Shown here: positions 1 through 64,000 of the stretch, piece after piece
Layout: every line of letters starts with the position of its first letter
Numbering within the stretch: the first letter of the stretch is position 1
Assembly: GCA_003389215.1 (NCBI GenBank)
Contig: QQVP01000119.1
Coordinates: 124,001-188,000 of the forward strand
Length of the DNA stretch: 64,000 bases
Direction: 5' to 3'
From: Planctomycetota bacterium
Lineage (GTDB): Bacteria; Planctomycetota; Planctomycetia; Pirellulales; UBA7805
The notes under the pieces: generated by a model
Databases searched by the model: none
Told to the model about the DNA's origin: nothing
The model's input: only the letters and a program-made list of their open reading frames with translations
Program-made: the position numbers and the translations under genes

Positions 1-953
1 ATATATGAAACGGTCCCGGAAAACGTCTGGCCCCGTTGGCTGCTTACCGACAATTCGACCGGCGTGCCGACTTCGACCAGCGACAATTCGTCTTCAAAGA
101 TGTCAACGAATAACCAAAGATGCGAGAGATCGGCCAAGTGAAAGAGCCAGTCGCCTTCGTTGACGTACTGACCTTCCTGGACGTGCCGCTCGATCACCGT
201 GCCGCTGATCGGCGCGTGAACCGGGATGCGGTCCCAAATCTGTTGTCGCTCGGCAAGTTGATCCACCTGCTCAGTCGTCATTCCTTGATACAGCAGCTTT
301 TGGCGGGCACTGCTGACGATCGCTTCAGGATCGAGTCCGAAACTTGACCTTCCCGTCGTGCGACCTTCTCTCTCACGAGCCGCCTTCACGGCGATGACAA
401 ACTCCTCTTGCGCCGAAATCAGTTGTGGGCTGTAGATCTCGGCGATGAGTTCGCCTTTCTCAACGGTCTCGCCGGTAAAGCTGACGTGAAGTTTGTCGAT
501 TCGGCTCTTACCCGTGACCCATGAACTAATTCCCGCGTAACGGCGCTCGTCGTAGTCAATGCGGCCGGTGGTGTCGATTTCGCGATACAACTTCCGCCGC
601 ATCACCGGCTGGGTGACGACGCCCGCTTGCTGAACTTGCTGGGCGGTGAGTGTCAAGTGCTGAGGCGCTTCGACGATGCCGCCTTCCAGTTCGACCAGCG
701 CCATGTTGCAGATCGGGCAAACGGCGTTTTCCTTCTTGCTCTTGATCTGCGGATGCATCGGACACCAAAACACGTTGTCCGTGTCCACCGACTCGCCGCC
801 GATCCCCGCCCAGGCGAGCGCGGCGTGCCATGCGGCATGTGTCTTCTCACGGGCCAGCGGACTCGCCGCGTAGACGATGCCGGCGGCGACAAGCAAAACA
901 AGGATGGTGACTTTGCGCCAGTGCCGGCGCAAGAATGAAAGTAGTGTTCGCAT
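1..953 (-). CDS. RND efflux periplasmic adaptor, CusB/HlyD-like (3' end off window)
   Basis: The reading frame is open from the ATG at 953 to the left edge, about 317 codons, so the C-terminus is missing. It starts with an uncleaved or signal-type hydrophobic segment (residues 14-28). A heavy-metal-binding domain with the pattern WCPMHP...CPICNMAL follows at about residues 62-88. Then comes the HlyD barrel-sandwich region, with the recognisable APISGTVIE and WLFVDIFEDE strings. The adaptor links an inner-membrane RND pump to an outer-membrane TolC channel; the N-terminal CPMHP/CPICNM domain is typical of Cu/Ag and Zn/Co systems. Its pump gene is presumably beyond the left edge. The upstream same-strand neighbour (1083-1493) is a secreted Cys-rich protein, probably in the same operon. 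The exact metal cannot be told from this fragment. Confidence 0.9.
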   Translation of the reverse strand, partial: MRTLLSFLRRHWRKVTILVLLVAAGIVYAASPLAREKTHAAWHAALAWAGIGGESVDTDNVFWCPMHPQIKSKKENAVCPICNMALVELEGGIVEAPQHLTLTAQQVQQAGVVTQPVMRRKLYREIDTTGRIDYDERRYAGISSWVTGKSRIDKLHVSFTGETVEKGELIAEIYSPQLISAQEEFVIAVKAAREREGRTTGRSSFGLDPEAIVSSARQKLLYQGMTTEQVDQLAERQQIWDRIPVHAPISGTVIERHVQEGQYVNEGDWLFHLADLSHLWLFVDIFEDELSLVEVGTPVELSVSSQRGQTFSGTVSY

Positions 954-1082
954 CGTACAGGCACCTCTCGGTCGCGCCGCCCAAACTAAAGCGCGCGACC
1001 AATCGGAAGTGGATCAAAAGAGTGAGGCCAAGAAACTACGACCGGCAGAGAATTCGGCGCATACCGGTAGCGCCGAGTCGTA

Positions 1083-1493
1083 TCAGGCGTCGATGCGAAC
1101 GTGTTTGGCCTGCAGAGTAGATGGGGCCAGCGAGCCAGCGAGATCGCTTTCCGGACGGCCAGTGCCCGCACGGCCGGCTTCGTCGCCCTCGTCGAGCAGC
1201 GCTTTAGCCAATGCCACGGCAAGCGGGTTGTTCTGTCCGTCCCGCGAATTCTTGGGGTTCGGGCAGGGGCACTGCTCCTTCGCGGGCGATTGCCGCGCCA
1301 GGCAGCAGCCCATGCCGCAACAGCGACCGTCCTCCGTCCCGCAGCAGCACTTGGTGGGCGATGGCGAAACCGACAAGCGCATACCGCGTTCGGTCAAGAC
1401 CATCATTTGCGGAAACAAGCCCGCCAGGCCCAGACTGACGATCAAGCTGGCCGTGACCAGCCATCGAGTTGTACGGTAAATGCTACGCACCAT
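1083..1493 (-). CDS. small secreted Cys-rich protein, unknown function
   Basis: 136 residues from the ATG at 1493; an in-frame upstream start at 1547 would add 18 residues in front of the signal segment. Residues 9-30 form a hydrophobic signal or anchor. The mature part carries a cluster of paired and triple cysteines (CCCG, RCCGMGCC, CPCP), nine Cys within about 35 residues, and then a low-complexity tail rich in Ala, Asp and Gly. I recognise no family. Position and composition suggest a periplasmic metal-binding or buffering protein. It precedes the metal adaptor ending at 1, and similar Cys-rich leaders sit beside the Czc genes (8057-8530, 8807-9199). It is divergent from the MFS gene at 1642. 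The existence of the gene rests on the signal peptide and clustered Cys. Confidence 0.6.
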   Translation of the reverse strand: MVRSIYRTTRWLVTASLIVSLGLAGLFPQMMVLTERGMRLSVSPSPTKCCCGTEDGRCCGMGCCLARQSPAKEQCPCPNPKNSRDGQNNPLAVALAKALLDEGDEAGRAGTGRPESDLAGSLAPSTLQAKHVRIDA

Positions 1494-1641
1494 GACAATT
1501 ATAACTCGCAGCAGAACACCTGCCATCGATTCTGTGATATTTGTCAAACCGCATCAAGACGGCACCGTCAACTGCGTATTGTCCTCTGGCGCACGCATCT
1601 TCACCAGGACGTTCCGTCTCGCCCTAGACTGCCGGTACCGG

Positions 1642-2874
1642 ATGCTCGACACTTCTCGTATGTCGGAGCCAACCGAGACTCAACCGCAATTGCCGAACCT
1701 GCTGCCGCGCAACGTCAGGCTGCTCGGTTGGGCAAGTTTTCTGAATGACGTGGCCAGCGAGATGATCTATCCGCTGATGCCACAGTTTCTGATCACTGTG
1801 TTGGGCGGCAGCCGGTTTCACTTGGGGATCATCGAAGGCGTGGCCGATTCGGCGGCCAGTCTGCTCAAGCTGTGGTCCGGCGGGTGGTCGGATCGTGTGG
1901 GAAGTCGAAAAGGCTTCGTCGTCTGGGGCTACGCGATCGCGACCGTCTCGCGTCCAATCACCGGCTTACTGACGGCTCCCTGGCAACTGTTTTTCGTCAG
2001 AACCGCCGACCGCGTGGGCAAAGGTGTTCGAACGTCCCCGCGTGACGCGCTGATCGCGGAATCGGCGGAAGCGGATTCACGAGGGCGCGCGTTCGGCTTT
2101 CAGCGTTCGATGGATCACTTGGGTGCAGCCATCGGCCCTGTTCTCGCAACTGCATTCCTGTGGTTTTGGCCTGATAGTCTGCGCGTGCTATTCGTGCTGA
2201 CATTTGTTCCAGGTCTCTGCGTTGTCGTGATGTTGGCCTTCGGCCTAAGTGACGCAAGGCGGAAAAAGCGAGTTGAAAGGCTGGAACCACGCTCTTCAAC
2301 GCTCTTCTCTCTCAGTCTCAAACCGTTTGATCGTAACTTTCGCCTCTACCTGCTCGCGTTGTTCATCTTCACGTTGGGCAATTCCAGCGACGCGTTCTTG
2401 TTAGTCCGTGCAGGCGAGCTGGGTGTCCCGACCATGATGCTGCCTGTACTTTGGTTTGTATTTCACCTCGTAAAAAGCCTCGTGAGTCTGCTTGCCGGTC
2501 GTATCGTGGATCGGCGCGGCGCGAAACTGCCGTTGTTCGCAGGGTGGTTAATTTATGCGGCCATCTATGTGGCGTTCGCCTTTGCCACGGCGGCGTGGCA
2601 CGCCTGGGCATTGTTTCTGGCCTACGGACTGTTTCATGCACTGACGGAACCTGCCGAGAAAACTCTGGTGGCAAACCTCGCGGGACCAGAGGAACAAGGA
2701 CTGGCGTTCGGCTGGTTCAATTTCGCGATCGGGATTGCTGCACTGCCGTCGAGTCTGATCTTCGGCATTCTGTACGAGCAGTATGGTCCGCTCGTGGCGT
2801 TTGGAAGTGGGGCCGGACTGGCAATCGTGGCAACCGGCCTGTTGGCGGCCGTGCGAGTATCCGGCCGTCGATGA
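1642..2874 (+). CDS. MFS transporter
   Basis: 410 residues from the ATG at 1642; a second in-frame ATG at 1660 is equally possible, and the frame extends upstream to 1480 without membrane-protein character. It is a major facilitator protein with about 12 membrane segments. The first-half loop reads GGWSDRVGSRKGFVVWGY, matching the family's D-R-x-G-R-K/R loop, and the second half has a matching loop GRIVDRRGAKLP. It lies between a Cys-rich secreted protein on the other strand and the mercury-type merR unit, so it may be part of the metal island, but substrate specificity cannot be inferred. Drug/proton antiport is the alternative. No convincing Shine-Dalgarno was seen at either start. Confidence 0.85.
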   Translation: MLDTSRMSEPTETQPQLPNLLPRNVRLLGWASFLNDVASEMIYPLMPQFLITVLGGSRFHLGIIEGVADSAASLLKLWSGGWSDRVGSRKGFVVWGYAIATVSRPITGLLTAPWQLFFVRTADRVGKGVRTSPRDALIAESAEADSRGRAFGFQRSMDHLGAAIGPVLATAFLWFWPDSLRVLFVLTFVPGLCVVVMLAFGLSDARRKKRVERLEPRSSTLFSLSLKPFDRNFRLYLLALFIFTLGNSSDAFLLVRAGELGVPTMMLPVLWFVFHLVKSLVSLLAGRIVDRRGAKLPLFAGWLIYAAIYVAFAFATAAWHAWALFLAYGLFHALTEPAEKTLVANLAGPEEQGLAFGWFNFAIGIAALPSSLIFGILYEQYGPLVAFGSGAGLAIVATGLLAAVRVSGRR

Positions 2875-2926
2875 TCTCATGATCCGAGCAGAATGTCCGG
2901 CATTCCACGTTGCTGGATATTCACTC

Positions 2927-2958
2927 TTGACTCCGTAGTATGGTACAGGCCGTACAAT
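2927..2958 (+). promoter_or_regulatory. MerR-type promoter with 20-bp spacer
   Basis: A -35 TTGACT (2927-2932) and -10 TACAAT (2953-2958) are separated by 20 bp, longer than the usual 17. The spacer holds an imperfect dyad (CCGTA...TACAGG). Over-long spacers twisted into register by the regulator are characteristic of MerR-family targets. It lies just upstream of merR at 2988 and points into merR and the two genes behind it, so the unit is probably self-regulated. Confidence 0.7.
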
Positions 2959-2987
2959 GCGGTCAGAAGAGTCGAGGAGCCCAACTG

Positions 2988-3401
2988 ATGACCACTCTGA
3001 CAATTGGCAAAGTTGCCGAGCGAGCCGGCGTTGGCGTCGAGACGGTACGGTTCTACGAGCGCGAGGGTTTGATCGACGAACCGCCTCGCGGGCCGTCTGG
3101 ATACCGGCACTATCCCACATCGGTCGTGCCGCGTCTGCTGTTCATTAAGCGGGCGAAGGAACTTGGTTTCACGCTCAACGAGATCAAGGAATTGCTTTCG
3201 TTGCGGCTCGATCCAGAAACGACATGCGCGGACGTGAAGCAGCGCGCGGAGACCAAGATCGCTGATATCAAGGAAAAGATGCGTTCGCTCCGCCGCATGA
3301 AAAAGGCACTGGTGAAGTTGACCGAATCATGCAGGGGACGCGGGCCGGTTGACGATTGCCCGATCCTCGACGCCCTCGATCCGCAGGAGCGAAAGCGATG
3401 A
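2988..3401 (+). CDS. merR: MerR-family mercury-type regulator
   Basis: 137 residues from the ATG at 2988; an in-frame ATG at 2940 lies inside the promoter and is rejected. The N-terminal winged helix is canonical (TIGKVAERAGVGVETVRFYE), then a dimerisation helix. Three cysteines stand where MerR binds Hg(II): one in ETTCADV at about residue 80, and two in ESCRGRG and DDCPILD near the C-terminus, resembling the Cys82/117/126 pattern of Tn501 MerR. The stop codon overlaps the start of the MerT-like gene (ATGA at 3398-3401), so the genes are translationally coupled. It should activate the 2927-2958 promoter on Hg binding. A related thiophilic metal is the alternative ligand. Confidence 0.88.
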   Translation: MTTLTIGKVAERAGVGVETVRFYEREGLIDEPPRGPSGYRHYPTSVVPRLLFIKRAKELGFTLNEIKELLSLRLDPETTCADVKQRAETKIADIKEKMRSLRRMKKALVKLTESCRGRGPVDDCPILDALDPQERKR

Positions 3402-3850
3402 ATGGTGACAATTCGCAAAACGGTTGGCGCAGCGTCCTGGCGGCGCTGCCCGCCGTCGGCGTCACACTGGTGCCACGATTCACGTGACCCTGCACGTTGC
3501 CCGCCTATGCGGGACTCATCAGTTCGATGGGCTTGTCATTCTTGATGAAAACAACCTACCTGCTGCCGCTAACGGCCATGTTTCTGGTGATTGCCGTCGC
3601 TTCGCTGGCATTTCGCGCCGATTGCCGTCGCGGTTACGGGCCGTTTGCAGTCGGCCTCGCGGCAGCCGCGCTGTTGTTGGCGGGCAAGTTTCTTCTGGAA
3701 TCGAATCCCGTGATGTACGCCGGTGCGGGATTGTTGTTTGCGGCATCTCTTTGGAATGCCTGGCCGCGCCGCACGGCCAAGAGCGACTCTGCCACTCCCA
3801 CGGAGTCCCTCCATCAAATTGGGAGCAACGAAAGTGAGTGTCAACCATGA
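3398..3850 (+). CDS. MerT-like mercury transporter with in-frame TGA (candidate selenoprotein)
   Basis: The frame runs from the ATG at 3398 to a stop at 3850 but is interrupted by TGA at 3485-3487 (codon 30). With read-through it is 150 residues and has about four hydrophobic segments. Family members that I recall have a T-C-P-x-C-x-P-A-Y-A-G motif at the end of the first membrane segment. Here the sequence reads T-(TGA)-P-C-T-L-P-A-Y-A-G, so the TGA stands at the first conserved metal-binding Cys. The frame is the same on both sides. The remainder (YLLPLTAMFLV, KFLLESNPVMYAG, SLWNAWPRR) looks intact and undecayed. Either selenocysteine is inserted or the gene is broken; a +1/-1 indel pair between 3485 and 3500 would restore C-P-A-R-W. 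It overlaps merR and the next gene by 4 bases. A downstream TTG (3497) start would lose the motif. Confidence 0.65.
3485..3531 (+). promoter_or_regulatory. candidate UGA-selenocysteine codon and SECIS-like hairpin
   Basis: After the in-frame TGA (3485-3487) a 6-bp stem CTCATC/GATGGG (3515-3520 with 3526-3531, one G-U pair) closes the 5-nt loop AGTTC, whose second base is G. The loop begins 33 nt after the TGA, inside the roughly 16-37 nt range used by bacterial SECIS elements. A closer hairpin CCCGC/GCGGG (3500-3513) has no G in its loop and is explained by the codons for PAYAG. Hairpins arise by chance, so this is supportive only. Confidence 0.4.
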
Positions 3851-4116
3851 CCACGAAACGACAAATCGAAGTGTTCAGTGCCGGCTGCCCAGCGTGCCAA
3901 GACGCGATCACGATGGTCCAGGACACCGCGTGCCCGTCGTGTGAAGTAGCGGTGCTCGACATGAACGACGCCAATGTCGCCAGCCGCGCCAAGAGTCTCG
4001 GCGTTCGATCCGTACCTGCCGTCGTAATCGACGGCAAACTGTCCGATTGCTGCACCGGCCGCGGACCGGACGAAACCACCTTGCGGGCGGCGGGGATCGG
4101 ACAACCGACCGCGTAG
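3847..4116 (+). CDS. small thioredoxin/glutaredoxin-like protein of the mer unit
   Basis: 89 residues from the ATG at 3847; a GTG at 3838 is an alternative. It has a compact thioredoxin fold: a first strand QIEVFSAG, redox motif CPAC, and the cis-Pro strand VRSVPAVVIDGK. Extra cysteines (CPSC and CC at SDCCTGRG) suggest metal handling rather than simple disulfide exchange. No signal peptide is seen, so it is cytoplasmic. It overlaps the end of the MerT-like gene by 4 bases, so it is the last cistron of the merR unit. A likely role is to take Hg(II) or another thiophilic metal from the membrane protein or reduce its thiols, in place of MerP. This role is inferred from context. Confidence 0.85.
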   Translation: MTTKRQIEVFSAGCPACQDAITMVQDTACPSCEVAVLDMNDANVASRAKSLGVRSVPAVVIDGKLSDCCTGRGPDETTLRAAGIGQPTA

Positions 4117-4118
4117 CC

Positions 4119-4517
4119 TCACTTGTCCAACGACTCAAGTACGTGGCACGCCCGGCGCGGGTTGCTCGTTTGACACTTGGTGAGCGCGCCACTCAGGACG
4201 CGTTTGACTTGTCGCAAGTCTTTCAGGCGCTGGTCGATTTCGGCAAGACGGTCTTCAATCAACTGCTGGACGTCGCCGCAGCACGGAACGCTGCCGCCTT
4301 CGCCCAACAGTTCCCGCACGTCGTCGAGCGTGAATCCGATCGCCTGCGCCGCGCGGATGAATTTCACCCGCTGAAGCGAATCGTCGCTGTACAGCCGGTA
4401 ATTCCCCGCGCTGCGGTCTTCCGGCTTGACGAGCCCGATCCGCTCGTAGTATCGGACGGTTGTCGTGGGGATTCCCGCTGCTTTGGCCAGTTGGCTGATC
4501 GTGAATTGTCGGCTCAT
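4119..4517 (-). CDS. MerR-family metal regulator
   Basis: 132 residues from the ATG at 4517 (GTG at 4526 possible). The winged-helix N-terminus reads FTISQLAKAAGIPTTTVRYYE, followed by a long coiled-coil dimerisation helix. Cysteines lie at PCCGDV before the coil, and at LTKCQTS and RRACHVLE near the C-terminus, fitting a thiophilic metal site but spaced differently from the merR at 2988. It ends 2 bp from the thioredoxin-like gene (convergent) and is divergent from the large MerTP fusion gene, whose promoter carries a MerR-type 20-bp spacer. It is therefore the likely regulator of that gene. Hg(II) is the best guess; Zn/Cd/Pb sensing is possible. Confidence 0.88.
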   Translation of the reverse strand: MSRQFTISQLAKAAGIPTTTVRYYERIGLVKPEDRSAGNYRLYSDDSLQRVKFIRAAQAIGFTLDDVRELLGEGGSVPCCGDVQQLIEDRLAEIDQRLKDLRQVKRVLSGALTKCQTSNPRRACHVLESLDK

Positions 4518-4559
4518 CGGACGCACTACGGCAGTGAAAAGGAAATCTCAGAGATGCCC

Positions 4560-4591
4560 TTGACCTTACACTTGGGTGCAATCTCGATAAT
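4560..4591 (+). promoter_or_regulatory. MerR-type promoter with 20-bp spacer and dyad
   Basis: A -35 TTGACC (4560-4565) and -10 GATAAT (4586-4591) are 20 bp apart. The spacer contains the dyad TTACAC-TTGG-GTGCAA (4566-4581), 5 of 6 arm bases matching. This is the standard layout for a MerR-family target. It lies between the divergent MerR gene at 4119-4517 and the gene at 4638, and reads toward the latter. Confidence 0.75.
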
Positions 4592-4637
4592 ACACGATAG
4601 AGGATCGTGCTGTGCCGTACAAGCGCCGTGAAACACC

Positions 4638-6350
4638 ATGTTCCAAGCGATGAAGATGGAAAAACAGTTGGTTTGTCCTTCGTGTGGTAACAAGGGCCGC
4701 GCAGTGGGCGTGGTGACGTTGCGGACGTTACTTAACGACGAACACGCCTCGCAGTTCGACTCGGAAGCAGATTCGTGTCGTCAACATGACGGGGCGATGG
4801 CAACAGGTTGTACGCCCAACCGGCACGACACCGGTTGGCGGTTCTGCGACTCGTCTAACTGCGACGTCGTTTATTTCGCGGAACAGAGCGACGCGACCTT
4901 TGCCAAGTCGGACCTGCGCGTCCAAGTCGGCGTCAAAGAAACTACCGGCGAGCGACCGCTCTGTTATTGTTTCGGGCACTCCGTAACCAGTGTCAAGCAA
5001 GAGTTGCGCGGCAAGGGTCACAGCGACGCGCTGGAAGATATCCGCGCGAAAATGAAGTCCCCTGGTTGTCGCTGCGAGACAGAGAATCCATCCGGCTCCT
5101 GCTGCCTGGGAAGTGTGGCCAAGGGCGTCAAAATTGCTCAAGAGGAATTAGGGATGACGGATATGAGTCCACAAGCGAACGTTTCTGCTTCGCAGTCGTC
5201 TGGGAGCCGCGGTGAATTGATCGCCAAGTTGGGAGCGGTTGGTTCCGCGATCGTGGCATCCGCTTGTTGCTGGCTACCGCTGGTGCTGTTGGCGGTCGGC
5301 GTTTCAGGAGCCGGCGTCGCTGCCACGCTGGAGTCGTATCGCCCGATATTCGTTACCGCTACGATCGGCTTCCTCGGAGCGGCCTTCTACTTCACCTATC
5401 GGCCTCGCAGGACGGCCGACTCAAAACAGGGCTGTTGTCCCACGGAGTCCACCGCTTCAAAAGATTGCTGTGCCAATTCCGGCAAGCGCCGGTTCAACAT
5501 GATGACTGTGAACAAGGCGATGCTGTGGGTCGTGACCGTTCTAGCCATTGCGTTCTTGTTCTTCCCCAGCTACGTCGGCGCACTGCTCGGCACAAGCGGC
5601 GGCGAGCAAATAACCGACAACATGAATACGGCTGTGTTCAAGATCGACGGAATGACCTGCGAGGGTTGTGCGTCGACCGCCGAGAAGGCTATCCGTGACG
5701 TGCCGGACGTCGTTGCGGTCGAAGTTGATTACGAGAACGGGCGGGCGGTTGTCGGCACAGAGGTTTGCTGTCCCGTACCTCACGACGCGATCATCAAGGC
5801 GCTGCAACAAGCCGGTTATGAAGCACGTGTTTCCGAAAGCGACGAATCACTTCAGGATCTCTCCACCGACGCCCGTGAGTTCAAACAAGCCTTTAACGCG
5901 GCAAAAGGACGAGTCCGTCTCGTCATGCTTGTCTCGCCTGGCTGACCGATGTGCCGAGACGGGGCCAGGCTGGTCCACGAAAAAGTGATTGCTCCAATCA
6001 ATACGGACCAACTCAAGGTCTTCGTGATCTGGACGCCGCGCTATCCAGGTGACAATCGCAAGCGAGCCGTTGCGGCGGCCGGCATCGTCCCAGATTCGCG
6101 AGCAACGCACTTCTGGGACGCCAACGGCTATTTGCCGAGAGAGTACGGAGGAATTCTCGACCTTCCAGAAGGCGACCAATTTGCCTGGGACACCTACATG
6201 GTCTTCGGCCGCGGCACCGAGTGGAACCATGCCCTGCCGCGCCCTCACAACTGGATGCATCAAATGTCCAAATCGCTCGGACGTGACGATCCCCGTTGGC
6301 TCGACGGCGATGAGTTTGCCAAAACCGTCGCAAGAATGGTTTCGGAATGA
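4638..6350 (+). CDS. CopZ-N/MerT/MerP/thioredoxin-like fusion with in-frame TGA (candidate selenoprotein)
   Basis: The frame is continuous from the ATG at 4638 to 6350 (570 residues) except for TGA at 5943-5945, codon 436. Order of parts: residues about 8-165 form a Cys-rich region like the N-terminal Zn/[2Fe-2S] part of Archaeoglobus CopZ (CPSCG, FCDSSNC, LCYCFGHS, CRCETEN); about 190-260 form a MerT unit with the paired Cys SACCWLPLV; a third membrane segment lies at about 290-312; about 325-395 form a MerP-like HMA domain (GMTCEGCAS plus a CC pair); about 405-570 form a thioredoxin-like domain. Its active site reads SPG-(TGA)-PMC, giving U-x-x-C if selenocysteine is inserted. The strand before the TGA (VRLVMLVSPG) and the domain after it (LKVFVIWTPRYPGD) both look intact. 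Otherwise the 5' part ends at 5945 and the 3' part (ATG 5949) lacks the first strand and Cys. Hg(II) import and handling is inferred. Confidence 0.75.
5943..5978 (+). promoter_or_regulatory. candidate UGA-selenocysteine codon and SECIS-like hairpin
   Basis: The in-frame TGA is at 5943-5945. A 5-bp stem GGGCC/GGTCC (5962-5966 with 5972-5976, one G-U pair) closes the 5-nt loop AGGCT, starting 21 nt after the TGA. Beyond it, a bulged A and two more pairs (CG/CG) can extend the stem. The loop resembles AGGUCU of the E. coli fdhF SECIS, and the distance and the G at loop position 2 fit bacterial SECIS rules. Confidence 0.55.
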
Positions 6351-6516
6351 CGACGTCCAGCAACGAGATGCGATGTATTTGTACGTGTGGGTTGACCGGC
6401 GGAGATGGAGACACCGTGGACACGAATAAGTTTCGCCAAGTATTCGCGGTCTTCTCGCGAAAACGTCGGCGGTCGTCCTCTTTTTTTTCGATCCGAGCCA
6501 TCGCGGTCATTGTCCG

Positions 6517-7962
6517 CTATTGCTCTGGCCTAATCGTGTCGCTTGCCAGACTGCCTTCCAGCAACATTCCGTCGATTCGCAGCGTTGCTCGCCACAGTTC
6601 GCGCAGAGCCTCAATGTACGAAAGGTTGGTCTGAAAGTAGGTCCGCTGGGCGGTAAGCATGTCGAGATAGCCGACTTCGCCTTGTGTGTAGCCTTTGGTT
6701 ACCAGGTCGAAGGTTTCCTTGGCTTTGGGAAGAATGACGGTGGAGAACCGTTCCACCTGGTACTTGGCATCTGCGTATTGTTGAAAGGCTGTCGCCAGTC
6801 GCTGTCGCAGGTCGAGTTCGACCCGTTCGATATTGCGTTCGGCGGCGGCGATCTCGCTTCGCGCCTGTTGGATGCCGCCTTGGTTCTTGTTCCACAACGG
6901 GATTGGCAAGCCGACTTGGATGCCTGCGATGGTGTCATCGGTGGCATTGTCGTGTTGGACGGCAACTTGCACGTTCAGATCCGGCGTGACCTCGGCGTAG
7001 GCTCGATCCAGCGCCCAGCGAGCCCGCTCAAGTTCTGCGACGACACCGGCGATTTCTGGGCTTTGGGTTACAAGCCGCTGAAGCTGTTCGGCCCAGTTTA
7101 GGTCGGCCGCGGCTTGGTCAAGATCTCCCACAAGCCGTTGTGGCGCAAGAGTGGGCCGACCAAGTACCGAGGTCAGGCGACGCCACGCGGCGACGTTTCC
7201 ATTCTCCGCGCGTCGCAACAAGATACGCGCGTTTTCGGCTTCAACCTCGGTTTGCAGCAGCCCTACGCGCGGTATTTCCTTTGCCTTGACCAACTCTTGT
7301 GACGCATTGACGGCTTGATTGCTGACGCCGACCAGTTCGCGAGCCAAATCCAATTGTCGCTGCGCGATCAATACGTCGTAGTAGCCGGTGCGAACGTCCG
7401 TCAGCACACGTTGCTGCTGTGCCGCCAAGTGTTGCTCGGCTCGTACAACCTCCTGCGAGACGACGGCCCGGTTCAAACCGAGCTTGCCGCCTGTGATGAA
7501 CCGTTGGCCGACGAAGCCGCCTTGCTGGCCGGCGGTTCCGTCATCGCCGATTTCTTCGCCGGCGTAACCAATTCTTGGATTCGGTGGCAGTCCAGCCTGA
7601 ACCCACTTTCCTTGCAGTGCGTTGAGTTGTGCAGCAGCCCGTGCGACGGAAGGATTGCTGGCCAGCGCTATTTGCTCCAGTTGTTGGAGCGTCAAGTCGG
7701 ATGCTGGCTCAATTGCTGGCGTCGGAAGTGCCAGCGGCTCAGGCTCCGGTGGCGCGTCAGCCGGCTGGACAAATGCCGCTTGCCGGACGCTCGGATCGAG
7801 CGTGTTGGGCAAAGGCTTGATGGCTGAGGCGTCTTGCGCGATCTGCGGCTGTGCCGAACCATTGCCATTCGGATTGTGGCTGGTGTAGGCGGCTCGATGG
7901 GTCGTCTGGCAGCCGGCCAAGAGGCCGATCAGCATTGCGAGTGTGATTCGTGTGGTCTGCAT
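6517..7962 (-). CDS. TolC-family outer-membrane efflux lipoprotein (CzcC/CusC-like)
   Basis: 481 residues from the ATG at 7962. The frame extends to 8049, but only the 7962 start puts the lipoprotein signal at the N-terminus (lipobox GLLAGC). After a Pro-rich linker come the two OEP repeats with long helices (typical strings ASNPSVARAAAQLNA, VNASQELVKAKEIPRVG, GYTQGEVGYLDMLTAQRTY). It forms the outer-membrane channel of a tripartite metal pump. The adaptor and pump genes (9390, 11651) are on the opposite strand, so channel and pump are divergently transcribed around 8.55-8.8 kb. Upstream on the same strand is a Cys-rich secreted protein (8057-8530), probably cotranscribed. Confidence 0.92.
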   Translation of the reverse strand: MQTTRITLAMLIGLLAGCQTTHRAAYTSHNPNGNGSAQPQIAQDASAIKPLPNTLDPSVRQAAFVQPADAPPEPEPLALPTPAIEPASDLTLQQLEQIALASNPSVARAAAQLNALQGKWVQAGLPPNPRIGYAGEEIGDDGTAGQQGGFVGQRFITGGKLGLNRAVVSQEVVRAEQHLAAQQQRVLTDVRTGYYDVLIAQRQLDLARELVGVSNQAVNASQELVKAKEIPRVGLLQTEVEAENARILLRRAENGNVAAWRRLTSVLGRPTLAPQRLVGDLDQAAADLNWAEQLQRLVTQSPEIAGVVAELERARWALDRAYAEVTPDLNVQVAVQHDNATDDTIAGIQVGLPIPLWNKNQGGIQQARSEIAAAERNIERVELDLRQRLATAFQQYADAKYQVERFSTVILPKAKETFDLVTKGYTQGEVGYLDMLTAQRTYFQTNLSYIEALRELWRATLRIDGMLLEGSLASDTIRPEQ

Positions 7963-8056
7963 GAGAAAGTCCAGTGAGCGAAGTCGAAGCATGTTCGGAC
8001 ACTTCGTTGAGTTGTTCGAGCCGTCAGCCTCGAACTCGCAAATTCGCACATTGGAC

Positions 8057-8530
8057 TTACGTGAGAAGGCGGCAGAGCCGAACGCACACTTGCTGTGCGG
8101 AATCAGCCGCTAAGACGTGACGCGTGATTGCGTAGCGGCCAATATCCATGCCGTGGTCGGCTTGGTGAGCAGATACCGCCACCTGAGCAGCAGTCAATGT
8201 CAATCGGACCGGCTCAATGGGTTGCGACTGCGGCTCTGCCGGACGCCTGCACCAGCAATCCGGTGGGCACTCGCGTGGCGACACTGGCGACGAGGCCACA
8301 ATGTGGTCGCGACATTTTTCGCCATCGCGGCATTGGCATCGACTAGACCGGCACCGTACACATTCGCCATGCTCGCCGGCGTCCGCAATTTGGTTGGTGC
8401 AAACGCAGTGCGGTGACTGAAGCTCAGATACCACGGCGCGAAAGATGGGCGTCCCTTGCAGCGCCTGGATGGGCGACAGCAGAGCGGCGAACCAGATCAG
8501 GCATTTCGAGCACGTTCGGGACACTTGCAT
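8057..8530 (-). CDS. secreted Cys-rich protein, unknown function
   Basis: 157 residues from the ATG at 8530 (an adjacent ATG at 8533 is equivalent). There is a hydrophobic signal region at about residues 8-25. Cysteines are then scattered in short motifs (CVCT, CVRCRSSRCQC, CPPDCWC), some 15 in all. No domain is recognised. It lies 94 bp ahead of the TolC-family gene on the same strand and diverges from another Cys-rich secreted gene at 8807. The arrangement suggests a periplasmic metal binder expressed with the efflux channel. It could also be a non-coding region with an accidental open frame, but the signal peptide and clustered Cys argue against that. Confidence 0.55.
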   Translation of the reverse strand: MQVSRTCSKCLIWFAALLSPIQALQGTPIFRAVVSELQSPHCVCTNQIADAGEHGECVRCRSSRCQCRDGEKCRDHIVASSPVSPRECPPDCWCRRPAEPQSQPIEPVRLTLTAAQVAVSAHQADHGMDIGRYAITRHVLAADSAQQVCVRLCRLLT

Positions 8531-8740
8531 CATTGTTCAATCCGCGCATGTACGGACACACATTCCGCTTTTCAGGTATCGGGTACGCCGAACTTGTGGC
8601 TTGAGCCGATTAGTTCAATTCAAACGTCAGGGAAGGAAAGCCGAAAGTCTTTACAGAAACTCCTGGCCCACTTGGTCGGCGCGTGCCGATAGAGTCCGAC
8701 GAATCTCTGTCGTCCCGTCGTGGGCCAGTGAAGTCTCAGC

Positions 8741-8769
8741 TTGACGCCGGTAATGAAACGGCCTAAAAT
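8741..8769 (+). promoter_or_regulatory. sigma70-like promoter of the Czc-type operon
   Basis: TTGACG (8741-8746) and TAAAAT (8764-8769) are separated by 17 bp, 37 bp before the ATG at 8807. It lies in the 276-bp divergent gap between the TolC-side and pump-side genes. Confidence 0.55.
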
Positions 8770-8806
8770 TCGGGGACGTAGGGACTTACGGACCTGAACA
8801 AACAAG

Positions 8807-9199
8807 ATGCTCCGAATCGCCACCTCACACCTCCTGTTCGCCATTGTGTTGATGAGCCCTTATCTTTGTTTGGGCGAAGCAGCCGGCGCGATTAGTGCGC
8901 CCCACCAGGGCGGTGGTTGTTCTTGCGCGAAGCACAACCATGAGTCGGGCGGTGAGACTCCCCAACCGTCCGATGAGAACGAGCCCGATTGCCTGTGCCG
9001 AGGGGCGATCATGGACGGCGTGCGGTCGACGGAATTGGATTCGTCAATGCCGCTGACGGTCGTCTGGTTGATCGACGATGCGGTCCTCGCCCCAACAGCA
9101 ATCTCTTTGGCGGATACGTCTTCGGAACCGCCTCACCAATTCCCGCCGTTCTCCACTGGGTGGGATATCTGCGTGCTGACCTGCGCGCTTCTGCTCTAA
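8807..9199 (+). CDS. secreted Cys/His protein, unknown function
   Basis: 130 residues from the ATG at 8807. Signal peptide at about residues 1-27. The mature part has GGCSCAKHNHESGG and a later DCLCRGA, giving two CxC pairs and His residues, and ends in a hydrophobic stretch containing two Cys. I recognise no family. It is first after the 8741 promoter and precedes the Czc-type adaptor by 190 bp, so it is probably the first cistron of that operon. It matches the pattern of small Cys-bearing secreted proteins beside the other RND genes in the window. A metal-sensing or buffering role is inferred. Confidence 0.6.
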   Translation: MLRIATSHLLFAIVLMSPYLCLGEAAGAISAPHQGGGCSCAKHNHESGGETPQPSDENEPDCLCRGAIMDGVRSTELDSSMPLTVVWLIDDAVLAPTAISLADTSSEPPHQFPPFSTGWDICVLTCALLL

Positions 9200-9389
9200 A
9201 TCGCCTCTGCTAGCGATCCCGCTCGACGAATTCGAGCCCACGTTGCGTTTCCGTTTGCGCACCACTTGATGTTTCCCAGTGCGCCCAAGTAACGCGACGA
9301 AGCACGATTGAGCCGTCGGACGGTTGTGGCTTGACCCATTCTCGCCCGTGCATCTTCGCTTTGCAGTTACGCTCACAGAGGCAATTCCG

Positions 9390-11096
9390 ATGAGTACAAA
9401 AACCAACGACACCGAGACTCACACGCATGAGGCGATTCACAGCCCGCCTGAATCGCAGGCGTCCGCGTGCGATCACGAGGGGAATGGTGAAGCGGCTACG
9501 CGACCGGCTGAAGTTTGTGAACGTCCGGCGGCGGAATCCGAAAGTACGGAGCCGCAGCGCCGCTGGTCCGTTGTTGGATGGGTCACGCGAACGATCCCGA
9601 CTTTGCTGGTGATGGGCGCGCTGGCGGGCCTGGGGTATTTCGGGCATCACCACGGCTGGAAGATACCGAAGTTTTCTGAATTGGCGGGACACGGCGAGGT
9701 AGAAGGCGTCCAGTGGTGCGAGGAACACGGTGTCCCCGAAGCCGAGTGTATCGCCTGTAACGCGGACTTGATGCCCAAGGGCGAGTTGTACGGCTGGTGC
9801 AAGGAACACGGTGTTCACGAATGCGTACTACACCACCCAGAGACTGCGCAGCTCAGTGAAGTTCCGGAGATTTCGCAGGAGGATTTCGAGCGGGCGGCGC
9901 GGGCCATCGCCCTGCGGCCGCGCACGAAGAATGATCCCGCCTGCAAGATGCACCTACGGCGGATTCAGTTTCCGTCGAAAGCCGCGGCGGACAAGGCCGG
10001 CATCGACATCGGCCTGGTTGATCGTGGCCCCGTCGTCGAATCGGTAACAGCGACGGGCGAGGTCGTCTATGACCCCACTCGCGTGGCGCGACTCGCCTCA
10101 CGCGCCGGCGGCACCGTCTGGCGAGTGGACAAGAATGTCGGTGATCAGGTGAAAGAAGGCGAAGTCTTGGCGCTCGTCGATGCCGTAGAAGTCGGACGAG
10201 CCAAGGCAGAGTTGCTGCAAGCCGTCGCGCAACTTCAGTTGCATGACAAAACCCTGAAGCGACTTGCTGGTTTGGAAGGGGTTGTCGCGGGCAAGCGTGT
10301 GCTGGAAGCGGAAGCGGCACGCACGGAGGCAGAGGCCGCCGTTCGCAAGTCGGTCCAAACTATGCAAAACCTGGGATTGCCGATCGCGCTAGAAGACATT
10401 TACCAGCAGACGGACAGCGAATTGGCGAGACAGCTTCAATTCCTTGGCTTGCCAAAGTCCGTTTCTGCTGATCTCGGTTCCCAACGCATTACGGCGAACC
10501 TGATCCCCCTCGTCGCGCCTCGTGACGGCATTGTTGTGAGTCGCGATGTGGTTGCGGGCGAAGTCATCGACACCACCAGAACGCTTTTCACCATTGCCGA
10601 CACGAGCCACATGTGGCTCGTGCTCAACGTCCCGTTGGAAGAAGCAAAGCGCGTCGCCGCTGGCCAGAAAGTCATTTTCATTCCCGATGGTGACGATCAT
10701 CCCCACACCGGCAAGCTGACTTGGATTAGCTCCGACGTGGACGCGGAGACGCGCACCGTCAAGGTTCGCGGCGAGTTGCCTAACGAGGATTCGCACTTGC
10801 GAAACGAAACATTTGGGGCGGGCGAGATCGTGCTGCGAGAGGAAGACGACGCAATCATTGTTCCCAGCGACGCCATTCACTGGGAGGGCTGCTGCCACGT
10901 GGCCTTCGTGCGTGACAAGGATTATATGAAGAAAGGCTCCTACAAGGTGTTTCACACGCGGTCCGTGCGGCCTGGCGTGCAAATGGGTGATACCACAGAA
11001 ATGATTGCCGGCCTGTTGCCTGGCGAGGTTGTCGTCACCAAGGGCAGCGGGGTGCTGCGAGCAGAATTGCTCAAAGGCAATCTCGGCGCTGGGTGA
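9390..11096 (+). CDS. RND efflux periplasmic adaptor, CzcB-like, with WC-EHG motifs
   Basis: 568 residues from the ATG at 9390; the frame opens at 9324 but the upstream part has no adaptor character. A His/Glu-rich cytoplasmic head is followed by a membrane segment at about residues 70-88. Two copies of a W-C-x-E-H-G-V motif follow (WCEEHGVPEAECIAC, then WCKEHGVHECVLHH). The HlyD core follows: lipoyl halves around VWRVDKNVGDQVKEGEVLALV and LIPLVAPRDGIVVSRDV, with a coiled hairpin between, then the beta-barrel (WLVLNVPLEEAKRV). CzcB-family adaptors feed divalent cations to the pump. Downstream come an HMA protein, the CzcA-type pump and a lipoprotein that carries the same WC-EH motif. Confidence 0.9.
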   Translation: MSTKTNDTETHTHEAIHSPPESQASACDHEGNGEAATRPAEVCERPAAESESTEPQRRWSVVGWVTRTIPTLLVMGALAGLGYFGHHHGWKIPKFSELAGHGEVEGVQWCEEHGVPEAECIACNADLMPKGELYGWCKEHGVHECVLHHPETAQLSEVPEISQEDFERAARAIALRPRTKNDPACKMHLRRIQFPSKAAADKAGIDIGLVDRGPVVESVTATGEVVYDPTRVARLASRAGGTVWRVDKNVGDQVKEGEVLALVDAVEVGRAKAELLQAVAQLQLHDKTLKRLAGLEGVVAGKRVLEAEAARTEAEAAVRKSVQTMQNLGLPIALEDIYQQTDSELARQLQFLGLPKSVSADLGSQRITANLIPLVAPRDGIVVSRDVVAGEVIDTTRTLFTIADTSHMWLVLNVPLEEAKRVAAGQKVIFIPDGDDHPHTGKLTWISSDVDAETRTVKVRGELPNEDSHLRNETFGAGEIVLREEDDAIIVPSDAIHWEGCCHVAFVRDKDYMKKGSYKVFHTRSVRPGVQMGDTTEMIAGLLPGEVVVTKGSGVLRAELLKGNLGAG

Positions 11097-11110
11097 CTGT
11101 GCGAGCAATG

Positions 11111-11128
11111 ACCGCCCGGTCGGGCGGT
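11111..11128 (+). terminator. intercistronic hairpin after the adaptor gene
   Basis: Perfect 7-bp inverted repeat ACCGCCC/GGGCGGT with a 4-nt loop, 15 bp after the adaptor stop. No T-run follows, so it may stabilise or attenuate the message rather than terminate it. Confidence 0.4.
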
Positions 11129-11204
11129 GAAATGTGATTCAGAGTTGAAGGCGCGTCGCCTTTGACAAAGTTTGTGTCCCTGTTTTCAGGAAGGAAGGTT
11201 GAGA

Positions 11205-11549
11205 ATGGAATCTCCTCAAAAGTCGAGGCGGTGGTTTATGGCCGCCGCGATGATGGTGGTCATCGGTTTTGGCGCAGTAGTTCAGGCGGCAGGTCCGACC
11301 CCAACGACCGCAATCGCGACCAAGAAGATGTGCCCTGTGTGCGCAAAAAAGATTGTGGCAAAGCTACATCAGGTTGACGGAGTCGCGAAAGCGCAGGCGG
11401 ATGTCCAGTCGAAGACGTTTGTCGTGGTGCCCGCATCTGGCCGCGTGCTCTCGCCCCGTGCGCTGTGGGAAACTGTCGAAAAGAACGGCGAACAGCCGGT
11501 TCGCCTCGCGGGACCGAGTGGCACGTTCAACGAGAAGCCGCGGTTTTAG
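11205..11549 (+). CDS. secreted HMA-like heavy-metal-binding protein
   Basis: 114 residues from the ATG at 11205, preceded by a purine-rich site (GGAAGG); the frame opens earlier at 11172. There is a signal peptide to about residue 27 (AVVQAAG). The single domain resembles HMA: metal motif KMCPVCAKKIV, then VDGVAKAQADVQ and a strand TFVVVPASG, with a loop where a second beta-alpha unit follows. This is MerP/CopZ-like folding with CPVC in the binding loop. It sits between the CzcB-type adaptor and the CzcA-type pump and is flanked by hairpins on both sides. A periplasmic metal donor to the pump is the likely role. The metal is not defined. Confidence 0.75.
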   Translation: MESPQKSRRWFMAAAMMVVIGFGAVVQAAGPTPTTAIATKKMCPVCAKKIVAKLHQVDGVAKAQADVQSKTFVVVPASGRVLSPRALWETVEKNGEQPVRLAGPSGTFNEKPRF

Positions 11550-11565
11550 TATCCGAGGCCGAGTG

Positions 11566-11601
11566 GCTGCTGGGCAGCAACCGCCGCCCAGCAGCTTTGT
11601 T
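11566..11601 (+). terminator. strong hairpin with short T-tract
   Basis: A perfect 10-bp inverted repeat GCTGCTGGGC/GCCCAGCAGC (11566-11575 with 11586-11595), 10-nt loop, followed by TTTGTT. It lies between the HMA gene and the pump gene 50 bp further on. It may act as a partial terminator or attenuator that lowers pump expression relative to the periplasmic proteins. Confidence 0.6.
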
Positions 11602-11650
11602 ACCAGAGGAAAGTGAGAATTAGCCGTCACGGCCTCAATGGAACCACGCC

Positions 11651-14600
11651 ATGCTGAACTGGATTATTGACTTTTCGCTGCGAAATCGGGCCTTAGTGCT
11701 GATCGTCGTTGCCGCCGTGATCGCCACGGGTGCGTGGTCCCTGCAATACATCGACATCGACGCCTTTCCCGACACCACGCCAGTCATGGTGCAAATCAAC
11801 ACGACTGCGCCGTCGCTGTCGCCGGAAGAAGTCGAGCGCCAGATCACGTTTCCCATCGAGCAGGTGATTAGCGGTTTGCCGGGTCTGGAAAAGCTGCGGT
11901 CAATCTCAAAGTTCGGGCTGTCCCAGGTCGTTGTCGTTTTTGAAGACGGCACCGACATCTACTTCGCGCGGCAGTTGATCAACGAACGGCTCACGACCGT
12001 CGAACTGCCCGCCGGCATCGAACGGCCGAAAATGGGGCCGGTATCGACGGGACTCGGCGAAGTCTTTCATTACATCGTCCGCCTGGATGGCGTGGACATT
12101 TCCTCGCTGCCGAAAGAGCGGCAGGAGGAGAAGCTCACCGAACTGCGCACCATCCATGATTGGGTCATCAAACCACAACTGCGCACGGTCAGTGGCACAG
12201 CCGAGGTCAACAGTTGGGGCGGATATGAGAAACAGTTTCAGGTGCGCATCGACCCGGACCGTCTTGTCAAGCACGGTTTGACATTTGACGAAGTGGTCGA
12301 GGCCGTCGAGGAAAATAACCGCAACGTCGGTGGCGGCAACATCACGCAGAACAGCCAGATGCTGCTGGTCCACGGCATAGGCCGGACGACGAACATTGAC
12401 GAGATTGAGAACATTGTCATCAAGGCGAAAGACGGAGTGCCCATTCGCGTGCGCGATGTCGCCGACGTGCAGATCGGCCACGAGATCCGCCGCGGTGCCG
12501 TGACCGCAGACGGCCGCGGCGAAGTCGTCTACGGACTGGGCTTCATGTTAATGGGCGAAAACAGTCACGAAGTGACCAACCGGCTCAAAGAGAAGATGGA
12601 CGAGATCACAACCACGTTACCCCCCGGCGTGGAAGTTGTACCGGTGTACGACCGGACGGAATTGGTTGATCACGTTATCGAGACCGTTCAAAAAAACCTG
12701 ATGGAAGGTGGCCTCTTGGTCATCGCGGTGCTGTTCATCTTTCTCGGCAACCTGCGGGCCGGATTGATAGTTGCCCTGGCTATTCCTCTCTCGATGTTGT
12801 TCGCGTTCTCTGGCATGCTGCGATTCGGCATCGCCGCCAGCTTGCTCAGTTTGGGCGCGATCGACTTCGGTCTCGTTGTAGACAGTTCCGTGGTCATGAT
12901 CGAGAACTGCGTGCGCAAGCTGTCGCACGGGATTCCGCGAGGCATGACCAAGATCGACGTGGTGCGTGAGGCCGCTGTGGAAGTGCGGAAGCCCACAATG
13001 TTCGGTGAACTGATCATCATGATTGTGTACCTGCCGATCCTCACGCTCGAAGGCGTCGAAGGAAAGTTGTTTCGGCCGATGGCATTGACGGTCATCTTCG
13101 CGCTGGCGGGCTCGATGATCTTGTCACTGACGTTGATGCCGGTGCTGGCCAGTTATGTCCTGCCCAAGCGAATGGAAGAACGCGAGCCGTTTCTGATCCG
13201 CTGGATCAAACGTCTCTATCAGCCCATCTTGCATTTCACGATGCACCACAAGTTGGCCGTGATCGGCTTCGCGTTGTGCCTGCTGGTAGTCGCTTTCGGA
13301 CTGATCGCGCCGAATCTGGGCAGCGAGTTCGTGCCCAAGCTTTCCGAGGGCGCAGTCACGATCAATGTGGTCCGACTGGCGGGGACCGATCTGGAGGAGT
13401 CGATCCGTTACAACACTCAGATGGAGCAGGCCATTTTGAAGGAGTTTCCCGATGAGGTCGAACACGTCTGGACACGCATCGGCAGCGCCGAAGTGGCAAC
13501 CGATCCGATGGGCATCGAACTGTGTGACTTGTTCATCACCCTGACGCCTCGCAGCCTATGGAAACGCGCTACGACGCAGGCCGAACTGACTGAGTTGATC
13601 CAACAGAGCATGCGGGAATTGCCCGGCCAGCGGATCGCCATGACGCAGCCGATCGAGATGCGGTTGAACGAAATGATTTCCGGCGTCCGCTCCGACGTGG
13701 CCGTGAAGCTGTTTGGCGACGATTTTGACGTGCTGGTGGACAAAGCGGAAGAAATTGAAAGGGTATTACGGTCGATCGACGGAAACGCTGATGTGGCCGT
13801 TGAACAAATCACCGGCCAGCCCGTGCTGCAAATCAAAATCAAACAGGACGAAATTGCCCGCTACGGGGTGTCGGCCAAACAAGTGCTCGACCTCGTCGAG
13901 TCTCTGGGAAGTTTCGAGTTGGGTGAAGTATTCGAGGGCCAGCTTCGCTTCCCACTGATTGTGCGCCTGCCGGAAGATATCCGGGCCAGCCCCGAAGCGA
14001 TCGGCGCGATGCAACTGCGAACGCCGAGTGGCCAGCGGATTCCATTGGCGCGGCTGGCTGACATTCAACTCACCGAAGGCCCTTCGACAATCACGCGCGA
14101 GTGGGGTTACCGCCGTATCAATATCTCGTCCAATGTTCGTGGGCGCGACATGGGCAGCTTTGTCGCCGAGGCGCAGCGGCGAATCGAAGAAGAAGTGAAG
14201 CTACCACCCGGTCGGTATCATCTGGAATGGGGCGGGCAGTTTGAAAATCTCATCAGCGCACGCCAGCGATTGATGGTCGTGGTGCCCATTGCGCTCGTGC
14301 TGATCTTCGGTCTCTTATACATGACGTACAACAACCTGATTGACGCCATTCGTGTGTTTACCGGCGTACCGTTCGCCTGGACCGGTGGGATTATTGCACT
14401 GTGGCTTCGCGACATGCCGTTTTCGATTTCTGCGGCCGTGGGCTTTGTCGTGTTGTCCGGTGTGGCGGTATTGGACGACATGCTGCTTGTCTCGTACATC
14501 CGCCAACTGCGCGCACGCGGTGCGGGACTGGAAGAGGCCGTCGAGAAAGCAGCCATGACGCGGCTGCGTCCCGTTCTTATGACGGCGATGGTCGCCGCCC

Positions 14601-14812
14601 TCGGATTTGTGCCGATGGCGCTGAACACGGGCATGGGAGCCGAAGTCCAGCGGCCATTAGCAACTGTCGTCATCGGCGGCGTAATCAGCGCGATGGTCAT
14701 GTCGCTACTCGTTCTGCGCGTTCTGTACATGGTTTTTGCCGGACCAGTTCGCCAGCGGGCGGTCCACCCAGAGGTCGCAGAGTTTGAAGAGGAAGTGGTC
14801 CACGTGGATTGA
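11651..14812 (+). CDS. czcA: RND heavy-metal efflux pump, CzcA type (divalent signature)
   Basis: 1053 residues, the usual length of HME-RND pumps. Two halves each carry a large periplasmic loop, with 12 membrane segments overall. The fourth membrane segment has the divalent-type signature D-F-G-x-x-V-D-x6-E-N, with Asp405, Asp411 and Glu418 as proton-relay residues. In the Nies scheme the DFG...D form is associated with Zn/Co/Cd/Ni exporters, unlike the A-x-G-x4-D form of the second pump at 23441. The N-terminus (MLNWIIDFSLRNRALVL) fits the family, so the ATG at 11651 is accepted. It is last of the promoter-8741 group after adaptor and HMA protein; its TolC partner is probably the divergent gene at 6517-7962. 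Confidence 0.93.
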   Translation: MLNWIIDFSLRNRALVLIVVAAVIATGAWSLQYIDIDAFPDTTPVMVQINTTAPSLSPEEVERQITFPIEQVISGLPGLEKLRSISKFGLSQVVVVFEDGTDIYFARQLINERLTTVELPAGIERPKMGPVSTGLGEVFHYIVRLDGVDISSLPKERQEEKLTELRTIHDWVIKPQLRTVSGTAEVNSWGGYEKQFQVRIDPDRLVKHGLTFDEVVEAVEENNRNVGGGNITQNSQMLLVHGIGRTTNIDEIENIVIKAKDGVPIRVRDVADVQIGHEIRRGAVTADGRGEVVYGLGFMLMGENSHEVTNRLKEKMDEITTTLPPGVEVVPVYDRTELVDHVIETVQKNLMEGGLLVIAVLFIFLGNLRAGLIVALAIPLSMLFAFSGMLRFGIAASLLSLGAIDFGLVVDSSVVMIENCVRKLSHGIPRGMTKIDVVREAAVEVRKPTMFGELIIMIVYLPILTLEGVEGKLFRPMALTVIFALAGSMILSLTLMPVLASYVLPKRMEEREPFLIRWIKRLYQPILHFTMHHKLAVIGFALCLLVVAFGLIAPNLGSEFVPKLSEGAVTINVVRLAGTDLEESIRYNTQMEQAILKEFPDEVEHVWTRIGSAEVATDPMGIELCDLFITLTPRSLWKRATTQAELTELIQQSMRELPGQRIAMTQPIEMRLNEMISGVRSDVAVKLFGDDFDVLVDKAEEIERVLRSIDGNADVAVEQITGQPVLQIKIKQDEIARYGVSAKQVLDLVESLGSFELGEVFEGQLRFPLIVRLPEDIRASPEAIGAMQLRTPSGQRIPLARLADIQLTEGPSTITREWGYRRINISSNVRGRDMGSFVAEAQRRIEEEVKLPPGRYHLEWGGQFENLISARQRLMVVVPIALVLIFGLLYMTYNNLIDAIRVFTGVPFAWTGGIIALWLRDMPFSISAAVGFVVLSGVAVLDDMLLVSYIRQLRARGAGLEEAVEKAAMTRLRPVLMTAMVAALGFVPMALNTGMGAEVQRPLATVVIGGVISAMVMSLLVLRVLYMVFAGPVRQRAVHPEVAEFEEEVVHVD

Positions 14813-14887
14813 GCAATCGAAACCTGCAACACGTTGTTGCAAGAGTTCTCTCACTTTTGTTGAGGTACAAACCTCAAGGAGGAATTG

Positions 14888-15280
14888 ATGAAAGCAACAT
14901 TGTTTAACCAAGCTGCATTATTGTCGTTGGTCGTTGCCGTGGCGCCGCTTGCCAGTGGCTGTAACCAACAGGCGAGTGAGCCAAGTGGCGAATCAACGCC
15001 CGTGGCCGAGACCGCTCATGACGATCATGAAGGGCACGCGCACGATGATCCCAGCCATGGCGGCTGGTGGTGCGTCGAGCACGGCATCCCAGAAGAAGAG
15101 TGCAGCATGTGCAGCGCGAAGGCGGCAGACGAGTTCAAGGCGAAGGGCGATTGGTGCGAAGAGCACAACCGCGCCGAGTCCCAGTGCTTCATCTGTGATC
15201 CCTCGCGTGCCGAAAAGTTCGCCAAGCTCTATGAAGCAAAGGTCGGCCACGCGCCACCGAAACACGAGGATGATGAGTAA
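14888..15280 (+). CDS. metal-binding lipoprotein with two WC-EH motifs
   Basis: 130 residues from the ATG at 14888, which has a clear AAGGAGG site; a TTG three bases earlier is disregarded. It has a lipoprotein signal with box LASGC. A His/Asp-rich stretch (HDDHEGHAHDD) is followed by two copies of a motif: WCVEHGIPEEECSMC and WCEEHNRAESQCFIC. The same motif occurs twice in the adaptor at 9390-11096, showing a shared domain. It lies 76 bp after the CzcA-type pump on the same strand. It is probably anchored in a membrane facing the periplasm and delivers or stores the metal exported by the pump. This role is inferred; the motif has no name that I know. Confidence 0.8.
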   Translation: MKATLFNQAALLSLVVAVAPLASGCNQQASEPSGESTPVAETAHDDHEGHAHDDPSHGGWWCVEHGIPEEECSMCSAKAADEFKAKGDWCEEHNRAESQCFICDPSRAEKFAKLYEAKVGHAPPKHEDDE

Positions 15281-15283
15281 GAG

Positions 15284-15538
15284 ATGTCCAGGCAACCTGT
15301 GTCTCACACCGCTTGGAGCCGGGCACTACGGCGAGCCGTCAACGCAACGCTGGCGATGGTCATGCGCGTCCAGCGCGGCTGCATGTGTGGCTGCTCAGCG
15401 CCAACAACCGCCCGTTCTTCTGCGCGCGTTTGCGGTGACGTTGACTGCTCGTCTTCGAGCCGCCGTAACCCGTTTGGCGAAGCTCGCGATACATCAGAAG
15501 TTACAGCCGCCGCGATGCGTGCTGTCGGAAATGACTAG
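15284..15538 (+). CDS. small Cys/Arg-rich hypothetical protein
   Basis: 84 residues from the ATG at 15284, 4 bp after the lipoprotein stop. There are seven Cys in short pairs (CMCGCS, CGDVDC) within an Arg/Ser/Ala-rich protein; no clear signal peptide and no recognised family. Another frame across the same stretch is also open, which is common in GC-rich DNA, so coding status is uncertain. Support: position directly behind the lipoprotein and Cys pairs like those of neighbouring proteins. Confidence 0.35.
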   Translation: MSRQPVSHTAWSRALRRAVNATLAMVMRVQRGCMCGCSAPTTARSSARVCGDVDCSSSSRRNPFGEARDTSEVTAAAMRAVGND

Positions 15539-15565
15539 ACCCCACTTATTCACGGAGGAATAGTG

Positions 15566-16885
15566 ATGCGGAACACATCACATTTTGTGACGGCAACGTC
15601 ACCAAGGCTTCTTAGCGTCGTCGTCATCTTGTCAATTGCCGGTCTGGTGACAGGTCGGGCTCATTCCCAGGATAGTGTTCAATTAGAATCGTCGAAATCG
15701 AATGTAGACAGTGAAGAATCCACCGCAACGCTTCGGCAACGCGCGGATCAACTCCAGCGGGCGATCACCGACCTTTACAGCAAGGGAAAACACCGTGAGG
15801 CGATTGCCAAAGCGAAGCAGGTGGCCGAGATTCGCAGGCAACTGTTTGGCGACGACCACCCGCACTACGCCGCCAGTTTGAACAATTTGGGCGAACTGCA
15901 TCGAGCACAAGCGGAATACGATGAGGCTAAGGCGACATTTCGTCAGGCCCTGCGCATTCTGGAAAAGGCTCTCGGCAAAGATGACCCTCAGTACGCTTTT
16001 GTGTTGCTAAACCAGGGGCTCTTGTGTGTTGACACGGCTGACTACGAAGAGGCAACAGGGCATTTCGATTCGGCTGTAAGCGCGCTGAAGAAGGGCCTCG
16101 GCGAAAATCACCCGCGGTACGCATTGGCGCTCAACAATCAGGGCCTGTTGTACCGTGAATTGGGACGACTCGATCGCGCCGAATCCCTTTATCACCAAGC
16201 TGCCGAGATCGTTCAGCGGAGCGTCGGGGAGCAGCATCCGCTTTACGCGACCACGTTGAACAACCTGGCCGATATTGACCAGGATCGTCACGAGAAGGCA
16301 CGCGCCGAGTCGTCTTACCGAAAAGCAGCCGAGATAATGAAGGCGGCTTACGGAGAAGACCACTCCGGCTATGCCATGTGTCTCAACAACCTGGCGGACT
16401 TCTATCGCGATCAAGGCGACTTCCCAAAAGCCGAACCTCTGGCAATCAAGGCTGTGGAGATTCTGAAACGCTCACTTGGTAAGAAGCATCCTCACTACGC
16501 CGTAGCTATGACAAATCTGGGACGGCTTTACCTTGCCAACAAGGATTTTTCGCGAGCCGAACCGCTATTGCGCGACGCTTCAGACCTTTTGAAGAAAACC
16601 GTCGGCCCTCAGCACCCTTGGTATGCATCGTCTCGACACCGGCTGGGTGAACTGTACCTGGCGAAGGGTGACCAAGGTCAGGCCAAACAGTTACTCAAGG
16701 ACGCACTTGCGGTTTACGAGCGCGCGCTTGGCGACAACCATCCGCGACTCATTGAAATCCTTACAAGCTACGGGCGTCTGCTGAACCAAACCGGACACGA
16801 AGAGGAAGCCAAAGCTGTGCAAAACCGTGTAGACGGTATTCGCGCCCGTGTGGCAAGTGACAAAATCGAGCACGTTCGGCGCTAG
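15566..16885 (+). CDS. secreted tetratricopeptide-repeat protein
   Basis: 439 residues from the ATG at 15566 after a GGAGG site (GTG at 15563 is alternative). Signal peptide to about residue 35 (AHSQD). The rest is a row of about eight 42-residue repeats of the kinesin-light-chain TPR type: each has Y-A-x-x-L-N-N-L-G/A, a DY/EY-A central part and L-G-x-x-H-P-x-Y at the join. Such proteins act as periplasmic protein-protein scaffolds. It lies between the Czc-type operon and the P-type ATPase on the same strand. A link to metal resistance is by position only. Confidence 0.85.
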   Translation: MRNTSHFVTATSPRLLSVVVILSIAGLVTGRAHSQDSVQLESSKSNVDSEESTATLRQRADQLQRAITDLYSKGKHREAIAKAKQVAEIRRQLFGDDHPHYAASLNNLGELHRAQAEYDEAKATFRQALRILEKALGKDDPQYAFVLLNQGLLCVDTADYEEATGHFDSAVSALKKGLGENHPRYALALNNQGLLYRELGRLDRAESLYHQAAEIVQRSVGEQHPLYATTLNNLADIDQDRHEKARAESSYRKAAEIMKAAYGEDHSGYAMCLNNLADFYRDQGDFPKAEPLAIKAVEILKRSLGKKHPHYAVAMTNLGRLYLANKDFSRAEPLLRDASDLLKKTVGPQHPWYASSRHRLGELYLAKGDQGQAKQLLKDALAVYERALGDNHPRLIEILTSYGRLLNQTGHEEEAKAVQNRVDGIRARVASDKIEHVRR

Positions 16886-16887
16886 GA

Positions 16888-16922
16888 GAAATGTGTCGAA
16901 AAACGTAACAACGTGACATTTC
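16888..16922 (+). repeat. inverted repeat before the P-type ATPase gene
   Basis: Perfect 7-bp arms GAAATGT/ACATTTC with a 21-nt spacer, between the TPR gene stop and the ATPase start at 16952. It could be an operator or a weak hairpin; no T-run follows. Confidence 0.35.
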
Positions 16923-16951
16923 ACTTTCGTAGTGTTCGTTGAAAAGAAACA

Positions 16952-19063
16952 ATGCAGCAGCTTGATTTTCATGTCAACAACCTTGATTGCGAGCAAGATG
17001 CCGGTCGTTTGCGGCGAGCACTGGACTCGGTACAGGGAATCAATGTCATTCGAGTATTCCCTTCGACAGCCAAGGTTCGCGTGACAATCGACGAAGGCGT
17101 AATTGCGCAAGAGCGGCTGGAAACGTACCTGAGCGAGGCGGGCTTTCCTGTCGCGCGCGACCGCCAGCAAGTAGGGCCGCCGCCGCTTTGGAAGAATCCC
17201 AAGGTGCTGGCTTCCGGTGCGTCGGGAGTCCTGCTGCTCGTGGGTTGGCTGCTCTCGTGGACCGGCATGCCAACGGGTGGTCCGCTGGCACTCTACCTTT
17301 CGGCCATTCTCGTCGGCGGCTATTTCTTTGGCCGCGAAGCGATCGAAGATCTCATTCACGAGCGTCGAATCGGCATTGAACTGCTGATGAGTGTGGCGGC
17401 CATTGCAGCCTTCGCACTCGGACAGTGGGCCGAAGCTGCGATGCTCGTGTTTCTCTATTCGATCAGCGAAGCCCTCGAAGGCTACACTGAAGCGAAGACT
17501 CGCTCCGCCATCCGAGCGCTGATGGACCTCACTCCCAAGACAGCGCTCGTCCGCCGCAATTCAACGGAAGCGGAGATTCCGGTCGAGGAGGTTCGCGTCG
17601 GCGACATCTTTCTGGTCAAACCAGGCCAGTCGTTGCCAACGGACGGCGAAGTGATTCGAGGCCAATCCAGCGTAAATCAGGCACCGGTCACCGGAGAGAG
17701 CGTGCCCGTCGAGAAACAGGCTGGGGATGTCGTTTACGCCGGCAGCATCAACGGCGAAGGATCGTTGGAAGTGAGTGCTGTCAAAGCGTTCGCCGACAAC
17801 ACCATTTCTCGCATCATTCAAATGGTCGAAGAGGCACAAGAGCGGAAAGGCGAAAGCCAGCGTTTCATCGAGAAGTTCGGCGCGCGGTACAGCCCCGCCG
17901 TCCTGTTGACTGGCATCGTGCTCGCCGTCGTCGGCCCGTTGCTATTCGCCGCGAGCTGGGTCGATTGGATCATCCGCGCCACGGTGTTCATTGTCGCAGC
18001 GGCTCCGTGCGCGCTGGTCATATCCATACCAGTCACCCTGGTCGCCTCGCTCGGCACGGCCGCGCGTAAAGGTGTGTTGATCAAAGGTGGTGTGTTCATC
18101 GAGCAGCTTGCGCGTGTCAGTGTCGTCGCGTTGGACAAGACCGGCACGATTACGCGTGGCGAACCAGAAGTCACGGATGTCGTCGTGCCCGAAGGTGCCG
18201 ACGATGCGGCCCGACCGAAGCTACTCTCCGTCGCGGCTGGCATTGAACGATTGAGCCAACATCCGCTGGCGGAGGCCATCGTGCGGCACGCCGAAGCGGC
18301 CGGAGTAACGCCAGCCGATGTTTCGCACTTCCAGTCACTGACCGGTGCCGGCGCGTCGGCGAATGTGGATGGCGAAGCGTTTTACATCGGCAAGCCGAGT
18401 CTGTTTCAGGTAGAACTGCGAGTCAATTTGGCAACGCTGAATCCGGAGATCGAACGCCTTGAGACCGCAGGAAACACTGTCGTCGTGATCGGCACGAAAA
18501 ACAGAGCGTGGGGCCTGTTGGCAATTCGAGACACCATCCGTCCAAACGCGCGTCAGGCAATCGAGTCGCTGCATCAGGTGGGCGTGCAGAAGGTGGTCAT
18601 GCTCACTGGTGACAACGAGCGAACGGCGCAAGCTATCGCTGACGAGGCCGGAATTGACGAGTTCCATGCCAACCTCAAACCGGAGGACAAGGTCGAAAAA
18701 GTGCGAGAGCTTGCCGAGCGTTACGGCCACGTGGCGATGGTCGGCGACGGCGTCAACGATGCTCCGGCATTGGCGGAAGCCACAGTCGGCGTGGCGATGG
18801 GTGCAGCAGGAACCGACGTCGCCCTCGAAACCGCGGATGTGGCGTTGATGGCGGACGACTTGGACAAACTGGTCTACGCCCTGAAACTGGCCCGCCGCAA
18901 TCAAAAGCTCGTCAATCAGAACCTCGCGCTTTCGGCCATCGTTATCGGGTCGCTGGTCATCGGTGCCGTAGCTGGTTGGTTCTCCCTTCCGATTGCCGTC
19001 CTCGGTCACGAGATTAGCGAATTCATCGTGATCGGCAACGGTCTACGGATGCTACGCGCTTGA
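16952..19063 (+). CDS. P1B-type heavy-metal ATPase with APC membrane motif
   Basis: 703 residues from the ATG at 16952. An N-terminal HMA-like domain (about residues 1-70) keeps only one Cys of the CxxC loop: Cys13, with Asp at position 16. Membrane pairs precede the actuator domain (PVTGES). The ion-path motif in the sixth membrane helix reads A351-P352-C353 rather than CPC. The phosphorylation site is DKTGT with Asp395, then GDGVNDAP in the hinge, and HEISEF in the last membrane region. P1B pumps export Zn/Cd/Pb, Cu or Co by ATP hydrolysis. The APC and HE-motif resemble the SPC/HEG group more than CPC Zn/Cd pumps, so the cation is uncertain. It follows the TPR protein and precedes the metallothionein-like gene. 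Confidence 0.92.
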   Translation: MQQLDFHVNNLDCEQDAGRLRRALDSVQGINVIRVFPSTAKVRVTIDEGVIAQERLETYLSEAGFPVARDRQQVGPPPLWKNPKVLASGASGVLLLVGWLLSWTGMPTGGPLALYLSAILVGGYFFGREAIEDLIHERRIGIELLMSVAAIAAFALGQWAEAAMLVFLYSISEALEGYTEAKTRSAIRALMDLTPKTALVRRNSTEAEIPVEEVRVGDIFLVKPGQSLPTDGEVIRGQSSVNQAPVTGESVPVEKQAGDVVYAGSINGEGSLEVSAVKAFADNTISRIIQMVEEAQERKGESQRFIEKFGARYSPAVLLTGIVLAVVGPLLFAASWVDWIIRATVFIVAAAPCALVISIPVTLVASLGTAARKGVLIKGGVFIEQLARVSVVALDKTGTITRGEPEVTDVVVPEGADDAARPKLLSVAAGIERLSQHPLAEAIVRHAEAAGVTPADVSHFQSLTGAGASANVDGEAFYIGKPSLFQVELRVNLATLNPEIERLETAGNTVVVIGTKNRAWGLLAIRDTIRPNARQAIESLHQVGVQKVVMLTGDNERTAQAIADEAGIDEFHANLKPEDKVEKVRELAERYGHVAMVGDGVNDAPALAEATVGVAMGAAGTDVALETADVALMADDLDKLVYALKLARRNQKLVNQNLALSAIVIGSLVIGAVAGWFSLPIAVLGHEISEFIVIGNGLRMLRA

Positions 19064-19301
19064 GACTCCAATCCTGCGGTAATGTGCGGAGCAGCGTTTA
19101 ACGAGGTAGCCAACGCAGAATAGCGAAACTTATCAACTGGCATTGACTGCGGGCGGCATTCTTTCGACACTCCTACGCCCTTATCTTTCGCGCCGCGGTG
19201 CGCGCTGGCGGGAAGCGGAAGTATTTGTCATTTCAAGCTTTCCGTTCACTTCGCCTGCAGTTCACTTTTCGATTGGCCGATTACAGATGAATGGAGTCTC
19301 T

Positions 19302-19321
19302 CCGCCAACACGATTTGGCGG
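19302..19321 (+). repeat. inverted repeat just before the Cys-rich protein gene
   Basis: Perfect 7-bp arms CCGCCAA/TTGGCGG with a 6-nt spacer, ending 19 bp before the ATG at 19341. It may be an operator or a leader hairpin covering the ribosome site. Confidence 0.4.
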
Positions 19322-19340
19322 CGAGCAAAGGATCGCCATC

Positions 19341-19925
19341 ATGTGGATTACCAACAACATTGTCGCACGCACGTTGATCTGGCTCGCAGCAGTCACGATC
19401 CCTGTGCAGGGTCTGCCGGCCGCTTCGTGCGGTTGTGTTAGCGGCAAGAGTTGCTGCCAAGAGGACGAGCAATTCATGGGCTGCTGCTGTGCTACCAGTG
19501 GCGCCGCAACGCAACACAGTTGTTGCCAAGCGCGAAGCTCTGGGCCGTGCCGCTGCACGGGAGCGAAGGTCTGCCGCTGCGGAGACACGAGCCCGTGCCG
19601 CGAAAAAGCTCAGTCCTGCTGTGCGGGTCGAGCGGAAACGAAAACGAGTACATGTTGCTCGTCGTGCGTGACCGTAGGCAAGTCGGTGTGCCAGTGCGGC
19701 ACGAATTGCCGGTGCAGTATGAACAAGGAGCCTGCCGAACCGGCTGCACCGCTGCCCGTCGAAAACACCTCGGCGGAAAAAGTTGCGAGCGATTCGGTTT
19801 CGGCCGCATCCATCGCCACGGTCTACCAACCTCAAGCCACGCAGCGCCCGCATGATGCATCTGTTACAACGGATGCACTTGCTGCTCTTGATCGCTGCGC
19901 TTCTCTCTGCCGGTTCACGCTCTAA
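19341..19925 (+). CDS. secreted metallothionein-like Cys-rich protein
   Basis: 194 residues from the ATG at 19341; the frame runs back to 19143 but only this start places a signal peptide first (about residues 1-29, ending LPAAS). The next 100 or so residues hold 23 cysteines in CC, CCC and CxC groups: SCGC, SCCQ, GCCCA, PCRC, VCRC, TCC, VCQC, NCRC. A Cys-poor acidic/Ser tail has two more Cys near the end. This composition fits thiolate metal clusters, as in metallothioneins, but it is secreted and several times longer, and is not a known metallothionein family as far as I can tell. It sits between the P-type ATPase and the Cus-like system. Confidence 0.7.
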   Translation: MWITNNIVARTLIWLAAVTIPVQGLPAASCGCVSGKSCCQEDEQFMGCCCATSGAATQHSCCQARSSGPCRCTGAKVCRCGDTSPCREKAQSCCAGRAETKTSTCCSSCVTVGKSVCQCGTNCRCSMNKEPAEPAAPLPVENTSAEKVASDSVSAASIATVYQPQATQRPHDASVTTDALAALDRCASLCRFTL

Positions 19926-20121
19926 AGCGTTTCTGACGGCATCCCTGCGCGCTGACCAGATCGTTTGATTCTGTTGTCGCGTGCGCGTCTTCGTGCCGTT
20001 GCTCTCCTGGACCGAAACTTCGCGTCACCCGCGCTGCATAGTGGCTGATCGATGGATTCAACCGGTGACAGATAGCGCGCGGCATACGTTCCCTCGAAAA
20101 ACATACAAGTAAAAGGAATAG

Positions 20122-20970
20122 ATGATGACCAGGAAACATCCGCTTCGTGCGGCATTTTTCATTGCCCTGACAATCGCACTGACGGCAGGCTGGTTCAACG
20201 CTGAAGTGGCGTTCGCCGGCTCATGTTGTGGGAGTAGTTCCAAGGCAGTTAGCCGCGACGATCATCGCCATGACAATCATCGTCAACATCAGCAAGCGCA
20301 CAGGCATACGGAACCCGAACCGCCGTTTCGCGCACCGCACGGTGGCCAGCTCGCCAGAACGACCTGGAACTACTTTGAGGTCGTTTACGGCCCGCAGGAA
20401 GCCCGCATCTACGTGTATGACATGTTCCGGTTTCCCAAATCGGCTCGCGGGATTCAGGGCCAGGTGTTCATGCGAGTTCGCAGCAACGGCGGAGAATATC
20501 GTTATCCCGTGCAGTACATACCCGTCGAGCGTGGCCACGATTATTTGGCCGCACGAGTCGATCTGACTCGCGTCCACGACGGCGACATGGACGTTTACTT
20601 CGATCTCACCGGCCTTCAAAACGCTGACGCTCCGACCGCCCGATTCGCAAATGTATTCATGCGACCGGCCGTGGCTGAAAGCGGTCATGTTGTGGGACGG
20701 TTGCCGCAAACAAACGAACGATTCACGCAACCCGCGCGATCCAACGTGCGTTACCAAGCACCGCAGATCGTCGTATCTGAGGCAACAGCCGCTGACGACA
20801 CAGCGATTCGCGCTCAAGGTGTTTGCCCCGTGATGAACCAGCCACTCGGCAGTCACGGCAGGCCAACCAAGATCGTGATCAACGGCCGGTCGCTATTTGT
20901 GTGCTGTGCGGGCTGCATCGACAAAGTGAAGGCGAATCCAGACGTTTACCTAGCGCAGGTCCGTGGATAG
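20122..20970 (+). CDS. secreted His-rich protein with C-terminal CCxGC domain
   Basis: 282 residues from the ATG at 20122 (ATG 20125 equivalent), with AAAAGGA upstream. Signal peptide to about residue 32. A His-rich stretch follows (RDDHRHDNHRQHQQAHRH), then a beta-rich region of about 130 residues. The C-terminal 45 residues read CPVMNQPLGSHGRP...FVCCAGC...YL. The same domain appears twice in the adaptor at 21201 and twice in the protein at 27007. It resembles YHS/TRASH-type metal domains in size and Cys pairing, but I cannot assign it. It heads the Cus-like gene group. Confidence 0.8.
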   Translation: MMTRKHPLRAAFFIALTIALTAGWFNAEVAFAGSCCGSSSKAVSRDDHRHDNHRQHQQAHRHTEPEPPFRAPHGGQLARTTWNYFEVVYGPQEARIYVYDMFRFPKSARGIQGQVFMRVRSNGGEYRYPVQYIPVERGHDYLAARVDLTRVHDGDMDVYFDLTGLQNADAPTARFANVFMRPAVAESGHVVGRLPQTNERFTQPARSNVRYQAPQIVVSEATAADDTAIRAQGVCPVMNQPLGSHGRPTKIVINGRSLFVCCAGCIDKVKANPDVYLAQVRG

Positions 20971-21026
20971 CCGTGGATCGACCGCAACGCAATATCTGAC
21001 CACTTGAAAGGAATCGAGGTTTACCA

Positions 21027-21167
21027 ATGTTTGGAAACATATTTCGTTGGACCGCCGTTTTTCTCGTCATCACAGCACTGACGACCGCCGGTTGTCAGAC
21101 GGCTGAAAAATCGCGCTCGGCGTATGACAAGCCGGCTTCCGGTGGGCATTGCCCCAGTTGCCGATGA
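21027..21167 (+). CDS. small lipoprotein
   Basis: 46 residues, ATG 21027 to TGA 21167, with AAAGGA about 18 bases before. The signal is typical of a lipoprotein, with box LTTAGC at about residues 19-24. The short mature part ends in GGHCPSCR. It lies between the secreted His-rich protein and the Cus-like adaptor on the same strand. The terminal CPSC could bind metal. No family is recognised. Confidence 0.55.
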   Translation: MFGNIFRWTAVFLVITALTTAGCQTAEKSRSAYDKPASGGHCPSCR

Positions 21168-21200
21168 CGCGCGCCAGAAGTCAATACCAGTGAGGTCGTC

Positions 21201-23444
21201 ATGAACGATTCAGATAACAACACTACAACCACGGAAACCGCCGAAAAACCGCCGGTTTCAGACAATTCGGATGTGCCGTCCAACAGCGCCGCGGCAACCG
21301 CACAACAGCACAAGCAAGAGCGAAAAGAAGCTCGGCGGTGGTGGATCAAACTATTTGTCCAGCCGATGTTGTTGTTGGCGTGCGGGGCGATCGTGATCGT
21401 CGCGCTTGGTGTCGCGCAGCGATTTGGGTTCATCTCAGCCGGCGGTGGTGGCGGTGGGCACAGCCATGCGGCTGGCGGTGGTGAAGACGTCCGGTACATC
21501 TGCCCGATGATGTGTACCCCGCCTCAATCGGAACCAGGTCGTTGTCCGGTGTGTGCGATGGAACTGGTGCCGGCGACCTCAGGAGGCGGAAACAGCGACT
21601 CGCGTTCGGTCCAGATTGATCCGGTAGCCCGACGTGTCGCCAACATTCGCACTGTGGCCGTCCAGTCGATGCCGATGAAGCGCACCATTCGAGCCATCGG
21701 CGAACTGAACTATGACGAAGGTACACTGAAGACGATCTCGGCCTACGTCGATGGACGGCTCGATCGTTTGTATGCCGATTACACCGGCGTGGTTGTTAAG
21801 AAAGGTGATCACCTGGCGCTGGTCTACTCGCCAAAGCTGTACTCCGGCCAGGTCGAGTTGCTGTTGGCCAAGAAGGCCCGCGAAGAAAGCCGCAATTCGA
21901 CGCTCGCTCGCGTCGCCCAGTCCAATCGCGACCTTTACCAAAGCTCCCGACAGCGTTTGATCGAGCAAGGGATGACCGAGGCGCAGATCGACGCGATGGA
22001 AGGAGCCGGCGAGGCTAACAGCCGCATGCATCTGTGTGCTCCGATCAGCGGTACAGTCATTGAGAAATTCGCCGTCGAAGGCCAGTACGTCAAAGAAGGG
22101 CAAGCGATCTACAAACTGGCCGATCTTTCTACGGTCTGGCTGATGCTGGAACTTTTCCCCGAAGACGCGGCCACGATCCGTTACGGGCAGAAAGTCGAAG
22201 CGACAGTCCAATCACTGCCAGGCCGCCAGTTCACGGGCCGCGTGGCGTTTATCGATCCGAACGTTGATCCCAAAACGCGCACCGTAGGTGTTCGGGTTGT
22301 GATTCCGAACGAAGACGGACTGCTACGCGTCGGCGACTATGCCAAGGCCACCATCCAGGTTCCGCTGGGCGGTTCCGGCGACCAGCAAGGCGGCGTGTAC
22401 GACCAAGAGTTGGCGGGTAAGTGGATCAGCCCGCGGCATCCGCACGTGGTCGAGTCATCACAGGGCAACTGTCCGATCTGTGGCGTCGAATTGGTGCCGG
22501 CTGCTGAGTTTGGTTTCGCCGCAGCCCCGACGACGGGTGGCGAGGCACTGGTCGTGCCGCGCGATGCCGTGCTGATGGCGGGCAACAACAGCGTCCTCTA
22601 CGTGGAAACCGAGCCTGGCCGGTTCGAGATTCGCCGTGTAGTGCTGGGTCCCAACTGCGGTGAGCAGATTGTCATTTTGAGCGGCGTGGAGAAGGGCGAG
22701 CAAGTCGCCACGCGAGGCAATTTCCTGATCGACTCGCAGATGCAACTGGCCGGCAACCCCTCGCTGATCGATCCGACCAAGGCCGAGCCGAAGATGGACG
22801 GGGCCATGACGGAGGAAATGATTGCCGCTCTTTCCAAACTTTCGCCGGAAGACCGTGCCCTGGCCGAAAGCCAGCGAATTTGTCCGGTCACCAAGATGCC
22901 GCTCGGCTCGATGGGGGCACCGCCCAAGGTCGATGTAAACGGCCAAACCATTTTCATCTGCTGCAAAGGGTGCGAATCGAGTTTGCTCGACGATCCGCAG
23001 ACGTATCTGACCAACCTGAACAGCGGCAACAATTCGCATGAGGCCGATCCCGAAATCGCGGCGGCCCTGGCGAAGCTTTCGCCGGCCGATCGAGCGATTG
23101 CCGAGCGTCAGCGGATTTGTCCGGTGGCCGATTTCCCGCTTGGTTCGATGGGAACACCCAAGAAGGTTGATGTGAATGGAACGCCGGTCTTCATCTGCTG
23201 CGACGGCTGTCGCGCCAGTTTGCTTGAGGAGCCGGACAAGTACCTCGCCAAACTCGCGGCCGGCGGTTCGGAAGATTCGAGCGACAGCAGTCCAATGGAC
23301 TTACCGCCCATCGGCAGTCCACAGATCCTTGAACCTCAGAGCGGGCTTCCGCCGATCGAGTCTCCTCAAGCGATCATGGAAGGTGCCACAGAAGGCGAGC
23401 GAGTAGTGCCAGTTGCTGAGTTACCGATGGAGGTGGTCCGATGA
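21201..23444 (+). CDS. cusB: RND adaptor CusB-like with two C-terminal CCxGC domains
   Basis: 747 residues from the ATG at 21201, much longer than plain CusB (about 400). Order: Ser/Asn-rich head; membrane segment at about 53-75; heavy-metal-binding domain YICPMMCTPP...CPVCAMELVP; HlyD lipoyl, coiled and barrel parts (DRLYADYTGVVVKKGDHL, CAPISGTVIEKF, VWLMLELFPEDAA); a second metal-binding insert (NCPICGVELVPA) inside the barrel region; and, at about residues 535-620 and 620-695, two copies of the ICPV...PLGSMG...FICCxGC...YL domain. The Pro-rich end overlaps the pump gene by 4 bases (ATGA). It belongs to a copper/silver-type tripartite pump with extra periplasmic metal sites. Confidence 0.92.
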   Translation: MNDSDNNTTTTETAEKPPVSDNSDVPSNSAAATAQQHKQERKEARRWWIKLFVQPMLLLACGAIVIVALGVAQRFGFISAGGGGGGHSHAAGGGEDVRYICPMMCTPPQSEPGRCPVCAMELVPATSGGGNSDSRSVQIDPVARRVANIRTVAVQSMPMKRTIRAIGELNYDEGTLKTISAYVDGRLDRLYADYTGVVVKKGDHLALVYSPKLYSGQVELLLAKKAREESRNSTLARVAQSNRDLYQSSRQRLIEQGMTEAQIDAMEGAGEANSRMHLCAPISGTVIEKFAVEGQYVKEGQAIYKLADLSTVWLMLELFPEDAATIRYGQKVEATVQSLPGRQFTGRVAFIDPNVDPKTRTVGVRVVIPNEDGLLRVGDYAKATIQVPLGGSGDQQGGVYDQELAGKWISPRHPHVVESSQGNCPICGVELVPAAEFGFAAAPTTGGEALVVPRDAVLMAGNNSVLYVETEPGRFEIRRVVLGPNCGEQIVILSGVEKGEQVATRGNFLIDSQMQLAGNPSLIDPTKAEPKMDGAMTEEMIAALSKLSPEDRALAESQRICPVTKMPLGSMGAPPKVDVNGQTIFICCKGCESSLLDDPQTYLTNLNSGNNSHEADPEIAAALAKLSPADRAIAERQRICPVADFPLGSMGTPKKVDVNGTPVFICCDGCRASLLEEPDKYLAKLAAGGSEDSSDSSPMDLPPIGSPQILEPQSGLPPIESPQAIMEGATEGERVVPVAELPMEVVR

Positions 23445-26400
23445 TCAGGAAGATCCTCGATTTTTGTATTCGCGAGCGACTGGTGATTCTGCTCGCTTCC
23501 GTTGGGGTGATCGCGTACGGCTGGTACTCGACGAAGAAAGTGCCGCTGGATGCGATCCCGAACGTAGGCGAGAACCAGGTGATTGTGCTGACTGAGTGGT
23601 CGGGCCGTTCGCCCAAAGACGTGGAAGATCAGATCACGTACCCGCTCTCGATCGCGTTGCAAGCCGTCCCAGGCTCCAAGAGCGTACGCGGCAAGAGCAT
23701 GTTCGGCTTCAGTTTCGTCCAGGTGACGTTTGACGACGCCGTTGATTTCTATTGGGCGCGGTCGCGCGTCGCCGAACAACTTACGACCGTCTCCGGCTCA
23801 CTCCCCGACGGCGTCACGCCCACGCTGGCACCGGACGCCACGGCCCTGGGGCAGGTTTATTACTACGTGCTCCAGCCGCCGGAAGGTATGGACCTGGCGG
23901 AACTGCGGTCCAAGCAGGACTTCTTCATCAAGTATTCGCTGCAATCAGTGGACGGCGTCGCCGAGGTCGCGTCGATTGGCGGCTACGTGCGGCAGTATCA
24001 GATTGAAGTCGATCCTGACCAATTGCGCTACCACAACCTGCCGCTCAGCAAAGTCATTGAAGCCGTCAAAGCGTCGAACATCGACGTGGGTGCCAAGACG
24101 GTCGAGACCAGCGGCATGGAATTCATCGTCCGCGGCAAAGGATTCATCGGTTCGGGAAAGACCGAAAGCGAGACGATCGACCAGATCAACAACACGGTTG
24201 TGATTACGCGCGACGGCGTTCCTGTCCGCGTTCGCGATCTGGCCCAAGTCCAGACGGGACCGGCGTTTCGCCGCGGGGCGCTCGACTTCAACGGCCAGGA
24301 GGCGGTCGGCGGTGTGGTCGTGATGCGGTACGGCGAGAACCCGCGCGAAGTGATCGAACGAGTCAAGGCAAAGATCGCGTCCCTTGAATCCGAGCTGGAC
24401 GGCATCAAGATTCAAGGCATTTATGATCGCACACTCTTGATCGACGAAACGGTCGCGACGCTCTCCGACGCGCTGTTTCACGAAACGCTGATCACGATCG
24501 CCGTGATGGTGTTGTTCCTGCTGCACGTGCGGGCCAGCATCGTGATTGCCATCACGCTGCCGATGGCCGTGCTCATGTCGTTTATTGCCATGAAGGTGTT
24601 TGGCGTCGATGCCAACATCATGTCGCTGGCCGGCATTGCGATCGCCATCGGTACGATGGTCGACATGGGCATTATCATCCTGGAAAACATCTACGGCGGT
24701 CTGGCCGATTGGGAAGCGGCAGGATCACCTGGAGGCCCGCGTCGACGGCTGGAAGTGATTCGCGAGTCGGCAGCGGAAGTCGTGCCGGCAGTGATCACGG
24801 CGGTCAGTACGACGATCGTCAGCTTCCTGCCGGTGTTCTTCCTCACGGGCCGCGACCATCGGCTCTTCGCGCCATTGGCGTGGACGAAGACGTTTGCACT
24901 TGCATCCAGTTTGATTGTCGCGGTAGTCGTCGTTCCCATGCTGTGCCGCATCTTCCTGAAATCTTCGCGGCCGTCTCGCTGGATGACCCTGGCGGCAGCG
25001 TTGGGCCTGGCGGCCCTCAGCGGCAGCCTGTGCTACTTCGTATGGGGAAAGCACATCGAACATTGGATTTCGCTCAGCCTGCCCGTCTCGACGATCGCGA
25101 GTGCCGCGATCGGGTTCGCGGTCGGGTTGTGGATGACGCGCGAAAAGATCCGACCGATTGAAGGCAATCCCGTCAGTCGCTTTGTCCTATGGCTCTACGC
25201 CGGACGGCTGCGGCTCGCGCTGCGGCGGAAGGCGCTGATGCTGTCGATTCCGGCCATGATCTTCGTGCTGGGACTGGGGGCGTGGATCGGCTTGCCGACT
25301 GTCTTGCGTCCCTTGGAAAAGGTCGTCGCCATGTTGGGCGCGGACCTGAACGAAGTCCCTGGCTACGTCGATGCCAAGCACACGTTTACTGGACTGAAGA
25401 CCGACGACTGGATCGCGCTGGACGAAGGTAGTTGGTTCTACATGCCCAGCCTGTACCCCGCCGCCAGTTTTTCGCAGGCGATGGAAGTGTTGCAAACGCA
25501 GGACGCCATGATCAAGGCGATTCCCGAAGTCGAAAACGTGTTGGGCAAGATCGGACGTGTTGAATCGGCGCTCGATCCGGCTCCGGCCGCGATGGTCGAG
25601 ACCTACGTGATGCTCAAGCCGCGCGACCAATGGCGCGAAGGCATGACCGAGCGAAAGATCTGGGATGAAATCAATGCCGTCGCCACGCTGCCAGGCATCA
25701 CGCCGGCCTCGCCGCTACAGCCGATCGAAGGCCGCGTGGTGATGTTACAAAGCGGCATCAAAGCTTCGATGGCCGTGCGCGTTTACGGCGACGACCTGGA
25801 AGGATTGTCGAAGGCATCGATTGCCGTGGCCGAGCACCTGAAAGAGCACCACTACGTGAACGCTGGCACGGTCAATCCTGATATCGTGATGGGCAAGCCG
25901 TACTACGAGTTCGAAGTGGACCGTGAGGAAGCGGCCCGCTACGGCATGACCACGATGATGGTCAACCAGATTGTGTCAGCCGGCCTGGGTGGAGTCGATG
26001 TGACCACAACGGTCGAAGGACGCGAGCGTTATCCGATTCAGATTCGCTACGAGCGCAGCGTCCGTGAGCGCCTCGATGACCTTCGGAAAGTCTCGGTCGT
26101 CACGCATACCGGCGAAGTCGTCCCGTTGGAACGCCTCGCCCAAGTCAGCACTACCTGGGGACCCGGCGCGATCAACAGCGAGGACGCGCGTCTGGTGGCC
26201 CACGTCTCGTTCTCGCCGTCCGGCGGTTCAGGCGATATCGAAACCGTCCAAGCCGTGATGGAATCGCTACGATCTGCGAGAGAAAGCGGCGAATTGGAAT
26301 TTCCGGCCGGCAACTTCGAGTTGCAACCGGTTGGATCGTTTCAGAATCAGATCGAAGCCAATCAGCGTTTGATGTGGATCGTGCCCACGGTGATCTTGAT

Positions 26401-26950
26401 CAATCTGCTCTTGCACTACCTGCACTTCCGCAATTTGCCCATCTCGCTGGTCGTTTTCTCCGGCATCCCCGTAGCGGCTGCGGGAGGCATGATTGCCGTG
26501 GCGGTGATGGGGGTCGATATGAACACGGCGATGTGGGTGGGCTTCATCGCGCTGTTCGGGCTGGCTGCCGACGACGGGATCGTCATGGCGACCTACATCA
26601 AGGAGCGGCTCGAACGCCGAGTCATTAACAATGTCGACGATTTGCGCCACGAGATTTACGAGGCTGGCCTGAAACGTATCCGCCCCTGCGTGATGACGAC
26701 GGTAACGACCATCGCGGCACTTTTGCCAGTTCTGTTGTCAACAGGCCGAGGTGCCGATGTGGCCCGCGCGATGGCGCTGCCTGTCTTCGGTGGAATGCTG
26801 ATCGAGCCGTTCACAACTTTCATCGTCCCGACGGTCTACTGCGCGTACATGGAGTTCAAGATACGCGCCGGCCTACGAGACGAACTATTGGAAGCATCGG
26901 CGGACGAAGAAGCGAATGAAAGCGCTTCGCAGGAGTCTATCGCTGCATAA
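23441..26950 (+). CDS. cusA: RND heavy-metal efflux pump, CusA type (monovalent signature)
   Basis: 1169 residues. The start codon overlaps the adaptor stop. The fourth membrane helix has the A-x-G-x4-D form (AIAIGTMVD) with Asp408 and Glu415, which the Nies scheme links to Cu(I)/Ag(I) exporters. The family is otherwise clear: an N-terminus MIRKILDFCIRERLVIL, PN1/PC1 loops and a repeat half from about residue 580. It is about 120 residues longer than CusA because of an added hydrophobic stretch of about 90 residues near 505-600 after the first set of membrane segments. Neighbours are a CusB-like adaptor upstream and a secreted CCxGC protein and TolC downstream, so all three pump parts are present. 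Confidence 0.93.
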   Translation: MIRKILDFCIRERLVILLASVGVIAYGWYSTKKVPLDAIPNVGENQVIVLTEWSGRSPKDVEDQITYPLSIALQAVPGSKSVRGKSMFGFSFVQVTFDDAVDFYWARSRVAEQLTTVSGSLPDGVTPTLAPDATALGQVYYYVLQPPEGMDLAELRSKQDFFIKYSLQSVDGVAEVASIGGYVRQYQIEVDPDQLRYHNLPLSKVIEAVKASNIDVGAKTVETSGMEFIVRGKGFIGSGKTESETIDQINNTVVITRDGVPVRVRDLAQVQTGPAFRRGALDFNGQEAVGGVVVMRYGENPREVIERVKAKIASLESELDGIKIQGIYDRTLLIDETVATLSDALFHETLITIAVMVLFLLHVRASIVIAITLPMAVLMSFIAMKVFGVDANIMSLAGIAIAIGTMVDMGIIILENIYGGLADWEAAGSPGGPRRRLEVIRESAAEVVPAVITAVSTTIVSFLPVFFLTGRDHRLFAPLAWTKTFALASSLIVAVVVVPMLCRIFLKSSRPSRWMTLAAALGLAALSGSLCYFVWGKHIEHWISLSLPVSTIASAAIGFAVGLWMTREKIRPIEGNPVSRFVLWLYAGRLRLALRRKALMLSIPAMIFVLGLGAWIGLPTVLRPLEKVVAMLGADLNEVPGYVDAKHTFTGLKTDDWIALDEGSWFYMPSLYPAASFSQAMEVLQTQDAMIKAIPEVENVLGKIGRVESALDPAPAAMVETYVMLKPRDQWREGMTERKIWDEINAVATLPGITPASPLQPIEGRVVMLQSGIKASMAVRVYGDDLEGLSKASIAVAEHLKEHHYVNAGTVNPDIVMGKPYYEFEVDREEAARYGMTTMMVNQIVSAGLGGVDVTTTVEGRERYPIQIRYERSVRERLDDLRKVSVVTHTGEVVPLERLAQVSTTWGPGAINSEDARLVAHVSFSPSGGSGDIETVQAVMESLRSARESGELEFPAGNFELQPVGSFQNQIEANQRLMWIVPTVILINLLLHYLHFRNLPISLVVFSGIPVAAAGGMIAVAVMGVDMNTAMWVGFIALFGLAADDGIVMATYIKERLERRVINNVDDLRHEIYEAGLKRIRPCVMTTVTTIAALLPVLLSTGRGADVARAMALPVFGGMLIEPFTTFIVPTVYCAYMEFKIRAGLRDELLEASADEEANESASQESIAA

Positions 26951-27006
26951 GGAACTCAGTTTGTTTGGTGTTTGGTTTTCTGTCCCTACTCAAAAGGAGT
27001 TGAGAA

Positions 27007-27459
27007 ATGAAGTACGTCATGTTTGCACTCGTCATCGCCCTCACGGGCCTGTGTTCGTTCGCCTCGGCGCAAGAGTTGTCGCAGCGCGATCAACTGAGAA
27101 TCGCCGTGCAGGGAATCTGCCCTATTTCAGGCCAGCAGCTTGGTTCGATGGGCACGCCGATCAAGGTCCAGGTTGGTGAGGAAACGGTCTTTCTGTGCTG
27201 CAAGGGGTGTTTGCAGAAGCAAATCAACCCGCAGCATTGGGCCACGATCCACGCCAACTTCGCCAAGGCACAGCGGATTTGTCCGGTGATGAAGCACGAG
27301 TTGCCCAAGAATCCGAAGTGGACGATCGTCGAAGGGCAGATTGTCTACGTCTGCTGCCCGCCATGTACGAAGAAGATCGCTGCTGATCCGGAGACCTACC
27401 TTCGGAAGGTGGACGAGCTTTACACGGCGTCGCTCGGAACCAGACAAGCTCGCCGATGA
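27007..27459 (+). CDS. secreted protein with two CCxGC/CCPPC metal domains
   Basis: 150 residues from the ATG at 27007, with AAAAGGAG upstream. Signal peptide to about residue 22 (SFASAQE). The mature protein is two copies of the domain found in 20122-20970 and 21201-23444: first ICPISGQQLGSMGTP...FLCCKGC, second ICPVMKHELPKNP...YVCCPPC...YL. It is secreted and carries nothing else, so it may be a soluble periplasmic metal donor for the Cus-like pump, with a role like CusF though unrelated in sequence. It lies 56 bp after the CusA-type gene. Confidence 0.82.
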   Translation: MKYVMFALVIALTGLCSFASAQELSQRDQLRIAVQGICPISGQQLGSMGTPIKVQVGEETVFLCCKGCLQKQINPQHWATIHANFAKAQRICPVMKHELPKNPKWTIVEGQIVYVCCPPCTKKIAADPETYLRKVDELYTASLGTRQARR

Positions 27460-27768
27460 GCGGCGCGGCTGGCGAGTCGATCAAGAAGTGAACGCGCTTG
27501 GCAAGGACTTGCGCGTGGGTGATGACGGTGCGCGACCTACGCACGGTCGGAACCCACCACAAGTCCTGCCAGACGCTGCGCCAAACAAGGCGCGACCTCT
27601 CGACGAGCTTGCCTAATCGGAATAACTAGGATCATACGACCCAGCCGCAGGTTTCGACGGAAGTTCCGCCTGTAGGACGTGGATCGGTGAATCCATTTTT
27701 GCCGATAAAGAAGGCGTATGATCTGACGTTGTCACTGTCTCTATTGATAAGTTTGAAGGGGGCCACGG
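27460..27768 (+). other. 309-bp gap before the CusC-like gene
   Basis: No gene is supported here; short open frames lack start sites and family character. A GAAGGGGG purine stretch at about 27754-27761 serves as ribosome site for the next gene. No convincing promoter or terminator was recognised. Confidence 0.5.
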
Positions 27769-29193
27769 ATGGCCGTTCGTCGAATCTCCAAATATCTGCT
27801 GACGGCAATTGTTCTGCTGGGCGGCTGCCGGACGGCGCATAAGGTGCGTGACCCCGAATACGCAGACGTTAATTACGCCGCTCATCAGGTTGCCTATGAC
27901 CCAAATCCGGCCTCGTCAGCCGTGAGCCCGATCGTTGCCGAATTGGAAGGACCGCAGCCGGTCGAGCGATACATCGCATTTGCCTTGGGGCAAAATCCTG
28001 ACATCCAGGCTGCTCGCAAGCAGATGGAAGCCTTCGCCCACCAGGTTCCGGTCGCTGCCAGCCTGCAAGACCCGATGCTCGGCGTTACCGCTTTCCCCGA
28101 ACAAGTGCAAACGGCCGCTGGACAGCAGGAACTGTTGGTCACGGCGAGTCAGAAAGTACCTTGGTTCGGAAAGCTCAGCAGGCGGGCTGATGTCGCGGAA
28201 GCCCAAACCAACGTGGCCCGCGCACAGCTTGCGGCGGTGGAATTGGCGACGATCGAAAGGGTCAAGCGACCGTACTACGAATTGTATTTCATCCAACAGG
28301 CCATTCGCGTCACCGAAGCGGAACAGAAACTGCTGATCGATATCCGCAAGGTCGCCGAGACACGCTACAAGGCCGGACGGACCAGCCAGCAGGATGTCTT
28401 GCGTGCCGATCTGGAAGTCTCGAACGTCGAGAATGAACTCATCCGCCTGCGGCAGCAACTTGAAAGCGCACAGGCACGCCTGGCCCGCGTATTGCACGTT
28501 GCCCCGCAAACTCGCGTCCGCGCCATCGATCGCTTGCCAAGGGAGCAACTGCCTGGCGACTTGGAACGGCTTCAGCGGCAGGCCATCGCGGCGCGGCCGG
28601 AACTACACGCCCAGTTGGCAGCGGTGGAGCGCGACCAGCAACGCGCAGCGCTCGCGCGACTCGATTACCTTCCTGACGTGACGATCGGCGCAACGTGGAT
28701 CGACGTCGCGAGTGCCGGCATCAGCCCCGTAGCCAACGGGCGCGACTCGTTTCTGATCGGCACCACTGTCAACCTGCCGATCTACCGCAAGCGGTTAGAC
28801 TCGTCGGTCCGTTCGGCCGAGGCACAAGTCGTCGCCACGGCTCGACAGTACGACTCACTCCGCGACGCCACGCTCGAAGAGGTCATGGACTTGTTCGTGC
28901 GAGCCCGCAGCCAGCAGGATCTATTGGTCCTTTTCCAGGAAGACATCTTGCCCAGGGCGCGGCAGACGCTGGACGTCTCCAGCCGAGCGTACAACGTGGG
29001 CGAGGTGGACTTTTTGCAGTTGATCGACAACTGGCGGCAATTGCTGCGGTACGAAGTGACGTACCATCGACTCGAAGCGAGTTTGCGCCAGTCGCTGGCA
29101 GAACTCGAACGGGTCGTGGGTGGATTTGCTGGTCCAACAGCCGAAGCCATTCCGACGCCCGACATTGAACTGGAGCCTTTGCCGCAACCGTAA
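27769..29193 (+). CDS. cusC: TolC-family outer-membrane lipoprotein, CusC-like
   Basis: 474 residues from the ATG at 27769. Lipoprotein signal with box LLGGC at about residue 20. Two OEP domains follow (NPDIQAARKQMEAFAHQV, then KAGRTSQQDVLRADLEVSNVE and the matching second-half NVGEVDFLQLIDNW). It is the outer-membrane channel of the Cus-like pump encoded directly upstream by adaptor and CusA-type genes, giving B-A-(CCxGC protein)-C order. Its sequence is only distantly like the TolC gene at 6517, so the two channels probably serve different pumps. Confidence 0.92.
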   Translation: MAVRRISKYLLTAIVLLGGCRTAHKVRDPEYADVNYAAHQVAYDPNPASSAVSPIVAELEGPQPVERYIAFALGQNPDIQAARKQMEAFAHQVPVAASLQDPMLGVTAFPEQVQTAAGQQELLVTASQKVPWFGKLSRRADVAEAQTNVARAQLAAVELATIERVKRPYYELYFIQQAIRVTEAEQKLLIDIRKVAETRYKAGRTSQQDVLRADLEVSNVENELIRLRQQLESAQARLARVLHVAPQTRVRAIDRLPREQLPGDLERLQRQAIAARPELHAQLAAVERDQQRAALARLDYLPDVTIGATWIDVASAGISPVANGRDSFLIGTTVNLPIYRKRLDSSVRSAEAQVVATARQYDSLRDATLEEVMDLFVRARSQQDLLVLFQEDILPRARQTLDVSSRAYNVGEVDFLQLIDNWRQLLRYEVTYHRLEASLRQSLAELERVVGGFAGPTAEAIPTPDIELEPLPQP

Positions 29194-29268
29194 GGTAAGG
29201 GTTCGCATTCGCACTCAAGGAAACGACAATCGCGGCCCGCCGCCGCTCCGAATTCAGGGGGACAAATC

Positions 29269-29544
29269 GTGAACAGCGCAACAAGGCTTTTGTGCCTTTT
29301 GGGGTCAATGATCCTCTCATTGGCCGTCGGATGTGCGCCCGCCTACCACAGCTATTCCGGATGCTACGTGGACTGCCATTACTGCCCACCGCCGCCCTTA
29401 CCGTACACGCACTATGACGAATGCGTTTGCCACTCGTGCGCGGCGCAGCCTTACTTGCACGCTGTTGCTGACGCGGCCGTCCCATCTGGCGAGTCTGATG
29501 AGCTTGAAGCTCCACGGCCACCCGAACCGGACGACCAAGAGTAA
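29269..29544 (+). CDS. small secreted Cys/Tyr-rich lipoprotein
   Basis: 91 residues from the GTG at 29269. Lipoprotein signal with box LAVGC; the mature part has about seven further Cys (CYVDCHYCPPPP, CVCHSC) and ends in an acidic/Pro tail. No family is recognised. The stop overlaps the K+ channel start (TAATG at 29542-29546), so the two are translationally coupled. Its place behind the CusC-like gene and its CxC/CxxC groups suggest it belongs to the metal island. Confidence 0.65.
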   Translation: MNSATRLLCLLGSMILSLAVGCAPAYHSYSGCYVDCHYCPPPPLPYTHYDECVCHSCAAQPYLHAVADAAVPSGESDELEAPRPPEPDDQE

Positions 29545-30248
29545 TGGATCGAACGGATTCGAGCAATCAGCGACCTCTCGGCAAATTCACGTACTTGCTC
29601 GGATCACTGCTTGCGCTGTTGATTGTTGCGGCGTTCATCGGCAGCGATCCTGTTTCGGTGACCATATTCTGTTTGCTGGTTGCTGTGGTCCTGCTCACCG
29701 CAGTCGTATCCGCCTGTCGCCGGCACAGAACGCTTGGCCTTGGGCTGGTGTTGGCAATCCCTGTAGTGGTCTTGAATGTTGCTGGCTACGTAACCGGCAA
29801 CGTGATGGTGTTCGTCATTCACAACATGACGATCACCGTGTTCTTTGCGTTTGTGTCGTACCATTTGCTCTGTGCCGTGCTTGACGATCGTCAAGTCACT
29901 CTGGACACGATCGTTGGTGCTGTTTGCCTGTATCTGTTGGCGGGTCTTCTGTGGACTTACCTGTACTCGACCATCATCCTGCTCAGCCCATCGGCATTTC
30001 AACTTGCGACCGCTGTTGATCCGCCGCGCGCATCGCCGTTTGGCAATGCCGGTTTTCAGCAACTGGTTTACTTGTCTTTTGTGACGATGACCACGCTGGG
30101 GTACGGCGATATCACGCCCGTTTCGGCACCCGCGCAAACTGCCAGTTACTTTCAAGCAGTCTTCGGCCAACTGTTCTTGGTCGTTTTCGTGGCGAGACTC
30201 GTCGCGTTGCACATTGCTGTAGCGAAGCGGCGACAAGGCAACACCTGA
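29544..30248 (+). CDS. potassium-type ion channel
   Basis: 234 residues from the ATG at 29544. About six hydrophobic segments; the pore loop between the last two has the selectivity filter TTLGYGD, followed by the final helix. No regulatory RCK or voltage-sensor Arg row is seen. It is a two-pore-helix (KcsA-like) ion channel with four extra N-terminal membrane segments. The start overlaps the small lipoprotein stop by 1 base. Regulation is unknown, and a link to metal stress is by position only. Confidence 0.85.
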   Translation: MDRTDSSNQRPLGKFTYLLGSLLALLIVAAFIGSDPVSVTIFCLLVAVVLLTAVVSACRRHRTLGLGLVLAIPVVVLNVAGYVTGNVMVFVIHNMTITVFFAFVSYHLLCAVLDDRQVTLDTIVGAVCLYLLAGLLWTYLYSTIILLSPSAFQLATAVDPPRASPFGNAGFQQLVYLSFVTMTTLGYGDITPVSAPAQTASYFQAVFGQLFLVVFVARLVALHIAVAKRRQGNT

Positions 30249-30251
30249 TTG

Positions 30252-30289
30252 GCTGACGTGCCGCCGAATTCGCGTGGCACGTTGTCAGC
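30252..30289. terminator. bidirectional hairpin between convergent genes
   Basis: GCTGAC-GTGCC (30252-30262) pairs with GGCAC-(GTT)-GTCAGC (30276-30289), with a 3-nt bulge and a 13-nt loop. It lies between the stops of the K+ channel and the APC permease, which are convergent. No long T-run is present. Confidence 0.6.
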
Positions 30290-31638
30290 TAGGTTTCGGC
30301 CTCCTCGCTCCACTGCAGAAAAAGCTTCTCGCCAGCGAAGATCAGGACCAGTCCGGCCAATGAAACGTAGAGCACCAGCGGATCGCTCTGGGCCTTGATG
30401 ACCAGGAACGCGCCCAGCACAACGATGTCGAGCACAATCGCCGTCATGAGAACGACGGGGTTCGCTCCGATGTCCTGGCGCAGATGCCTAAGCACTCCCC
30501 AGTGAATGGCGACGTCCATGACGATGTAGAAGATCGCACCCAGCGAGGCGATCCGGCTGAGATCAAAGAAGACCGTCAGCACCATCGCCAGCACGATCGT
30601 GTAGACCAGCGTGTGTTTCTGAATGCTGCCTGGCATGCCAAAGTGGCTGTGTGGGACGAGCCCCATTTCGGTCAACATGGCGAGCATCCGCGACACGGCG
30701 AATACGCTTGCAATCACGCCGGAGACCGTCGCCACGACCGCCAGCGCCACGGTGAACCAGAGTCCCCAATCACCCAGTGCCGGCCGTGCCGCTTCTGCCA
30801 GCGCGTAGTCCCGTGCTTCGATGATTTCGCCCAGGCTCAAGTTGCCCGCGACGGCCAGAGCCACCAGGAAGTAGACGACGACGCAAATTGAAATCGAGAT
30901 GATGATCGCTCGACTCACGTTCCGATGCGGGTCGATAATCTCCGAGCCGCTGTTGGTGATTGTCGTGAAACCTTTGTAGGCCAAGATGGAGAGCGCCACG
31001 GCCGCCAAAAGTCCGCCCGCCGACGTCTGCTCGTTCACAGCCACACTCTCGAACGAGAATCCCGACAGCCAAAGGCCGACGATTGCAAAGAGCGCGATGC
31101 CACCTACCTTGATCACCGCCGTCACCATCGAGAACGTGCCGATGAAGCGATTGCCCGCGATGTTGACGCCGAAGGCGAATGCCAACAGGCCCACGCCTAG
31201 CGCCGGCACGAGCCAACTGTTCTTGTCGATGTCGAATAATTGAAGCGTGTATGTGCCGAACGTTCGAGCCACCAGGCTTTCGTTAATGACCATCGAGAAA
31301 TACATCAGTAGCGCGCACGCAGCAGTCATCGTTCCCTTGCCGTACGCCTTCTGCAAATACATGGCGATGCCGCCGGCCGAGGGATGGGCGTTGGACATTT
31401 TGACGTAGGAATAGGCGCTGAACGCGGTCACCAGTGCCCCAGCCAAGAAGGCAAACGGAAAAAGTCCGCCCGCCTGCTCAGCGATCTGACCGGTGAGCGC
31501 GAAGATTCCCGCCCCGATCATTACGCCCGTGCCCATCGACACCGCCCCGACAAGCGAAAGGCTGTTCTCCTTGTACTGGCTTTCGTGGTCCCTGTGTCCG
31601 CCAGTGTCGTGGCTCGTTGAACCCACTGAATTGCTCAT
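30289..31638 (-). CDS. APC-family amino acid permease
   Basis: 449 residues from the ATG at 31638. About 12 membrane segments with the family's first-helix motif (GAVSMGTGVMIGAGIFALTG) and the later SNAHPSAGGIAMY. It transports amino acids or amines, probably with H+ or Na+; substrate not assignable. The start overlaps the stop of the SpoIIE-type phosphatase (ATGA at 31635-31638), so the two are coupled. Confidence 0.88.
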   Translation of the reverse strand: MSNSVGSTSHDTGGHRDHESQYKENSLSLVGAVSMGTGVMIGAGIFALTGQIAEQAGGLFPFAFLAGALVTAFSAYSYVKMSNAHPSAGGIAMYLQKAYGKGTMTAACALLMYFSMVINESLVARTFGTYTLQLFDIDKNSWLVPALGVGLLAFAFGVNIAGNRFIGTFSMVTAVIKVGGIALFAIVGLWLSGFSFESVAVNEQTSAGGLLAAVALSILAYKGFTTITNSGSEIIDPHRNVSRAIIISISICVVVYFLVALAVAGNLSLGEIIEARDYALAEAARPALGDWGLWFTVALAVVATVSGVIASVFAVSRMLAMLTEMGLVPHSHFGMPGSIQKHTLVYTIVLAMVLTVFFDLSRIASLGAIFYIVMDVAIHWGVLRHLRQDIGANPVVLMTAIVLDIVVLGAFLVIKAQSDPLVLYVSLAGLVLIFAGEKLFLQWSEEAET

Positions 31639-33155
31639 TCTCGCTTGTTGCTCCCCTCAATTGCATCTCCGGCCATTTCAACCAGCACAAAAGTCACGTC
31701 GTCTGTTTGGGCAGCATCGACGCGGAAGGCTTTCAGAGCCTCGTTGATTTTTCCTGCCGCCTCTTCTACCGTCAGTTCACTATTCGCGGTGATTACATCT
31801 GTGAGTCGTGCTCGACCGAACAACTTTCCTTCGCGGCCAAATGTTTCGCTGACTCCGTCCGTGGAAATCAAGAGTCGGTCTCCGGCGGCGACGTCGATCG
31901 TCATAACGTCCCATTCTGCTTCGCCGTCGATTCCAAGAATCATACCGGTGGATGACAGTTCGCGGATCTCGCCGGTGTGAGGCAGCAGCCATGCCGGTTC
32001 GTGGCCGGCGCTGGCGTACTGCAGGTTGCCGCGCTGCGGTGCGACGCACACCAACGTCAGCGTAACAAAGTCGCCAAGAGGGCTTACAGCCATGTACCGC
32101 TGATTGATGTATTTCATCATCTTGTCCGGCGACGTGAAGCTCTCCGCAGCTTGTAGCAGCAGTGCTTTGAGCATGGCCGCAGTCATGGCCGCCGGTACAC
32201 CGTGCCCCGTAACGTCGGCAATGCAAAACAGCCACACTCCGTCGTTCAGCGGCAGGATATCGTAGTAGTCGCCGCCCACATCGTCCGCGGGCTCGAAGAT
32301 GTGCGCAACGTTTATGCCGGGCGCATCGGTGTCTTGCGGCAGCAGATTTCGCTGGATTTCGCGAGCTTTCGCCATCTGCGTCTTGCGGTCGCGGTCAGCC
32401 GCAGCCAGCGAGCGGCTCATGGCATTGATTTCGCCGGCCAAATAATCCAGTTCAGCGGTTGGGAACCGCGCCGCTTCCGCGCCAAGCTGGCCAGCGCCAA
32501 TCTCCTGGACAGTTCCGACCAGTCGGTCGAGTGGTTTGCTGACGACGCGCACCAGTACCACGTTGACAACCAGGGCAGCGACAACCGCCAGCAGAGCGAA
32601 ACCGGCTAGGCGGCGCAGAATGTCGCCCATGACCGAATCACGAAGATTCTCCAACGACTCGGAGATGTAGACAGTCGCTCCGTCACGCCGGTGGGCGCCG
32701 ACGACTAGCTCCGTCTCACCCAAAGACACACGGTGGCTGGATAAGCGCGCCGCTTCCCGCATCGCCTGCACGATTTCGGGTGACGCGCGGTGATGGGCCG
32801 CGGCCTGATACGTTTCGCCATCTAGCTCGACCGCAATATGGTGCCCTGGCGAGTCGGCATCTTGCATCCGGCCGCACACCGTGTCGATGTATTGCTGCAC
32901 ACTACCCGCGCCATGGTGCCGCGCCTGTAACACGGCTGGCAACACCGTCTTGGCCTCCTCTTCCAGGGCGATTCGCTTGTCTTCCAGCCGCTGCCCAAGT
33001 TCCCGCGAATAGTCGTAGGCCAGAAAGACAGCCACCAACGCCGCCAAGGGTAGATTGACGGCCAGCAGCAATCGGGAGCGGATGCTCGGCTTCGGCCGTA
33101 GCGAACCCTGTGCGCTGGCTCGTCCCTGATTCATATCCAAAGCGTCAATTGTCAT
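31635..33155 (-). CDS. SpoIIE-type PP2C phosphatase with membrane sensor and HAMP
   Basis: 506 residues from the ATG at 33155; the frame runs further to 33305 but that part overlaps the glycosyltransferase end and lacks character. Order: short head, membrane helix at about 28-46, extracytoplasmic region of about 150 residues, membrane helix near 200, HAMP, a coiled linker with LAAADRDRKTQMAKAREIQ, then the PP2C-like phosphatase (DDVGGDYYDILPL, IADVTGHGVPAAM, ISTDGVSE with metal-binding Asp). Such proteins dephosphorylate anti-anti-sigma partners to control a sigma factor. No partner is adjacent; instead it is coupled to an amino acid permease. Confidence 0.88.
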   Translation of the reverse strand: MTIDALDMNQGRASAQGSLRPKPSIRSRLLLAVNLPLAALVAVFLAYDYSRELGQRLEDKRIALEEEAKTVLPAVLQARHHGAGSVQQYIDTVCGRMQDADSPGHHIAVELDGETYQAAAHHRASPEIVQAMREAARLSSHRVSLGETELVVGAHRRDGATVYISESLENLRDSVMGDILRRLAGFALLAVVAALVVNVVLVRVVSKPLDRLVGTVQEIGAGQLGAEAARFPTAELDYLAGEINAMSRSLAAADRDRKTQMAKAREIQRNLLPQDTDAPGINVAHIFEPADDVGGDYYDILPLNDGVWLFCIADVTGHGVPAAMTAAMLKALLLQAAESFTSPDKMMKYINQRYMAVSPLGDFVTLTLVCVAPQRGNLQYASAGHEPAWLLPHTGEIRELSSTGMILGIDGEAEWDVMTIDVAAGDRLLISTDGVSETFGREGKLFGRARLTDVITANSELTVEEAAGKINEALKAFRVDAAQTDDVTFVLVEMAGDAIEGSNKRE

Positions 33156-33169
33156 TTTTCGCGGGTGTC

Positions 33170-34474
33170 TTAGCCAGCGGTTGCCCGCCCGCAGCGGCAG
33201 ACGGTTTGTGGCCGGCGGAGAATGGATCGCAGCTCTTCCTCCACGACGTTGTAGGAGAAGAATTGATGTCCGACGTTGTAATTTTGCTCCACCATCTCCA
33301 GGCAATACGAATTGTCAGTCAACACTCGGCGCACCTCCGCGACGGCTTCATCCGTAAGGTATCCGTCGAGCAGAATCGTCCGAAAACCGCTAGGTTCGAT
33401 GTCGGTGCGGAAAACCGCGTAGCGATTGCACACGATGGGGCGCTTGTAGTAAACCGCTTCCAAGAAAGCATTGCCGAACCCTTCGTAGGTTGAAGGATAG
33501 GTGACCAGATCGGCCTGAGGCATGACGTCACTGATCGCGAAGACCGGCTGCCCGTCGGGCGTTTCGCCTCGCTCCGGTGCGATCCACTTCTCAGCAAAAG
33601 TGACCTCCACACCCAACAGATCTGCAAAGCGGCGCACACGGCGGGCGTAGCTGTCTCCCTCGTCGCCACTTGCGTGAGTGATGACGAGCTTGGCTCGTGG
33701 ATCGTCCAGCCAGCGGATGAGTTCAACAGCGTGCTCGATTCCCTTGCGAGCGACGACGCGCGTGGGCTGCAAGATCAGCAGATCGTCATCCCGCAGGCCG
33801 ATTGTTTGCCGGAAGCGAAGTGCGTAATCGTCCACCAGCTTGGGCGGGTTCGCAAAGTCCATCACGTTGGGAATGATGCGGCAGGCCAGGCCGGTGCGGC
33901 GGCTGAACTCCTCGGCCGCTTGGCTGTTGATGGCGACGTGTTCGATCTGCTTCAAGGCTGGTGGAAAGGCAGCGCGAACGAAATCATCGACCGAATTGAC
34001 AAGGAACCGCTCGCGCTCCCAGTGAAAATCGTGGTGGTGCGCGATGCAGGGAATGTTCAACTCCTGCACGGCATGAACGATGGCCAACCCCAGCGGAATG
34101 TTCATCGGTATTGTTAGCGAGTTTTCGGCGATCAGCACGTCGATGCCGAATTGCTCGACTGCGGATTTCAGTCGAGTTCGAATGTTTCCCGCAAGCTCGG
34201 TGATTTCGTCGGTCAAGTCGCTACTGCGCTGCTCAGAACCAAACGCGCGGCGGTTGATTGCGGCAATCCGCGGGTGCTGAAAATGCGCCTCTTCGATCAG
34301 CACCGTCTGCTCTGGCGGCCGGTCGCTCTGGCCCGTGATGTAGCAGCACTCCAAGCCCATGCCTTCCAGAACATCGGCCCATTTCTTCGTTTCCAGCGAC
34401 ACGCCGTCGGTCCCCGCGATCCGCGTGACCACGAAACCAATGCGTCGCACATTGCTCGGCAAATTGCTGTGCAT
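33170..34474 (-). CDS. GT4-family glycosyltransferase
   Basis: 434 residues from the ATG at 34474; the frame continues to 34528 but the first codons are not like the family. It has the two-lobe GT-B fold: N-lobe with GTDGVSLETKKWA, HHHDFHWE and the C-lobe nucleotide-sugar site LQPTRVVARKGIEHAVE and STYEGFGNAFLEAVYYKRP, which holds the E-x7-E pair of retaining GT4 enzymes. Acceptor and donor sugar are unknown. It ends 15 bp before the SpoIIE-type gene start, so it is in that operon. Confidence 0.85.
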   Translation of the reverse strand: MHSNLPSNVRRIGFVVTRIAGTDGVSLETKKWADVLEGMGLECCYITGQSDRPPEQTVLIEEAHFQHPRIAAINRRAFGSEQRSSDLTDEITELAGNIRTRLKSAVEQFGIDVLIAENSLTIPMNIPLGLAIVHAVQELNIPCIAHHHDFHWERERFLVNSVDDFVRAAFPPALKQIEHVAINSQAAEEFSRRTGLACRIIPNVMDFANPPKLVDDYALRFRQTIGLRDDDLLILQPTRVVARKGIEHAVELIRWLDDPRAKLVITHASGDEGDSYARRVRRFADLLGVEVTFAEKWIAPERGETPDGQPVFAISDVMPQADLVTYPSTYEGFGNAFLEAVYYKRPIVCNRYAVFRTDIEPSGFRTILLDGYLTDEAVAEVRRVLTDNSYCLEMVEQNYNVGHQFFSYNVVEEELRSILRRPQTVCRCGRATAG

Positions 34475-34793
34475 TGAATTCCCTCTCTCGTATTCGCTTA
34501 GCCAGGTCCGGACTGGTGGCGCTCCCATCTTCCGGCGTCAACGAGTCCGCATCACTGTTATTAGATGCTCCACAATACCGCTTTCTTCATGCTGTGGCCG
34601 GAAAACGTCGATGGATGGCTTCGGTGCGGCCCATTTCTGTGGATTCTGGAAGATCAACGTGAAGAAAGCGGGACCACCGTGCATCCAAAGGGTTACCGCG
34701 GCGAAGATCGGATGACGCGGACCGACACTGCACTCTGCAGCAACGAAGCCGAACAAAGATCACAGTGATCTCCACTGACGAGACATAAGAGAA
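34475..34793. other. 319-bp divergent gap
   Basis: It separates the glycosyltransferase from the membrane-protein cluster. A minus-strand open frame (34538-34756) has no start site or family character and is not accepted. No promoter consensus stood out by eye. Confidence 0.5.
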
Positions 34794-35012
34794 ATGAGAC
34801 ACATCATCCACATGTTGATCGGCTGCGTTTTGCCGTTCTTGCTGATCTTTCTGCTGCCGCTGTTCGGTGTCAGCGAAGGTGTGACACTGTTTGTCTTCAT
34901 CGTGCTGATGTTCGCTTGTCACCTGTTCATGATGCGAGGGGCTCATCACGGCGGGCGCGGCAGCCATGACACGACTCACAAGATGAAAGGAAACAACGAT
35001 GCACACTCTTAG
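34794..35012 (+). CDS. small membrane protein, DUF2933-like
   Basis: 72 residues from the ATG at 34794, with AAGAGAA before it. Two membrane segments (about 5-25 and 28-46), then a His/Gly-rich tail (GAHHGGRGSHDTTHK). Small proteins of this kind with His tails are common beside copper and other metal genes. Its stop overlaps the next gene by 14 bases. Confidence 0.75.
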   Translation: MRHIIHMLIGCVLPFLLIFLLPLFGVSEGVTLFVFIVLMFACHLFMMRGAHHGGRGSHDTTHKMKGNNDAHS

Positions 35013-35283
35013 CGTGACACGGTTTGGCTTCGCGCTCGCGATGGCGTCGGCGCTGTCGTACGTCGGCTGCGTCTTCGTCATGATGACCGTGCCGAAGGAC
35101 GTGGCAATCAACTTCTTCAACAGCATCATGCACGGCGTCGACGTCACGTCCATCATGCGCTGGGACATGCCCTGGTGGGAGATGTTTGTGGGCGTGCTGG
35201 AGATCTTCATTCTGGGTTGGTTGTTCGGCGCGATCATCGCCGTGTTCTACAACATCGGAATGAAGAACAAGAAGGAGAGTTAA
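34999..35283 (+). CDS. small membrane protein, DUF5676-like
   Basis: 94 residues from the ATG at 34999, overlapping the previous gene. Two membrane segments (about 10-28 and 62-84) with the string TSIMRWDMPWWEMFVGVLEIFILGW shortened as MPWWEMFVGVLE. Function unknown; the family is often found with metal-related membrane proteins. It leads by 4 bases into the methyltransferase-like gene at 35288. Confidence 0.75.
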   Translation: MHTLSVTRFGFALAMASALSYVGCVFVMMTVPKDVAINFFNSIMHGVDVTSIMRWDMPWWEMFVGVLEIFILGWLFGAIIAVFYNIGMKNKKES

Positions 35284-35287
35284 AACG

Positions 35288-35962
35288 ATGCACGACCATC
35301 AGGCATACGCCTACGGCGCGTGGGGCCTCGTCGTTACGATGGTCCTGATCAGCGTGTTTTTCATTGTGCGATTCATTCCGATGCGGACTCGCCTCGGCAA
35401 ACGGTCCGGCGGCGCGCTGATCGCTTTCATCGTTGCCCTCTTCGCCGAAATGTACGGCTTCCCGCTGACAATCTATCTGCTTTCGCATTTTGTCGGCATC
35501 CGCATCCCGCTGGACCACATCAGCGGTCATCTGCTGGGCGATCTGATCACGTACCTCGGACTCGGCAACGGCTGGTTCATAGTGATGGCCGTGAGCAATG
35601 TCCTGCTGATCATCGGCATCTGGCTGGTGATGGCTGGCTGGGAGCAGGTCTACAAGTCGGAAGGCAAATTGGTGACCGACGGCGTGTACAAACACATGCG
35701 GCACCCGCAGTACACAGGCATCTTCATCATCACACTGGGATTCATGATCCAATGGCCCACGCTCACGACGCTGATTCTATGGCCGTTCGTCATCGCCATG
35801 TACGTGCGTCTGGCCAAGCGTGAGGAGCAGGACGTACTGAAAGAATTCCCCGATGCCTATCGTGAATATATGCAGCGGACGCCAATGTTTTTCCCGCGGC
35901 TTTTGTCGCGACGCGATCAGCAGCACGGCGCACCGACTGAGGAAGCCGGCAAAGCATCATGA
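35288..35962 (+). CDS. isoprenylcysteine carboxyl methyltransferase-like membrane protein
   Basis: 224 residues from the ATG at 35288. Five or six membrane segments, then the SAM-binding signature of the ICMT/phospholipid methyltransferase family: GVYKHMRHPQYTGI and, near the end, KREEQDVLKEFPDAYREY. In bacteria the methylated substrate of these is usually unknown. It is the third gene of the 34794-35962 cluster, and all three overlap or nearly abut. Confidence 0.82.
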   Translation: MHDHQAYAYGAWGLVVTMVLISVFFIVRFIPMRTRLGKRSGGALIAFIVALFAEMYGFPLTIYLLSHFVGIRIPLDHISGHLLGDLITYLGLGNGWFIVMAVSNVLLIIGIWLVMAGWEQVYKSEGKLVTDGVYKHMRHPQYTGIFIITLGFMIQWPTLTTLILWPFVIAMYVRLAKREEQDVLKEFPDAYREYMQRTPMFFPRLLSRRDQQHGAPTEEAGKAS

Positions 35963-36012
35963 AAGGAAGCGGCATGGGCGAACTTCGCTTTGGCCAAACG
36001 ACGGTCGTTTAG

Positions 36013-36969
36013 TTAGTTGGTTCCTACCAAGCCGCTTTGCCGATTGATCCAGTTCAACGTTTCGCCGATGGCCTGCTCGTAGGAGGTTGTCTGCACTGGG
36101 CCGATCAAGCTTTCGAGTTTCGAGCTGTTGTATGAGATGGCTTCAACGTAGTAAGGCGCCATCGGCATGAATTGGTGGAGTTGACTTGAAAACAGGCTGA
36201 ACAATTTGAGCCGGCGGAGACCAGCGGCTCGTACCTTGATCCGCCGGCCAAGATGGCGGCCGGCGATCTCCGCGATTTCCATTGCTGTAATCGTACCGCA
36301 GCCAGGCAAAATCCAGCGTTCGCCGAACGCGGCTGATTCTCGTGCGATCCGCGCAGCCACCTGCATTGCGTCGGGCACGTATACGTAATCGCGGGCCACG
36401 TTCTTAGCGCCAATCCAATTCATCGCTGAGCCCCGCGCCGCATTTGCCAGTGGCTGTTGAAGCGTGCTGGTATGAACGTACGGTCCAAAGAAATCTGGCA
36501 GGTGCAAAATCGCTCCGCCCGCCTCTTGTAGGATATCCTCTGCCTCACGTCGAAACCGCACCCAATCGACCCCGCCCTCGCGCGGATGGTTTTCGTCGAG
36601 TGGCAACCGCTGGAGTGGAAGATAGGACCAAAAACTGGATACCTGGACGCAGCGCACGCCACCTTGCCCGACAGCGTCAGCGATGTGCCGCGCGGTCACA
36701 GGATGGAGTGACATCATCGATCCTGGGAGGCCGATGCAATCGAACGCTACGTCGTGTCCCTCGATGACCCGTCGCGCGTCGTCGAGCGTTCTCAAATCGG
36801 CTGCAACACGCTGGACCGCAATATTACCGAAACAACGTTCCAGGTTCGCAACACTTCTGGAGACAGCCGTAACTTGCCAACCTTCCTCCAGCAGCGCACG
36901 GCAAAGATGAATGCCGGTCGGACCGGTCGCCCCCAGAACGACAGCTTTTTCATTCGATGTGGCCATCAT
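36013..36969 (-). CDS. NAD(P)-binding epimerase/NmrA-like protein
   Basis: 318 residues from the ATG at 36969 (36966 and 37005 are alternatives). The Rossmann motif GATGPTGIHLC is at about residues 11-21, followed by SDR-extended/NmrA-type strings (VAFDCIGLPG, VQVSSFWSYLP, ARDYVYVPDAM). No Tyr-x3-Lys pair is obvious in the usual place, so catalysis is uncertain. It may act on a sugar nucleotide, quinone or as a redox sensor. Convergent with the methyltransferase-like gene at 35962. Confidence 0.75.
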   Translation of the reverse strand: MMATSNEKAVVLGATGPTGIHLCRALLEEGWQVTAVSRSVANLERCFGNIAVQRVAADLRTLDDARRVIEGHDVAFDCIGLPGSMMSLHPVTARHIADAVGQGGVRCVQVSSFWSYLPLQRLPLDENHPREGGVDWVRFRREAEDILQEAGGAILHLPDFFGPYVHTSTLQQPLANAARGSAMNWIGAKNVARDYVYVPDAMQVAARIARESAAFGERWILPGCGTITAMEIAEIAGRHLGRRIKVRAAGLRRLKLFSLFSSQLHQFMPMAPYYVEAISYNSSKLESLIGPVQTTSYEQAIGETLNWINRQSGLVGTN

Positions 36970-37143
36970 GTGCAACCATTCTGCGCCACTCAGCGACAAT
37001 TTCAATCACGACTCTGAATTCACGCGTGACGACGGCGGCTGGATTCGAGTTGGGAAGTGGGATGGCGATCAACCAAGTCATGCCCGAAGAGGCGGCGCCT
37101 TTGTTGCGCGATCTCGAAGCGCCATAGCTCAAGGAACGGACAT

Positions 37144-37455
37144 TCATACGTCATTGCCCTGCTCCTGGAGCTTGCGAAGCGCATCTTCGTATCCGCGAAC
37201 GGCCTGGTCCTGTGTGCGTTGAAACTCGGCAAGATAATCGCGACCGCTTTCGCCGGCATCGGAGCCAAGCGACCGCAGAAACGACTCGATGCCCTTGCCG
37301 TGGTGATAGTAGTGACTCAGTTGATAGCGTGCCACGAGTTCTCCGCAGCCGAGGCACCGCACATAAATGGTCATGGGTGCATCGGCCTCGCGGACCAAGA
37401 TGTTTCGCGCGTTCCGCGAGCCGCACTGTTGGCACTGCTGTCTGTGTATTTCCAT
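37144..37455 (-). CDS. small zinc-ribbon protein
   Basis: 103 residues from the ATG at 37455. The N-terminus has two CxxC groups (CQQCGSRN and RCLGCGEL) about 22 residues apart, as in a zinc ribbon. The C-terminal half is helical with charged residues. Function unknown. It lies behind the DASS transporter and response regulator on the same strand, so it may be the last gene of that operon. Confidence 0.7.
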   Translation of the reverse strand: MEIHRQQCQQCGSRNARNILVREADAPMTIYVRCLGCGELVARYQLSHYYHHGKGIESFLRSLGSDAGESGRDYLAEFQRTQDQAVRGYEDALRKLQEQGNDV

Positions 37456-37485
37456 CGCTACATCTCCCGACTCTCGACTCTCAAT

Positions 37486-38859
37486 TCAAAACAGCCCCAC
37501 CAGATCCCACCACCAATGGCCGGTGGTCAAAGCGAGTGCCAGTCCCGTCACGGTTACAATCGCGCCCGGAACGAGCATGTCCTTGACCTTCAGTTCACCG
37601 GAACTAAACGCGATGGCGTTCGGTGGTGTCGAGACAGGCAGCGGCATGGCCAGCGTACAAGCGAATGCGACGCCCACGAGGACCGGCGACAGATTCTCGA
37701 CGCTCAAGCCCAAGATGATCGGCATCAGCAAGTTGGCCGTGGCCGTGTTGCTCATCACCGACGACATCAGGCAGGCGGCTGAACCAAGGATGACCAGCAG
37801 CACAAAACAATCCGAATCTTCGACCGGCAGTCGCTCGACCAGCCAGGCGGCCAGGCCACTAACAGAAATGATTGTCCCCAAGCACAAACCTCCGCCCATC
37901 ATCAGCAACACGTCCCAGGATATCGTTCGCAAATCCTTTACCGTCAAGATCTTTGCGCCGAAAAACGCGACGACTGGAAGCAGCGCCACGGTACCCGCTG
38001 CCAGACCGTGCATCCCACTCGTTACCCAGCCAACTACAGTGGCCGCCGACACGGCTACGACGACCACGGCTGACGGTGACCACTGGATTCGGGCGGTTTC
38101 GCCGCTTAACTCGATCGTTGTTTGCCGGCCGCGAAAGACGAGCATCAAAACGGCCCACGCGAAGCCGATCATGACAACGACACCTGGCACGCCGATGAGC
38201 ATCCACATTCCAAAACTGGGCGCAAATCCAGCGTGCTGCATGTACTGAATGGCGATCGCGTTGGGTGGACTGCCGATCGGCGTTCCCAAGCCACCGATGT
38301 TTGCCGCAAAGGGAACGGCCAACAGGATTGCTTTGCGATGAGCATCGTCGGCCGGCAATTGTTGCGCGATCGGCAGACAAATCGCGAGCATCATCGCGGC
38401 GGTGGCCGTGTTGCTGAGCCACATCGACAACACAGCCGTCACCGCCATCACGCCGATGAGCATGACCGGAACGCGACGGCCGGTGCGAGCGAGCATCCAG
38501 CGGGCCATCTGTTCATCGAGCCGATACTTGTGCAGAGCGGCCGAGAGAACGAAGCCGCCCAGAAACAGCAGAATCACGTCTGAGAAGAACGGCGCGAGCA
38601 GTTCACTCTCCGAAATCGCCATCCCGTCACGGCGCATCCGCGGCACGAGCCATACCAGACCGAGCCCAAGCACCACGAAGCTCGTCACAAACAGCGGCAC
38701 GGCCTCGCTAATCCACAGGGTCGCGGCGATCAGCAAGATTACAAAGGCCACCTGCGCCGGACCTGACAGTTCCCAGCGGGAATAGACCTCGAACACGCCA
38801 GACAGAACAAATGCGACGATCAGGCCGGCGACCAGCAGTGGTACGATTGACTTACGCAT
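37486..38859 (-). CDS. DASS-family (SLC13-like) sodium/anion transporter
   Basis: 457 residues from the ATG at 38859, which overlaps the response regulator stop by 1 base (TTA/CAT); the frame continues to 38880. About 12 membrane segments with the family's SNT motif twice (SMWLSNTATAAMMLAI and SSVMSNTATANLLMP) and the GTPIGSPPNAIAIQY loop. These carriers take up dicarboxylates, sulfate or citrate with Na+. Substrate is not assignable. Coupling to the response regulator suggests signal-controlled uptake. Confidence 0.88.
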   Translation of the reverse strand: MRKSIVPLLVAGLIVAFVLSGVFEVYSRWELSGPAQVAFVILLIAATLWISEAVPLFVTSFVVLGLGLVWLVPRMRRDGMAISESELLAPFFSDVILLFLGGFVLSAALHKYRLDEQMARWMLARTGRRVPVMLIGVMAVTAVLSMWLSNTATAAMMLAICLPIAQQLPADDAHRKAILLAVPFAANIGGLGTPIGSPPNAIAIQYMQHAGFAPSFGMWMLIGVPGVVVMIGFAWAVLMLVFRGRQTTIELSGETARIQWSPSAVVVVAVSAATVVGWVTSGMHGLAAGTVALLPVVAFFGAKILTVKDLRTISWDVLLMMGGGLCLGTIISVSGLAAWLVERLPVEDSDCFVLLVILGSAACLMSSVMSNTATANLLMPIILGLSVENLSPVLVGVAFACTLAMPLPVSTPPNAIAFSSGELKVKDMLVPGAIVTVTGLALALTTGHWWWDLVGLF

Positions 38860-39527
38860 TAACCGTTTTCGAGCACCCATTGGACAGCGGCGCGGTTGAG
38901 TTCGGCGGCGTTCTTCAAGTCGAGTTTGCGCTTGATGTTCTCGCGGTGCGTGTCGATCGTGTGCGTGCTCAGGTGCAGGAGGTTGGCAATTTCGCCGGTT
39001 GTCAGCCCTTCGCCAATCAATCGAAAGACTTCCAACTCGCGATCAGAGAGCTTGTCCACGGATGGGGCCGCTTCGTCGCTCGGCCGGCCGACCGAGCGGC
39101 TCAACACACGCTGGCTCATTTCTGGGCTCAGGTAGACTTTGCCGTCCAGGATCTGGCGAATCGCTTCCAGAACTTGCTCTGGAGCCTCTTGCTTCGTGAT
39201 GTATCCGTCGGCTCCGGCTTGGAGCGCGCGATCGGCGTAGAGCGATTCCGTGTACATCGTGTGGACCAGGACCTTGGGTCGCGTCCCCGCGGGACCGGTC
39301 GATTTCAGGCGTTTGATCAGATCAACGCCGTGACTGCTCTTCAACGAAATGTCGACAATCACCAAGTCGGGACGCAGTTGTTTGACTTGCTCTAGCGCTT
39401 CGTCCATATCGGCCGCTTCGCCGCACACTTCCAGACCCGCTTCACCGGCAATACGACCGGCAAGGCCCTCGCGGACCATCGGGTGGTCGTCGACGATCAG
39501 GATGCTGGCGCGAGTTTTCTTTTTCAT
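38859..39527 (-). CDS. NarL/FixJ-type response regulator
   Basis: 222 residues from the ATG at 39527; the frame extends to 39632 without receiver character. Receiver domain: acidic pair in ILIVDDHPMVREG, phospho-site Asp in LVIVDISLKSSHG, Lys in GYITKQEAP. The C-terminal LuxR-type HTH reads SDRELEVFRLIGEGLTTGEI. The only histidine kinase in the window, at 45699-47948, is of the NarX/NarL-partner class (HisKA_3), so the two may pair across 6 kb, though that is inferred. The stop overlaps the DASS transporter start. Confidence 0.9.
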   Translation of the reverse strand: MKKKTRASILIVDDHPMVREGLAGRIAGEAGLEVCGEAADMDEALEQVKQLRPDLVIVDISLKSSHGVDLIKRLKSTGPAGTRPKVLVHTMYTESLYADRALQAGADGYITKQEAPEQVLEAIRQILDGKVYLSPEMSQRVLSRSVGRPSDEAAPSVDKLSDRELEVFRLIGEGLTTGEIANLLHLSTHTIDTHRENIKRKLDLKNAAELNRAAVQWVLENG

Positions 39528-39842
39528 GGTGACAACCGTGTCGGAGTCGAACCCTCGCTGAACAAAATGCCCACCTCTGGACTTGACGACGCCATGATGT
39601 TGATGTTGCCGAAAAATCCTTCCATCCACCACCTTAGATGCACATTGCGGGCCGTTTCTTCGCTGATAAGTTCGGCAAAATAGCCCTACACGATCGGGGT
39701 CAGGCGAACGTCCGAACTACGCGAATGACCGCTCGATTTGTGAAGAAACACGCTGCTGGGAGCATCTAAGTGATTAGAGACGAATATCGAATGAGTTTGC
39801 GGTTACAGCGGCCTCTCGCGGCATTCAGTGGGGATCGCGGCT
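39528..39842. other. 315-bp divergent gap
   Basis: It lies between the response regulator and the anti-sigma factor. No gene is supported. It probably holds both promoters, but I could not point to clear -35/-10 boxes. Confidence 0.5.
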
Positions 39843-40694
39843 ATGAACTGTACGACCACCAAACGGCTGATTTCGGCCTACTACGACAACGAATTGGCTG
39901 CTGACGTTCAGTCAGAACTGAGACGTCATTTGGAAGAATGCACCAAATGCGCTAGGACCGTCGCCCAATTTCAGCAACTTTCTCGCCTGGCCGCGCGACT
40001 ACCGGACCCTACTCCGCCGGCAGATTTGTGGCCCCGTATCGAACGCGCGTTGGATCGGACGAGGACGAATCTATTGCTCCGTGCTATCCGTCCCGTCTTC
40101 GCGTCGGCCAGAGCAACGTGGCAGACACGGCCGGCAGTGCGTTTCGCTGCGGTCGCCGCAACCGTGCTGGTGGTCGTGGCGGCTGGGTATTTGCTATCGT
40201 CCGTTGACCTGCGCGAGGCAGGGCATCGTCAGGTTGCCGCCGACTTTGACCGCTACTTGAACCGATTTCATCAGGATGTCGACGGCGCCCAGCAGATTTT
40301 GATGGCCAACTACAACGGACAGCGCGTGGATGTAAGCGATGCCGCCGCCATTGTTCGCTACGAACCGGTGGCAGCGACACAGGTTCCCGCGGGATACGCC
40401 GTTGACGATGTCAGCGTGCTGGAAATGCCGTGTTGCAAGTGTGTGCAGGTAATCTGGCAGCGCCAAGCGGGCGGGCATCTCGCAATCTTTGAACACGAAA
40501 AGGAACAGGTCACGTGGTTCGGCGAGCGGCCTTCCATCGCTGCCCGCTGCCATGGCAAAGCCGTGCGGATCGTCGAGATGGACCAGCAGCTTGCCGCTAC
40601 ATGGACATCCGGCCCGCGGCAGTTGACGCTCGTCGGTGCCAGAGACATCGACGAGCTACTGCAGTTGGTTTTGCACTTTGAAGACACGTCGTGA
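39843..40694 (+). CDS. zinc-finger anti-sigma factor, membrane-anchored
   Basis: 283 residues from the ATG at 39843 (an earlier in-frame ATG at 39828 is possible). The N-terminal zinc-finger domain has the H-x3-C-x2-C motif (HLEECTKC, about residues 33-40) of ZAS anti-sigma factors, with an earlier Cys/His. One membrane segment lies at about residues 103-120. The extracytoplasmic part is about 160 residues with a CCKC group (MPCCKCVQVIW). ZAS anti-sigmas hold an ECF sigma factor inactive. No sigma factor gene is next to it, which is unusual. The following gene is a methyltransferase. Confidence 0.8.
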   Translation: MNCTTTKRLISAYYDNELAADVQSELRRHLEECTKCARTVAQFQQLSRLAARLPDPTPPADLWPRIERALDRTRTNLLLRAIRPVFASARATWQTRPAVRFAAVAATVLVVVAAGYLLSSVDLREAGHRQVAADFDRYLNRFHQDVDGAQQILMANYNGQRVDVSDAAAIVRYEPVAATQVPAGYAVDDVSVLEMPCCKCVQVIWQRQAGGHLAIFEHEKEQVTWFGERPSIAARCHGKAVRIVEMDQQLAATWTSGPRQLTLVGARDIDELLQLVLHFEDTS

Positions 40695-40723
40695 CTTAGC
40701 GGAGTCAACGACCGGATTGAAAA

Positions 40724-41365
40724 ATGCTCTCGCACACGCAACTCGTGAGCTTGTACCGTCGACGGGCGGCTCGATACGACTTCACAGCCAACCTCTACTA
40801 TCTTGTGGGCTTTCGCGAGTGGCGATACCGCCAGCGAGCGGTGGAGTCGCTCCATCTGCAGCAGGGCGACACCGTCGTTGAAATCGGCTGTGGCACGGGG
40901 CTGAACTTCAGCCTCTTGCAAGACAAAATTGGCCCCCAGGGCCGGATCATCGGCGTGGACATGACGGACGCGATGCTCGACCAGGCTCGTGCGCGAATCG
41001 AGAAAAACGGTTGGACCAATGTCGAACTGGTCCAAAGCGACGCCGCAGATTTCGAGTTTCCACGGAATGTAAACGGAATCATTTCGACATTCGCCTTGAC
41101 CTTGGTTCCGCAGTTCGACGACGTGATTCGCCGCGGAGCGAACGCGCTGACGAAGGGCAGTCGCTGGGTTGTCGCCGACCTGAAAATGCCCAGCAATCTC
41201 TTCCGTTTCTTGTACCCTCTGCTTCTGCCGCTGTTTCGCCCGTTCGGAGTGACGCTTGATCTAGCCGCCCGCCACCCATGGGAGTCGATCGAGAATCATC
41301 TCCACAGCACGACCATGCAAGAGTTGTTCCTGGGATTCACTTACATCGCCAGCGGCGAGAAATAG
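40724..41365 (+). CDS. class I SAM-dependent methyltransferase
   Basis: 213 residues from the ATG at 40724, 29 bp after the anti-sigma gene. Class I Rossmann motifs: VVEIGCGTGLNFSL (SAM-binding, about residues 44-57), IIGVDMTDAMLDQAR and a post-II acidic SDAADFEFPR, then the strand WVVADLKM. Similar to UbiE-type enzymes; the substrate is unknown. Downstream gap 41366-41449 holds nothing clear. Confidence 0.85.
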   Translation: MLSHTQLVSLYRRRAARYDFTANLYYLVGFREWRYRQRAVESLHLQQGDTVVEIGCGTGLNFSLLQDKIGPQGRIIGVDMTDAMLDQARARIEKNGWTNVELVQSDAADFEFPRNVNGIISTFALTLVPQFDDVIRRGANALTKGSRWVVADLKMPSNLFRFLYPLLLPLFRPFGVTLDLAARHPWESIENHLHSTTMQELFLGFTYIASGEK

Positions 41366-41449
41366 CCTACGGTTGCGCCACTGATATTCGCACCTTCGTG
41401 CGTTGAGCGATTGGCTTATACGTGCTCCGGCGGACTGTTCCGGTGGCAT

Positions 41450-42169
41450 CTAAACACCGGCTCGCGCCTCTTCCAATTCGATGGCTCTCGGAAACAGAAT
41501 GTTGTTCTCTTTGTGGACGTGCTGATGCATGTTGGACTCCAGTTCGCGGAGTCCATCGAGCATCGCGCGGTAAGTGTTGCAGGCGTCGGCGGGGATTTCA
41601 TACTTGTTGGTCAGGTCTCGGATTTTCGACAGTGCATTACCAGCATTGTCGTGCTCGTGTTCCATCACGCCAATCGGATTGGCGACGCTGCCAAATGGGA
41701 ACGACGCATTGGCGCCGGAGTGCTCCATTTGGCGAATGGCAGGAAACAGAACACGTTCCTCCTTGAACATGTGCGGTTCAAGTTCGGCACGCAACGCAGC
41801 AAAGACTTCTTGGAGCCTGGCTAATTCCGGATGGGACTCGCCGTGCGCGTCCACGACCTTGGAGATTATTTCGGTCAGTCGCGGTAGTTCACTCTTGAGG
41901 TACGTATGATGCGTCTGCTCGATGTGGTCGCACAACTTGGCGAGGGGTGCGTTGAGCCAATCCTCCGTCGGCTCATCGCCCCCGTTGATAGCCTGCTCAA
42001 TTTGCTGCAAGACGTGTTGAGGATCAAGCTGTCGATCCCAGCAAGCTTGCTCAAGCGACTTCCCTCCGCCACAGCAATAGTCGATCTCGAACGACTCGAA
42101 AACGCGAGACGTTTGTGGATACCGCGCAACCCAGTTGCCGACAGTCGTGTTCAGGTTGACCTGTGTCAT
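41450..42169 (-). CDS. ric: iron-sulfur cluster repair di-iron protein (RIC/YtfE/ScdA)
   Basis: 239 residues from the ATG at 42169. N-terminal ScdA-type region with the YCCGGGK motif (about residues 30-37). The remainder is the hemerythrin-like four-helix bundle with spaced His/Glu ligands (CDHIEQTHH, PHMFKEERVLFP, MEHEHDN, MHQHVHKENNILFP). RIC repairs Fe-S clusters damaged by nitric oxide and oxidants. It is in a minus-strand group with a cupin and qNOR opposite an Rrf2 regulator, which is a classic NO-defence setting. Convergent with the methyltransferase gene. Confidence 0.92.
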   Translation of the reverse strand: MTQVNLNTTVGNWVARYPQTSRVFESFEIDYCCGGGKSLEQACWDRQLDPQHVLQQIEQAINGGDEPTEDWLNAPLAKLCDHIEQTHHTYLKSELPRLTEIISKVVDAHGESHPELARLQEVFAALRAELEPHMFKEERVLFPAIRQMEHSGANASFPFGSVANPIGVMEHEHDNAGNALSKIRDLTNKYEIPADACNTYRAMLDGLRELESNMHQHVHKENNILFPRAIELEEARAGV

Positions 42170-42216
42170 AGTTTGGCTCCCCTCGTTTGTTATTGTTTCA
42201 ATTCGTTATCCAGCGG

Positions 42217-42459
42217 TCACAGCATGCTTGGTGTCGGATTGTGTACGACGTTGGTGGCATCCTCGTCGGTCAATGGCTCCGTGGAATGCTCCCACGCCTC
42301 GTAGCTCGCCAACGCGCTGCCTTGTTCGAACTTGCCGCGGTGCTCGCCGAGGTCTTTCAAGGTCGCCCAGTGTACGTAAGCCAGCAATTGCTGCTCGGAA
42401 CCGAACGTCGCAACAAGACGACGGTCGACGCCCTTCTTCGAGCCGTACAAGTAATGCAC
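42217..42459 (-). CDS. small conserved-looking hypothetical protein
   Basis: 80 residues from the ATG at 42459. Compact, mostly helical, with Tyr/Trp-rich strings (MHYLYGSKKGVDRR, LLAYVHWATLK, YEAWEHS). No signal peptide or Cys. It lies between RIC and the cupin on the same strand with short spacing (47 and 13 bp), so it is probably cotranscribed in the NO-defence group. Function unknown. Confidence 0.65.
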   Translation of the reverse strand: MHYLYGSKKGVDRRLVATFGSEQQLLAYVHWATLKDLGEHRGKFEQGSALASYEAWEHSTEPLTDEDATNVVHNPTPSML

Positions 42460-42472
42460 AAGTTGCCTCCTT

Positions 42473-42808
42473 CTACTGCTTGTGTTTCAGCAGAATCGTT
42501 ACCAGCAGTGACGAGTCTTCGACGGCTCTCAGGGCGTGGTCGTCCGAACCGCTCAGGTAGAGCAGCTTGCCGGCGCTCAGTTCGCACTCCGACTGCTCGG
42601 TCGAAAACACGACGTTGCCTTCCAGGCACTGAACGGTGATTTCGCCTGGCACGTTGTGTTGCTTGATCTCTTTGCCGGCAGGCAACACCAGCCGAATCAC
42701 TTCCAGGCAGTCGGTCGTGACCAAGGTCGTCGTCTGAGCATCCTTCAACCGTGCGCCCAGGGGACGAACGTCGATGACTTCCGCTGGATCTGCATGTGGA
42801 ATTGCCAT
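42473..42808 (-). CDS. small cupin-domain protein
   Basis: 111 residues from the ATG at 42808. Single cupin barrel: KEIKQHNVPGEITVQCLEG (motif 1; one His and Glu of the usual set visible) and GKLLYLSGSDDHALRAVE (motif 2 with His). The barrel normally binds one metal ion. It lies between qNOR and the small protein on the minus strand, likely regulatory or protective in NO response. The function is inferred from place. Confidence 0.8.
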   Translation of the reverse strand: MAIPHADPAEVIDVRPLGARLKDAQTTTLVTTDCLEVIRLVLPAGKEIKQHNVPGEITVQCLEGNVVFSTEQSECELSAGKLLYLSGSDDHALRAVEDSSLLVTILLKHKQ

Positions 42809-42832
42809 TTCGAGATCTCCTTTTGATGTAGG

Positions 42833-45076
42833 TTATTCTGGTTGCACGGCTGTTTCCGACTTCTTAAATGACTGCCCGGTCTTCAAGCCGGCTACAAAGA
42901 CCACCAGCGCCAACGCGCCGAGAAAAAAGATGGTATCGCCGGGAACTCGAAGCCAGCGGAGCGTCTGCATCAAGTCGGTTTGCATGAACTCGCTGCTTCG
43001 CGCGTACCAATAGCCGTGTTCCACCGACGCCTTGGTCTGCAACAGGCCCACCGGCAGCAGACTCAAACAGCACATGGCGAACAGCCCGACGTTCAGTCCC
43101 CAGAACGAAAAGCGCAGCAGGCCGTCTTTCCACTCGCGGGCGGGAATCAACACTCGCAGGCACATCAACATTAGCCCGATGCCCAGCATCCCGTAGACTC
43201 CGAACAAGGCGGCGTGCCCGTGAACGGGCGTTGTGTTCAGGCCCTGCATATAGTACAGCGCGATTGGCGGATTGATCATGAATCCAAACAAACCCGCACC
43301 GACCATGTTCCAAAAAGCCACGGCGATAAAAAAGTAGATGGGCCATTTATATCGCTGAACCCAGGGACTGGTCCGCGAACGCCGCAGATCGCCCATCGCG
43401 TCGAAGCCGACCAGCGTCAGTGGCACGACTTCCAAGGCGCTAAATACCGATCCCCACGCCAACGCCACCGTCGGCGTCCCCGCGAAGTAAAGGTGATGGA
43501 GCGTGCCGATGATGCCGCCGGACAGAAAGATTGTCGCCGACAGCAACGCCGCCGCTGCCGCCAGATTGGGACGGATCAGGTTCAGTCGCATGAAGACAAA
43601 GGCGATGACGGTCGTCGCGAAGACTTCAAAGAACCCTTCGACCCATAAATGGACGACCCACCACCGCCAGTATTCGACGATCGTCAAGTGAGTGTGTTGG
43701 CCCCACGTCAGCCCAGCACCATAGAACAATGCGATCGCGCCGGTGGACACGGCCAGCAGCGCGACAAGTTGCTTTTGGTGTCCCGTTTGCCTGAGCGCCG
43801 GCTGCAGGACGCGCAACATCAACACCAGCCACAGCAGCAGGCCGATCATCAGCAGTATCTGCCAAAACCGCCCCAGATCGACGTATTCGTAGCCTTGATG
43901 ACCGAAGTAGAACGACACAGTGTCGGTCATTTGGTTGTGGACGCTCAGCCATTGGCCGGCCAGCGATCCGACGACAACCACCAGCAATGCACCGAACAAG
44001 ACGTTCACCCCCAGTTGCTGCCCTTTCGGCTCACGATCGCTAACCAACGGTCCAATAAACAGTCCTGCTGCCAACCATGCCGTGGCGATCCAGAACAACC
44101 CCATCTGAATGTGCCACGTGCGCGAGACGCTGTAAGGCAGCCAGTCGGATAGGGGGAAGCCGTAGAACCCATCGCCTTCGACCCCGTAATGCGCGGTGAC
44201 TACGCCCAGTCCCATCTGAACCAGGATCAGGGCGGCAACGACCCAGAAGTATTTGATGGTTGCCCGTTGTGACGGCGTCGCCTCCCAGCGAGCCAGCGGG
44301 TCAGAGTCCAGCGGCAACCCGGCCGTTTCATCCTCCGGCTTGCGCGAAGCGTACCACCATGCCAGCGCCGAAATGCCCGCCAGCAACATGATGATGCTGA
44401 CGCCCGTCCAGACGATGTTGTCGCCGGTCGGGCGGTTGCCAACCAGCGGCTCGTGCGGCCAGTTGTTGGTGTAGCTGGCGATGTCGCCAGGCCGGTCTGC
44501 TGACGCGGCCCAGGAACTCCAGAAGAAGAACGCGGTGAGTTTTCTCAGACGCTCGCTATCCGAAATCGCTCCGGACGGGATTGCGTAGTCCGGGTTTCCG
44601 TCAATGAACACCGTTCGATAGTGTTCCACGTTCGCCGCGAATGCTTCGGCTCGCAACGGGTCGATCGTGAGCGTTCCGGTTTCCGCATCGTAGTTGTTGG
44701 TATGAAATCGCTTCGTCAACCGAGCGGTAAGTTGCCCCTGATACTCTTCGTCAAGCTCATCGAAAGGCTTGTTGAATTCATCGGTGGCCCAGCGTTCGAG
44801 AATGAACACCGCTTCGCGATGCAGATAATCGGCTGTCCAATCAGGAGCGACATAGCTCCCGTGTCCCCAAACGGAACCGACTTCCATGCCGCCCATCGTC
44901 TGCCATACGTTCTGTCCGGCGGTAATCGCGCCGCTATCGATGATGATTTCGCCATCGGTACTAACGACCTTGTCGGGGATTGGCGGCATTTCCTGATAAA
45001 TGCGAGTTCCCACCCAGCCCAGCACCGCGAAGGACACAACCAACACAAGTGCAAAGAGAATCCATAGTCGCCTCAT
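42833..45076 (-). CDS. norZ: quinol-dependent nitric oxide reductase (qNOR)
   Basis: 747 residues from the ATG at 45076; the 75 residues upstream in frame are not part of the family and cross the operator. qNOR reduces 2 NO to N2O using quinol. An N-terminal membrane anchor and periplasmic region ([28 protein letters not shown]) replaces the separate cytochrome subunit NorC, marking the single-subunit type. About 14 membrane helices carry the heme and FeB ligand histidines (e.g. [14 protein letters not shown], and [13 protein letters not shown]). It is first of the minus-strand group with cupin and RIC, and divergent from the Rrf2 gene at 45193. Confidence 0.93.
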
Positions 45077-45117
45077 TTTTTTCCTCGCAGTGCAGCAAAA
45101 CAGGGCCGACGAGTTAT

Positions 45118-45175
45118 TTCTACATGTCAATATGCAGGATTCTAACGCTTGAATTCTGCACGTCAAGGTGTAGAA
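45118..45175. promoter_or_regulatory. nested dyad, putative Rrf2 operator
   Basis: Two inverted repeats share one centre (45146/45147). The outer is a perfect 7-bp pair TTCTACA (45118-45124) / TGTAGAA (45169-45175). The inner is a 10-nt pair TGCAGGATTC (45133-45142) / GAATTCTGCA (45151-45160) with one mismatch. They fill the gap between divergent qNOR (start 45076) and the Rrf2 gene (start 45193), so a single regulator could control both. It is not a known NsrR consensus by eye. Confidence 0.6.
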
Positions 45176-45192
45176 TGGCGTCGGAGGTGAAA

Positions 45193-45627
45193 ATGTTGCC
45201 GAAGACTGCCGAATACGCTTTGCGGGCGACCGTCTGGTTGGCTCGCACGCCCGACCAGGCGGAATCCGCTGACCAACTTGCGAAGGCAATCCGCGTGCCA
45301 AGGCGCTATCTTCACAAGGTCTTGCAGGATCTGGTAAAGGCGGGCTTGGTCCGATCCCAGTCGGGGCCTGGCGGCGGTTACCGGCTGGACCGCGACCCCG
45401 AAGAGACCACGATCCTCGACGTGATCAATGCGGTCGGTCCGATCGAACGCATCCGCACCTGTCCGCTCGGCCTCGATTCACATACCAGCCTCTGCCCGCT
45501 CCACCAGGAACTCGACAAGGCATACGCCGCGATGGAAGAAGCCTTCTCACGAGTTACGGTCGCCCAGGTACTTAATCAACCCAGCCGAATCTCACCTTTG
45601 TGTGAAGTCGCAGGAGACACTTCCTAG
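45193..45627 (+). CDS. Rrf2-family regulator, NO/redox type
   Basis: 144 residues from the ATG at 45193, which has GGAGGTG just upstream; an ATG at 45175 lies in the dyad. The N-terminal winged helix ([17 protein letters not shown] ... [18 protein letters not shown]) is followed by the sensor loop [16 protein letters not shown] with two Cys 11 residues apart. Rrf2 proteins of the NsrR type bind an Fe-S cluster by three Cys; here only two are clear plus a late Cys. It is divergent from qNOR and near RIC, so NO-responsive repression of that group is likely. Confidence 0.88.
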
Positions 45628-45698
45628 CGAATTCATCCATGGGTCCTCTCGGCCGATCTGTCCAAGGTGCCGCGCAACGGTTCCGAGAGGGCGGGCGA

Positions 45699-47948
45699 TC
45701 ACCTTGCGGCCGTAAGCTCGCATTGCAGGACCGTCCCGACTTCTGCACGCTGGTCGATGTGCAGACGTGCGGCGATCAAGCTCGCACGGTAGTGCATGAT
45801 CCCCAGCCCCAAGCCTTCCGCTTCGCGTGGCATTGCGGCGATTCCGACGCCGTTGTCGAGAACTTCGAGGATCACACGTCCGCCATCCGCTCTCAGCGAC
45901 AGGTCAATTCGATCGCCTCGCGAGTGCTTCAAGGCATTATTGACCGCCTCTTGGGCAATGCGATAAAGATGCATGGCAGTCGAGTTGTCAGGAATATGGA
46001 CATCATCGCTGCACACGAAGTGACAGGACATTTTCTGCGCCGCGTTCACACGACCTGTGAGGTCTTCTAGCGACGCACGCAGTCCTTCCGAGTCCACCAT
46101 CACAGGCATCAGCCCTTGAACGACTTCCCGCAGCCGGTGCTGCGTGTCTTTTAAGCCGGCACTGATTTTCTGAGCGAGCTGGCCGGTGGCCTGCGTCTTG
46201 TCGGGCAACGCGGCCAGCAAGTTTTGCGTCATGTAGTTCAAGCCGGTCAACTCTTGCCCCACGCCGTCGTGCAGATCCTGCCCGATGCGAGTTTGTTCCT
46301 GAGCGGCGATGTCGAGAACCTGGCGTTGCAGTGCCTTGCGGTCGGTCAGGTCGCGGATGACGCCGGTGAACAATCCCAATTCCTTGACTTCGCTGACTGC
46401 TAAGTCAATCGGGAAAGTCGATCCGTCTCTCCGGCACGCGACAACCTCACGACCGATGCCGATGATCTTTGCTTCGCCTGTTGCTAGGTATTGCGAAATG
46501 TAGCCGTCGTGCTCCGCGGAGTAAGGAGTCGGCATCAGCACGCTCACGTTCTTCCCCACCAATTCGCGCTCGGCGTAGCCAAACATCTTCTCCGTAGCCG
46601 GATTGACGGCCTCGATGATGCCGTGCCTGTCGATCGTGATCACAGCGTCGGCGGCCGTGTTGAGGATCGCACGCAGCCGCTGTTCGCTGGCGAGCACCCG
46701 TTCCTCGGCACGTTTGCGATCCGTGATGTCCACCCCAATCCCGCCGACGTATCGGATGCCGGACGCATCCTGGAAAGGGAATTTGAACGCCCACCAGGCG
46801 CAATGTGTGCCGTCTGGATTGGGAGTTTCTTCGACAACCTCCAGGACTTCTCCCGTGGCAAGCACCTGTTGATCGTTCCGCCTAAAGTTATCGGCGATCT
46901 CCTGCGGCCAGATGTCGAAGTCCGTCTTCCCGCACCAGTCAGCCAACTCCACGCCGAATCGTTGCTCATAGGTTCTGCTCAGGTACACGTAGTGCCCCTG
47001 CGAGTCTTTCATCCAGGCAATGGTCGGACTGTTGTCCATGAACGATCGGAAACGCTCCTCACTTTCGACCAGCGCCCGTTCGGCCTCTTTCCGCGCCGTC
47101 ACGTCGCGGACCAGAGCGCACATGAACTCCTCGTTGGCGAACTGGAAATAGCCGCAGGAGACTTCCACGGGGGTCACTTCACCGTCTTTCGTCAGGCAAC
47201 GCCTTTCTATAAGCAACGAGCGATCGGACTTTGCCCGCTTCCAAAACCCTATCCACTCAGTGGGCGACATGTCGGGATCGAAATCGGGGACATGCAGGTT
47301 GAGCAACTCGTCGCGAACGTAGCCCGTGAGTCGGCAAGCGGCGTCATTGATAAAAAACACCCGCCCCTCCGGCCTGATCCAGAAGATCGCGTCCTGGCTG
47401 TGGTCGATTGTGAACTGCGTCTGGCGTAGCGTGCGGTTTGCCGCTTCAAGTTCTTCAGTTCGTTGGGCGACGCGCTCTTCGAGCGTCTCGTTCAATTGGC
47501 GCAGGGCCAGTTCGGCCTGCTTACGTTCGGTGATGTCGCGGACCAGGCCATCGTACGAAACTAGCTTGCCTTGAGAGTCGCGATGGGGAACGCAGGTGTT
47601 CATGACCCATCGCACGGCCCCATCCTTGCGGCGAACGCGGTGTTCGATCGGCGGCGCGTCTTTTCCAGAAAGGATGCGGGCCGCTTGCTCCTCGACGGCC
47701 GCACGGTCTTCCTCCGGCACCATGGCGATCCACAGCAGGCGATTGGCCGCGAACTCTTCGGGCGTGTAGCCGGTCACCGCGACGCAATTTGGCCCGTGCG
47801 ATGTCTCCGCTGGCCGACCGTTTTCCACCCGCACGGTGAAGATGTAGTCGGTCACCGCTTCGATTAGGCGGCGGTAGCGCAGTTCGCTTTCCGCGATGTC
47901 CTGCCGGCCAGCTTGCGGCTGTTCTGCAAGTGTTGTCTCGCCGTCCAT
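45699..47948 (-). CDS. multi-PAS sensor histidine kinase (HisKA_3 type)
   Basis: 749 residues from the ATG at 47948. Four PAS domains with PAC motifs follow in series (about 20-140, 160-290, 285-410 and 410-530). The fourth resembles FixL (KNVSVLMPTPYSAEHDGYI, GIGREV) but the position of FixL's heme-binding His in FPMHLS is Asp here (FPIDLA), so heme binding is doubtful. The kinase core is NarX-like: phospho-His in DLHDGVGQEL, N-box NALKHSRGD, and G-boxes DNGVGI and GLGLGIM. The partner regulator is probably the NarL-type gene at 38859. No membrane segment is seen, so it senses cytoplasmic signals. Confidence 0.9.
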   Translation of the reverse strand: MDGETTLAEQPQAGRQDIAESELRYRRLIEAVTDYIFTVRVENGRPAETSHGPNCVAVTGYTPEEFAANRLLWIAMVPEEDRAAVEEQAARILSGKDAPPIEHRVRRKDGAVRWVMNTCVPHRDSQGKLVSYDGLVRDITERKQAELALRQLNETLEERVAQRTEELEAANRTLRQTQFTIDHSQDAIFWIRPEGRVFFINDAACRLTGYVRDELLNLHVPDFDPDMSPTEWIGFWKRAKSDRSLLIERRCLTKDGEVTPVEVSCGYFQFANEEFMCALVRDVTARKEAERALVESEERFRSFMDNSPTIAWMKDSQGHYVYLSRTYEQRFGVELADWCGKTDFDIWPQEIADNFRRNDQQVLATGEVLEVVEETPNPDGTHCAWWAFKFPFQDASGIRYVGGIGVDITDRKRAEERVLASEQRLRAILNTAADAVITIDRHGIIEAVNPATEKMFGYAERELVGKNVSVLMPTPYSAEHDGYISQYLATGEAKIIGIGREVVACRRDGSTFPIDLAVSEVKELGLFTGVIRDLTDRKALQRQVLDIAAQEQTRIGQDLHDGVGQELTGLNYMTQNLLAALPDKTQATGQLAQKISAGLKDTQHRLREVVQGLMPVMVDSEGLRASLEDLTGRVNAAQKMSCHFVCSDDVHIPDNSTAMHLYRIAQEAVNNALKHSRGDRIDLSLRADGGRVILEVLDNGVGIAAMPREAEGLGLGIMHYRASLIAARLHIDQRAEVGTVLQCELTAAR

Positions 47949-48203
47949 TTTTCAACTCCGCTTCGGTCTCGCCTGCCGAACTCTCCATTGCACACTGTGA
48001 TTTTACCAGTCCGCAAGAGTGCCGCTGGCGCGCCAGGCGAGAATGGCGGATTCCGCCAGGCGCGGTTTGGCGCGCGTCTCGATTTTGACTGGTATTGCTC
48101 CATGGGATAATCGACAAACTTCACGTTCCATTGAGGTTAGGAACGCCAGTTTCGTCAACCTCAACCATGAACCGAACTACGCCGACAGGAAGATGAAATC
48201 GCC

Positions 48204-48668
48204 ATGAAGCCACGACTGTTGATCGCCGAATCAGACGTATGCCTGGCCGACGATTATCGGCACTTCTTCTGGAAACGAGGCTTCGACGTAGAAACGGCCG
48301 ACGATGGACTGCAATGTTTGGACATGCTCCAACAATGTCCGCCCCACGCATTGATCCTGGACTATGACCTTGCCTGGGGCGGTGGTGACGGCGTGCTGGC
48401 TCGGATGCGCGAGGACTGCCACCTGACGTCCATTCCAGTGCTTGTCATTACGGACAGTGCGTCGGTGCATGTCAATGGATCGGCCCGCCACGCCTTGGGT
48501 GGCGCGCCGGTCGTCGCCTGTTTTCGCAAACCGTTCCGCATGGAATCACTCTGGAGCGCACTCAGCGTCGAAATACCGGAATTGGCCACCGAACAGTTTC
48601 TGGCGGAGGCGGAATGCCTGCTGCCGCTCGTCCGCGAGCAATTCGATACAGGGCTGCTGGTGCATTGA
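48204..48668 (+). CDS. single-domain response regulator
   Basis: 154 residues from the ATG at 48204. Receiver domain alone: N-terminal strand LLIAESDVCLADD, phospho-Asp in LILDYDLAWGGGDG, Thr/Ser in VLVITDSAS, Lys in CFRKPFRME. A short C-terminal helix (LAEAECLLPLVREQ) has no output domain. It heads a plus-strand group with BON and CsrA proteins. Confidence 0.85.
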   Translation: MKPRLLIAESDVCLADDYRHFFWKRGFDVETADDGLQCLDMLQQCPPHALILDYDLAWGGGDGVLARMREDCHLTSIPVLVITDSASVHVNGSARHALGGAPVVACFRKPFRMESLWSALSVEIPELATEQFLAEAECLLPLVREQFDTGLLVH

Positions 48669-48678
48669 GGAGAAGGGC

Positions 48679-48966
48679 ATGAATGACGCAAAGAGCGTTG
48701 TGCGAACGAAGGTCGAACAGCACGGCTCCGAAAGCTCGCCGCATCCAAGTCGTTCAGCAGACGAAGCGGTCGCAGCAGCGGCTCAGAAACGGTTTTCGGA
48801 AAGTTCTTATTTCGCGCTGCGTGGCGTATCGTGCGAATACCACGAGGGCATGTTCGTGCTGCGGGGCGCCGTGCCTTCCTTTCACATGAAGCAACTTGCC
48901 CAAGAACTTGTGCGCAAGATCGAGGGAGTCGGCGCGGTCGTCAACGCGCTGGAAGTTAAGGACTAA
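48679..48966 (+). CDS. BON-domain protein
   Basis: 95 residues from the ATG at 48679, with GAGGAGAAG upstream. Polar N-terminus of about 35 residues, then one BON domain (YFALRGVSCEYHEGMFVLRG ... VRKIEGVGAVVNALEV, quoted in parts). BON domains bind phospholipid or ligands. No signal peptide. It starts 10 bp after the receiver gene and leads to csrA. Confidence 0.75.
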   Translation: MNDAKSVVRTKVEQHGSESSPHPSRSADEAVAAAAQKRFSESSYFALRGVSCEYHEGMFVLRGAVPSFHMKQLAQELVRKIEGVGAVVNALEVKD

Positions 48967-48996
48967 CCCAACGGAAGATCTTTTTCAGGAGGAAAA

Positions 48997-49227
48997 ATGA
49001 TGTTGGTACTTGGCCGCAGGACAGGCGAACAGATTGTGATTGGTGACGATGTTGAGTTGGTGGTGGTGAGCGTTCGAGGCGATCGGGTGAAACTCGGTTT
49101 CCGAGCGCCCCAGGACGTCGCGATTCACCGCGAAGAAGTTTACAAGAGAGCCAGAGAGGAGCAAGACAGCATCCAAGCGAACCCGACTTCACCAGCAAAA
49201 CGTCCGGTTTCCACGGCTGTTGCCTGA
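48997..49227 (+). CDS. csrA: carbon storage regulator CsrA
   Basis: 76 residues from the ATG at 48997 (or 49000), with CAGGAGG. Canonical CsrA: MLVLGRRTGEQIVIGDDVEL, GDRVKLGFRAPQDVAIHREEVY, including the conserved Arg44 region. CsrA binds GGA motifs in mRNA leaders to control translation. It is flanked by receivers and BON proteins in one run, an unusual neighbourhood. Confidence 0.93.
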   Translation: MMLVLGRRTGEQIVIGDDVELVVVSVRGDRVKLGFRAPQDVAIHREEVYKRAREEQDSIQANPTSPAKRPVSTAVA

Positions 49228-49238
49228 CAACAACTCCG

Positions 49239-49622
49239 ATGACCATCAAGCTATTGATTGCTGATGACAACGCTCGCGTGCGCGAAAGCCTTGTACGGCT
49301 GCTCGCAGGGGACGGCATCGACGTGCTCGAAGCAGACACGTGCCGCCAAGCAATCAGCTTGGCGAGCCGGCCGGATGTGGATGCCGTGCTGCTGGATATC
49401 AATATGCCCGACGGCAGCGGACTGGAGGCGCTGGCCGCGATCAAGCAGAACTGCCCCGACTTGCCGGTCATAATGCATTCGGAGCACGATCGGTCCAGCT
49501 ACGCGTCGCGGGCTCGCCAGCGGGGCGCGGCGGCATATTTGGTGAAAGGAGTGGACAAGGTCGAGTTGTTGGAAGCCATCGACGAGGCAATTCGTCGTGC
49601 CAGAGAGGTTTCATTGCCATGA
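49239..49622 (+). CDS. single-domain response regulator
   Basis: 127 residues from the ATG at 49239, 11 bp after csrA. Receiver with LLIADDNARVRES, phospho-Asp in AVLLDINMPDGSG, Thr-position Ser in VIMHSEHDRS and Lys in AYLVKGVDK. No output domain. The stop overlaps the next BON gene (ATGA at 49619-49622). Confidence 0.87.
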   Translation: MTIKLLIADDNARVRESLVRLLAGDGIDVLEADTCRQAISLASRPDVDAVLLDINMPDGSGLEALAAIKQNCPDLPVIMHSEHDRSSYASRARQRGAAAYLVKGVDKVELLEAIDEAIRRAREVSLP

Positions 49623-49942
49623 AGCTCATGAACGAAACACAACGGCAGGCGCCTTTTGTTGCCGAGGACTCCGCGGAGCAAGTTTTCGCAGATCGCGAAG
49701 CCGCAACTGCTGTCGATGCTCAAGTCCGCGGTCGTCTTGCAGACTGCCGGTTTGCATTCTTTGTGAATCAAGTGACGTGGCACTTCGACGACGGCGTGCT
49801 GACTCTCGAAGGTCGCGTGCGAACGGAACATTTGAAGTGTGCGTTGGCGTCACTGCTTCGTGACATCCAACACGTCGAGCAAATCATAGATCGCGTAGAT
49901 GTAGTCAGTTCGACTGGCGTGAGTCGTATCCAACCCAAGTGA
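49619..49942 (+). CDS. BON-domain protein
   Basis: 107 residues from the ATG at 49619, coupled to the receiver gene by ATGA overlap. Polar N-terminus of about 35 residues and one BON domain (WHFDDGVLTLEGRVRTEH, VEQIIDRVDVV), similar in layout to 48679-48966. No signal peptide. It ends the plus-strand run. Confidence 0.75.
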   Translation: MKLMNETQRQAPFVAEDSAEQVFADREAATAVDAQVRGRLADCRFAFFVNQVTWHFDDGVLTLEGRVRTEHLKCALASLLRDIQHVEQIIDRVDVVSSTGVSRIQPK

Positions 49943-49966
49943 TTTGCGCCAATTGGACAACCCGCG

Positions 49967-52648
49967 CTATCCCAATTTCAGTGGCAGGCATACTTCGATC
50001 ACGTCTTCCTCCGATTGCTCCGCAAGTTGGAAGCCGAACTTCTCAGCCAGCGCCAGCATTCGCGTGTTGTGCGCCAACACATGGCCGATGATCCGCGATG
50101 TACCACGCTCGCGGCAGTAGTCGATTAGCTTTTGCAACAGGATTGATCCAAGGCCCTTGCCCTTGAGTTCCGATCGCACAACGATTGCGAACTCCGCACT
50201 GATGTTGTCTGGATCGGCAATCACTCGTGCTACGCCCAGTGTTTCCAGTTCCCCATTTTCGTTCGGCCGAGTCGCAATGAATGCCATCTCGCGCTCGTAG
50301 TCGATTTGGGTGTAGCGAGCGAGTTCGCTATGGACGGGCTCGCGAAGAAGGCCAAAGAATCGGAACCGAATGTCGTCAGGATGGAGCTTCGTAAACAACT
50401 CGCGATGCGAGGGTTCATCCTCTGGCCGTATCGGCCGTATCGTGAGAGGCCGATTGTCGAACGTGATTTCCTCTTCCAGCCCGCGCGGGTAGGGGCGGAT
50501 GGCAAGGCGCCGCGAGCCTGTGGTTTCCGCCCGCACGACCCTCAACCGCGCATCTAGTGCGAGCACACCGGTCTCGTCTGCCAGCAGCGGGTTGATGTCA
50601 AGCTCGGCCACTTCGGGGATGTCGGAAATAAGCTGAGATACCTGGATGATCGTTCGGTAGATGTCGGCCAGATCCGCAGGCGGGCGATGGCGATATCCGG
50701 CAAGCAACTTGGAAACGCGAGTCCGCGACACGAGTTCTCGTGCCAGGGGCACATTCAAAGGCGGCAGCGTAACCGCCCGATCGCCGATCACTTCGACGGC
50801 CGTTCCGCCCTGTCCAAAAAGCACGACGGGACCGAAAATTGGATCTTCGCTGGCACCTACGATTAGCTCGTGGGCGTCGGGCCGCCGCGCCATTGCTTGC
50901 ACGGTGAAGCCATCGACGCGCGCCGCTGGTTTTAGCTGCTCGATTCTGCCCAACATCGCGGCGACTGCGGCCTCGACTTGCTCGGCGGACTCCAAATCCA
51001 GCGCAACGCCTCCGACATCGGATTTATGCGTGATGTTCGGTGAAAGAATCTTCACGGCGACAGGGAATCCGATCTCCGCAGCCAGCCGTACGCAATGCTT
51101 GGCATCCTTCCCGATCCGAGTTTCGACCGTAGAAATCCGATAGGCCGCCAGAATTGCTTTCGCATCCGGTTCCGTCAAGAGATCGTGACCCGCGGCAAGG
51201 TTACGCTCGATTATCTGCCGCGCTGTCGCTACGTCCGGCGTGAAATCTTCGGACACCGAGGGCGGTGTTTCCATCAGCGTCTCTTGATTGCGGCGATAAT
51301 CGACGATTTGGATGAAAGCGTTTACCGCGTCCTCCGGTGTGTCGTAGGTGGGAATCCCGGCTTGGGCGAAAGTCCGCCTGGCCTTGGCGACTGCATCTCC
51401 ACCCAACCAGCAGGCAAACAACGGCTTCCGCGTCTCCTTGATGTCCGGAACCAGGGCCTCCGCCAGTGAATCGCTGGGGACAATTGCAGTCGGAGCATGG
51501 ATGAACAAAATGGCATCCGTATCGGCATCGCGCGATAGAATCCCTAGCGCATCGCGGTATCGCTCGGCGGGTGCATCGCCGATGATGTCCACGGGGTTTC
51601 CTTTGGACCAGGTGGCTGGCAGCACCGCATCGAGCGCGTTCATGGTCTGCTCAGACAGACCAGCGATTCGGGCGCCGCGGGCAATCGCCACATCCGTTGC
51701 CATCACGCCTGGGCCGCCGCCGTTCGTCAGGATAGCCAGCCGATCTCCGAGAACAGGTTTCGCTCGACCTAACGTCTCAACCGCGTCGAACAAGTCCTCG
51801 ATCGAATACACCCGCAGCATTCCCGCGCGTCGGATTGCGGCATCGTAGACATTGTCCGATCCAGCCAGCGCTCCGGTGTGTGAGGCCGCGGCCTTGGCTC
51901 CTTCGGCGACTCGGCCCGCCTTGAGCACGATGACCGGTTTGTTGCGTGCCGCCGCGCGTGCTGCCGACATGAACTTGCGGGCATGTTTGATCGATTCAAT
52001 GTAGAGCAGGATGGATCGCGTCGTGGGCTCACTGCCAAGGAAGTCAAGGACGTCACCGAAGTCGACATCGGCGCTGTTGCCCAATGAGACGAAGTGCGAG
52101 AAACCGATTTCCTTGGTCCTCGCCCAGTCGAGTACCGCGGTGGCCAAAGCGCCTGACTGGGAAACGAAAGCGATCTTTCCCGCCTCAATCGTCGCGTGCG
52201 CGAAACTCGCGTTCAGACCAATCGTGGGAATGATCAGACCCACGCAGTTGGGACCCAAGACGCGCAGCATGTGCGATCGGGCCGCTTCCAGCATGCTCTG
52301 CTGAAACGTCTTGCCTGTCCGTTCCTCACGCGCTCCCAAACCGGCCGTAAGAACAACCGCCGCCTTCGTGCCCCGCTCGCCAAGTTCAGCGATCAAGCCA
52401 GGCACCGTTCGCGGAGGCGTACAAATGACGGCAAGGTCGGGCGTTCTGGGCAACTCTGCAACGTTGGGCCAGGCGAGAACGCCGCACACCGCATCATACT
52501 TCGGATTGACCGGCATGATCGGCCCCTCGAAGCCGCCGGCCAACAGGTTCTTCATCACGGTTGCACCGACGCTGCGCGGTCGCCGTGACGCGCCGATGAC
52601 GGCGATGGATTCGGGCAGAAACAGGTGGTCCAGGTTGCGAATGCTCAT
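49967..52648 (-). CDS. ADP-forming acetyl-CoA synthetase fused to GNAT domain
   Basis: 893 residues from the ATG at 52648. Order: CoA-binding domain (VIGASRRPRSVGATV), succinyl-CoA-ligase-like domains with AASHTGALAGSD (conserved His region) and ILTNGGGPGVMATD, ATP-grasp region (VAVKILSPNITHKSDVGGV), and a C-terminal GNAT acetyltransferase (SELKGKGLGSILLQKLIDY). It converts acyl-CoA + ADP + Pi to acid + CoA + ATP. With the phosphoketolase and acetate kinase upstream on the strand it fits acetate metabolism, and the GNAT part may acetylate a protein as in Pat-like enzymes. It is the last gene of the minus-strand run. Confidence 0.92.
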   Translation of the reverse strand: MSIRNLDHLFLPESIAVIGASRRPRSVGATVMKNLLAGGFEGPIMPVNPKYDAVCGVLAWPNVAELPRTPDLAVICTPPRTVPGLIAELGERGTKAAVVLTAGLGAREERTGKTFQQSMLEAARSHMLRVLGPNCVGLIIPTIGLNASFAHATIEAGKIAFVSQSGALATAVLDWARTKEIGFSHFVSLGNSADVDFGDVLDFLGSEPTTRSILLYIESIKHARKFMSAARAAARNKPVIVLKAGRVAEGAKAAASHTGALAGSDNVYDAAIRRAGMLRVYSIEDLFDAVETLGRAKPVLGDRLAILTNGGGPGVMATDVAIARGARIAGLSEQTMNALDAVLPATWSKGNPVDIIGDAPAERYRDALGILSRDADTDAILFIHAPTAIVPSDSLAEALVPDIKETRKPLFACWLGGDAVAKARRTFAQAGIPTYDTPEDAVNAFIQIVDYRRNQETLMETPPSVSEDFTPDVATARQIIERNLAAGHDLLTEPDAKAILAAYRISTVETRIGKDAKHCVRLAAEIGFPVAVKILSPNITHKSDVGGVALDLESAEQVEAAVAAMLGRIEQLKPAARVDGFTVQAMARRPDAHELIVGASEDPIFGPVVLFGQGGTAVEVIGDRAVTLPPLNVPLARELVSRTRVSKLLAGYRHRPPADLADIYRTIIQVSQLISDIPEVAELDINPLLADETGVLALDARLRVVRAETTGSRRLAIRPYPRGLEEEITFDNRPLTIRPIRPEDEPSHRELFTKLHPDDIRFRFFGLLREPVHSELARYTQIDYEREMAFIATRPNENGELETLGVARVIADPDNISAEFAIVVRSELKGKGLGSILLQKLIDYCRERGTSRIIGHVLAHNTRMLALAEKFGFQLAEQSEEDVIEVCLPLKLG

Positions 52649-52666
52649 GCGTGCTAATCTTCCACT

Positions 52667-53455
52667 CTAATGGTGTTTGTACCAGCCGGCCCCCTTGATG
52701 TCGTTCCACGATGTCGTTTGGTGGCACTGGAAGCATTGATCGACACGCGCGTGCGGTTTGCCCGCAACGCGGGCCGAGATCATCTTGAAGTGCATCATGT
52801 AATGGCTGGGCGGTGCCTGGTGGCATTGGGCGCAATCGGTGGAACTCGGCGACGGATGCTGGAACTCTGGAATCGTCCAGCGATCCGTGGCATGGCACTG
52901 CGCACAGTCTTGGCCAAACAATTGGAAGTGCCGATCGTCGTTCAAGTGGCATGTAGCACAGTTAAGGACGGCTTCGTCGGGCGTAATGTGGGCGTGCGGC
53001 GATGAGCGATGATTTGCCCAAGCGACCAAGTGCTCGCGCAGCGCCTCGCTTTCGCTATCGGCGTCATCATCTTTGAGTTGGCGAAGACCGATCTCAACCA
53101 GCGCGTAGTGGTCCATGTTCGTTGCGCGCACGGCTCGGCCTTGATGCTCCAAGTGGCACTCTTTGCAGCTACTGATGCTCGCGTGAAACGACGTCGGCTG
53201 TCGTTGCAGAATGGACTCATCGTTTGCGTGGCAGACGATGCAGTTAGCCGCCTCGATCCCTTTGACCGGCGTGTGGCAGGCGGCGCAGTTGTTCTCCAGA
53301 TGCGCGTGTGCTGCGGAAAGCGGCCCAGGACTGGCCACGCGCTGCCACGTCGCGGGTTGCTTCAGCGCCGACTGGCTTGGCAATAGCAGCCAAACGACGA
53401 CAATCACGAGCGCCGCAGCGGAGAGCACCAGATAGGTCCGCTTATTTCGTTTCAT
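52667..53455 (-). CDS. periplasmic multi-heme cytochrome c (7 CxxCH)
   Basis: 262 residues from the ATG at 53455. An N-terminal signal/anchor (about residues 6-25). Seven CxxCH heme sites are visible: CAACH, CIVCH, CKECH, CATCH, CAQCH, CAQCH and CFQCH. It resembles cytochrome c7/NrfH-like triheme repeats in spacing but is not assigned to a family. It shuttles electrons in the periplasm. It follows the cytochrome b-like gene by 31 bp and precedes the acyl-CoA synthetase by 18 bp. Confidence 0.9.
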   Translation of the reverse strand: MKRNKRTYLVLSAAALVIVVVWLLLPSQSALKQPATWQRVASPGPLSAAHAHLENNCAACHTPVKGIEAANCIVCHANDESILQRQPTSFHASISSCKECHLEHQGRAVRATNMDHYALVEIGLRQLKDDDADSESEALREHLVAWANHRSSPHAHITPDEAVLNCATCHLNDDRHFQLFGQDCAQCHATDRWTIPEFQHPSPSSTDCAQCHQAPPSHYMMHFKMISARVAGKPHARVDQCFQCHQTTSWNDIKGAGWYKHH

Positions 53456-53486
53456 GACTCCGACTAACTCTCAACTACACTCCCAA

Positions 53487-54257
53487 CTACTCGAACCATC
53501 TCAGTCCGAAGTAGATCGCGAAGTAGACGTGCAGGGCCAACAGGCCGTACAGGACAAACGAGATCACAATGTGAAACTTGAGCCACTTTCCAAACCACGT
53601 CTTGAATTTCTCGTGCGTCGCAATCGCGTACTCGACGTCGGCGATGGCCTCGGCCAAGCGGATCATTTCACGAGGCGACGACACCGAGGCGGTACTGGTG
53701 CGCGGCGATGTTTCCTCTGGCAGCAATAGTCCCACGGCGAGCCGAGAAACAAAGCCGCTAAAGGAACGGATCGCAAGGGCCTGCTGGGGATGGGCGGCCA
53801 GTTCATTGCGAGCGCGGTCATAGACCTCTTTCAACTGGTCGAGCTGCGCGTTCTTTTCGCGTATTTCCTTGGAAAACTGGTTCATCAGGTATCGTCCAAC
53901 AAAGCCACTGACCACGACCAACAACGTCATGGCCGTCAGAGCAACGCCAAGTGGACTTTCGTACTTGTGGCCGCTATGGATCACCACCAGGATCGGTCCG
54001 ACAACGCCCGCATAAATGTGCCAGGCGAGCAATGTCCGCATCGACATGTACTTGGTGACGAACTGCTTCACCCGCTTCATCCGTTTGACAACCATGTAGG
54101 CCAGCGGCACCAGCATCAGCAGCGCGCCTGCCACGCCGAACACGCCGCCCCACAAGCTGCCGGCAAATCGCGGCGACACGTGAAACGGGAATCCCAGCCA
54201 GGCAATGAGCATCAGCACCACCAGGCCGGCCACGATGATCTTTTCGCGTTCTTTCAT
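53487..54257 (-). CDS. cytochrome b-like/ferric-reductase-like membrane protein
   Basis: 256 residues from the ATG at 54257; the frame extends to 54341 across an inverted repeat and the previous stop, so it is rejected. Four or five membrane helices with His pairs suited to heme b: LLAWHIYAG, VIHSGHKYES, and near the C-terminus LKFHIVIS and LALHVYFAI. A cytoplasmic-facing loop of about 80 residues holds a coiled helix. It would carry electrons across the membrane between the reductase upstream and the periplasmic cytochrome c downstream. Confidence 0.8.
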   Translation of the reverse strand: MKEREKIIVAGLVVLMLIAWLGFPFHVSPRFAGSLWGGVFGVAGALLMLVPLAYMVVKRMKRVKQFVTKYMSMRTLLAWHIYAGVVGPILVVIHSGHKYESPLGVALTAMTLLVVVSGFVGRYLMNQFSKEIREKNAQLDQLKEVYDRARNELAAHPQQALAIRSFSGFVSRLAVGLLLPEETSPRTSTASVSSPREMIRLAEAIADVEYAIATHEKFKTWFGKWLKFHIVISFVLYGLLALHVYFAIYFGLRWFE

Positions 54258-54267
54258 TGAATAGTCC

Positions 54268-54335
54268 AGAGTCGAGAGCGGGATCAAGTCACAGCCTTTC
54301 TGGCTCTGGACCCTTGACTCTCCGCTCTCGACTCT
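54268..54335. repeat. 14-bp perfect inverted repeat
   Basis: AGAGTCGAGAGCGG (54268-54281) and its exact reverse complement (54322-54335), 40-nt spacer, between the reductase stop and the cytochrome b start. A similar string, CCGACTCTCGACTCTCA, lies at 37467-37483 in another gap, suggesting a dispersed intergenic motif. Confidence 0.6.
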
Positions 54336-54337
54336 TC

Positions 54338-56314
54338 TCACGCTTCGACGCTTACGTCGCCGGTTGACTTCGCCTGGCAGGCGAGAATCACTCCGGCCTC
54401 TTTATCCTCTGGTTCCAGCCCGTCTTCGACTTCCATTGACACTTGTCCCGACAATAGCTTGACAATGCACACGCCGCACATCCCGACGCGGCACGAGTAA
54501 TCGATATCGACACCGACTCGCTCGGACGCCTCCAGGATCGTCTCGTCCGGTTGCAATTGTGTTGACTTGACCGACTTGCTGAAGGTCACCGTCCCGCCCG
54601 TCTCGGCAATATCAGTCGCAGCCACTTTCGCACGCTGCTCGGCCCGCACTTGCGGCTTCTGCTCGCCGCCGAAGTTTTCCGTAAAGACGTTGTCGGCCGG
54701 CACGTTGAGTTCGGCCAGCATCTTCTTGACCGCATCCATCATGGCCGGCGGTCCACAGATGTGAATCCGGCGGGACTCGATCTCCGGTACCCATTCTTCC
54801 AGCATTTCGCGTGATAGCCGCCCCTTCCGATAGCCATCGGTGTCCTTCTCGATGCGGCTCATGGCGACAAAGAGGTGCAGGTTTGGGTGGCGCTGCGCCA
54901 GCCGTTTCAAGTCAGACTCGAAAATAAAGTGCTCAGGGTCATGGCAGGCCACGATAAAGTAGATATCGCCGTCCCAGGCCATGTCGGTCAGCGCGCGGGT
55001 GACGCCCATCATCGGCGTGATCCCCACACCACCGGCGATCAGAACGATGCTGTCCGCTTCCTTGCCGGTGAAGAAGAATTTGCCGCTGGGGGCTTGTACT
55101 TCGATCGTGTCGCCGACTTTGACTTGATCGTGAAGGTATCGCGAGCCCGCGCCGTGCTCTTCCCGCTTGACGGAGATCTCGCAGTAGTAGCCCTGCGTCG
55201 GCGACGAGGAAATCGTGTAGCTGCGGCGGATCGGCTTTTCGCCAACCGGCAGCGTGAGCGTCAGAAACTGGCCTGGCAGATAACTGAAGGGGATGCCGCC
55301 GCCATGACAGGAAACCAGGCGAAATGTTTTCACATCGGGCGTTTCCTGGTCGATGCGGGCGACTCGCAATCGGCACAGTTTCTTTTTGCGGATCGGCAGC
55401 AGACCAGCCGAAATATCGGGACGATCTGTCGATTCCTCGTCGCTGGGGCAAGTTTCTTCTGAGTCCTCACAACAATCGGGCGTAGTCGCCGCCGACTTAT
55501 TGGCATCTTTCGACGTAGTGGCAGGTGCCGTCGCCGAAACGGCTGATGCACCGGTCGAAACAGCCGCCGCTCCGGCTCCGCTTGCCAGTTCGGCCGCGGC
55601 CAGCTTTTCCAATAACGCCGATGCACGACGCATCTTAAAGAAGTACATGGCAATCATGGCGGCGGCAAAGAGCACCAGCACCACCATCAGCGCCGTGTGA
55701 AAGGGCGTCATGCCCCACAGCCGAAATCCCGACGGTTCCGCACCCGCTGGCGGAAGCAAATTCATCTCGCGTTTGAACCATTGCAGTGCCACGTTGCGAG
55801 GCGCTTTGCCCTCAGCGATAGCACGGTGAGCGGCCAGGCCGCTTTCAAACTGTGCCAGTCCCTCGCGCATCTTGGCGGTGGCTGCTTGCATCGCGTCGAA
55901 ATCGTCGGTCGGTGCGGCACTGGTCAACTCGTCCAATCCCTGGGACAGCAGTTTCGTACCATCGATCATCCGCTGGTGCGCTTCGCGTTCGATCTCGGCG
56001 CGCTCTTCCATCGGCAGATCGGGCAAGTTCATCAGACGCGGGTACATCTCTTTGGGCTTAGGCGCGCCCATCTTCTCCATCATTTCGTCCATCATCCCGC
56101 CCATGCCGCCACCCATCATTCCGCCAGGACCAGGGCCGCGCGAACCGTTGCCTTGCTCCGCGGCCGTGCCGTCCCCTTTCGACTGATTCGGGTGATGCTT
56201 GGCATGCTCTTCCGGTGAGACCTGGCCGCGAGCCGGTCCTGGCATCGCAGTCAAGATGATCGCCGCCGTAGCGATGAACAGCAGCGGTCGCATTGAATTG
56301 AACTGTGCAATCAT
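54338..56314 (-). CDS. membrane-anchored FAD/NAD(P)H reductase with 2Fe-2S ferredoxin domain
   Basis: 658 residues from the ATG at 56314 (ATG 56293 alternative). Signal peptide to about residue 30; then a Gly/Met-rich extracytoplasmic stretch (GGMMGGGMGGMMDEMME); membrane helix near 207-228; a Cys-bearing linker; an FNR-type part with FAD site RRSYTISS, nucleotide site GGVGITPMMG and ICGPPAMM; and a C-terminal plant-type ferredoxin (CRVGMCGVC ... C). It would pass electrons from NAD(P)H through FAD to 2Fe-2S at the inner side of the membrane. Cytochrome b and cytochrome c genes follow, suggesting a chain to a periplasmic acceptor. Confidence 0.88.
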   Translation of the reverse strand: MIAQFNSMRPLLFIATAAIILTAMPGPARGQVSPEEHAKHHPNQSKGDGTAAEQGNGSRGPGPGGMMGGGMGGMMDEMMEKMGAPKPKEMYPRLMNLPDLPMEERAEIEREAHQRMIDGTKLLSQGLDELTSAAPTDDFDAMQAATAKMREGLAQFESGLAAHRAIAEGKAPRNVALQWFKREMNLLPPAGAEPSGFRLWGMTPFHTALMVVLVLFAAAMIAMYFFKMRRASALLEKLAAAELASGAGAAAVSTGASAVSATAPATTSKDANKSAATTPDCCEDSEETCPSDEESTDRPDISAGLLPIRKKKLCRLRVARIDQETPDVKTFRLVSCHGGGIPFSYLPGQFLTLTLPVGEKPIRRSYTISSSPTQGYYCEISVKREEHGAGSRYLHDQVKVGDTIEVQAPSGKFFFTGKEADSIVLIAGGVGITPMMGVTRALTDMAWDGDIYFIVACHDPEHFIFESDLKRLAQRHPNLHLFVAMSRIEKDTDGYRKGRLSREMLEEWVPEIESRRIHICGPPAMMDAVKKMLAELNVPADNVFTENFGGEQKPQVRAEQRAKVAATDIAETGGTVTFSKSVKSTQLQPDETILEASERVGVDIDYSCRVGMCGVCIVKLLSGQVSMEVEDGLEPEDKEAGVILACQAKSTGDVSVEA

Positions 56315-56328
56315 GGCTTCACGCTTCG

Positions 56329-57528
56329 TTATTGCGATGTTGGCGGTTCCTGTGAATTCACGACTACTGTCATCGCCTCTCGACCGAGCATCAATTCTTC
56401 GTTTGTGGTAATGACGATGATCCGCGCTTGTGACTCCTTTGCCGAGATAATCGCATCCGCGGTGGCGACATCGTTTGCAACGGGATCAAGCTCCAGGCCG
56501 AGAAAGTCGAGCCGATCGCAGGTGGCTGCACGAATGGTTGTGGCATGTTCGCCCACGCCGCCCGTGAAGACCAAGGCATCGAGGCCGCCGAGCGTCGCTG
56601 CCATCGCTCCGATGGCCTGACGAAGCCGATGGACGTAGATCGCAATCGCCAAGCTCGCCCGTTCGTTTCCAGATTCAGCCGCTTGCTCGACCTTTCGCAT
56701 GTCGGCAGAAACTCTGGAAACGCCCAGCAGACCGGACTGGTGATTCAGGATGCGATCAAGCTCGTCGGCCGCTAGTCGGTATTCTCGCGCAACGTGGAGC
56801 ACGAGTCCTGGATCGATCGAACCGCTGCGCGTCGCCATCATCAGCCCTTCCAACGGTGTGAATCCCATCGTCGTCTCGACTGACTTTCCGTCGCGAATTG
56901 CAGCAAGTGATGCTCCATGTCCAAGATGTGCGACAATTAGGCGCGGTGCGGAGAGCGGCTGTTTCAATATCTCGGCTGCGCGTGAAGCGCAATACGCGTG
57001 GCTCAGGCCATGGAATCCGAAGCGTCGCACGTTCCATTTCTCGGTCCACTCATACGGCACGGGGTAGGTGTACGCTTCGGGGGCAAGCGTCGCATGAAAC
57101 GCGGTGTCGAAGACCGCCACGTGTGGAAGGTCAGAAAACGCCTGCCGAGCCGCGGCGATTCCCTCCAGACTGCACGGATTGTGTAGCGGTGCCAGAGGCA
57201 CTAATTCCCGCAACGAAGCCTCGACTTCCTTCGTTATCAAGACGGGCTTCGTGAATCGTGTTCCGCCATGGACCACACGGTGAGCGACTGTTGCAATATC
57301 GTCGATCTTCGTGAGTCGAATGTCAGACGCAACGCGCCGAACGGCCTGCGTGACGTCCGACCAGTCGGCGTCCAAGCGAATCGTGTCTGAATCGGCTGCT
57401 CTAAACGTGTATCGCGTCGGCACGCTCGCCCAATCCGCACTTCCTCTGACGACAGTCTGCTCGCCCTCGGTTTCAATCACACTGAATTTCAGGCTGCTTG
57501 AACCGGCATTGAGAGTGAGGATGCGCAT
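56329..57528 (-). CDS. ackA: acetate kinase
   Basis: 399 residues from the ATG at 57528. The family pattern is clear: N-terminus LTLNAGSSSLKFSV, AHRVVHGGTRFT, FDTAFHATL, RRFGFHGLSHAY and HLGHGASLAAI, FTGGVGEHA. It makes ATP and acetate from acetyl-phosphate and ADP. It lies 30 bp after the phosphoketolase, which produces acetyl-phosphate, so the two form one step sequence. Confidence 0.95.
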   Translation of the reverse strand: MRILTLNAGSSSLKFSVIETEGEQTVVRGSADWASVPTRYTFRAADSDTIRLDADWSDVTQAVRRVASDIRLTKIDDIATVAHRVVHGGTRFTKPVLITKEVEASLRELVPLAPLHNPCSLEGIAAARQAFSDLPHVAVFDTAFHATLAPEAYTYPVPYEWTEKWNVRRFGFHGLSHAYCASRAAEILKQPLSAPRLIVAHLGHGASLAAIRDGKSVETTMGFTPLEGLMMATRSGSIDPGLVLHVAREYRLAADELDRILNHQSGLLGVSRVSADMRKVEQAAESGNERASLAIAIYVHRLRQAIGAMAATLGGLDALVFTGGVGEHATTIRAATCDRLDFLGLELDPVANDVATADAIISAKESQARIIVITTNEELMLGREAMTVVVNSQEPPTSQ

Positions 57529-57558
57529 TTTTGGTTTACTTCATTGCTCTGACTGAAT

Positions 57559-59928
57559 CTACGAAGAAGGCTGGCGATCTTCCCGCTGCCACTCGCGGAC
57601 TTCCGGCATATCCTCGCCGTATTCGGCAATGTAATGCTTGTGCTCGAACAGCTTGTCGCGAAGCGCCTGTTTGATGTATGCCGCCTCCGCGCCGATTTGA
57701 GGGACTCGATCAATGACATCTCCGACCAGGTGGAAACGATCCAGTTCGTTCAGGACCACCATGTCGAACGGCGTCGTGGTGGTGCCTTCCTCTTTGTAGC
57801 CCCGCACGTGCAAGTTCTTGTGATTCGTGCGGCGATACGTCAAACGATGGATCAACCACGGATACCCGTGAAAGGCGAAGATGATCGGTTTGTCGGTCGT
57901 GAATAGCAGATCGAAATCTCGATCGCTCAGGCCGTGCGGGTGTTCCGAAGGTGGCTGTAGCTTCATCAGGTTCACGATGTTAATGACGCGGACCTTCAAG
58001 CTGGGCAAATAATCACGCAGCAAATCCGCAGCCGCCACAGTTTCCAGCGTCGGGGCATCGCCACAGCAGGCCAGTACGACATCCGGCTCGCCACCCTGGT
58101 CGTTGCTGGCCCACTCCCAGATGCCCAAGCCCGCGGCACAATGTTTCACGGCGGCGTCCATGTCCAGCCACTGAGGCGACGGTTGCTTGCCGGCCACGAT
58201 TACGTTCACGTAGTTGCGGCTCCGCAGGCAGTGGTCCGTGACGCTCAACAGCGTATTCGCGTCGGGCGGCAGATAAACGCGAATGATCTCCGCCTTCTTG
58301 TTGACAACGTGATCAATGAAACCAGGATCTTGATGGCTGAAGCCGTTGTGGTCCTGTCGCCAAACGTGCGATGTTAGCAAGTAATTCAGGCTCGCGATCG
58401 GTCGCCGCCAAGGGATGTGGCGGCAGACTTTCAGCCACTTCGCGTGCTGGTTGAACATCGAATCGACAATGTGGATGAATGCCTCGTAGCACGAAAAGAA
58501 TCCGTGGCGGCCGGTGAGCAAGTACCCTTCCAGCCAGCCTTGGCACTGGTGCTCGCTGAGCATCTCCATCACGCGCCCGTCGGGCGATACGTGATCGTCG
58601 CTCGGCAAGATGTCGGCCGTCGAACAGCGGTCGGTCACATCGAATACGGCGTTCCAGCGATTCGATGCGGTCTCGTCAGGGCTGAAAACGCGGAAGTTCT
58701 GCATGTTCAGCTTCATCACGTCGCGAATGAACTGCCCCTGAACGCGAGTTGCTTCCGCCGTCACGCCGCCAGGCTGCGGCACGTCAACCGCGTGCGCCCG
58801 GAAATTGGGCATCCGCAGGTCGCTTAGCAACATCCCGCCGTTGGCATGACAGTTGGCTCCCATGCGCCGCTCGCCCTGTGGAGCGAGGTCCGCCAGTTCC
58901 GATCGAAGGCGGCCGTTGTCGTCGAACAACTCTTCCGGCTTATAGGATCGCATCCACGATTCGAGCAACTGGACATGTGATTCATTAGCCGCCATCTGTC
59001 CCATTGGGACCTGGTGCGATCGCCAGGAATCCTCGACTTGCATGCCATCCACCTCGTCGGGACAGGTCCAACCTTTCGGAGTCCGCAGCACGATCATCGG
59101 CCAGCGCGGACGCGACTGAAAACCATTTGCACGGGCATCCCGCTGAATCCGACGAATCTCGGCAATCACCGTGTCGAGCGTGGCGGCCATCTGCTGGTGC
59201 ATCACTTCGGGTTCGCTCCCTTCGACGAAGTACGGCACATAGCCATACCCACGAAGCAACTGTTCCAACTCATCGCGACTGATGCGGGCCAGTACGGTTG
59301 GCCCAGCGATCTTGTAGCCATTCAGGTGCAACACTGGCAGGACGGCACCGTCACGGGCCGGATTGAGAAACTTGTTGGAATGCCAGCTTGTGGCCAGCGG
59401 CCCAGTCTCCGCCTCACCATCGCCGACGACACAGGCAACAATCAGATCTGGGTTATCGAACACGGCCCCAAACGCGTGTGATAGCGCATAGCCAAGCTCA
59501 CCGCCTTCGTGAATCGAGCCAGGCGTCTCCGGCGCGACGTGGCTGGGAACGCCGCCAGGAAATGAGAACTGCTTGAACAGCCGCTTCAAACCCTCTTCGT
59601 TCTGGGGAACATCCGAGTACAGTTCGCTGTAGGTCCCTTCGAGATACGTGTTGGCGACCAGCCCTGGCCCGCCGTGTCCTGGACCGGTGATGTAGATCAT
59701 GTCCAAATCGTGCTGCTTAATCACGCGATTCAAATGGACGTACACGAAGTTCAAGCCAGGTGTAGTGCCCCAGTGGCCAAGCAATCGCGGTTTAATGTGT
59801 TTGAGCTGGAGCGGCTCTTTCAGCAGCGGGTTGTCGAACAGATAAATCTGACCGACGGAAAGATAGTTGGCCGCCCGCCAATAGGCGTCCGTTTTCCTGA
59901 GAAGTTCTTCCGAAAGTGGAGATTCCAT
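57559..59928 (-). CDS. xfp: phosphoketolase (xylulose-5-P/fructose-6-P)
   Basis: 789 residues from the ATG at 59928, the usual length. TPP enzyme: cleaves xylulose-5-phosphate or fructose-6-phosphate with phosphate to acetyl-phosphate and an aldose phosphate. Motifs: GRPGHG-like [29 protein letters not shown] (TPP/Mg site), [10 protein letters not shown] near the C-terminus. It is between glutamate dehydrogenase and acetate kinase on the strand, spacing 17 and 30 bp. Confidence 0.95.
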
Positions 59929-59945
59929 AATCGCGTCCGTTTCAT

Positions 59946-61316
59946 TCAGTTTTGTCGTATCTCACTGTGCTCGATGCTGTTGGCGAAGTACCGGCTCGTT
60001 CCCTGTGACTCGATGGCCTCGCCGATCCGGTCCAGTGCGTGGGCGTACGTGGCCGTGCGCATGTCGATCTGCTTCTCGGCTGCAAATTGATAGATCGTGT
60101 TGAATTCCTGGGCCATGATCCGCTGCAGCCGCTGATGCACGTCGTCCTCGGTCCAGTAATAGCCGGCGCGATTCTGCGCCCACTCGAAATAGCTTACGGT
60201 TACGCCGCCAGCATTGGCCAGGATGTCGGGTACGACGAGCGTCCCCTTTCCGGCGAGAATCTGGTCGGCTTCGCTTGTCGTCGGCCCGTTTGCAACTTCG
60301 ACGACAACCGGCGCTCGAACTTGCGCAGCATTCTCGACCGTGATCTGGTCTTCCAAGGCGGCTGGGATCAGTATGTCGACGTCCAGTTCCAGGAGGGCCT
60401 CGTTGCTGAAGACCTCGCCGGTGGCGGTGTCGTCCCTGGAGCAATTGCAATCCTCACCCCCGCACTTCGGACACTCGCATACGGACCGCGTGCCGTACAC
60501 GGCCCCGACGGCCCGTCCCTGGTTCTTGAGTTGGATGGCGCGGGGCACGTCCAGGCCATCCGCTCGAAAGACGCCGCCCCGCGAGTCGCTCATTGCAACG
60601 ATTCGATATCCGTCGGCGTGAAGTAACCGAGCGACGTGTTGGCCGGCGTTACCGAACCCCTGCACGGCCACCCGCATCTTCGATGGCTCCCAATCTTTCA
60701 ATCGCTCCAGTTCCTTGATGCAGTAGTACGCTCCGCGGCCAGTGGCGTCGTCGCGACCGAGGCTGCCGCCCAGCGGAATCGGCTTGCCAGTGATGACGGC
60801 CGGCGTGCGCTGGCGGCGGATCTTCGAGAACTCGTCCATCATCCAGCCCATGATCATTGCGTTGGTATAAACGTCCGGTGCAGGAATGTCGGTTTCAGGG
60901 CCGATGAAGTCGGCGATCTGTTCGATGAAGCCACGGCTGAGCCGTTCCAGTTCCATCCGCGACAGTTCTTTCGGATCGACGATGACGCCTCCCTTGCCGC
61001 CGCCGAATGGGATGCCGGTCACCGCGCATTTGCAGGTCATCCAGAACGCCAACGCTTCCACTTCACCCAGATGGACATTCGGATGAAACCGAATGCCGCC
61101 CTTCGTCGGTCCTCGCGTATCGTCATGCCGCACGCGGTAGCCTTGGAACACCCGCAGACGACCGTCGTCCATCCGCACAGGAATCGAGACTTGTAAGATC
61201 GCTTTGGGATACCTCAGTTTCTCCAACGCCTCGGCGTCAATCTCGGCGAACTCGGCGGCACGGTCCAGCCGCTTGATGGCATCCTGGAAAATTCCGTTTG
61301 GGCTGTGTTGCGTCAT
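59946..61316 (-). CDS. gdhA: Glu/Leu/Phe/Val dehydrogenase with Cys-rich insertion
   Basis: 456 residues from the ATG at 61316; the 21 residues upstream in frame are not family-like. Oxidises glutamate (or another amino acid) to the 2-oxo acid with NAD(P). Motifs: [24 protein letters not shown] with the catalytic Lys, [11 protein letters not shown] for nucleotide. Between the Rossmann part and the return there is an insert [14 protein letters not shown] (Cys280, 282, 285, 290, 292), looking like a small metal site and not typical of GDH. It is the first gene of the minus-strand run. Confidence 0.9.
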
Positions 61317-61603
61317 CAATGGCTCCCAGCGGTGAGCGGCTGAAAAATTTCTACGGCGCGTTCTCAAGGTTGGATGCACGGCCAGACGGATTCCTTCACG
61401 AAGTACGGCATTTTTGGGAAGACCGTGAAGAGATCACGGCCTCGTGGCATCTAAAGAAGATGAACGGATTCTCAGGTTGAAACTGAGAACCGGCAATCAC
61501 AGAGCGATCGACGTAACCACTCTGACGGCCAGAAGTTAGGGATTACTTGGTTTTGGTGGTGACCGAACACGCGTTCTTCGACTCTGGAGGAAGGGAGACA
61601 AGC

Positions 61604-62695
61604 ATGCCACGCCTCATCTCGAAACGCCTGGTTTTCGGCGTTGCCGTGACGTTGGTAGCGATGCTTCCCGCAACTGCTTGGTCGCAGCATGGTCACGGTG
61701 CCGGCCACGGATTCGGCGGCCACGGGTTCGGTGGTCACGGCTACGGCGGACATCACAATTACGGCGGTGGTCATCACGGCTACGGCGTACACGGCGGTCT
61801 GCACGGATACGCTCACTACGGCTACAGGCACTACGGATACGGCCACGATTACAGCCACCGGTATCGGCTTCATGACTACCGGCACGGTGGTTACCTGCAC
61901 AGTTACGATCACCACGATTACTACCCGCATTCGTTGTATCATTTCTATCCGTACTTTTACGACGATTACCGGTCCTACGATCTATCGTCGTATCCGTGGT
62001 ACGGCTTGTACGGCGGAGCCGATTACCTGGACAGAGTGGTCGTGAATCGTTCCGTGATCGGCGGCAATCAGGGGAGGCACACGGCTCAAGGGAAACTATA
62101 CCAGCAGCGTGCAGAGTTGGCGTTTCGTGCGGGTCGTTACAACGAAGCGGTACGACTGGCCAACCACGCCATCGTCGAGATGCCGCGCGATGGCAAACTA
62201 TTGTTGTTCCTTTCGCAGAGCCTGTTTGCCACGGGTGACTATCGAGGCGCCGCGGCGGCCGTCCACCAAGCTTCGACGATGCTGGACGAGTCAGATTGGG
62301 GTTACGTCGTGAAGAACTGGCGCAACTACTATCGAGGCGCTGCGTACCGCGAAGCGATGGATAAGCTGAACACGTTCGTCAAAGAGAATCCGGACGCGGC
62401 CTACGCTCGCTTCTTGCGGGCGTATCATTTCGGGTTCTTGGGACAGGAAGAGTTTGCGCGCAAGGAAATGGCCAACGCGATCGAATTGGAAAGTCGCGAT
62501 CAGTTGGCGATGGAGTTGCTAAGCAGATTCGGCGGCAAACCGGCGGTCGAATCGTCCGATGCTGCAGATGTCGATCGAACGGGCGGCGCCAGTCCGATCG
62601 AGGAGGAGCGCAATGGTGAAGCCGAACACGATCACGGCGCTCACAACCACGATGCTCACGAGCATGGTCACGACGATCATCGGGGCCGCGAGTGA
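61604..62695 (+). CDS. secreted His/Gly/Tyr-rich protein with TPR-like region
   Basis: 363 residues from the ATG at 61604; the frame opens at 61547. Signal peptide ends near residue 24 (WSQHGHG). Residues about 25-130 are repeats of Gly-His-Tyr (GHGFGGHGYGG, YGYRHYGYGHDY). A TPR-like helical part follows (AELAFRAGRYNEAVRLANH, FATGDYRGAAAAV). The C-terminus is His-rich (HDHGAHNHDAHEHGHDDH). It could bind Zn/Ni/Cu in the periplasm or on the surface. No family is recognised. Confidence 0.8.
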   Translation: MPRLISKRLVFGVAVTLVAMLPATAWSQHGHGAGHGFGGHGFGGHGYGGHHNYGGGHHGYGVHGGLHGYAHYGYRHYGYGHDYSHRYRLHDYRHGGYLHSYDHHDYYPHSLYHFYPYFYDDYRSYDLSSYPWYGLYGGADYLDRVVVNRSVIGGNQGRHTAQGKLYQQRAELAFRAGRYNEAVRLANHAIVEMPRDGKLLLFLSQSLFATGDYRGAAAAVHQASTMLDESDWGYVVKNWRNYYRGAAYREAMDKLNTFVKENPDAAYARFLRAYHFGFLGQEEFARKEMANAIELESRDQLAMELLSRFGGKPAVESSDAADVDRTGGASPIEEERNGEAEHDHGAHNHDAHEHGHDDHRGRE

Positions 62696-62713
62696 GAGCC
62701 GCTGAGGCGGCCG

Positions 62714-63181
62714 TCAGTCTCCCATGTCGGAGTTTCCGTGCGTGCTCTTGGAACGATCCAATCTTCGCATCAGCAGCATCACGGTCGGCGGTATGATGAG
62801 CCATTGCAGGATCGGGGTCAGGCCGATGCCGAACAGAACCGGCATTGACGGCGCGTACTGCCACGTTTTCGAGATCGTTGTATTGAACCATTCACTGAAA
62901 ATCGTATAGCCCAGTCCGATCATCCAGAAGATCAACATCGCGATGAGATTTCTGTCGCGAATCCAACGGCGCGTTCGGAAGGCAAGCGACGTCAACCAAA
63001 AGCTTGCCACGAGGATCATCACGTCTCCGACCGTGCAGTGCAGCCTGGTCCAGACGACATACCAGAGCCCGCGCACGTGGTCCGTGTAAAAGGACGAGTG
63101 CAAGAACTCCCACACACCGTGTAGCAGACCACCCCATACGGCAAGTTGGACTTCGGGAATTATGCGGAGTCGCGTGAACAT
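62714..63181 (-). CDS. unknown membrane protein, 4 helices
   Basis: 155 residues from the ATG at 63181. Four hydrophobic segments (about 9-27, 48-68, 78-97, 108-138) with Trp-rich text (GGLLHGVWEFLHSSFYTDH) and a charged C-terminus. No recognised family. It ends 18 bp after the His-rich protein (convergent) and starts 10 bp from the metallophosphoesterase stop, so it shares that operon. Confidence 0.75.
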   Translation of the reverse strand: MFTRLRIIPEVQLAVWGGLLHGVWEFLHSSFYTDHVRGLWYVVWTRLHCTVGDVMILVASFWLTSLAFRTRRWIRDRNLIAMLIFWMIGLGYTIFSEWFNTTISKTWQYAPSMPVLFGIGLTPILQWLIIPPTVMLLMRRLDRSKSTHGNSDMGD

Positions 63182-63191
63182 GGTTAGTCGG

Positions 63192-63752
63192 TTACCGCTC
63201 CGTCGCAGCGTCGCTCTTCAGATTTACACGGTGGCCGGCACGTGCATTTCCATTGCTGTTCTCAGCAAGCAACGAAATCAGCTTGGCTTGTAAGGGCTGC
63301 GTTTCCAGGATAGCGACCGATGGTTGCCCATAGGTCCAGCCGCCCGTCTCGCCAGGATTGACGAGCAATCTTCCTTCGCCATCGTGCTGAATGGCGGCTC
63401 GATGCGTGTGGCCGAAGACAACGACGTCACTGCCTTCCGCCTGGCCGCGAAGTAGTTCCCGCTGGTGCGTCACGAGAATCCGCGTCCCGTCTGGAGCACG
63501 AAACCCGAAGGGCGGTTCCGCCAGATGACCGATGATGCTCATTCCACTACGAATGCCGATGCGGTTTCCTTCGTTGTCCCCGAAACAGCCGACGAAGGGG
63601 CAATTCAACTGACGTAGCGGCGGAATCGCGATTGTCGAGACCAGGTCGCCGGCAAACACGACCAGTTCACAGTCATGCTCGTTGAACACGATTACGGCTC
63701 GGCGAATGTTGTCCAGGTGATCGTGGCTGTCGGCGAAAATGCCAATGCGCAT
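63192..63752 (-). CDS. YfcE/MJ0936-like metallophosphoesterase
   Basis: 186 residues from the ATG at 63752. Calcineurin-type dimetal core: ADSHDHLDN, GDLVSTI, FGDNEGN, VTHQREL and GHTHRA, as in YfcE-like phosphodiesterases. Substrate unknown. It lies between the antiporter fragment and the unknown membrane protein on the same strand. Confidence 0.9.
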   Translation of the reverse strand: MRIGIFADSHDHLDNIRRAVIVFNEHDCELVVFAGDLVSTIAIPPLRQLNCPFVGCFGDNEGNRIGIRSGMSIIGHLAEPPFGFRAPDGTRILVTHQRELLRGQAEGSDVVVFGHTHRAAIQHDGEGRLLVNPGETGGWTYGQPSVAILETQPLQAKLISLLAENSNGNARAGHRVNLKSDAATER

Positions 63753-63762
63753 GTCGGTCCTC

Positions 63763-64000
63763 TCAGTGGTGAAATGGCATTTCGGTCAACGGTTGGTGTT
63801 CCGCCACGAGCTTCTCTGGCGTCGGTTGCGTGCGCCGGGCGTACCATTTCGCGGCGGGGTAGGCCGAAAGTCCGTGGCAGAAGACGCTCAACATCACGGT
63901 TGCCATGGCGGCGACGAAAATCTCCTGGCGCCCAGGCACTTCGATCTCGTCCAACAGTACCATGGCGAAGACAATCGAGGCGACACCGCGCGGCCCAAAC
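63763..64000 (-). CDS. cation/proton antiporter, C-terminal fragment (5' end off window)
   Basis: The open frame enters from the right edge and stops at 63763 after 78 residues. The visible start GPRGVASIVFAMVLLDE matches the CPA1-type Na+/H+ antiporter C-terminal membrane region (GPRGV...), followed by one more helix (EIFVAAMATVMLSVFCHG) and a short His-ending tail. It exchanges Na+ or K+ for H+. The rest is beyond the window. Confidence 0.75.
   Translation of the reverse strand, partial: FGPRGVASIVFAMVLLDEIEVPGRQEIFVAAMATVMLSVFCHGLSAYPAAKWYARRTQPTPEKLVAEHQPLTEMPFHH

Follow-up and report, generated by a model that had tools for sequence, protein, structure and literature searches.

The window, the whole stretch of 64,000 nucleotides analysed here from contig QQVP01000119.1 of a Planctomycetota bacterium, contains a gene that probably encodes a 570-residue MerT-type importer under MerR control, with an in-frame UGA decoded as selenocysteine and a U-x-x-C domain that, judging from sequence comparison, would serve the cysteines of the HMA and MerT domains to which it is fused. 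The domain represents an undescribed candidate selenoprotein family that Pfam and NCBIfam do not cover and that ordinary gene callers probably truncate. The family is tied to a MerR-controlled metal importer, and selenocysteine and cysteine forms of the MerT fusion coexist in one bacterial order, which makes possible a direct test of what selenium gains over sulfur in soft-metal handling.

The gene runs in a single frame from the ATG at 4638 to its own stop, TGA, at 6348-6350, and the TGA at codon 436 (5943-5945) is the only break in it, as an earlier note on this DNA had described; the peptides VRLVMLVSPG and PMCRDGA lie on either side of this codon as reported there. Twelve TGA codons in the window have at least 300 open codons upstream, and only the one at codon 436 also has at least 130 open codons downstream. 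Frame length alone is no proof of readthrough, because 106 of the 1977 TGA codons in the window (around 5%) are followed by 130 open codons. The GC content at the three codon positions is alike on the two sides of the TGA (0.58/0.49/0.67 and 0.63/0.46/0.68), and comparison of the downstream part with its relative in genome G448 gives changes of 0.39/0.27/0.57 at codon positions 1, 2 and 3, which is a coding pattern. These observations bear out the earlier claim that the domain is intact on both sides of the codon, its downstream half being a real domain. Decoding of UGA as tryptophan was ruled out, since the terminator of the gene is itself TGA and homologs carry Cys at the internal position.

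The C-terminal domain was searched against 392 genomes of the phylum, and relatives were found at 22-35% identity. TGA stands at the same codon in seven relatives, which are 28-55% identical to the window domain, and Cys in four. Exactly one TGA, at this codon, is present in each of L023, L024, L025, L026 and L031 (SPT-UGA-x-x-C); the G448 site reads SP-x-UGA-x-x-C (SPGUPMC), and L021, from a Rhodopirellula MAG, has TGA at the same place (GQGUPLC) in a gene apparently broken by an upstream insertion and a frame change. The reading frame is kept past the TGA in six of the seven. Cys occupies the UGA column in L028, L029, L030 and G756, which agrees with the assignment of the TGA to the catalytic Cys position of a CxxC motif; homologs that likewise stop here, a concern raised beforehand, were not what the alignment returned, the relatives having either TGA with a continuing frame or Cys.

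Two of these relatives come from the same order as the window, with domains 55% identical and carrying TGA (G448) or 48% identical and carrying Cys (G756), and searches at the level of class and order gave no clear matches beyond them. In G756 a MerR gene is followed by one open frame that encodes a DF-family domain, MerT, and this same domain with the site SPR-C-PAC (codon TGC); there is thus a MerT fusion in which Cys takes the very place of the window UGA. The N-terminal domain of this fusion (L058:3421-4710) scores over the cut-off of NF049942, the DF family (seleno)protein. L027 is cut off by the end of its contig and begins immediately downstream of the active site. Another gene, L036:3-851 in G317, joins the same thioredoxin-like domain to a C-terminal HMA-like domain, on a contig that starts just after the active-site position. 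A weak match, L052, looks like another redoxin and was set aside, and searches of plasmid, phage and IMG/VR sequences with the C-terminal domain gave nothing informative. Several relatives sit away from any evident metal gene, as judged by eye, which suggests that the domain is not restricted to metals.

The source assembly (5.5 Mb, 93% complete) was scanned for selenocysteine genes, and selA, selB, selD and tRNA-Sec, all listed for checking in the earlier note, are present. The tRNA-Sec scores 69.6 bits against a gathering score of 47 and is also called by ARAGORN, with anticodon tca; SelB (370.9 bits) adjoins SelA (554.8 bits). SelD occurs in four copies, each with an internal TGA, three of which read as HGGGUACK with a GGUC-loop hairpin further downstream, the hairpin being judged by eye. 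This machinery and the TGA-containing selD genes make it very likely that UGA is read as selenocysteine in other genes of this organism. SelA and tRNA-Sec are also present in nine other genomes bearing the domain. The selD copies at G000:C1:118221, C97:7857 and C80:11045, each with its internal TGA, have genes for a LysR regulator and a TauE/SafE-like protein upstream, so that LysR-TauE-selD forms a repeated module; RND metal-efflux genes are found close to the copies on C1 and C97.

Downstream of codon 436 we find the GGGCC/GGTCC hairpin with the loop AGGCT that had been noticed before, with one correction: the distance of 21 nt given for it is that to the start of the loop, and the stem starts 16 nt after the TGA. 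Of the eight TGA genes (the window gene and its seven relatives), seven carry a hairpin whose loop lies 20-22 nt past the UGA, and the remaining one, L021, is doubtful; the hairpin is absent in all four Cys homologs tested. When the same peptides were recoded synonymously, the window hairpin gave P = 0.02 and the eight TGA genes combined P = 0.0014, a combined signal that comes mostly from L023, the window and G448. The stability of the window hairpin alone is not above that of shuffled sequence, and an Rfam scan gave nothing informative. The predicted SECIS-like hairpin, weak for the window sequence by itself, thus recurs in the TGA relatives, and the comparison lends moderate support to the proposed selenocysteine decoding.

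Four domains are predicted in the chain (Table 1). The MerT-like domain has SACCWLP in its first helix and CC pairs in a loop. Neither Pfam nor NCBIfam has a family that scores over its cut-off on residues 410-570 or on the related domains; profile matches around the active site are to 1a8l (E 3e-4) and YkuV (2b5x; E 0.02), and the Redoxin model is at its cut-off on the G448 protein. AlphaFold run without an alignment reached a pLDDT of 36 and gave no usable model. The active-site region and the next strand align with YkuV/TlpA-like and PDO thioredoxin-like proteins; the family differs from these in having WD in the cis-proline region and, in most members, a conserved P-x-P-x-x-W-x-H-Q tail. 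The invariant Asp of this WD appears at the expected position of the thioredoxin cis-proline in an alignment by eye that extends the YkuV match. Loss of the cis-proline lets thioredoxin active sites bind metal. Given the known topology of MerT, the signal-like N-terminal starts of most homologs of the domain and the lipoprotein signal of the related G448 protein, the HMA and selenothioredoxin domains would lie outside the inner membrane.

Table 1. Predicted features of the locus, in window coordinates.
Feature	Position	Strand	Details
Second MerR regulator	2940..3401	+	TIGR02051 142.5 bits, just below cut-off 150.85; Cys spacing 35 and 9
MerC-like membrane protein	3497..3850	+	PF03203 29.6 bits, cut-off 27.6
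Small thioredoxin-like protein (CPAC)	3838..4116	+	PF13192 39.1 bits, over cut-off
Divergent MerR regulator	4119..4526	-	Best model TIGR02051 110.9 bits, below cut-off 150.85; Cys spacing 35 and 9
MerR-type promoter	4560..4591	+	TTGACC, 20-bp spacer with dyad TTACAC-TTGG-GTGCAA, GATAAT
Candidate selenoprotein gene	4638..6350	+	570 residues: CopZ-N-like, MerT, HMA and selenothioredoxin domains
CopZ-N-like metal / [2Fe-2S] domain	4638..5117	+	Residues about 1-160; PF18423 52.8 bits, over cut-off; NF047645 100 bits, at cut-off
MerT-like membrane domain	5202..5600	+	Residues about 189-321; PF02411 46.2 bits, cut-off 32.9
HMA (MerP/CopZ-like) domain	5634..5822	+	Residues 333-395, GMTCEGC; PF00403 51.7 bits, over cut-off
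Selenothioredoxin-like domain	5865..6347	+	Residues 410-570; profile matches to thioredoxin-like structures
Predicted UGA to selenocysteine, residue 436	5943..5945	+	First position of U-x-x-C site SPG-U-PMC
SECIS-like hairpin GGGCC-AGGCT-GGTCC	5962..5976	+	Loop from 21-22 nt after UGA

The promoter upstream of the gene has the layout expected for MerR control, which is established for the MerR family, and the same MerR-type promoter is found upstream of the homologs in G448, in G756 and on the plasmid pK2D_1 of Planctomycetes bacterium K2D. The Hg MerR model gives the best score for all four MerR proteins tested, none of which reaches the cut-off, and the Cys spacing of both window copies is that of Hg(II) MerR proteins. 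CusA/CusB-like, copper-type efflux genes were recognised by eye around the locus. MerA over the cut-off was not found in the 93%-complete assembly, the best match scoring 394 bits against 454 in a frame that lacks the C-terminal CC; the usual route for Hg(II) after import is therefore missing, and the metal may be another. Of the marks of a classical mer operon the locus has a MerR regulator, below the curated cut-off, and a MerR-type promoter, with no MerA over the cut-off in the assembly. Taken together, the neighbouring genes point to mercury as the likely metal.

In G448 the MerT-HMA part is a separate protein of 396 residues, 58% identical to the first part of the window protein, and directly after it comes a lipoprotein that combines an HMA domain with a CVPC thioredoxin and with the same SPGUPMC domain. 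The lipoprotein signal is MSRFACIALLCLPVAIVGC, the CVPC domain resembles the DsbD C-terminus (47 bits), and both metal-binding cysteines of the HMA domain are UGA (UMLU). The complete G448 chromosome contains no tRNA-Sec and no SelA over the cut-off, so this copy is apparently unreadable through its UGA codons and appears stranded, an indication that modules of this kind can reach hosts unable to read them. The three-Sec frame (L053:7481-8743; UMLU, UPMC) is flanked by terminase- and portal-like genes, and could belong to a prophage or a transfer element.

We propose that UGA-436 is decoded as selenocysteine by tRNA-Sec and SelB, aided by the downstream hairpin, as the comparative data suggest. 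The product would be one chain with a cytoplasmic CopZ-N-like domain, a membrane MerT domain, a periplasmic HMA domain and a periplasmic TlpA/ResA-like domain with a Sec-x-x-Cys active site, and the conserved promoter suggests that a MerR regulator turns the gene on. In the oxidising periplasm the U-x-x-C domain may keep the CxxC of the HMA domain and the CC of MerT reduced, or exchange metal with them; Hg(II) or a similar soft metal would then be captured and handed inward to the CopZ-N-like domain. The redox part of this scheme is favoured by the DsbD-like domain that adjoins the selenothioredoxin in G448, and the metal-binding part by the UxxU HMA domain there and the apparent loss of the cis-proline.

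If the UGA were an ordinary stop, the gene would encode a 435-residue CopZ-N/MerT/HMA protein, and the remainder would be a separate frame or one dead through decay or base error. Homologs that end after the HMA domain do exist on pK2D_1 and in G448, and an ATG (5949) follows two codons past the TGA; however, termination would fall inside the thioredoxin domain, after its first strand and before its second active-site Cys, and the downstream codons keep a coding pattern. Stopping and restarting at this ATG was rejected, since most relatives lack an ATG at this place and the domain would come apart into two pieces; in the window, no ribosome site can be seen ahead of the ATG. A base error at 5943 is unlikely because seven diverged relatives have TGA at the same codon, and their conserved frame in six cases, together with Cys in four others, one of them a MerT fusion in one frame, makes an ordinary stop highly improbable.

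Given selenocysteine decoding, the function of the domain and the identity of the metal can each be read differently. The selenothioredoxin may be mainly a metal site, whose Sec and Cys would take up Hg(II) or a different soft metal and hand it on to HMA and MerT, redox turnover being slight. Its fusion to MerT and HMA, its pairing with a UxxU HMA domain in G448, and the Asp of WD that apparently replaces the cis-proline agree with such a role, which we regard as possible but not the favoured one: relatives of the domain occur outside metal loci, the DsbD-like thioredoxin beside it in G448 suggests electron flow, and the cis-proline claim comes from an alignment by eye without a structure. That the metal is not mercury at all, with the protein importing or chaperoning copper or another metal that CopZ-N reduces, and the selenothioredoxin providing redox balance, is rather unlikely. 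The CopZ-N domain at its NCBIfam cut-off, the efflux genes seen by eye nearby and the missing MerA are consistent with this; against it stand a MerT domain over its Pfam cut-off, an adjacent MerC-like gene, four MerR proteins that fit the Hg model best (below cut-off), and Hg-type Cys spacing in both window copies. More doubtful still is a scheme in which Sec-x-x-Cys, without the usual cis-proline, would be a periplasmic mercury ligand that loads the MerP-MerT importer to which it is fused, the organism having no MerA; were it true, selenium itself would be part of the detoxification chemistry. The reading that we prefer remains the importer whose U-x-x-C domain serves the HMA and MerT cysteines by reduction or metal exchange.

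The suggestion that a mercury-handling selenoprotein would be novel was too strong, as predictions of MerT- and MerP-type selenoproteins go back to 2008 (PMC2398784, 2008; PMC9312934; PMC13188914), and NCBIfam holds NF045683 and NF041115. The MerT/CopZ fusion-like family NF045683 and the earlier 'putative mercuric transport protein' selenoproteins likewise combine a MerT-type transporter with HMA in a predicted selenoprotein; however, the window protein scores 62.5 bits on NF045683, for which the cut-off is 375. For the mercuric transport selenoprotein a C/SxxU motif is listed (PMC13188914), whereas MerT and HMA of the window keep Cys, and the predicted selenocysteine is in the added thioredoxin-like domain. 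MerTP fusions (NF033556) also join MerT to a MerP-like HMA domain, but the window protein reaches 99.7 bits, below the cut-off of 180, and has the extra CopZ-N and selenothioredoxin domains. Thioredoxin-like UxxC selenoproteins (Trx-like, GOS_C, SaoT and others; PMC13188914) have selenocysteine as the first residue of UxxC in a thioredoxin-like fold, as is predicted for the window domain; on this domain and its relatives, all NCBIfam models stay below their cut-offs. As far as the libraries and literature searched show, the latter not including the paper by Haft and Gwadz on organometal biochemistry and selenoproteins, what is new is the thioredoxin-like family, its MerT-HMA fusion, the naturally occurring Cys version and the copy that appears stranded in G448.

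Further relatives of the MerT-HMA and HMA-thioredoxin genes were seen. The pK2D_1 homolog of the first part ends after the HMA domain, without the selenothioredoxin. The near-identical contigs G000:C97 and C80 (L042, L043) both end inside a G448-like HMA-thioredoxin gene, the metal-site half of which lies beyond the contig ends. A CopZ-N/MerT/HMA gene at 37939-39174 of CP036351.1 (L059) is annotated as merA (mercuric reductase), an annotation that looks wrong.
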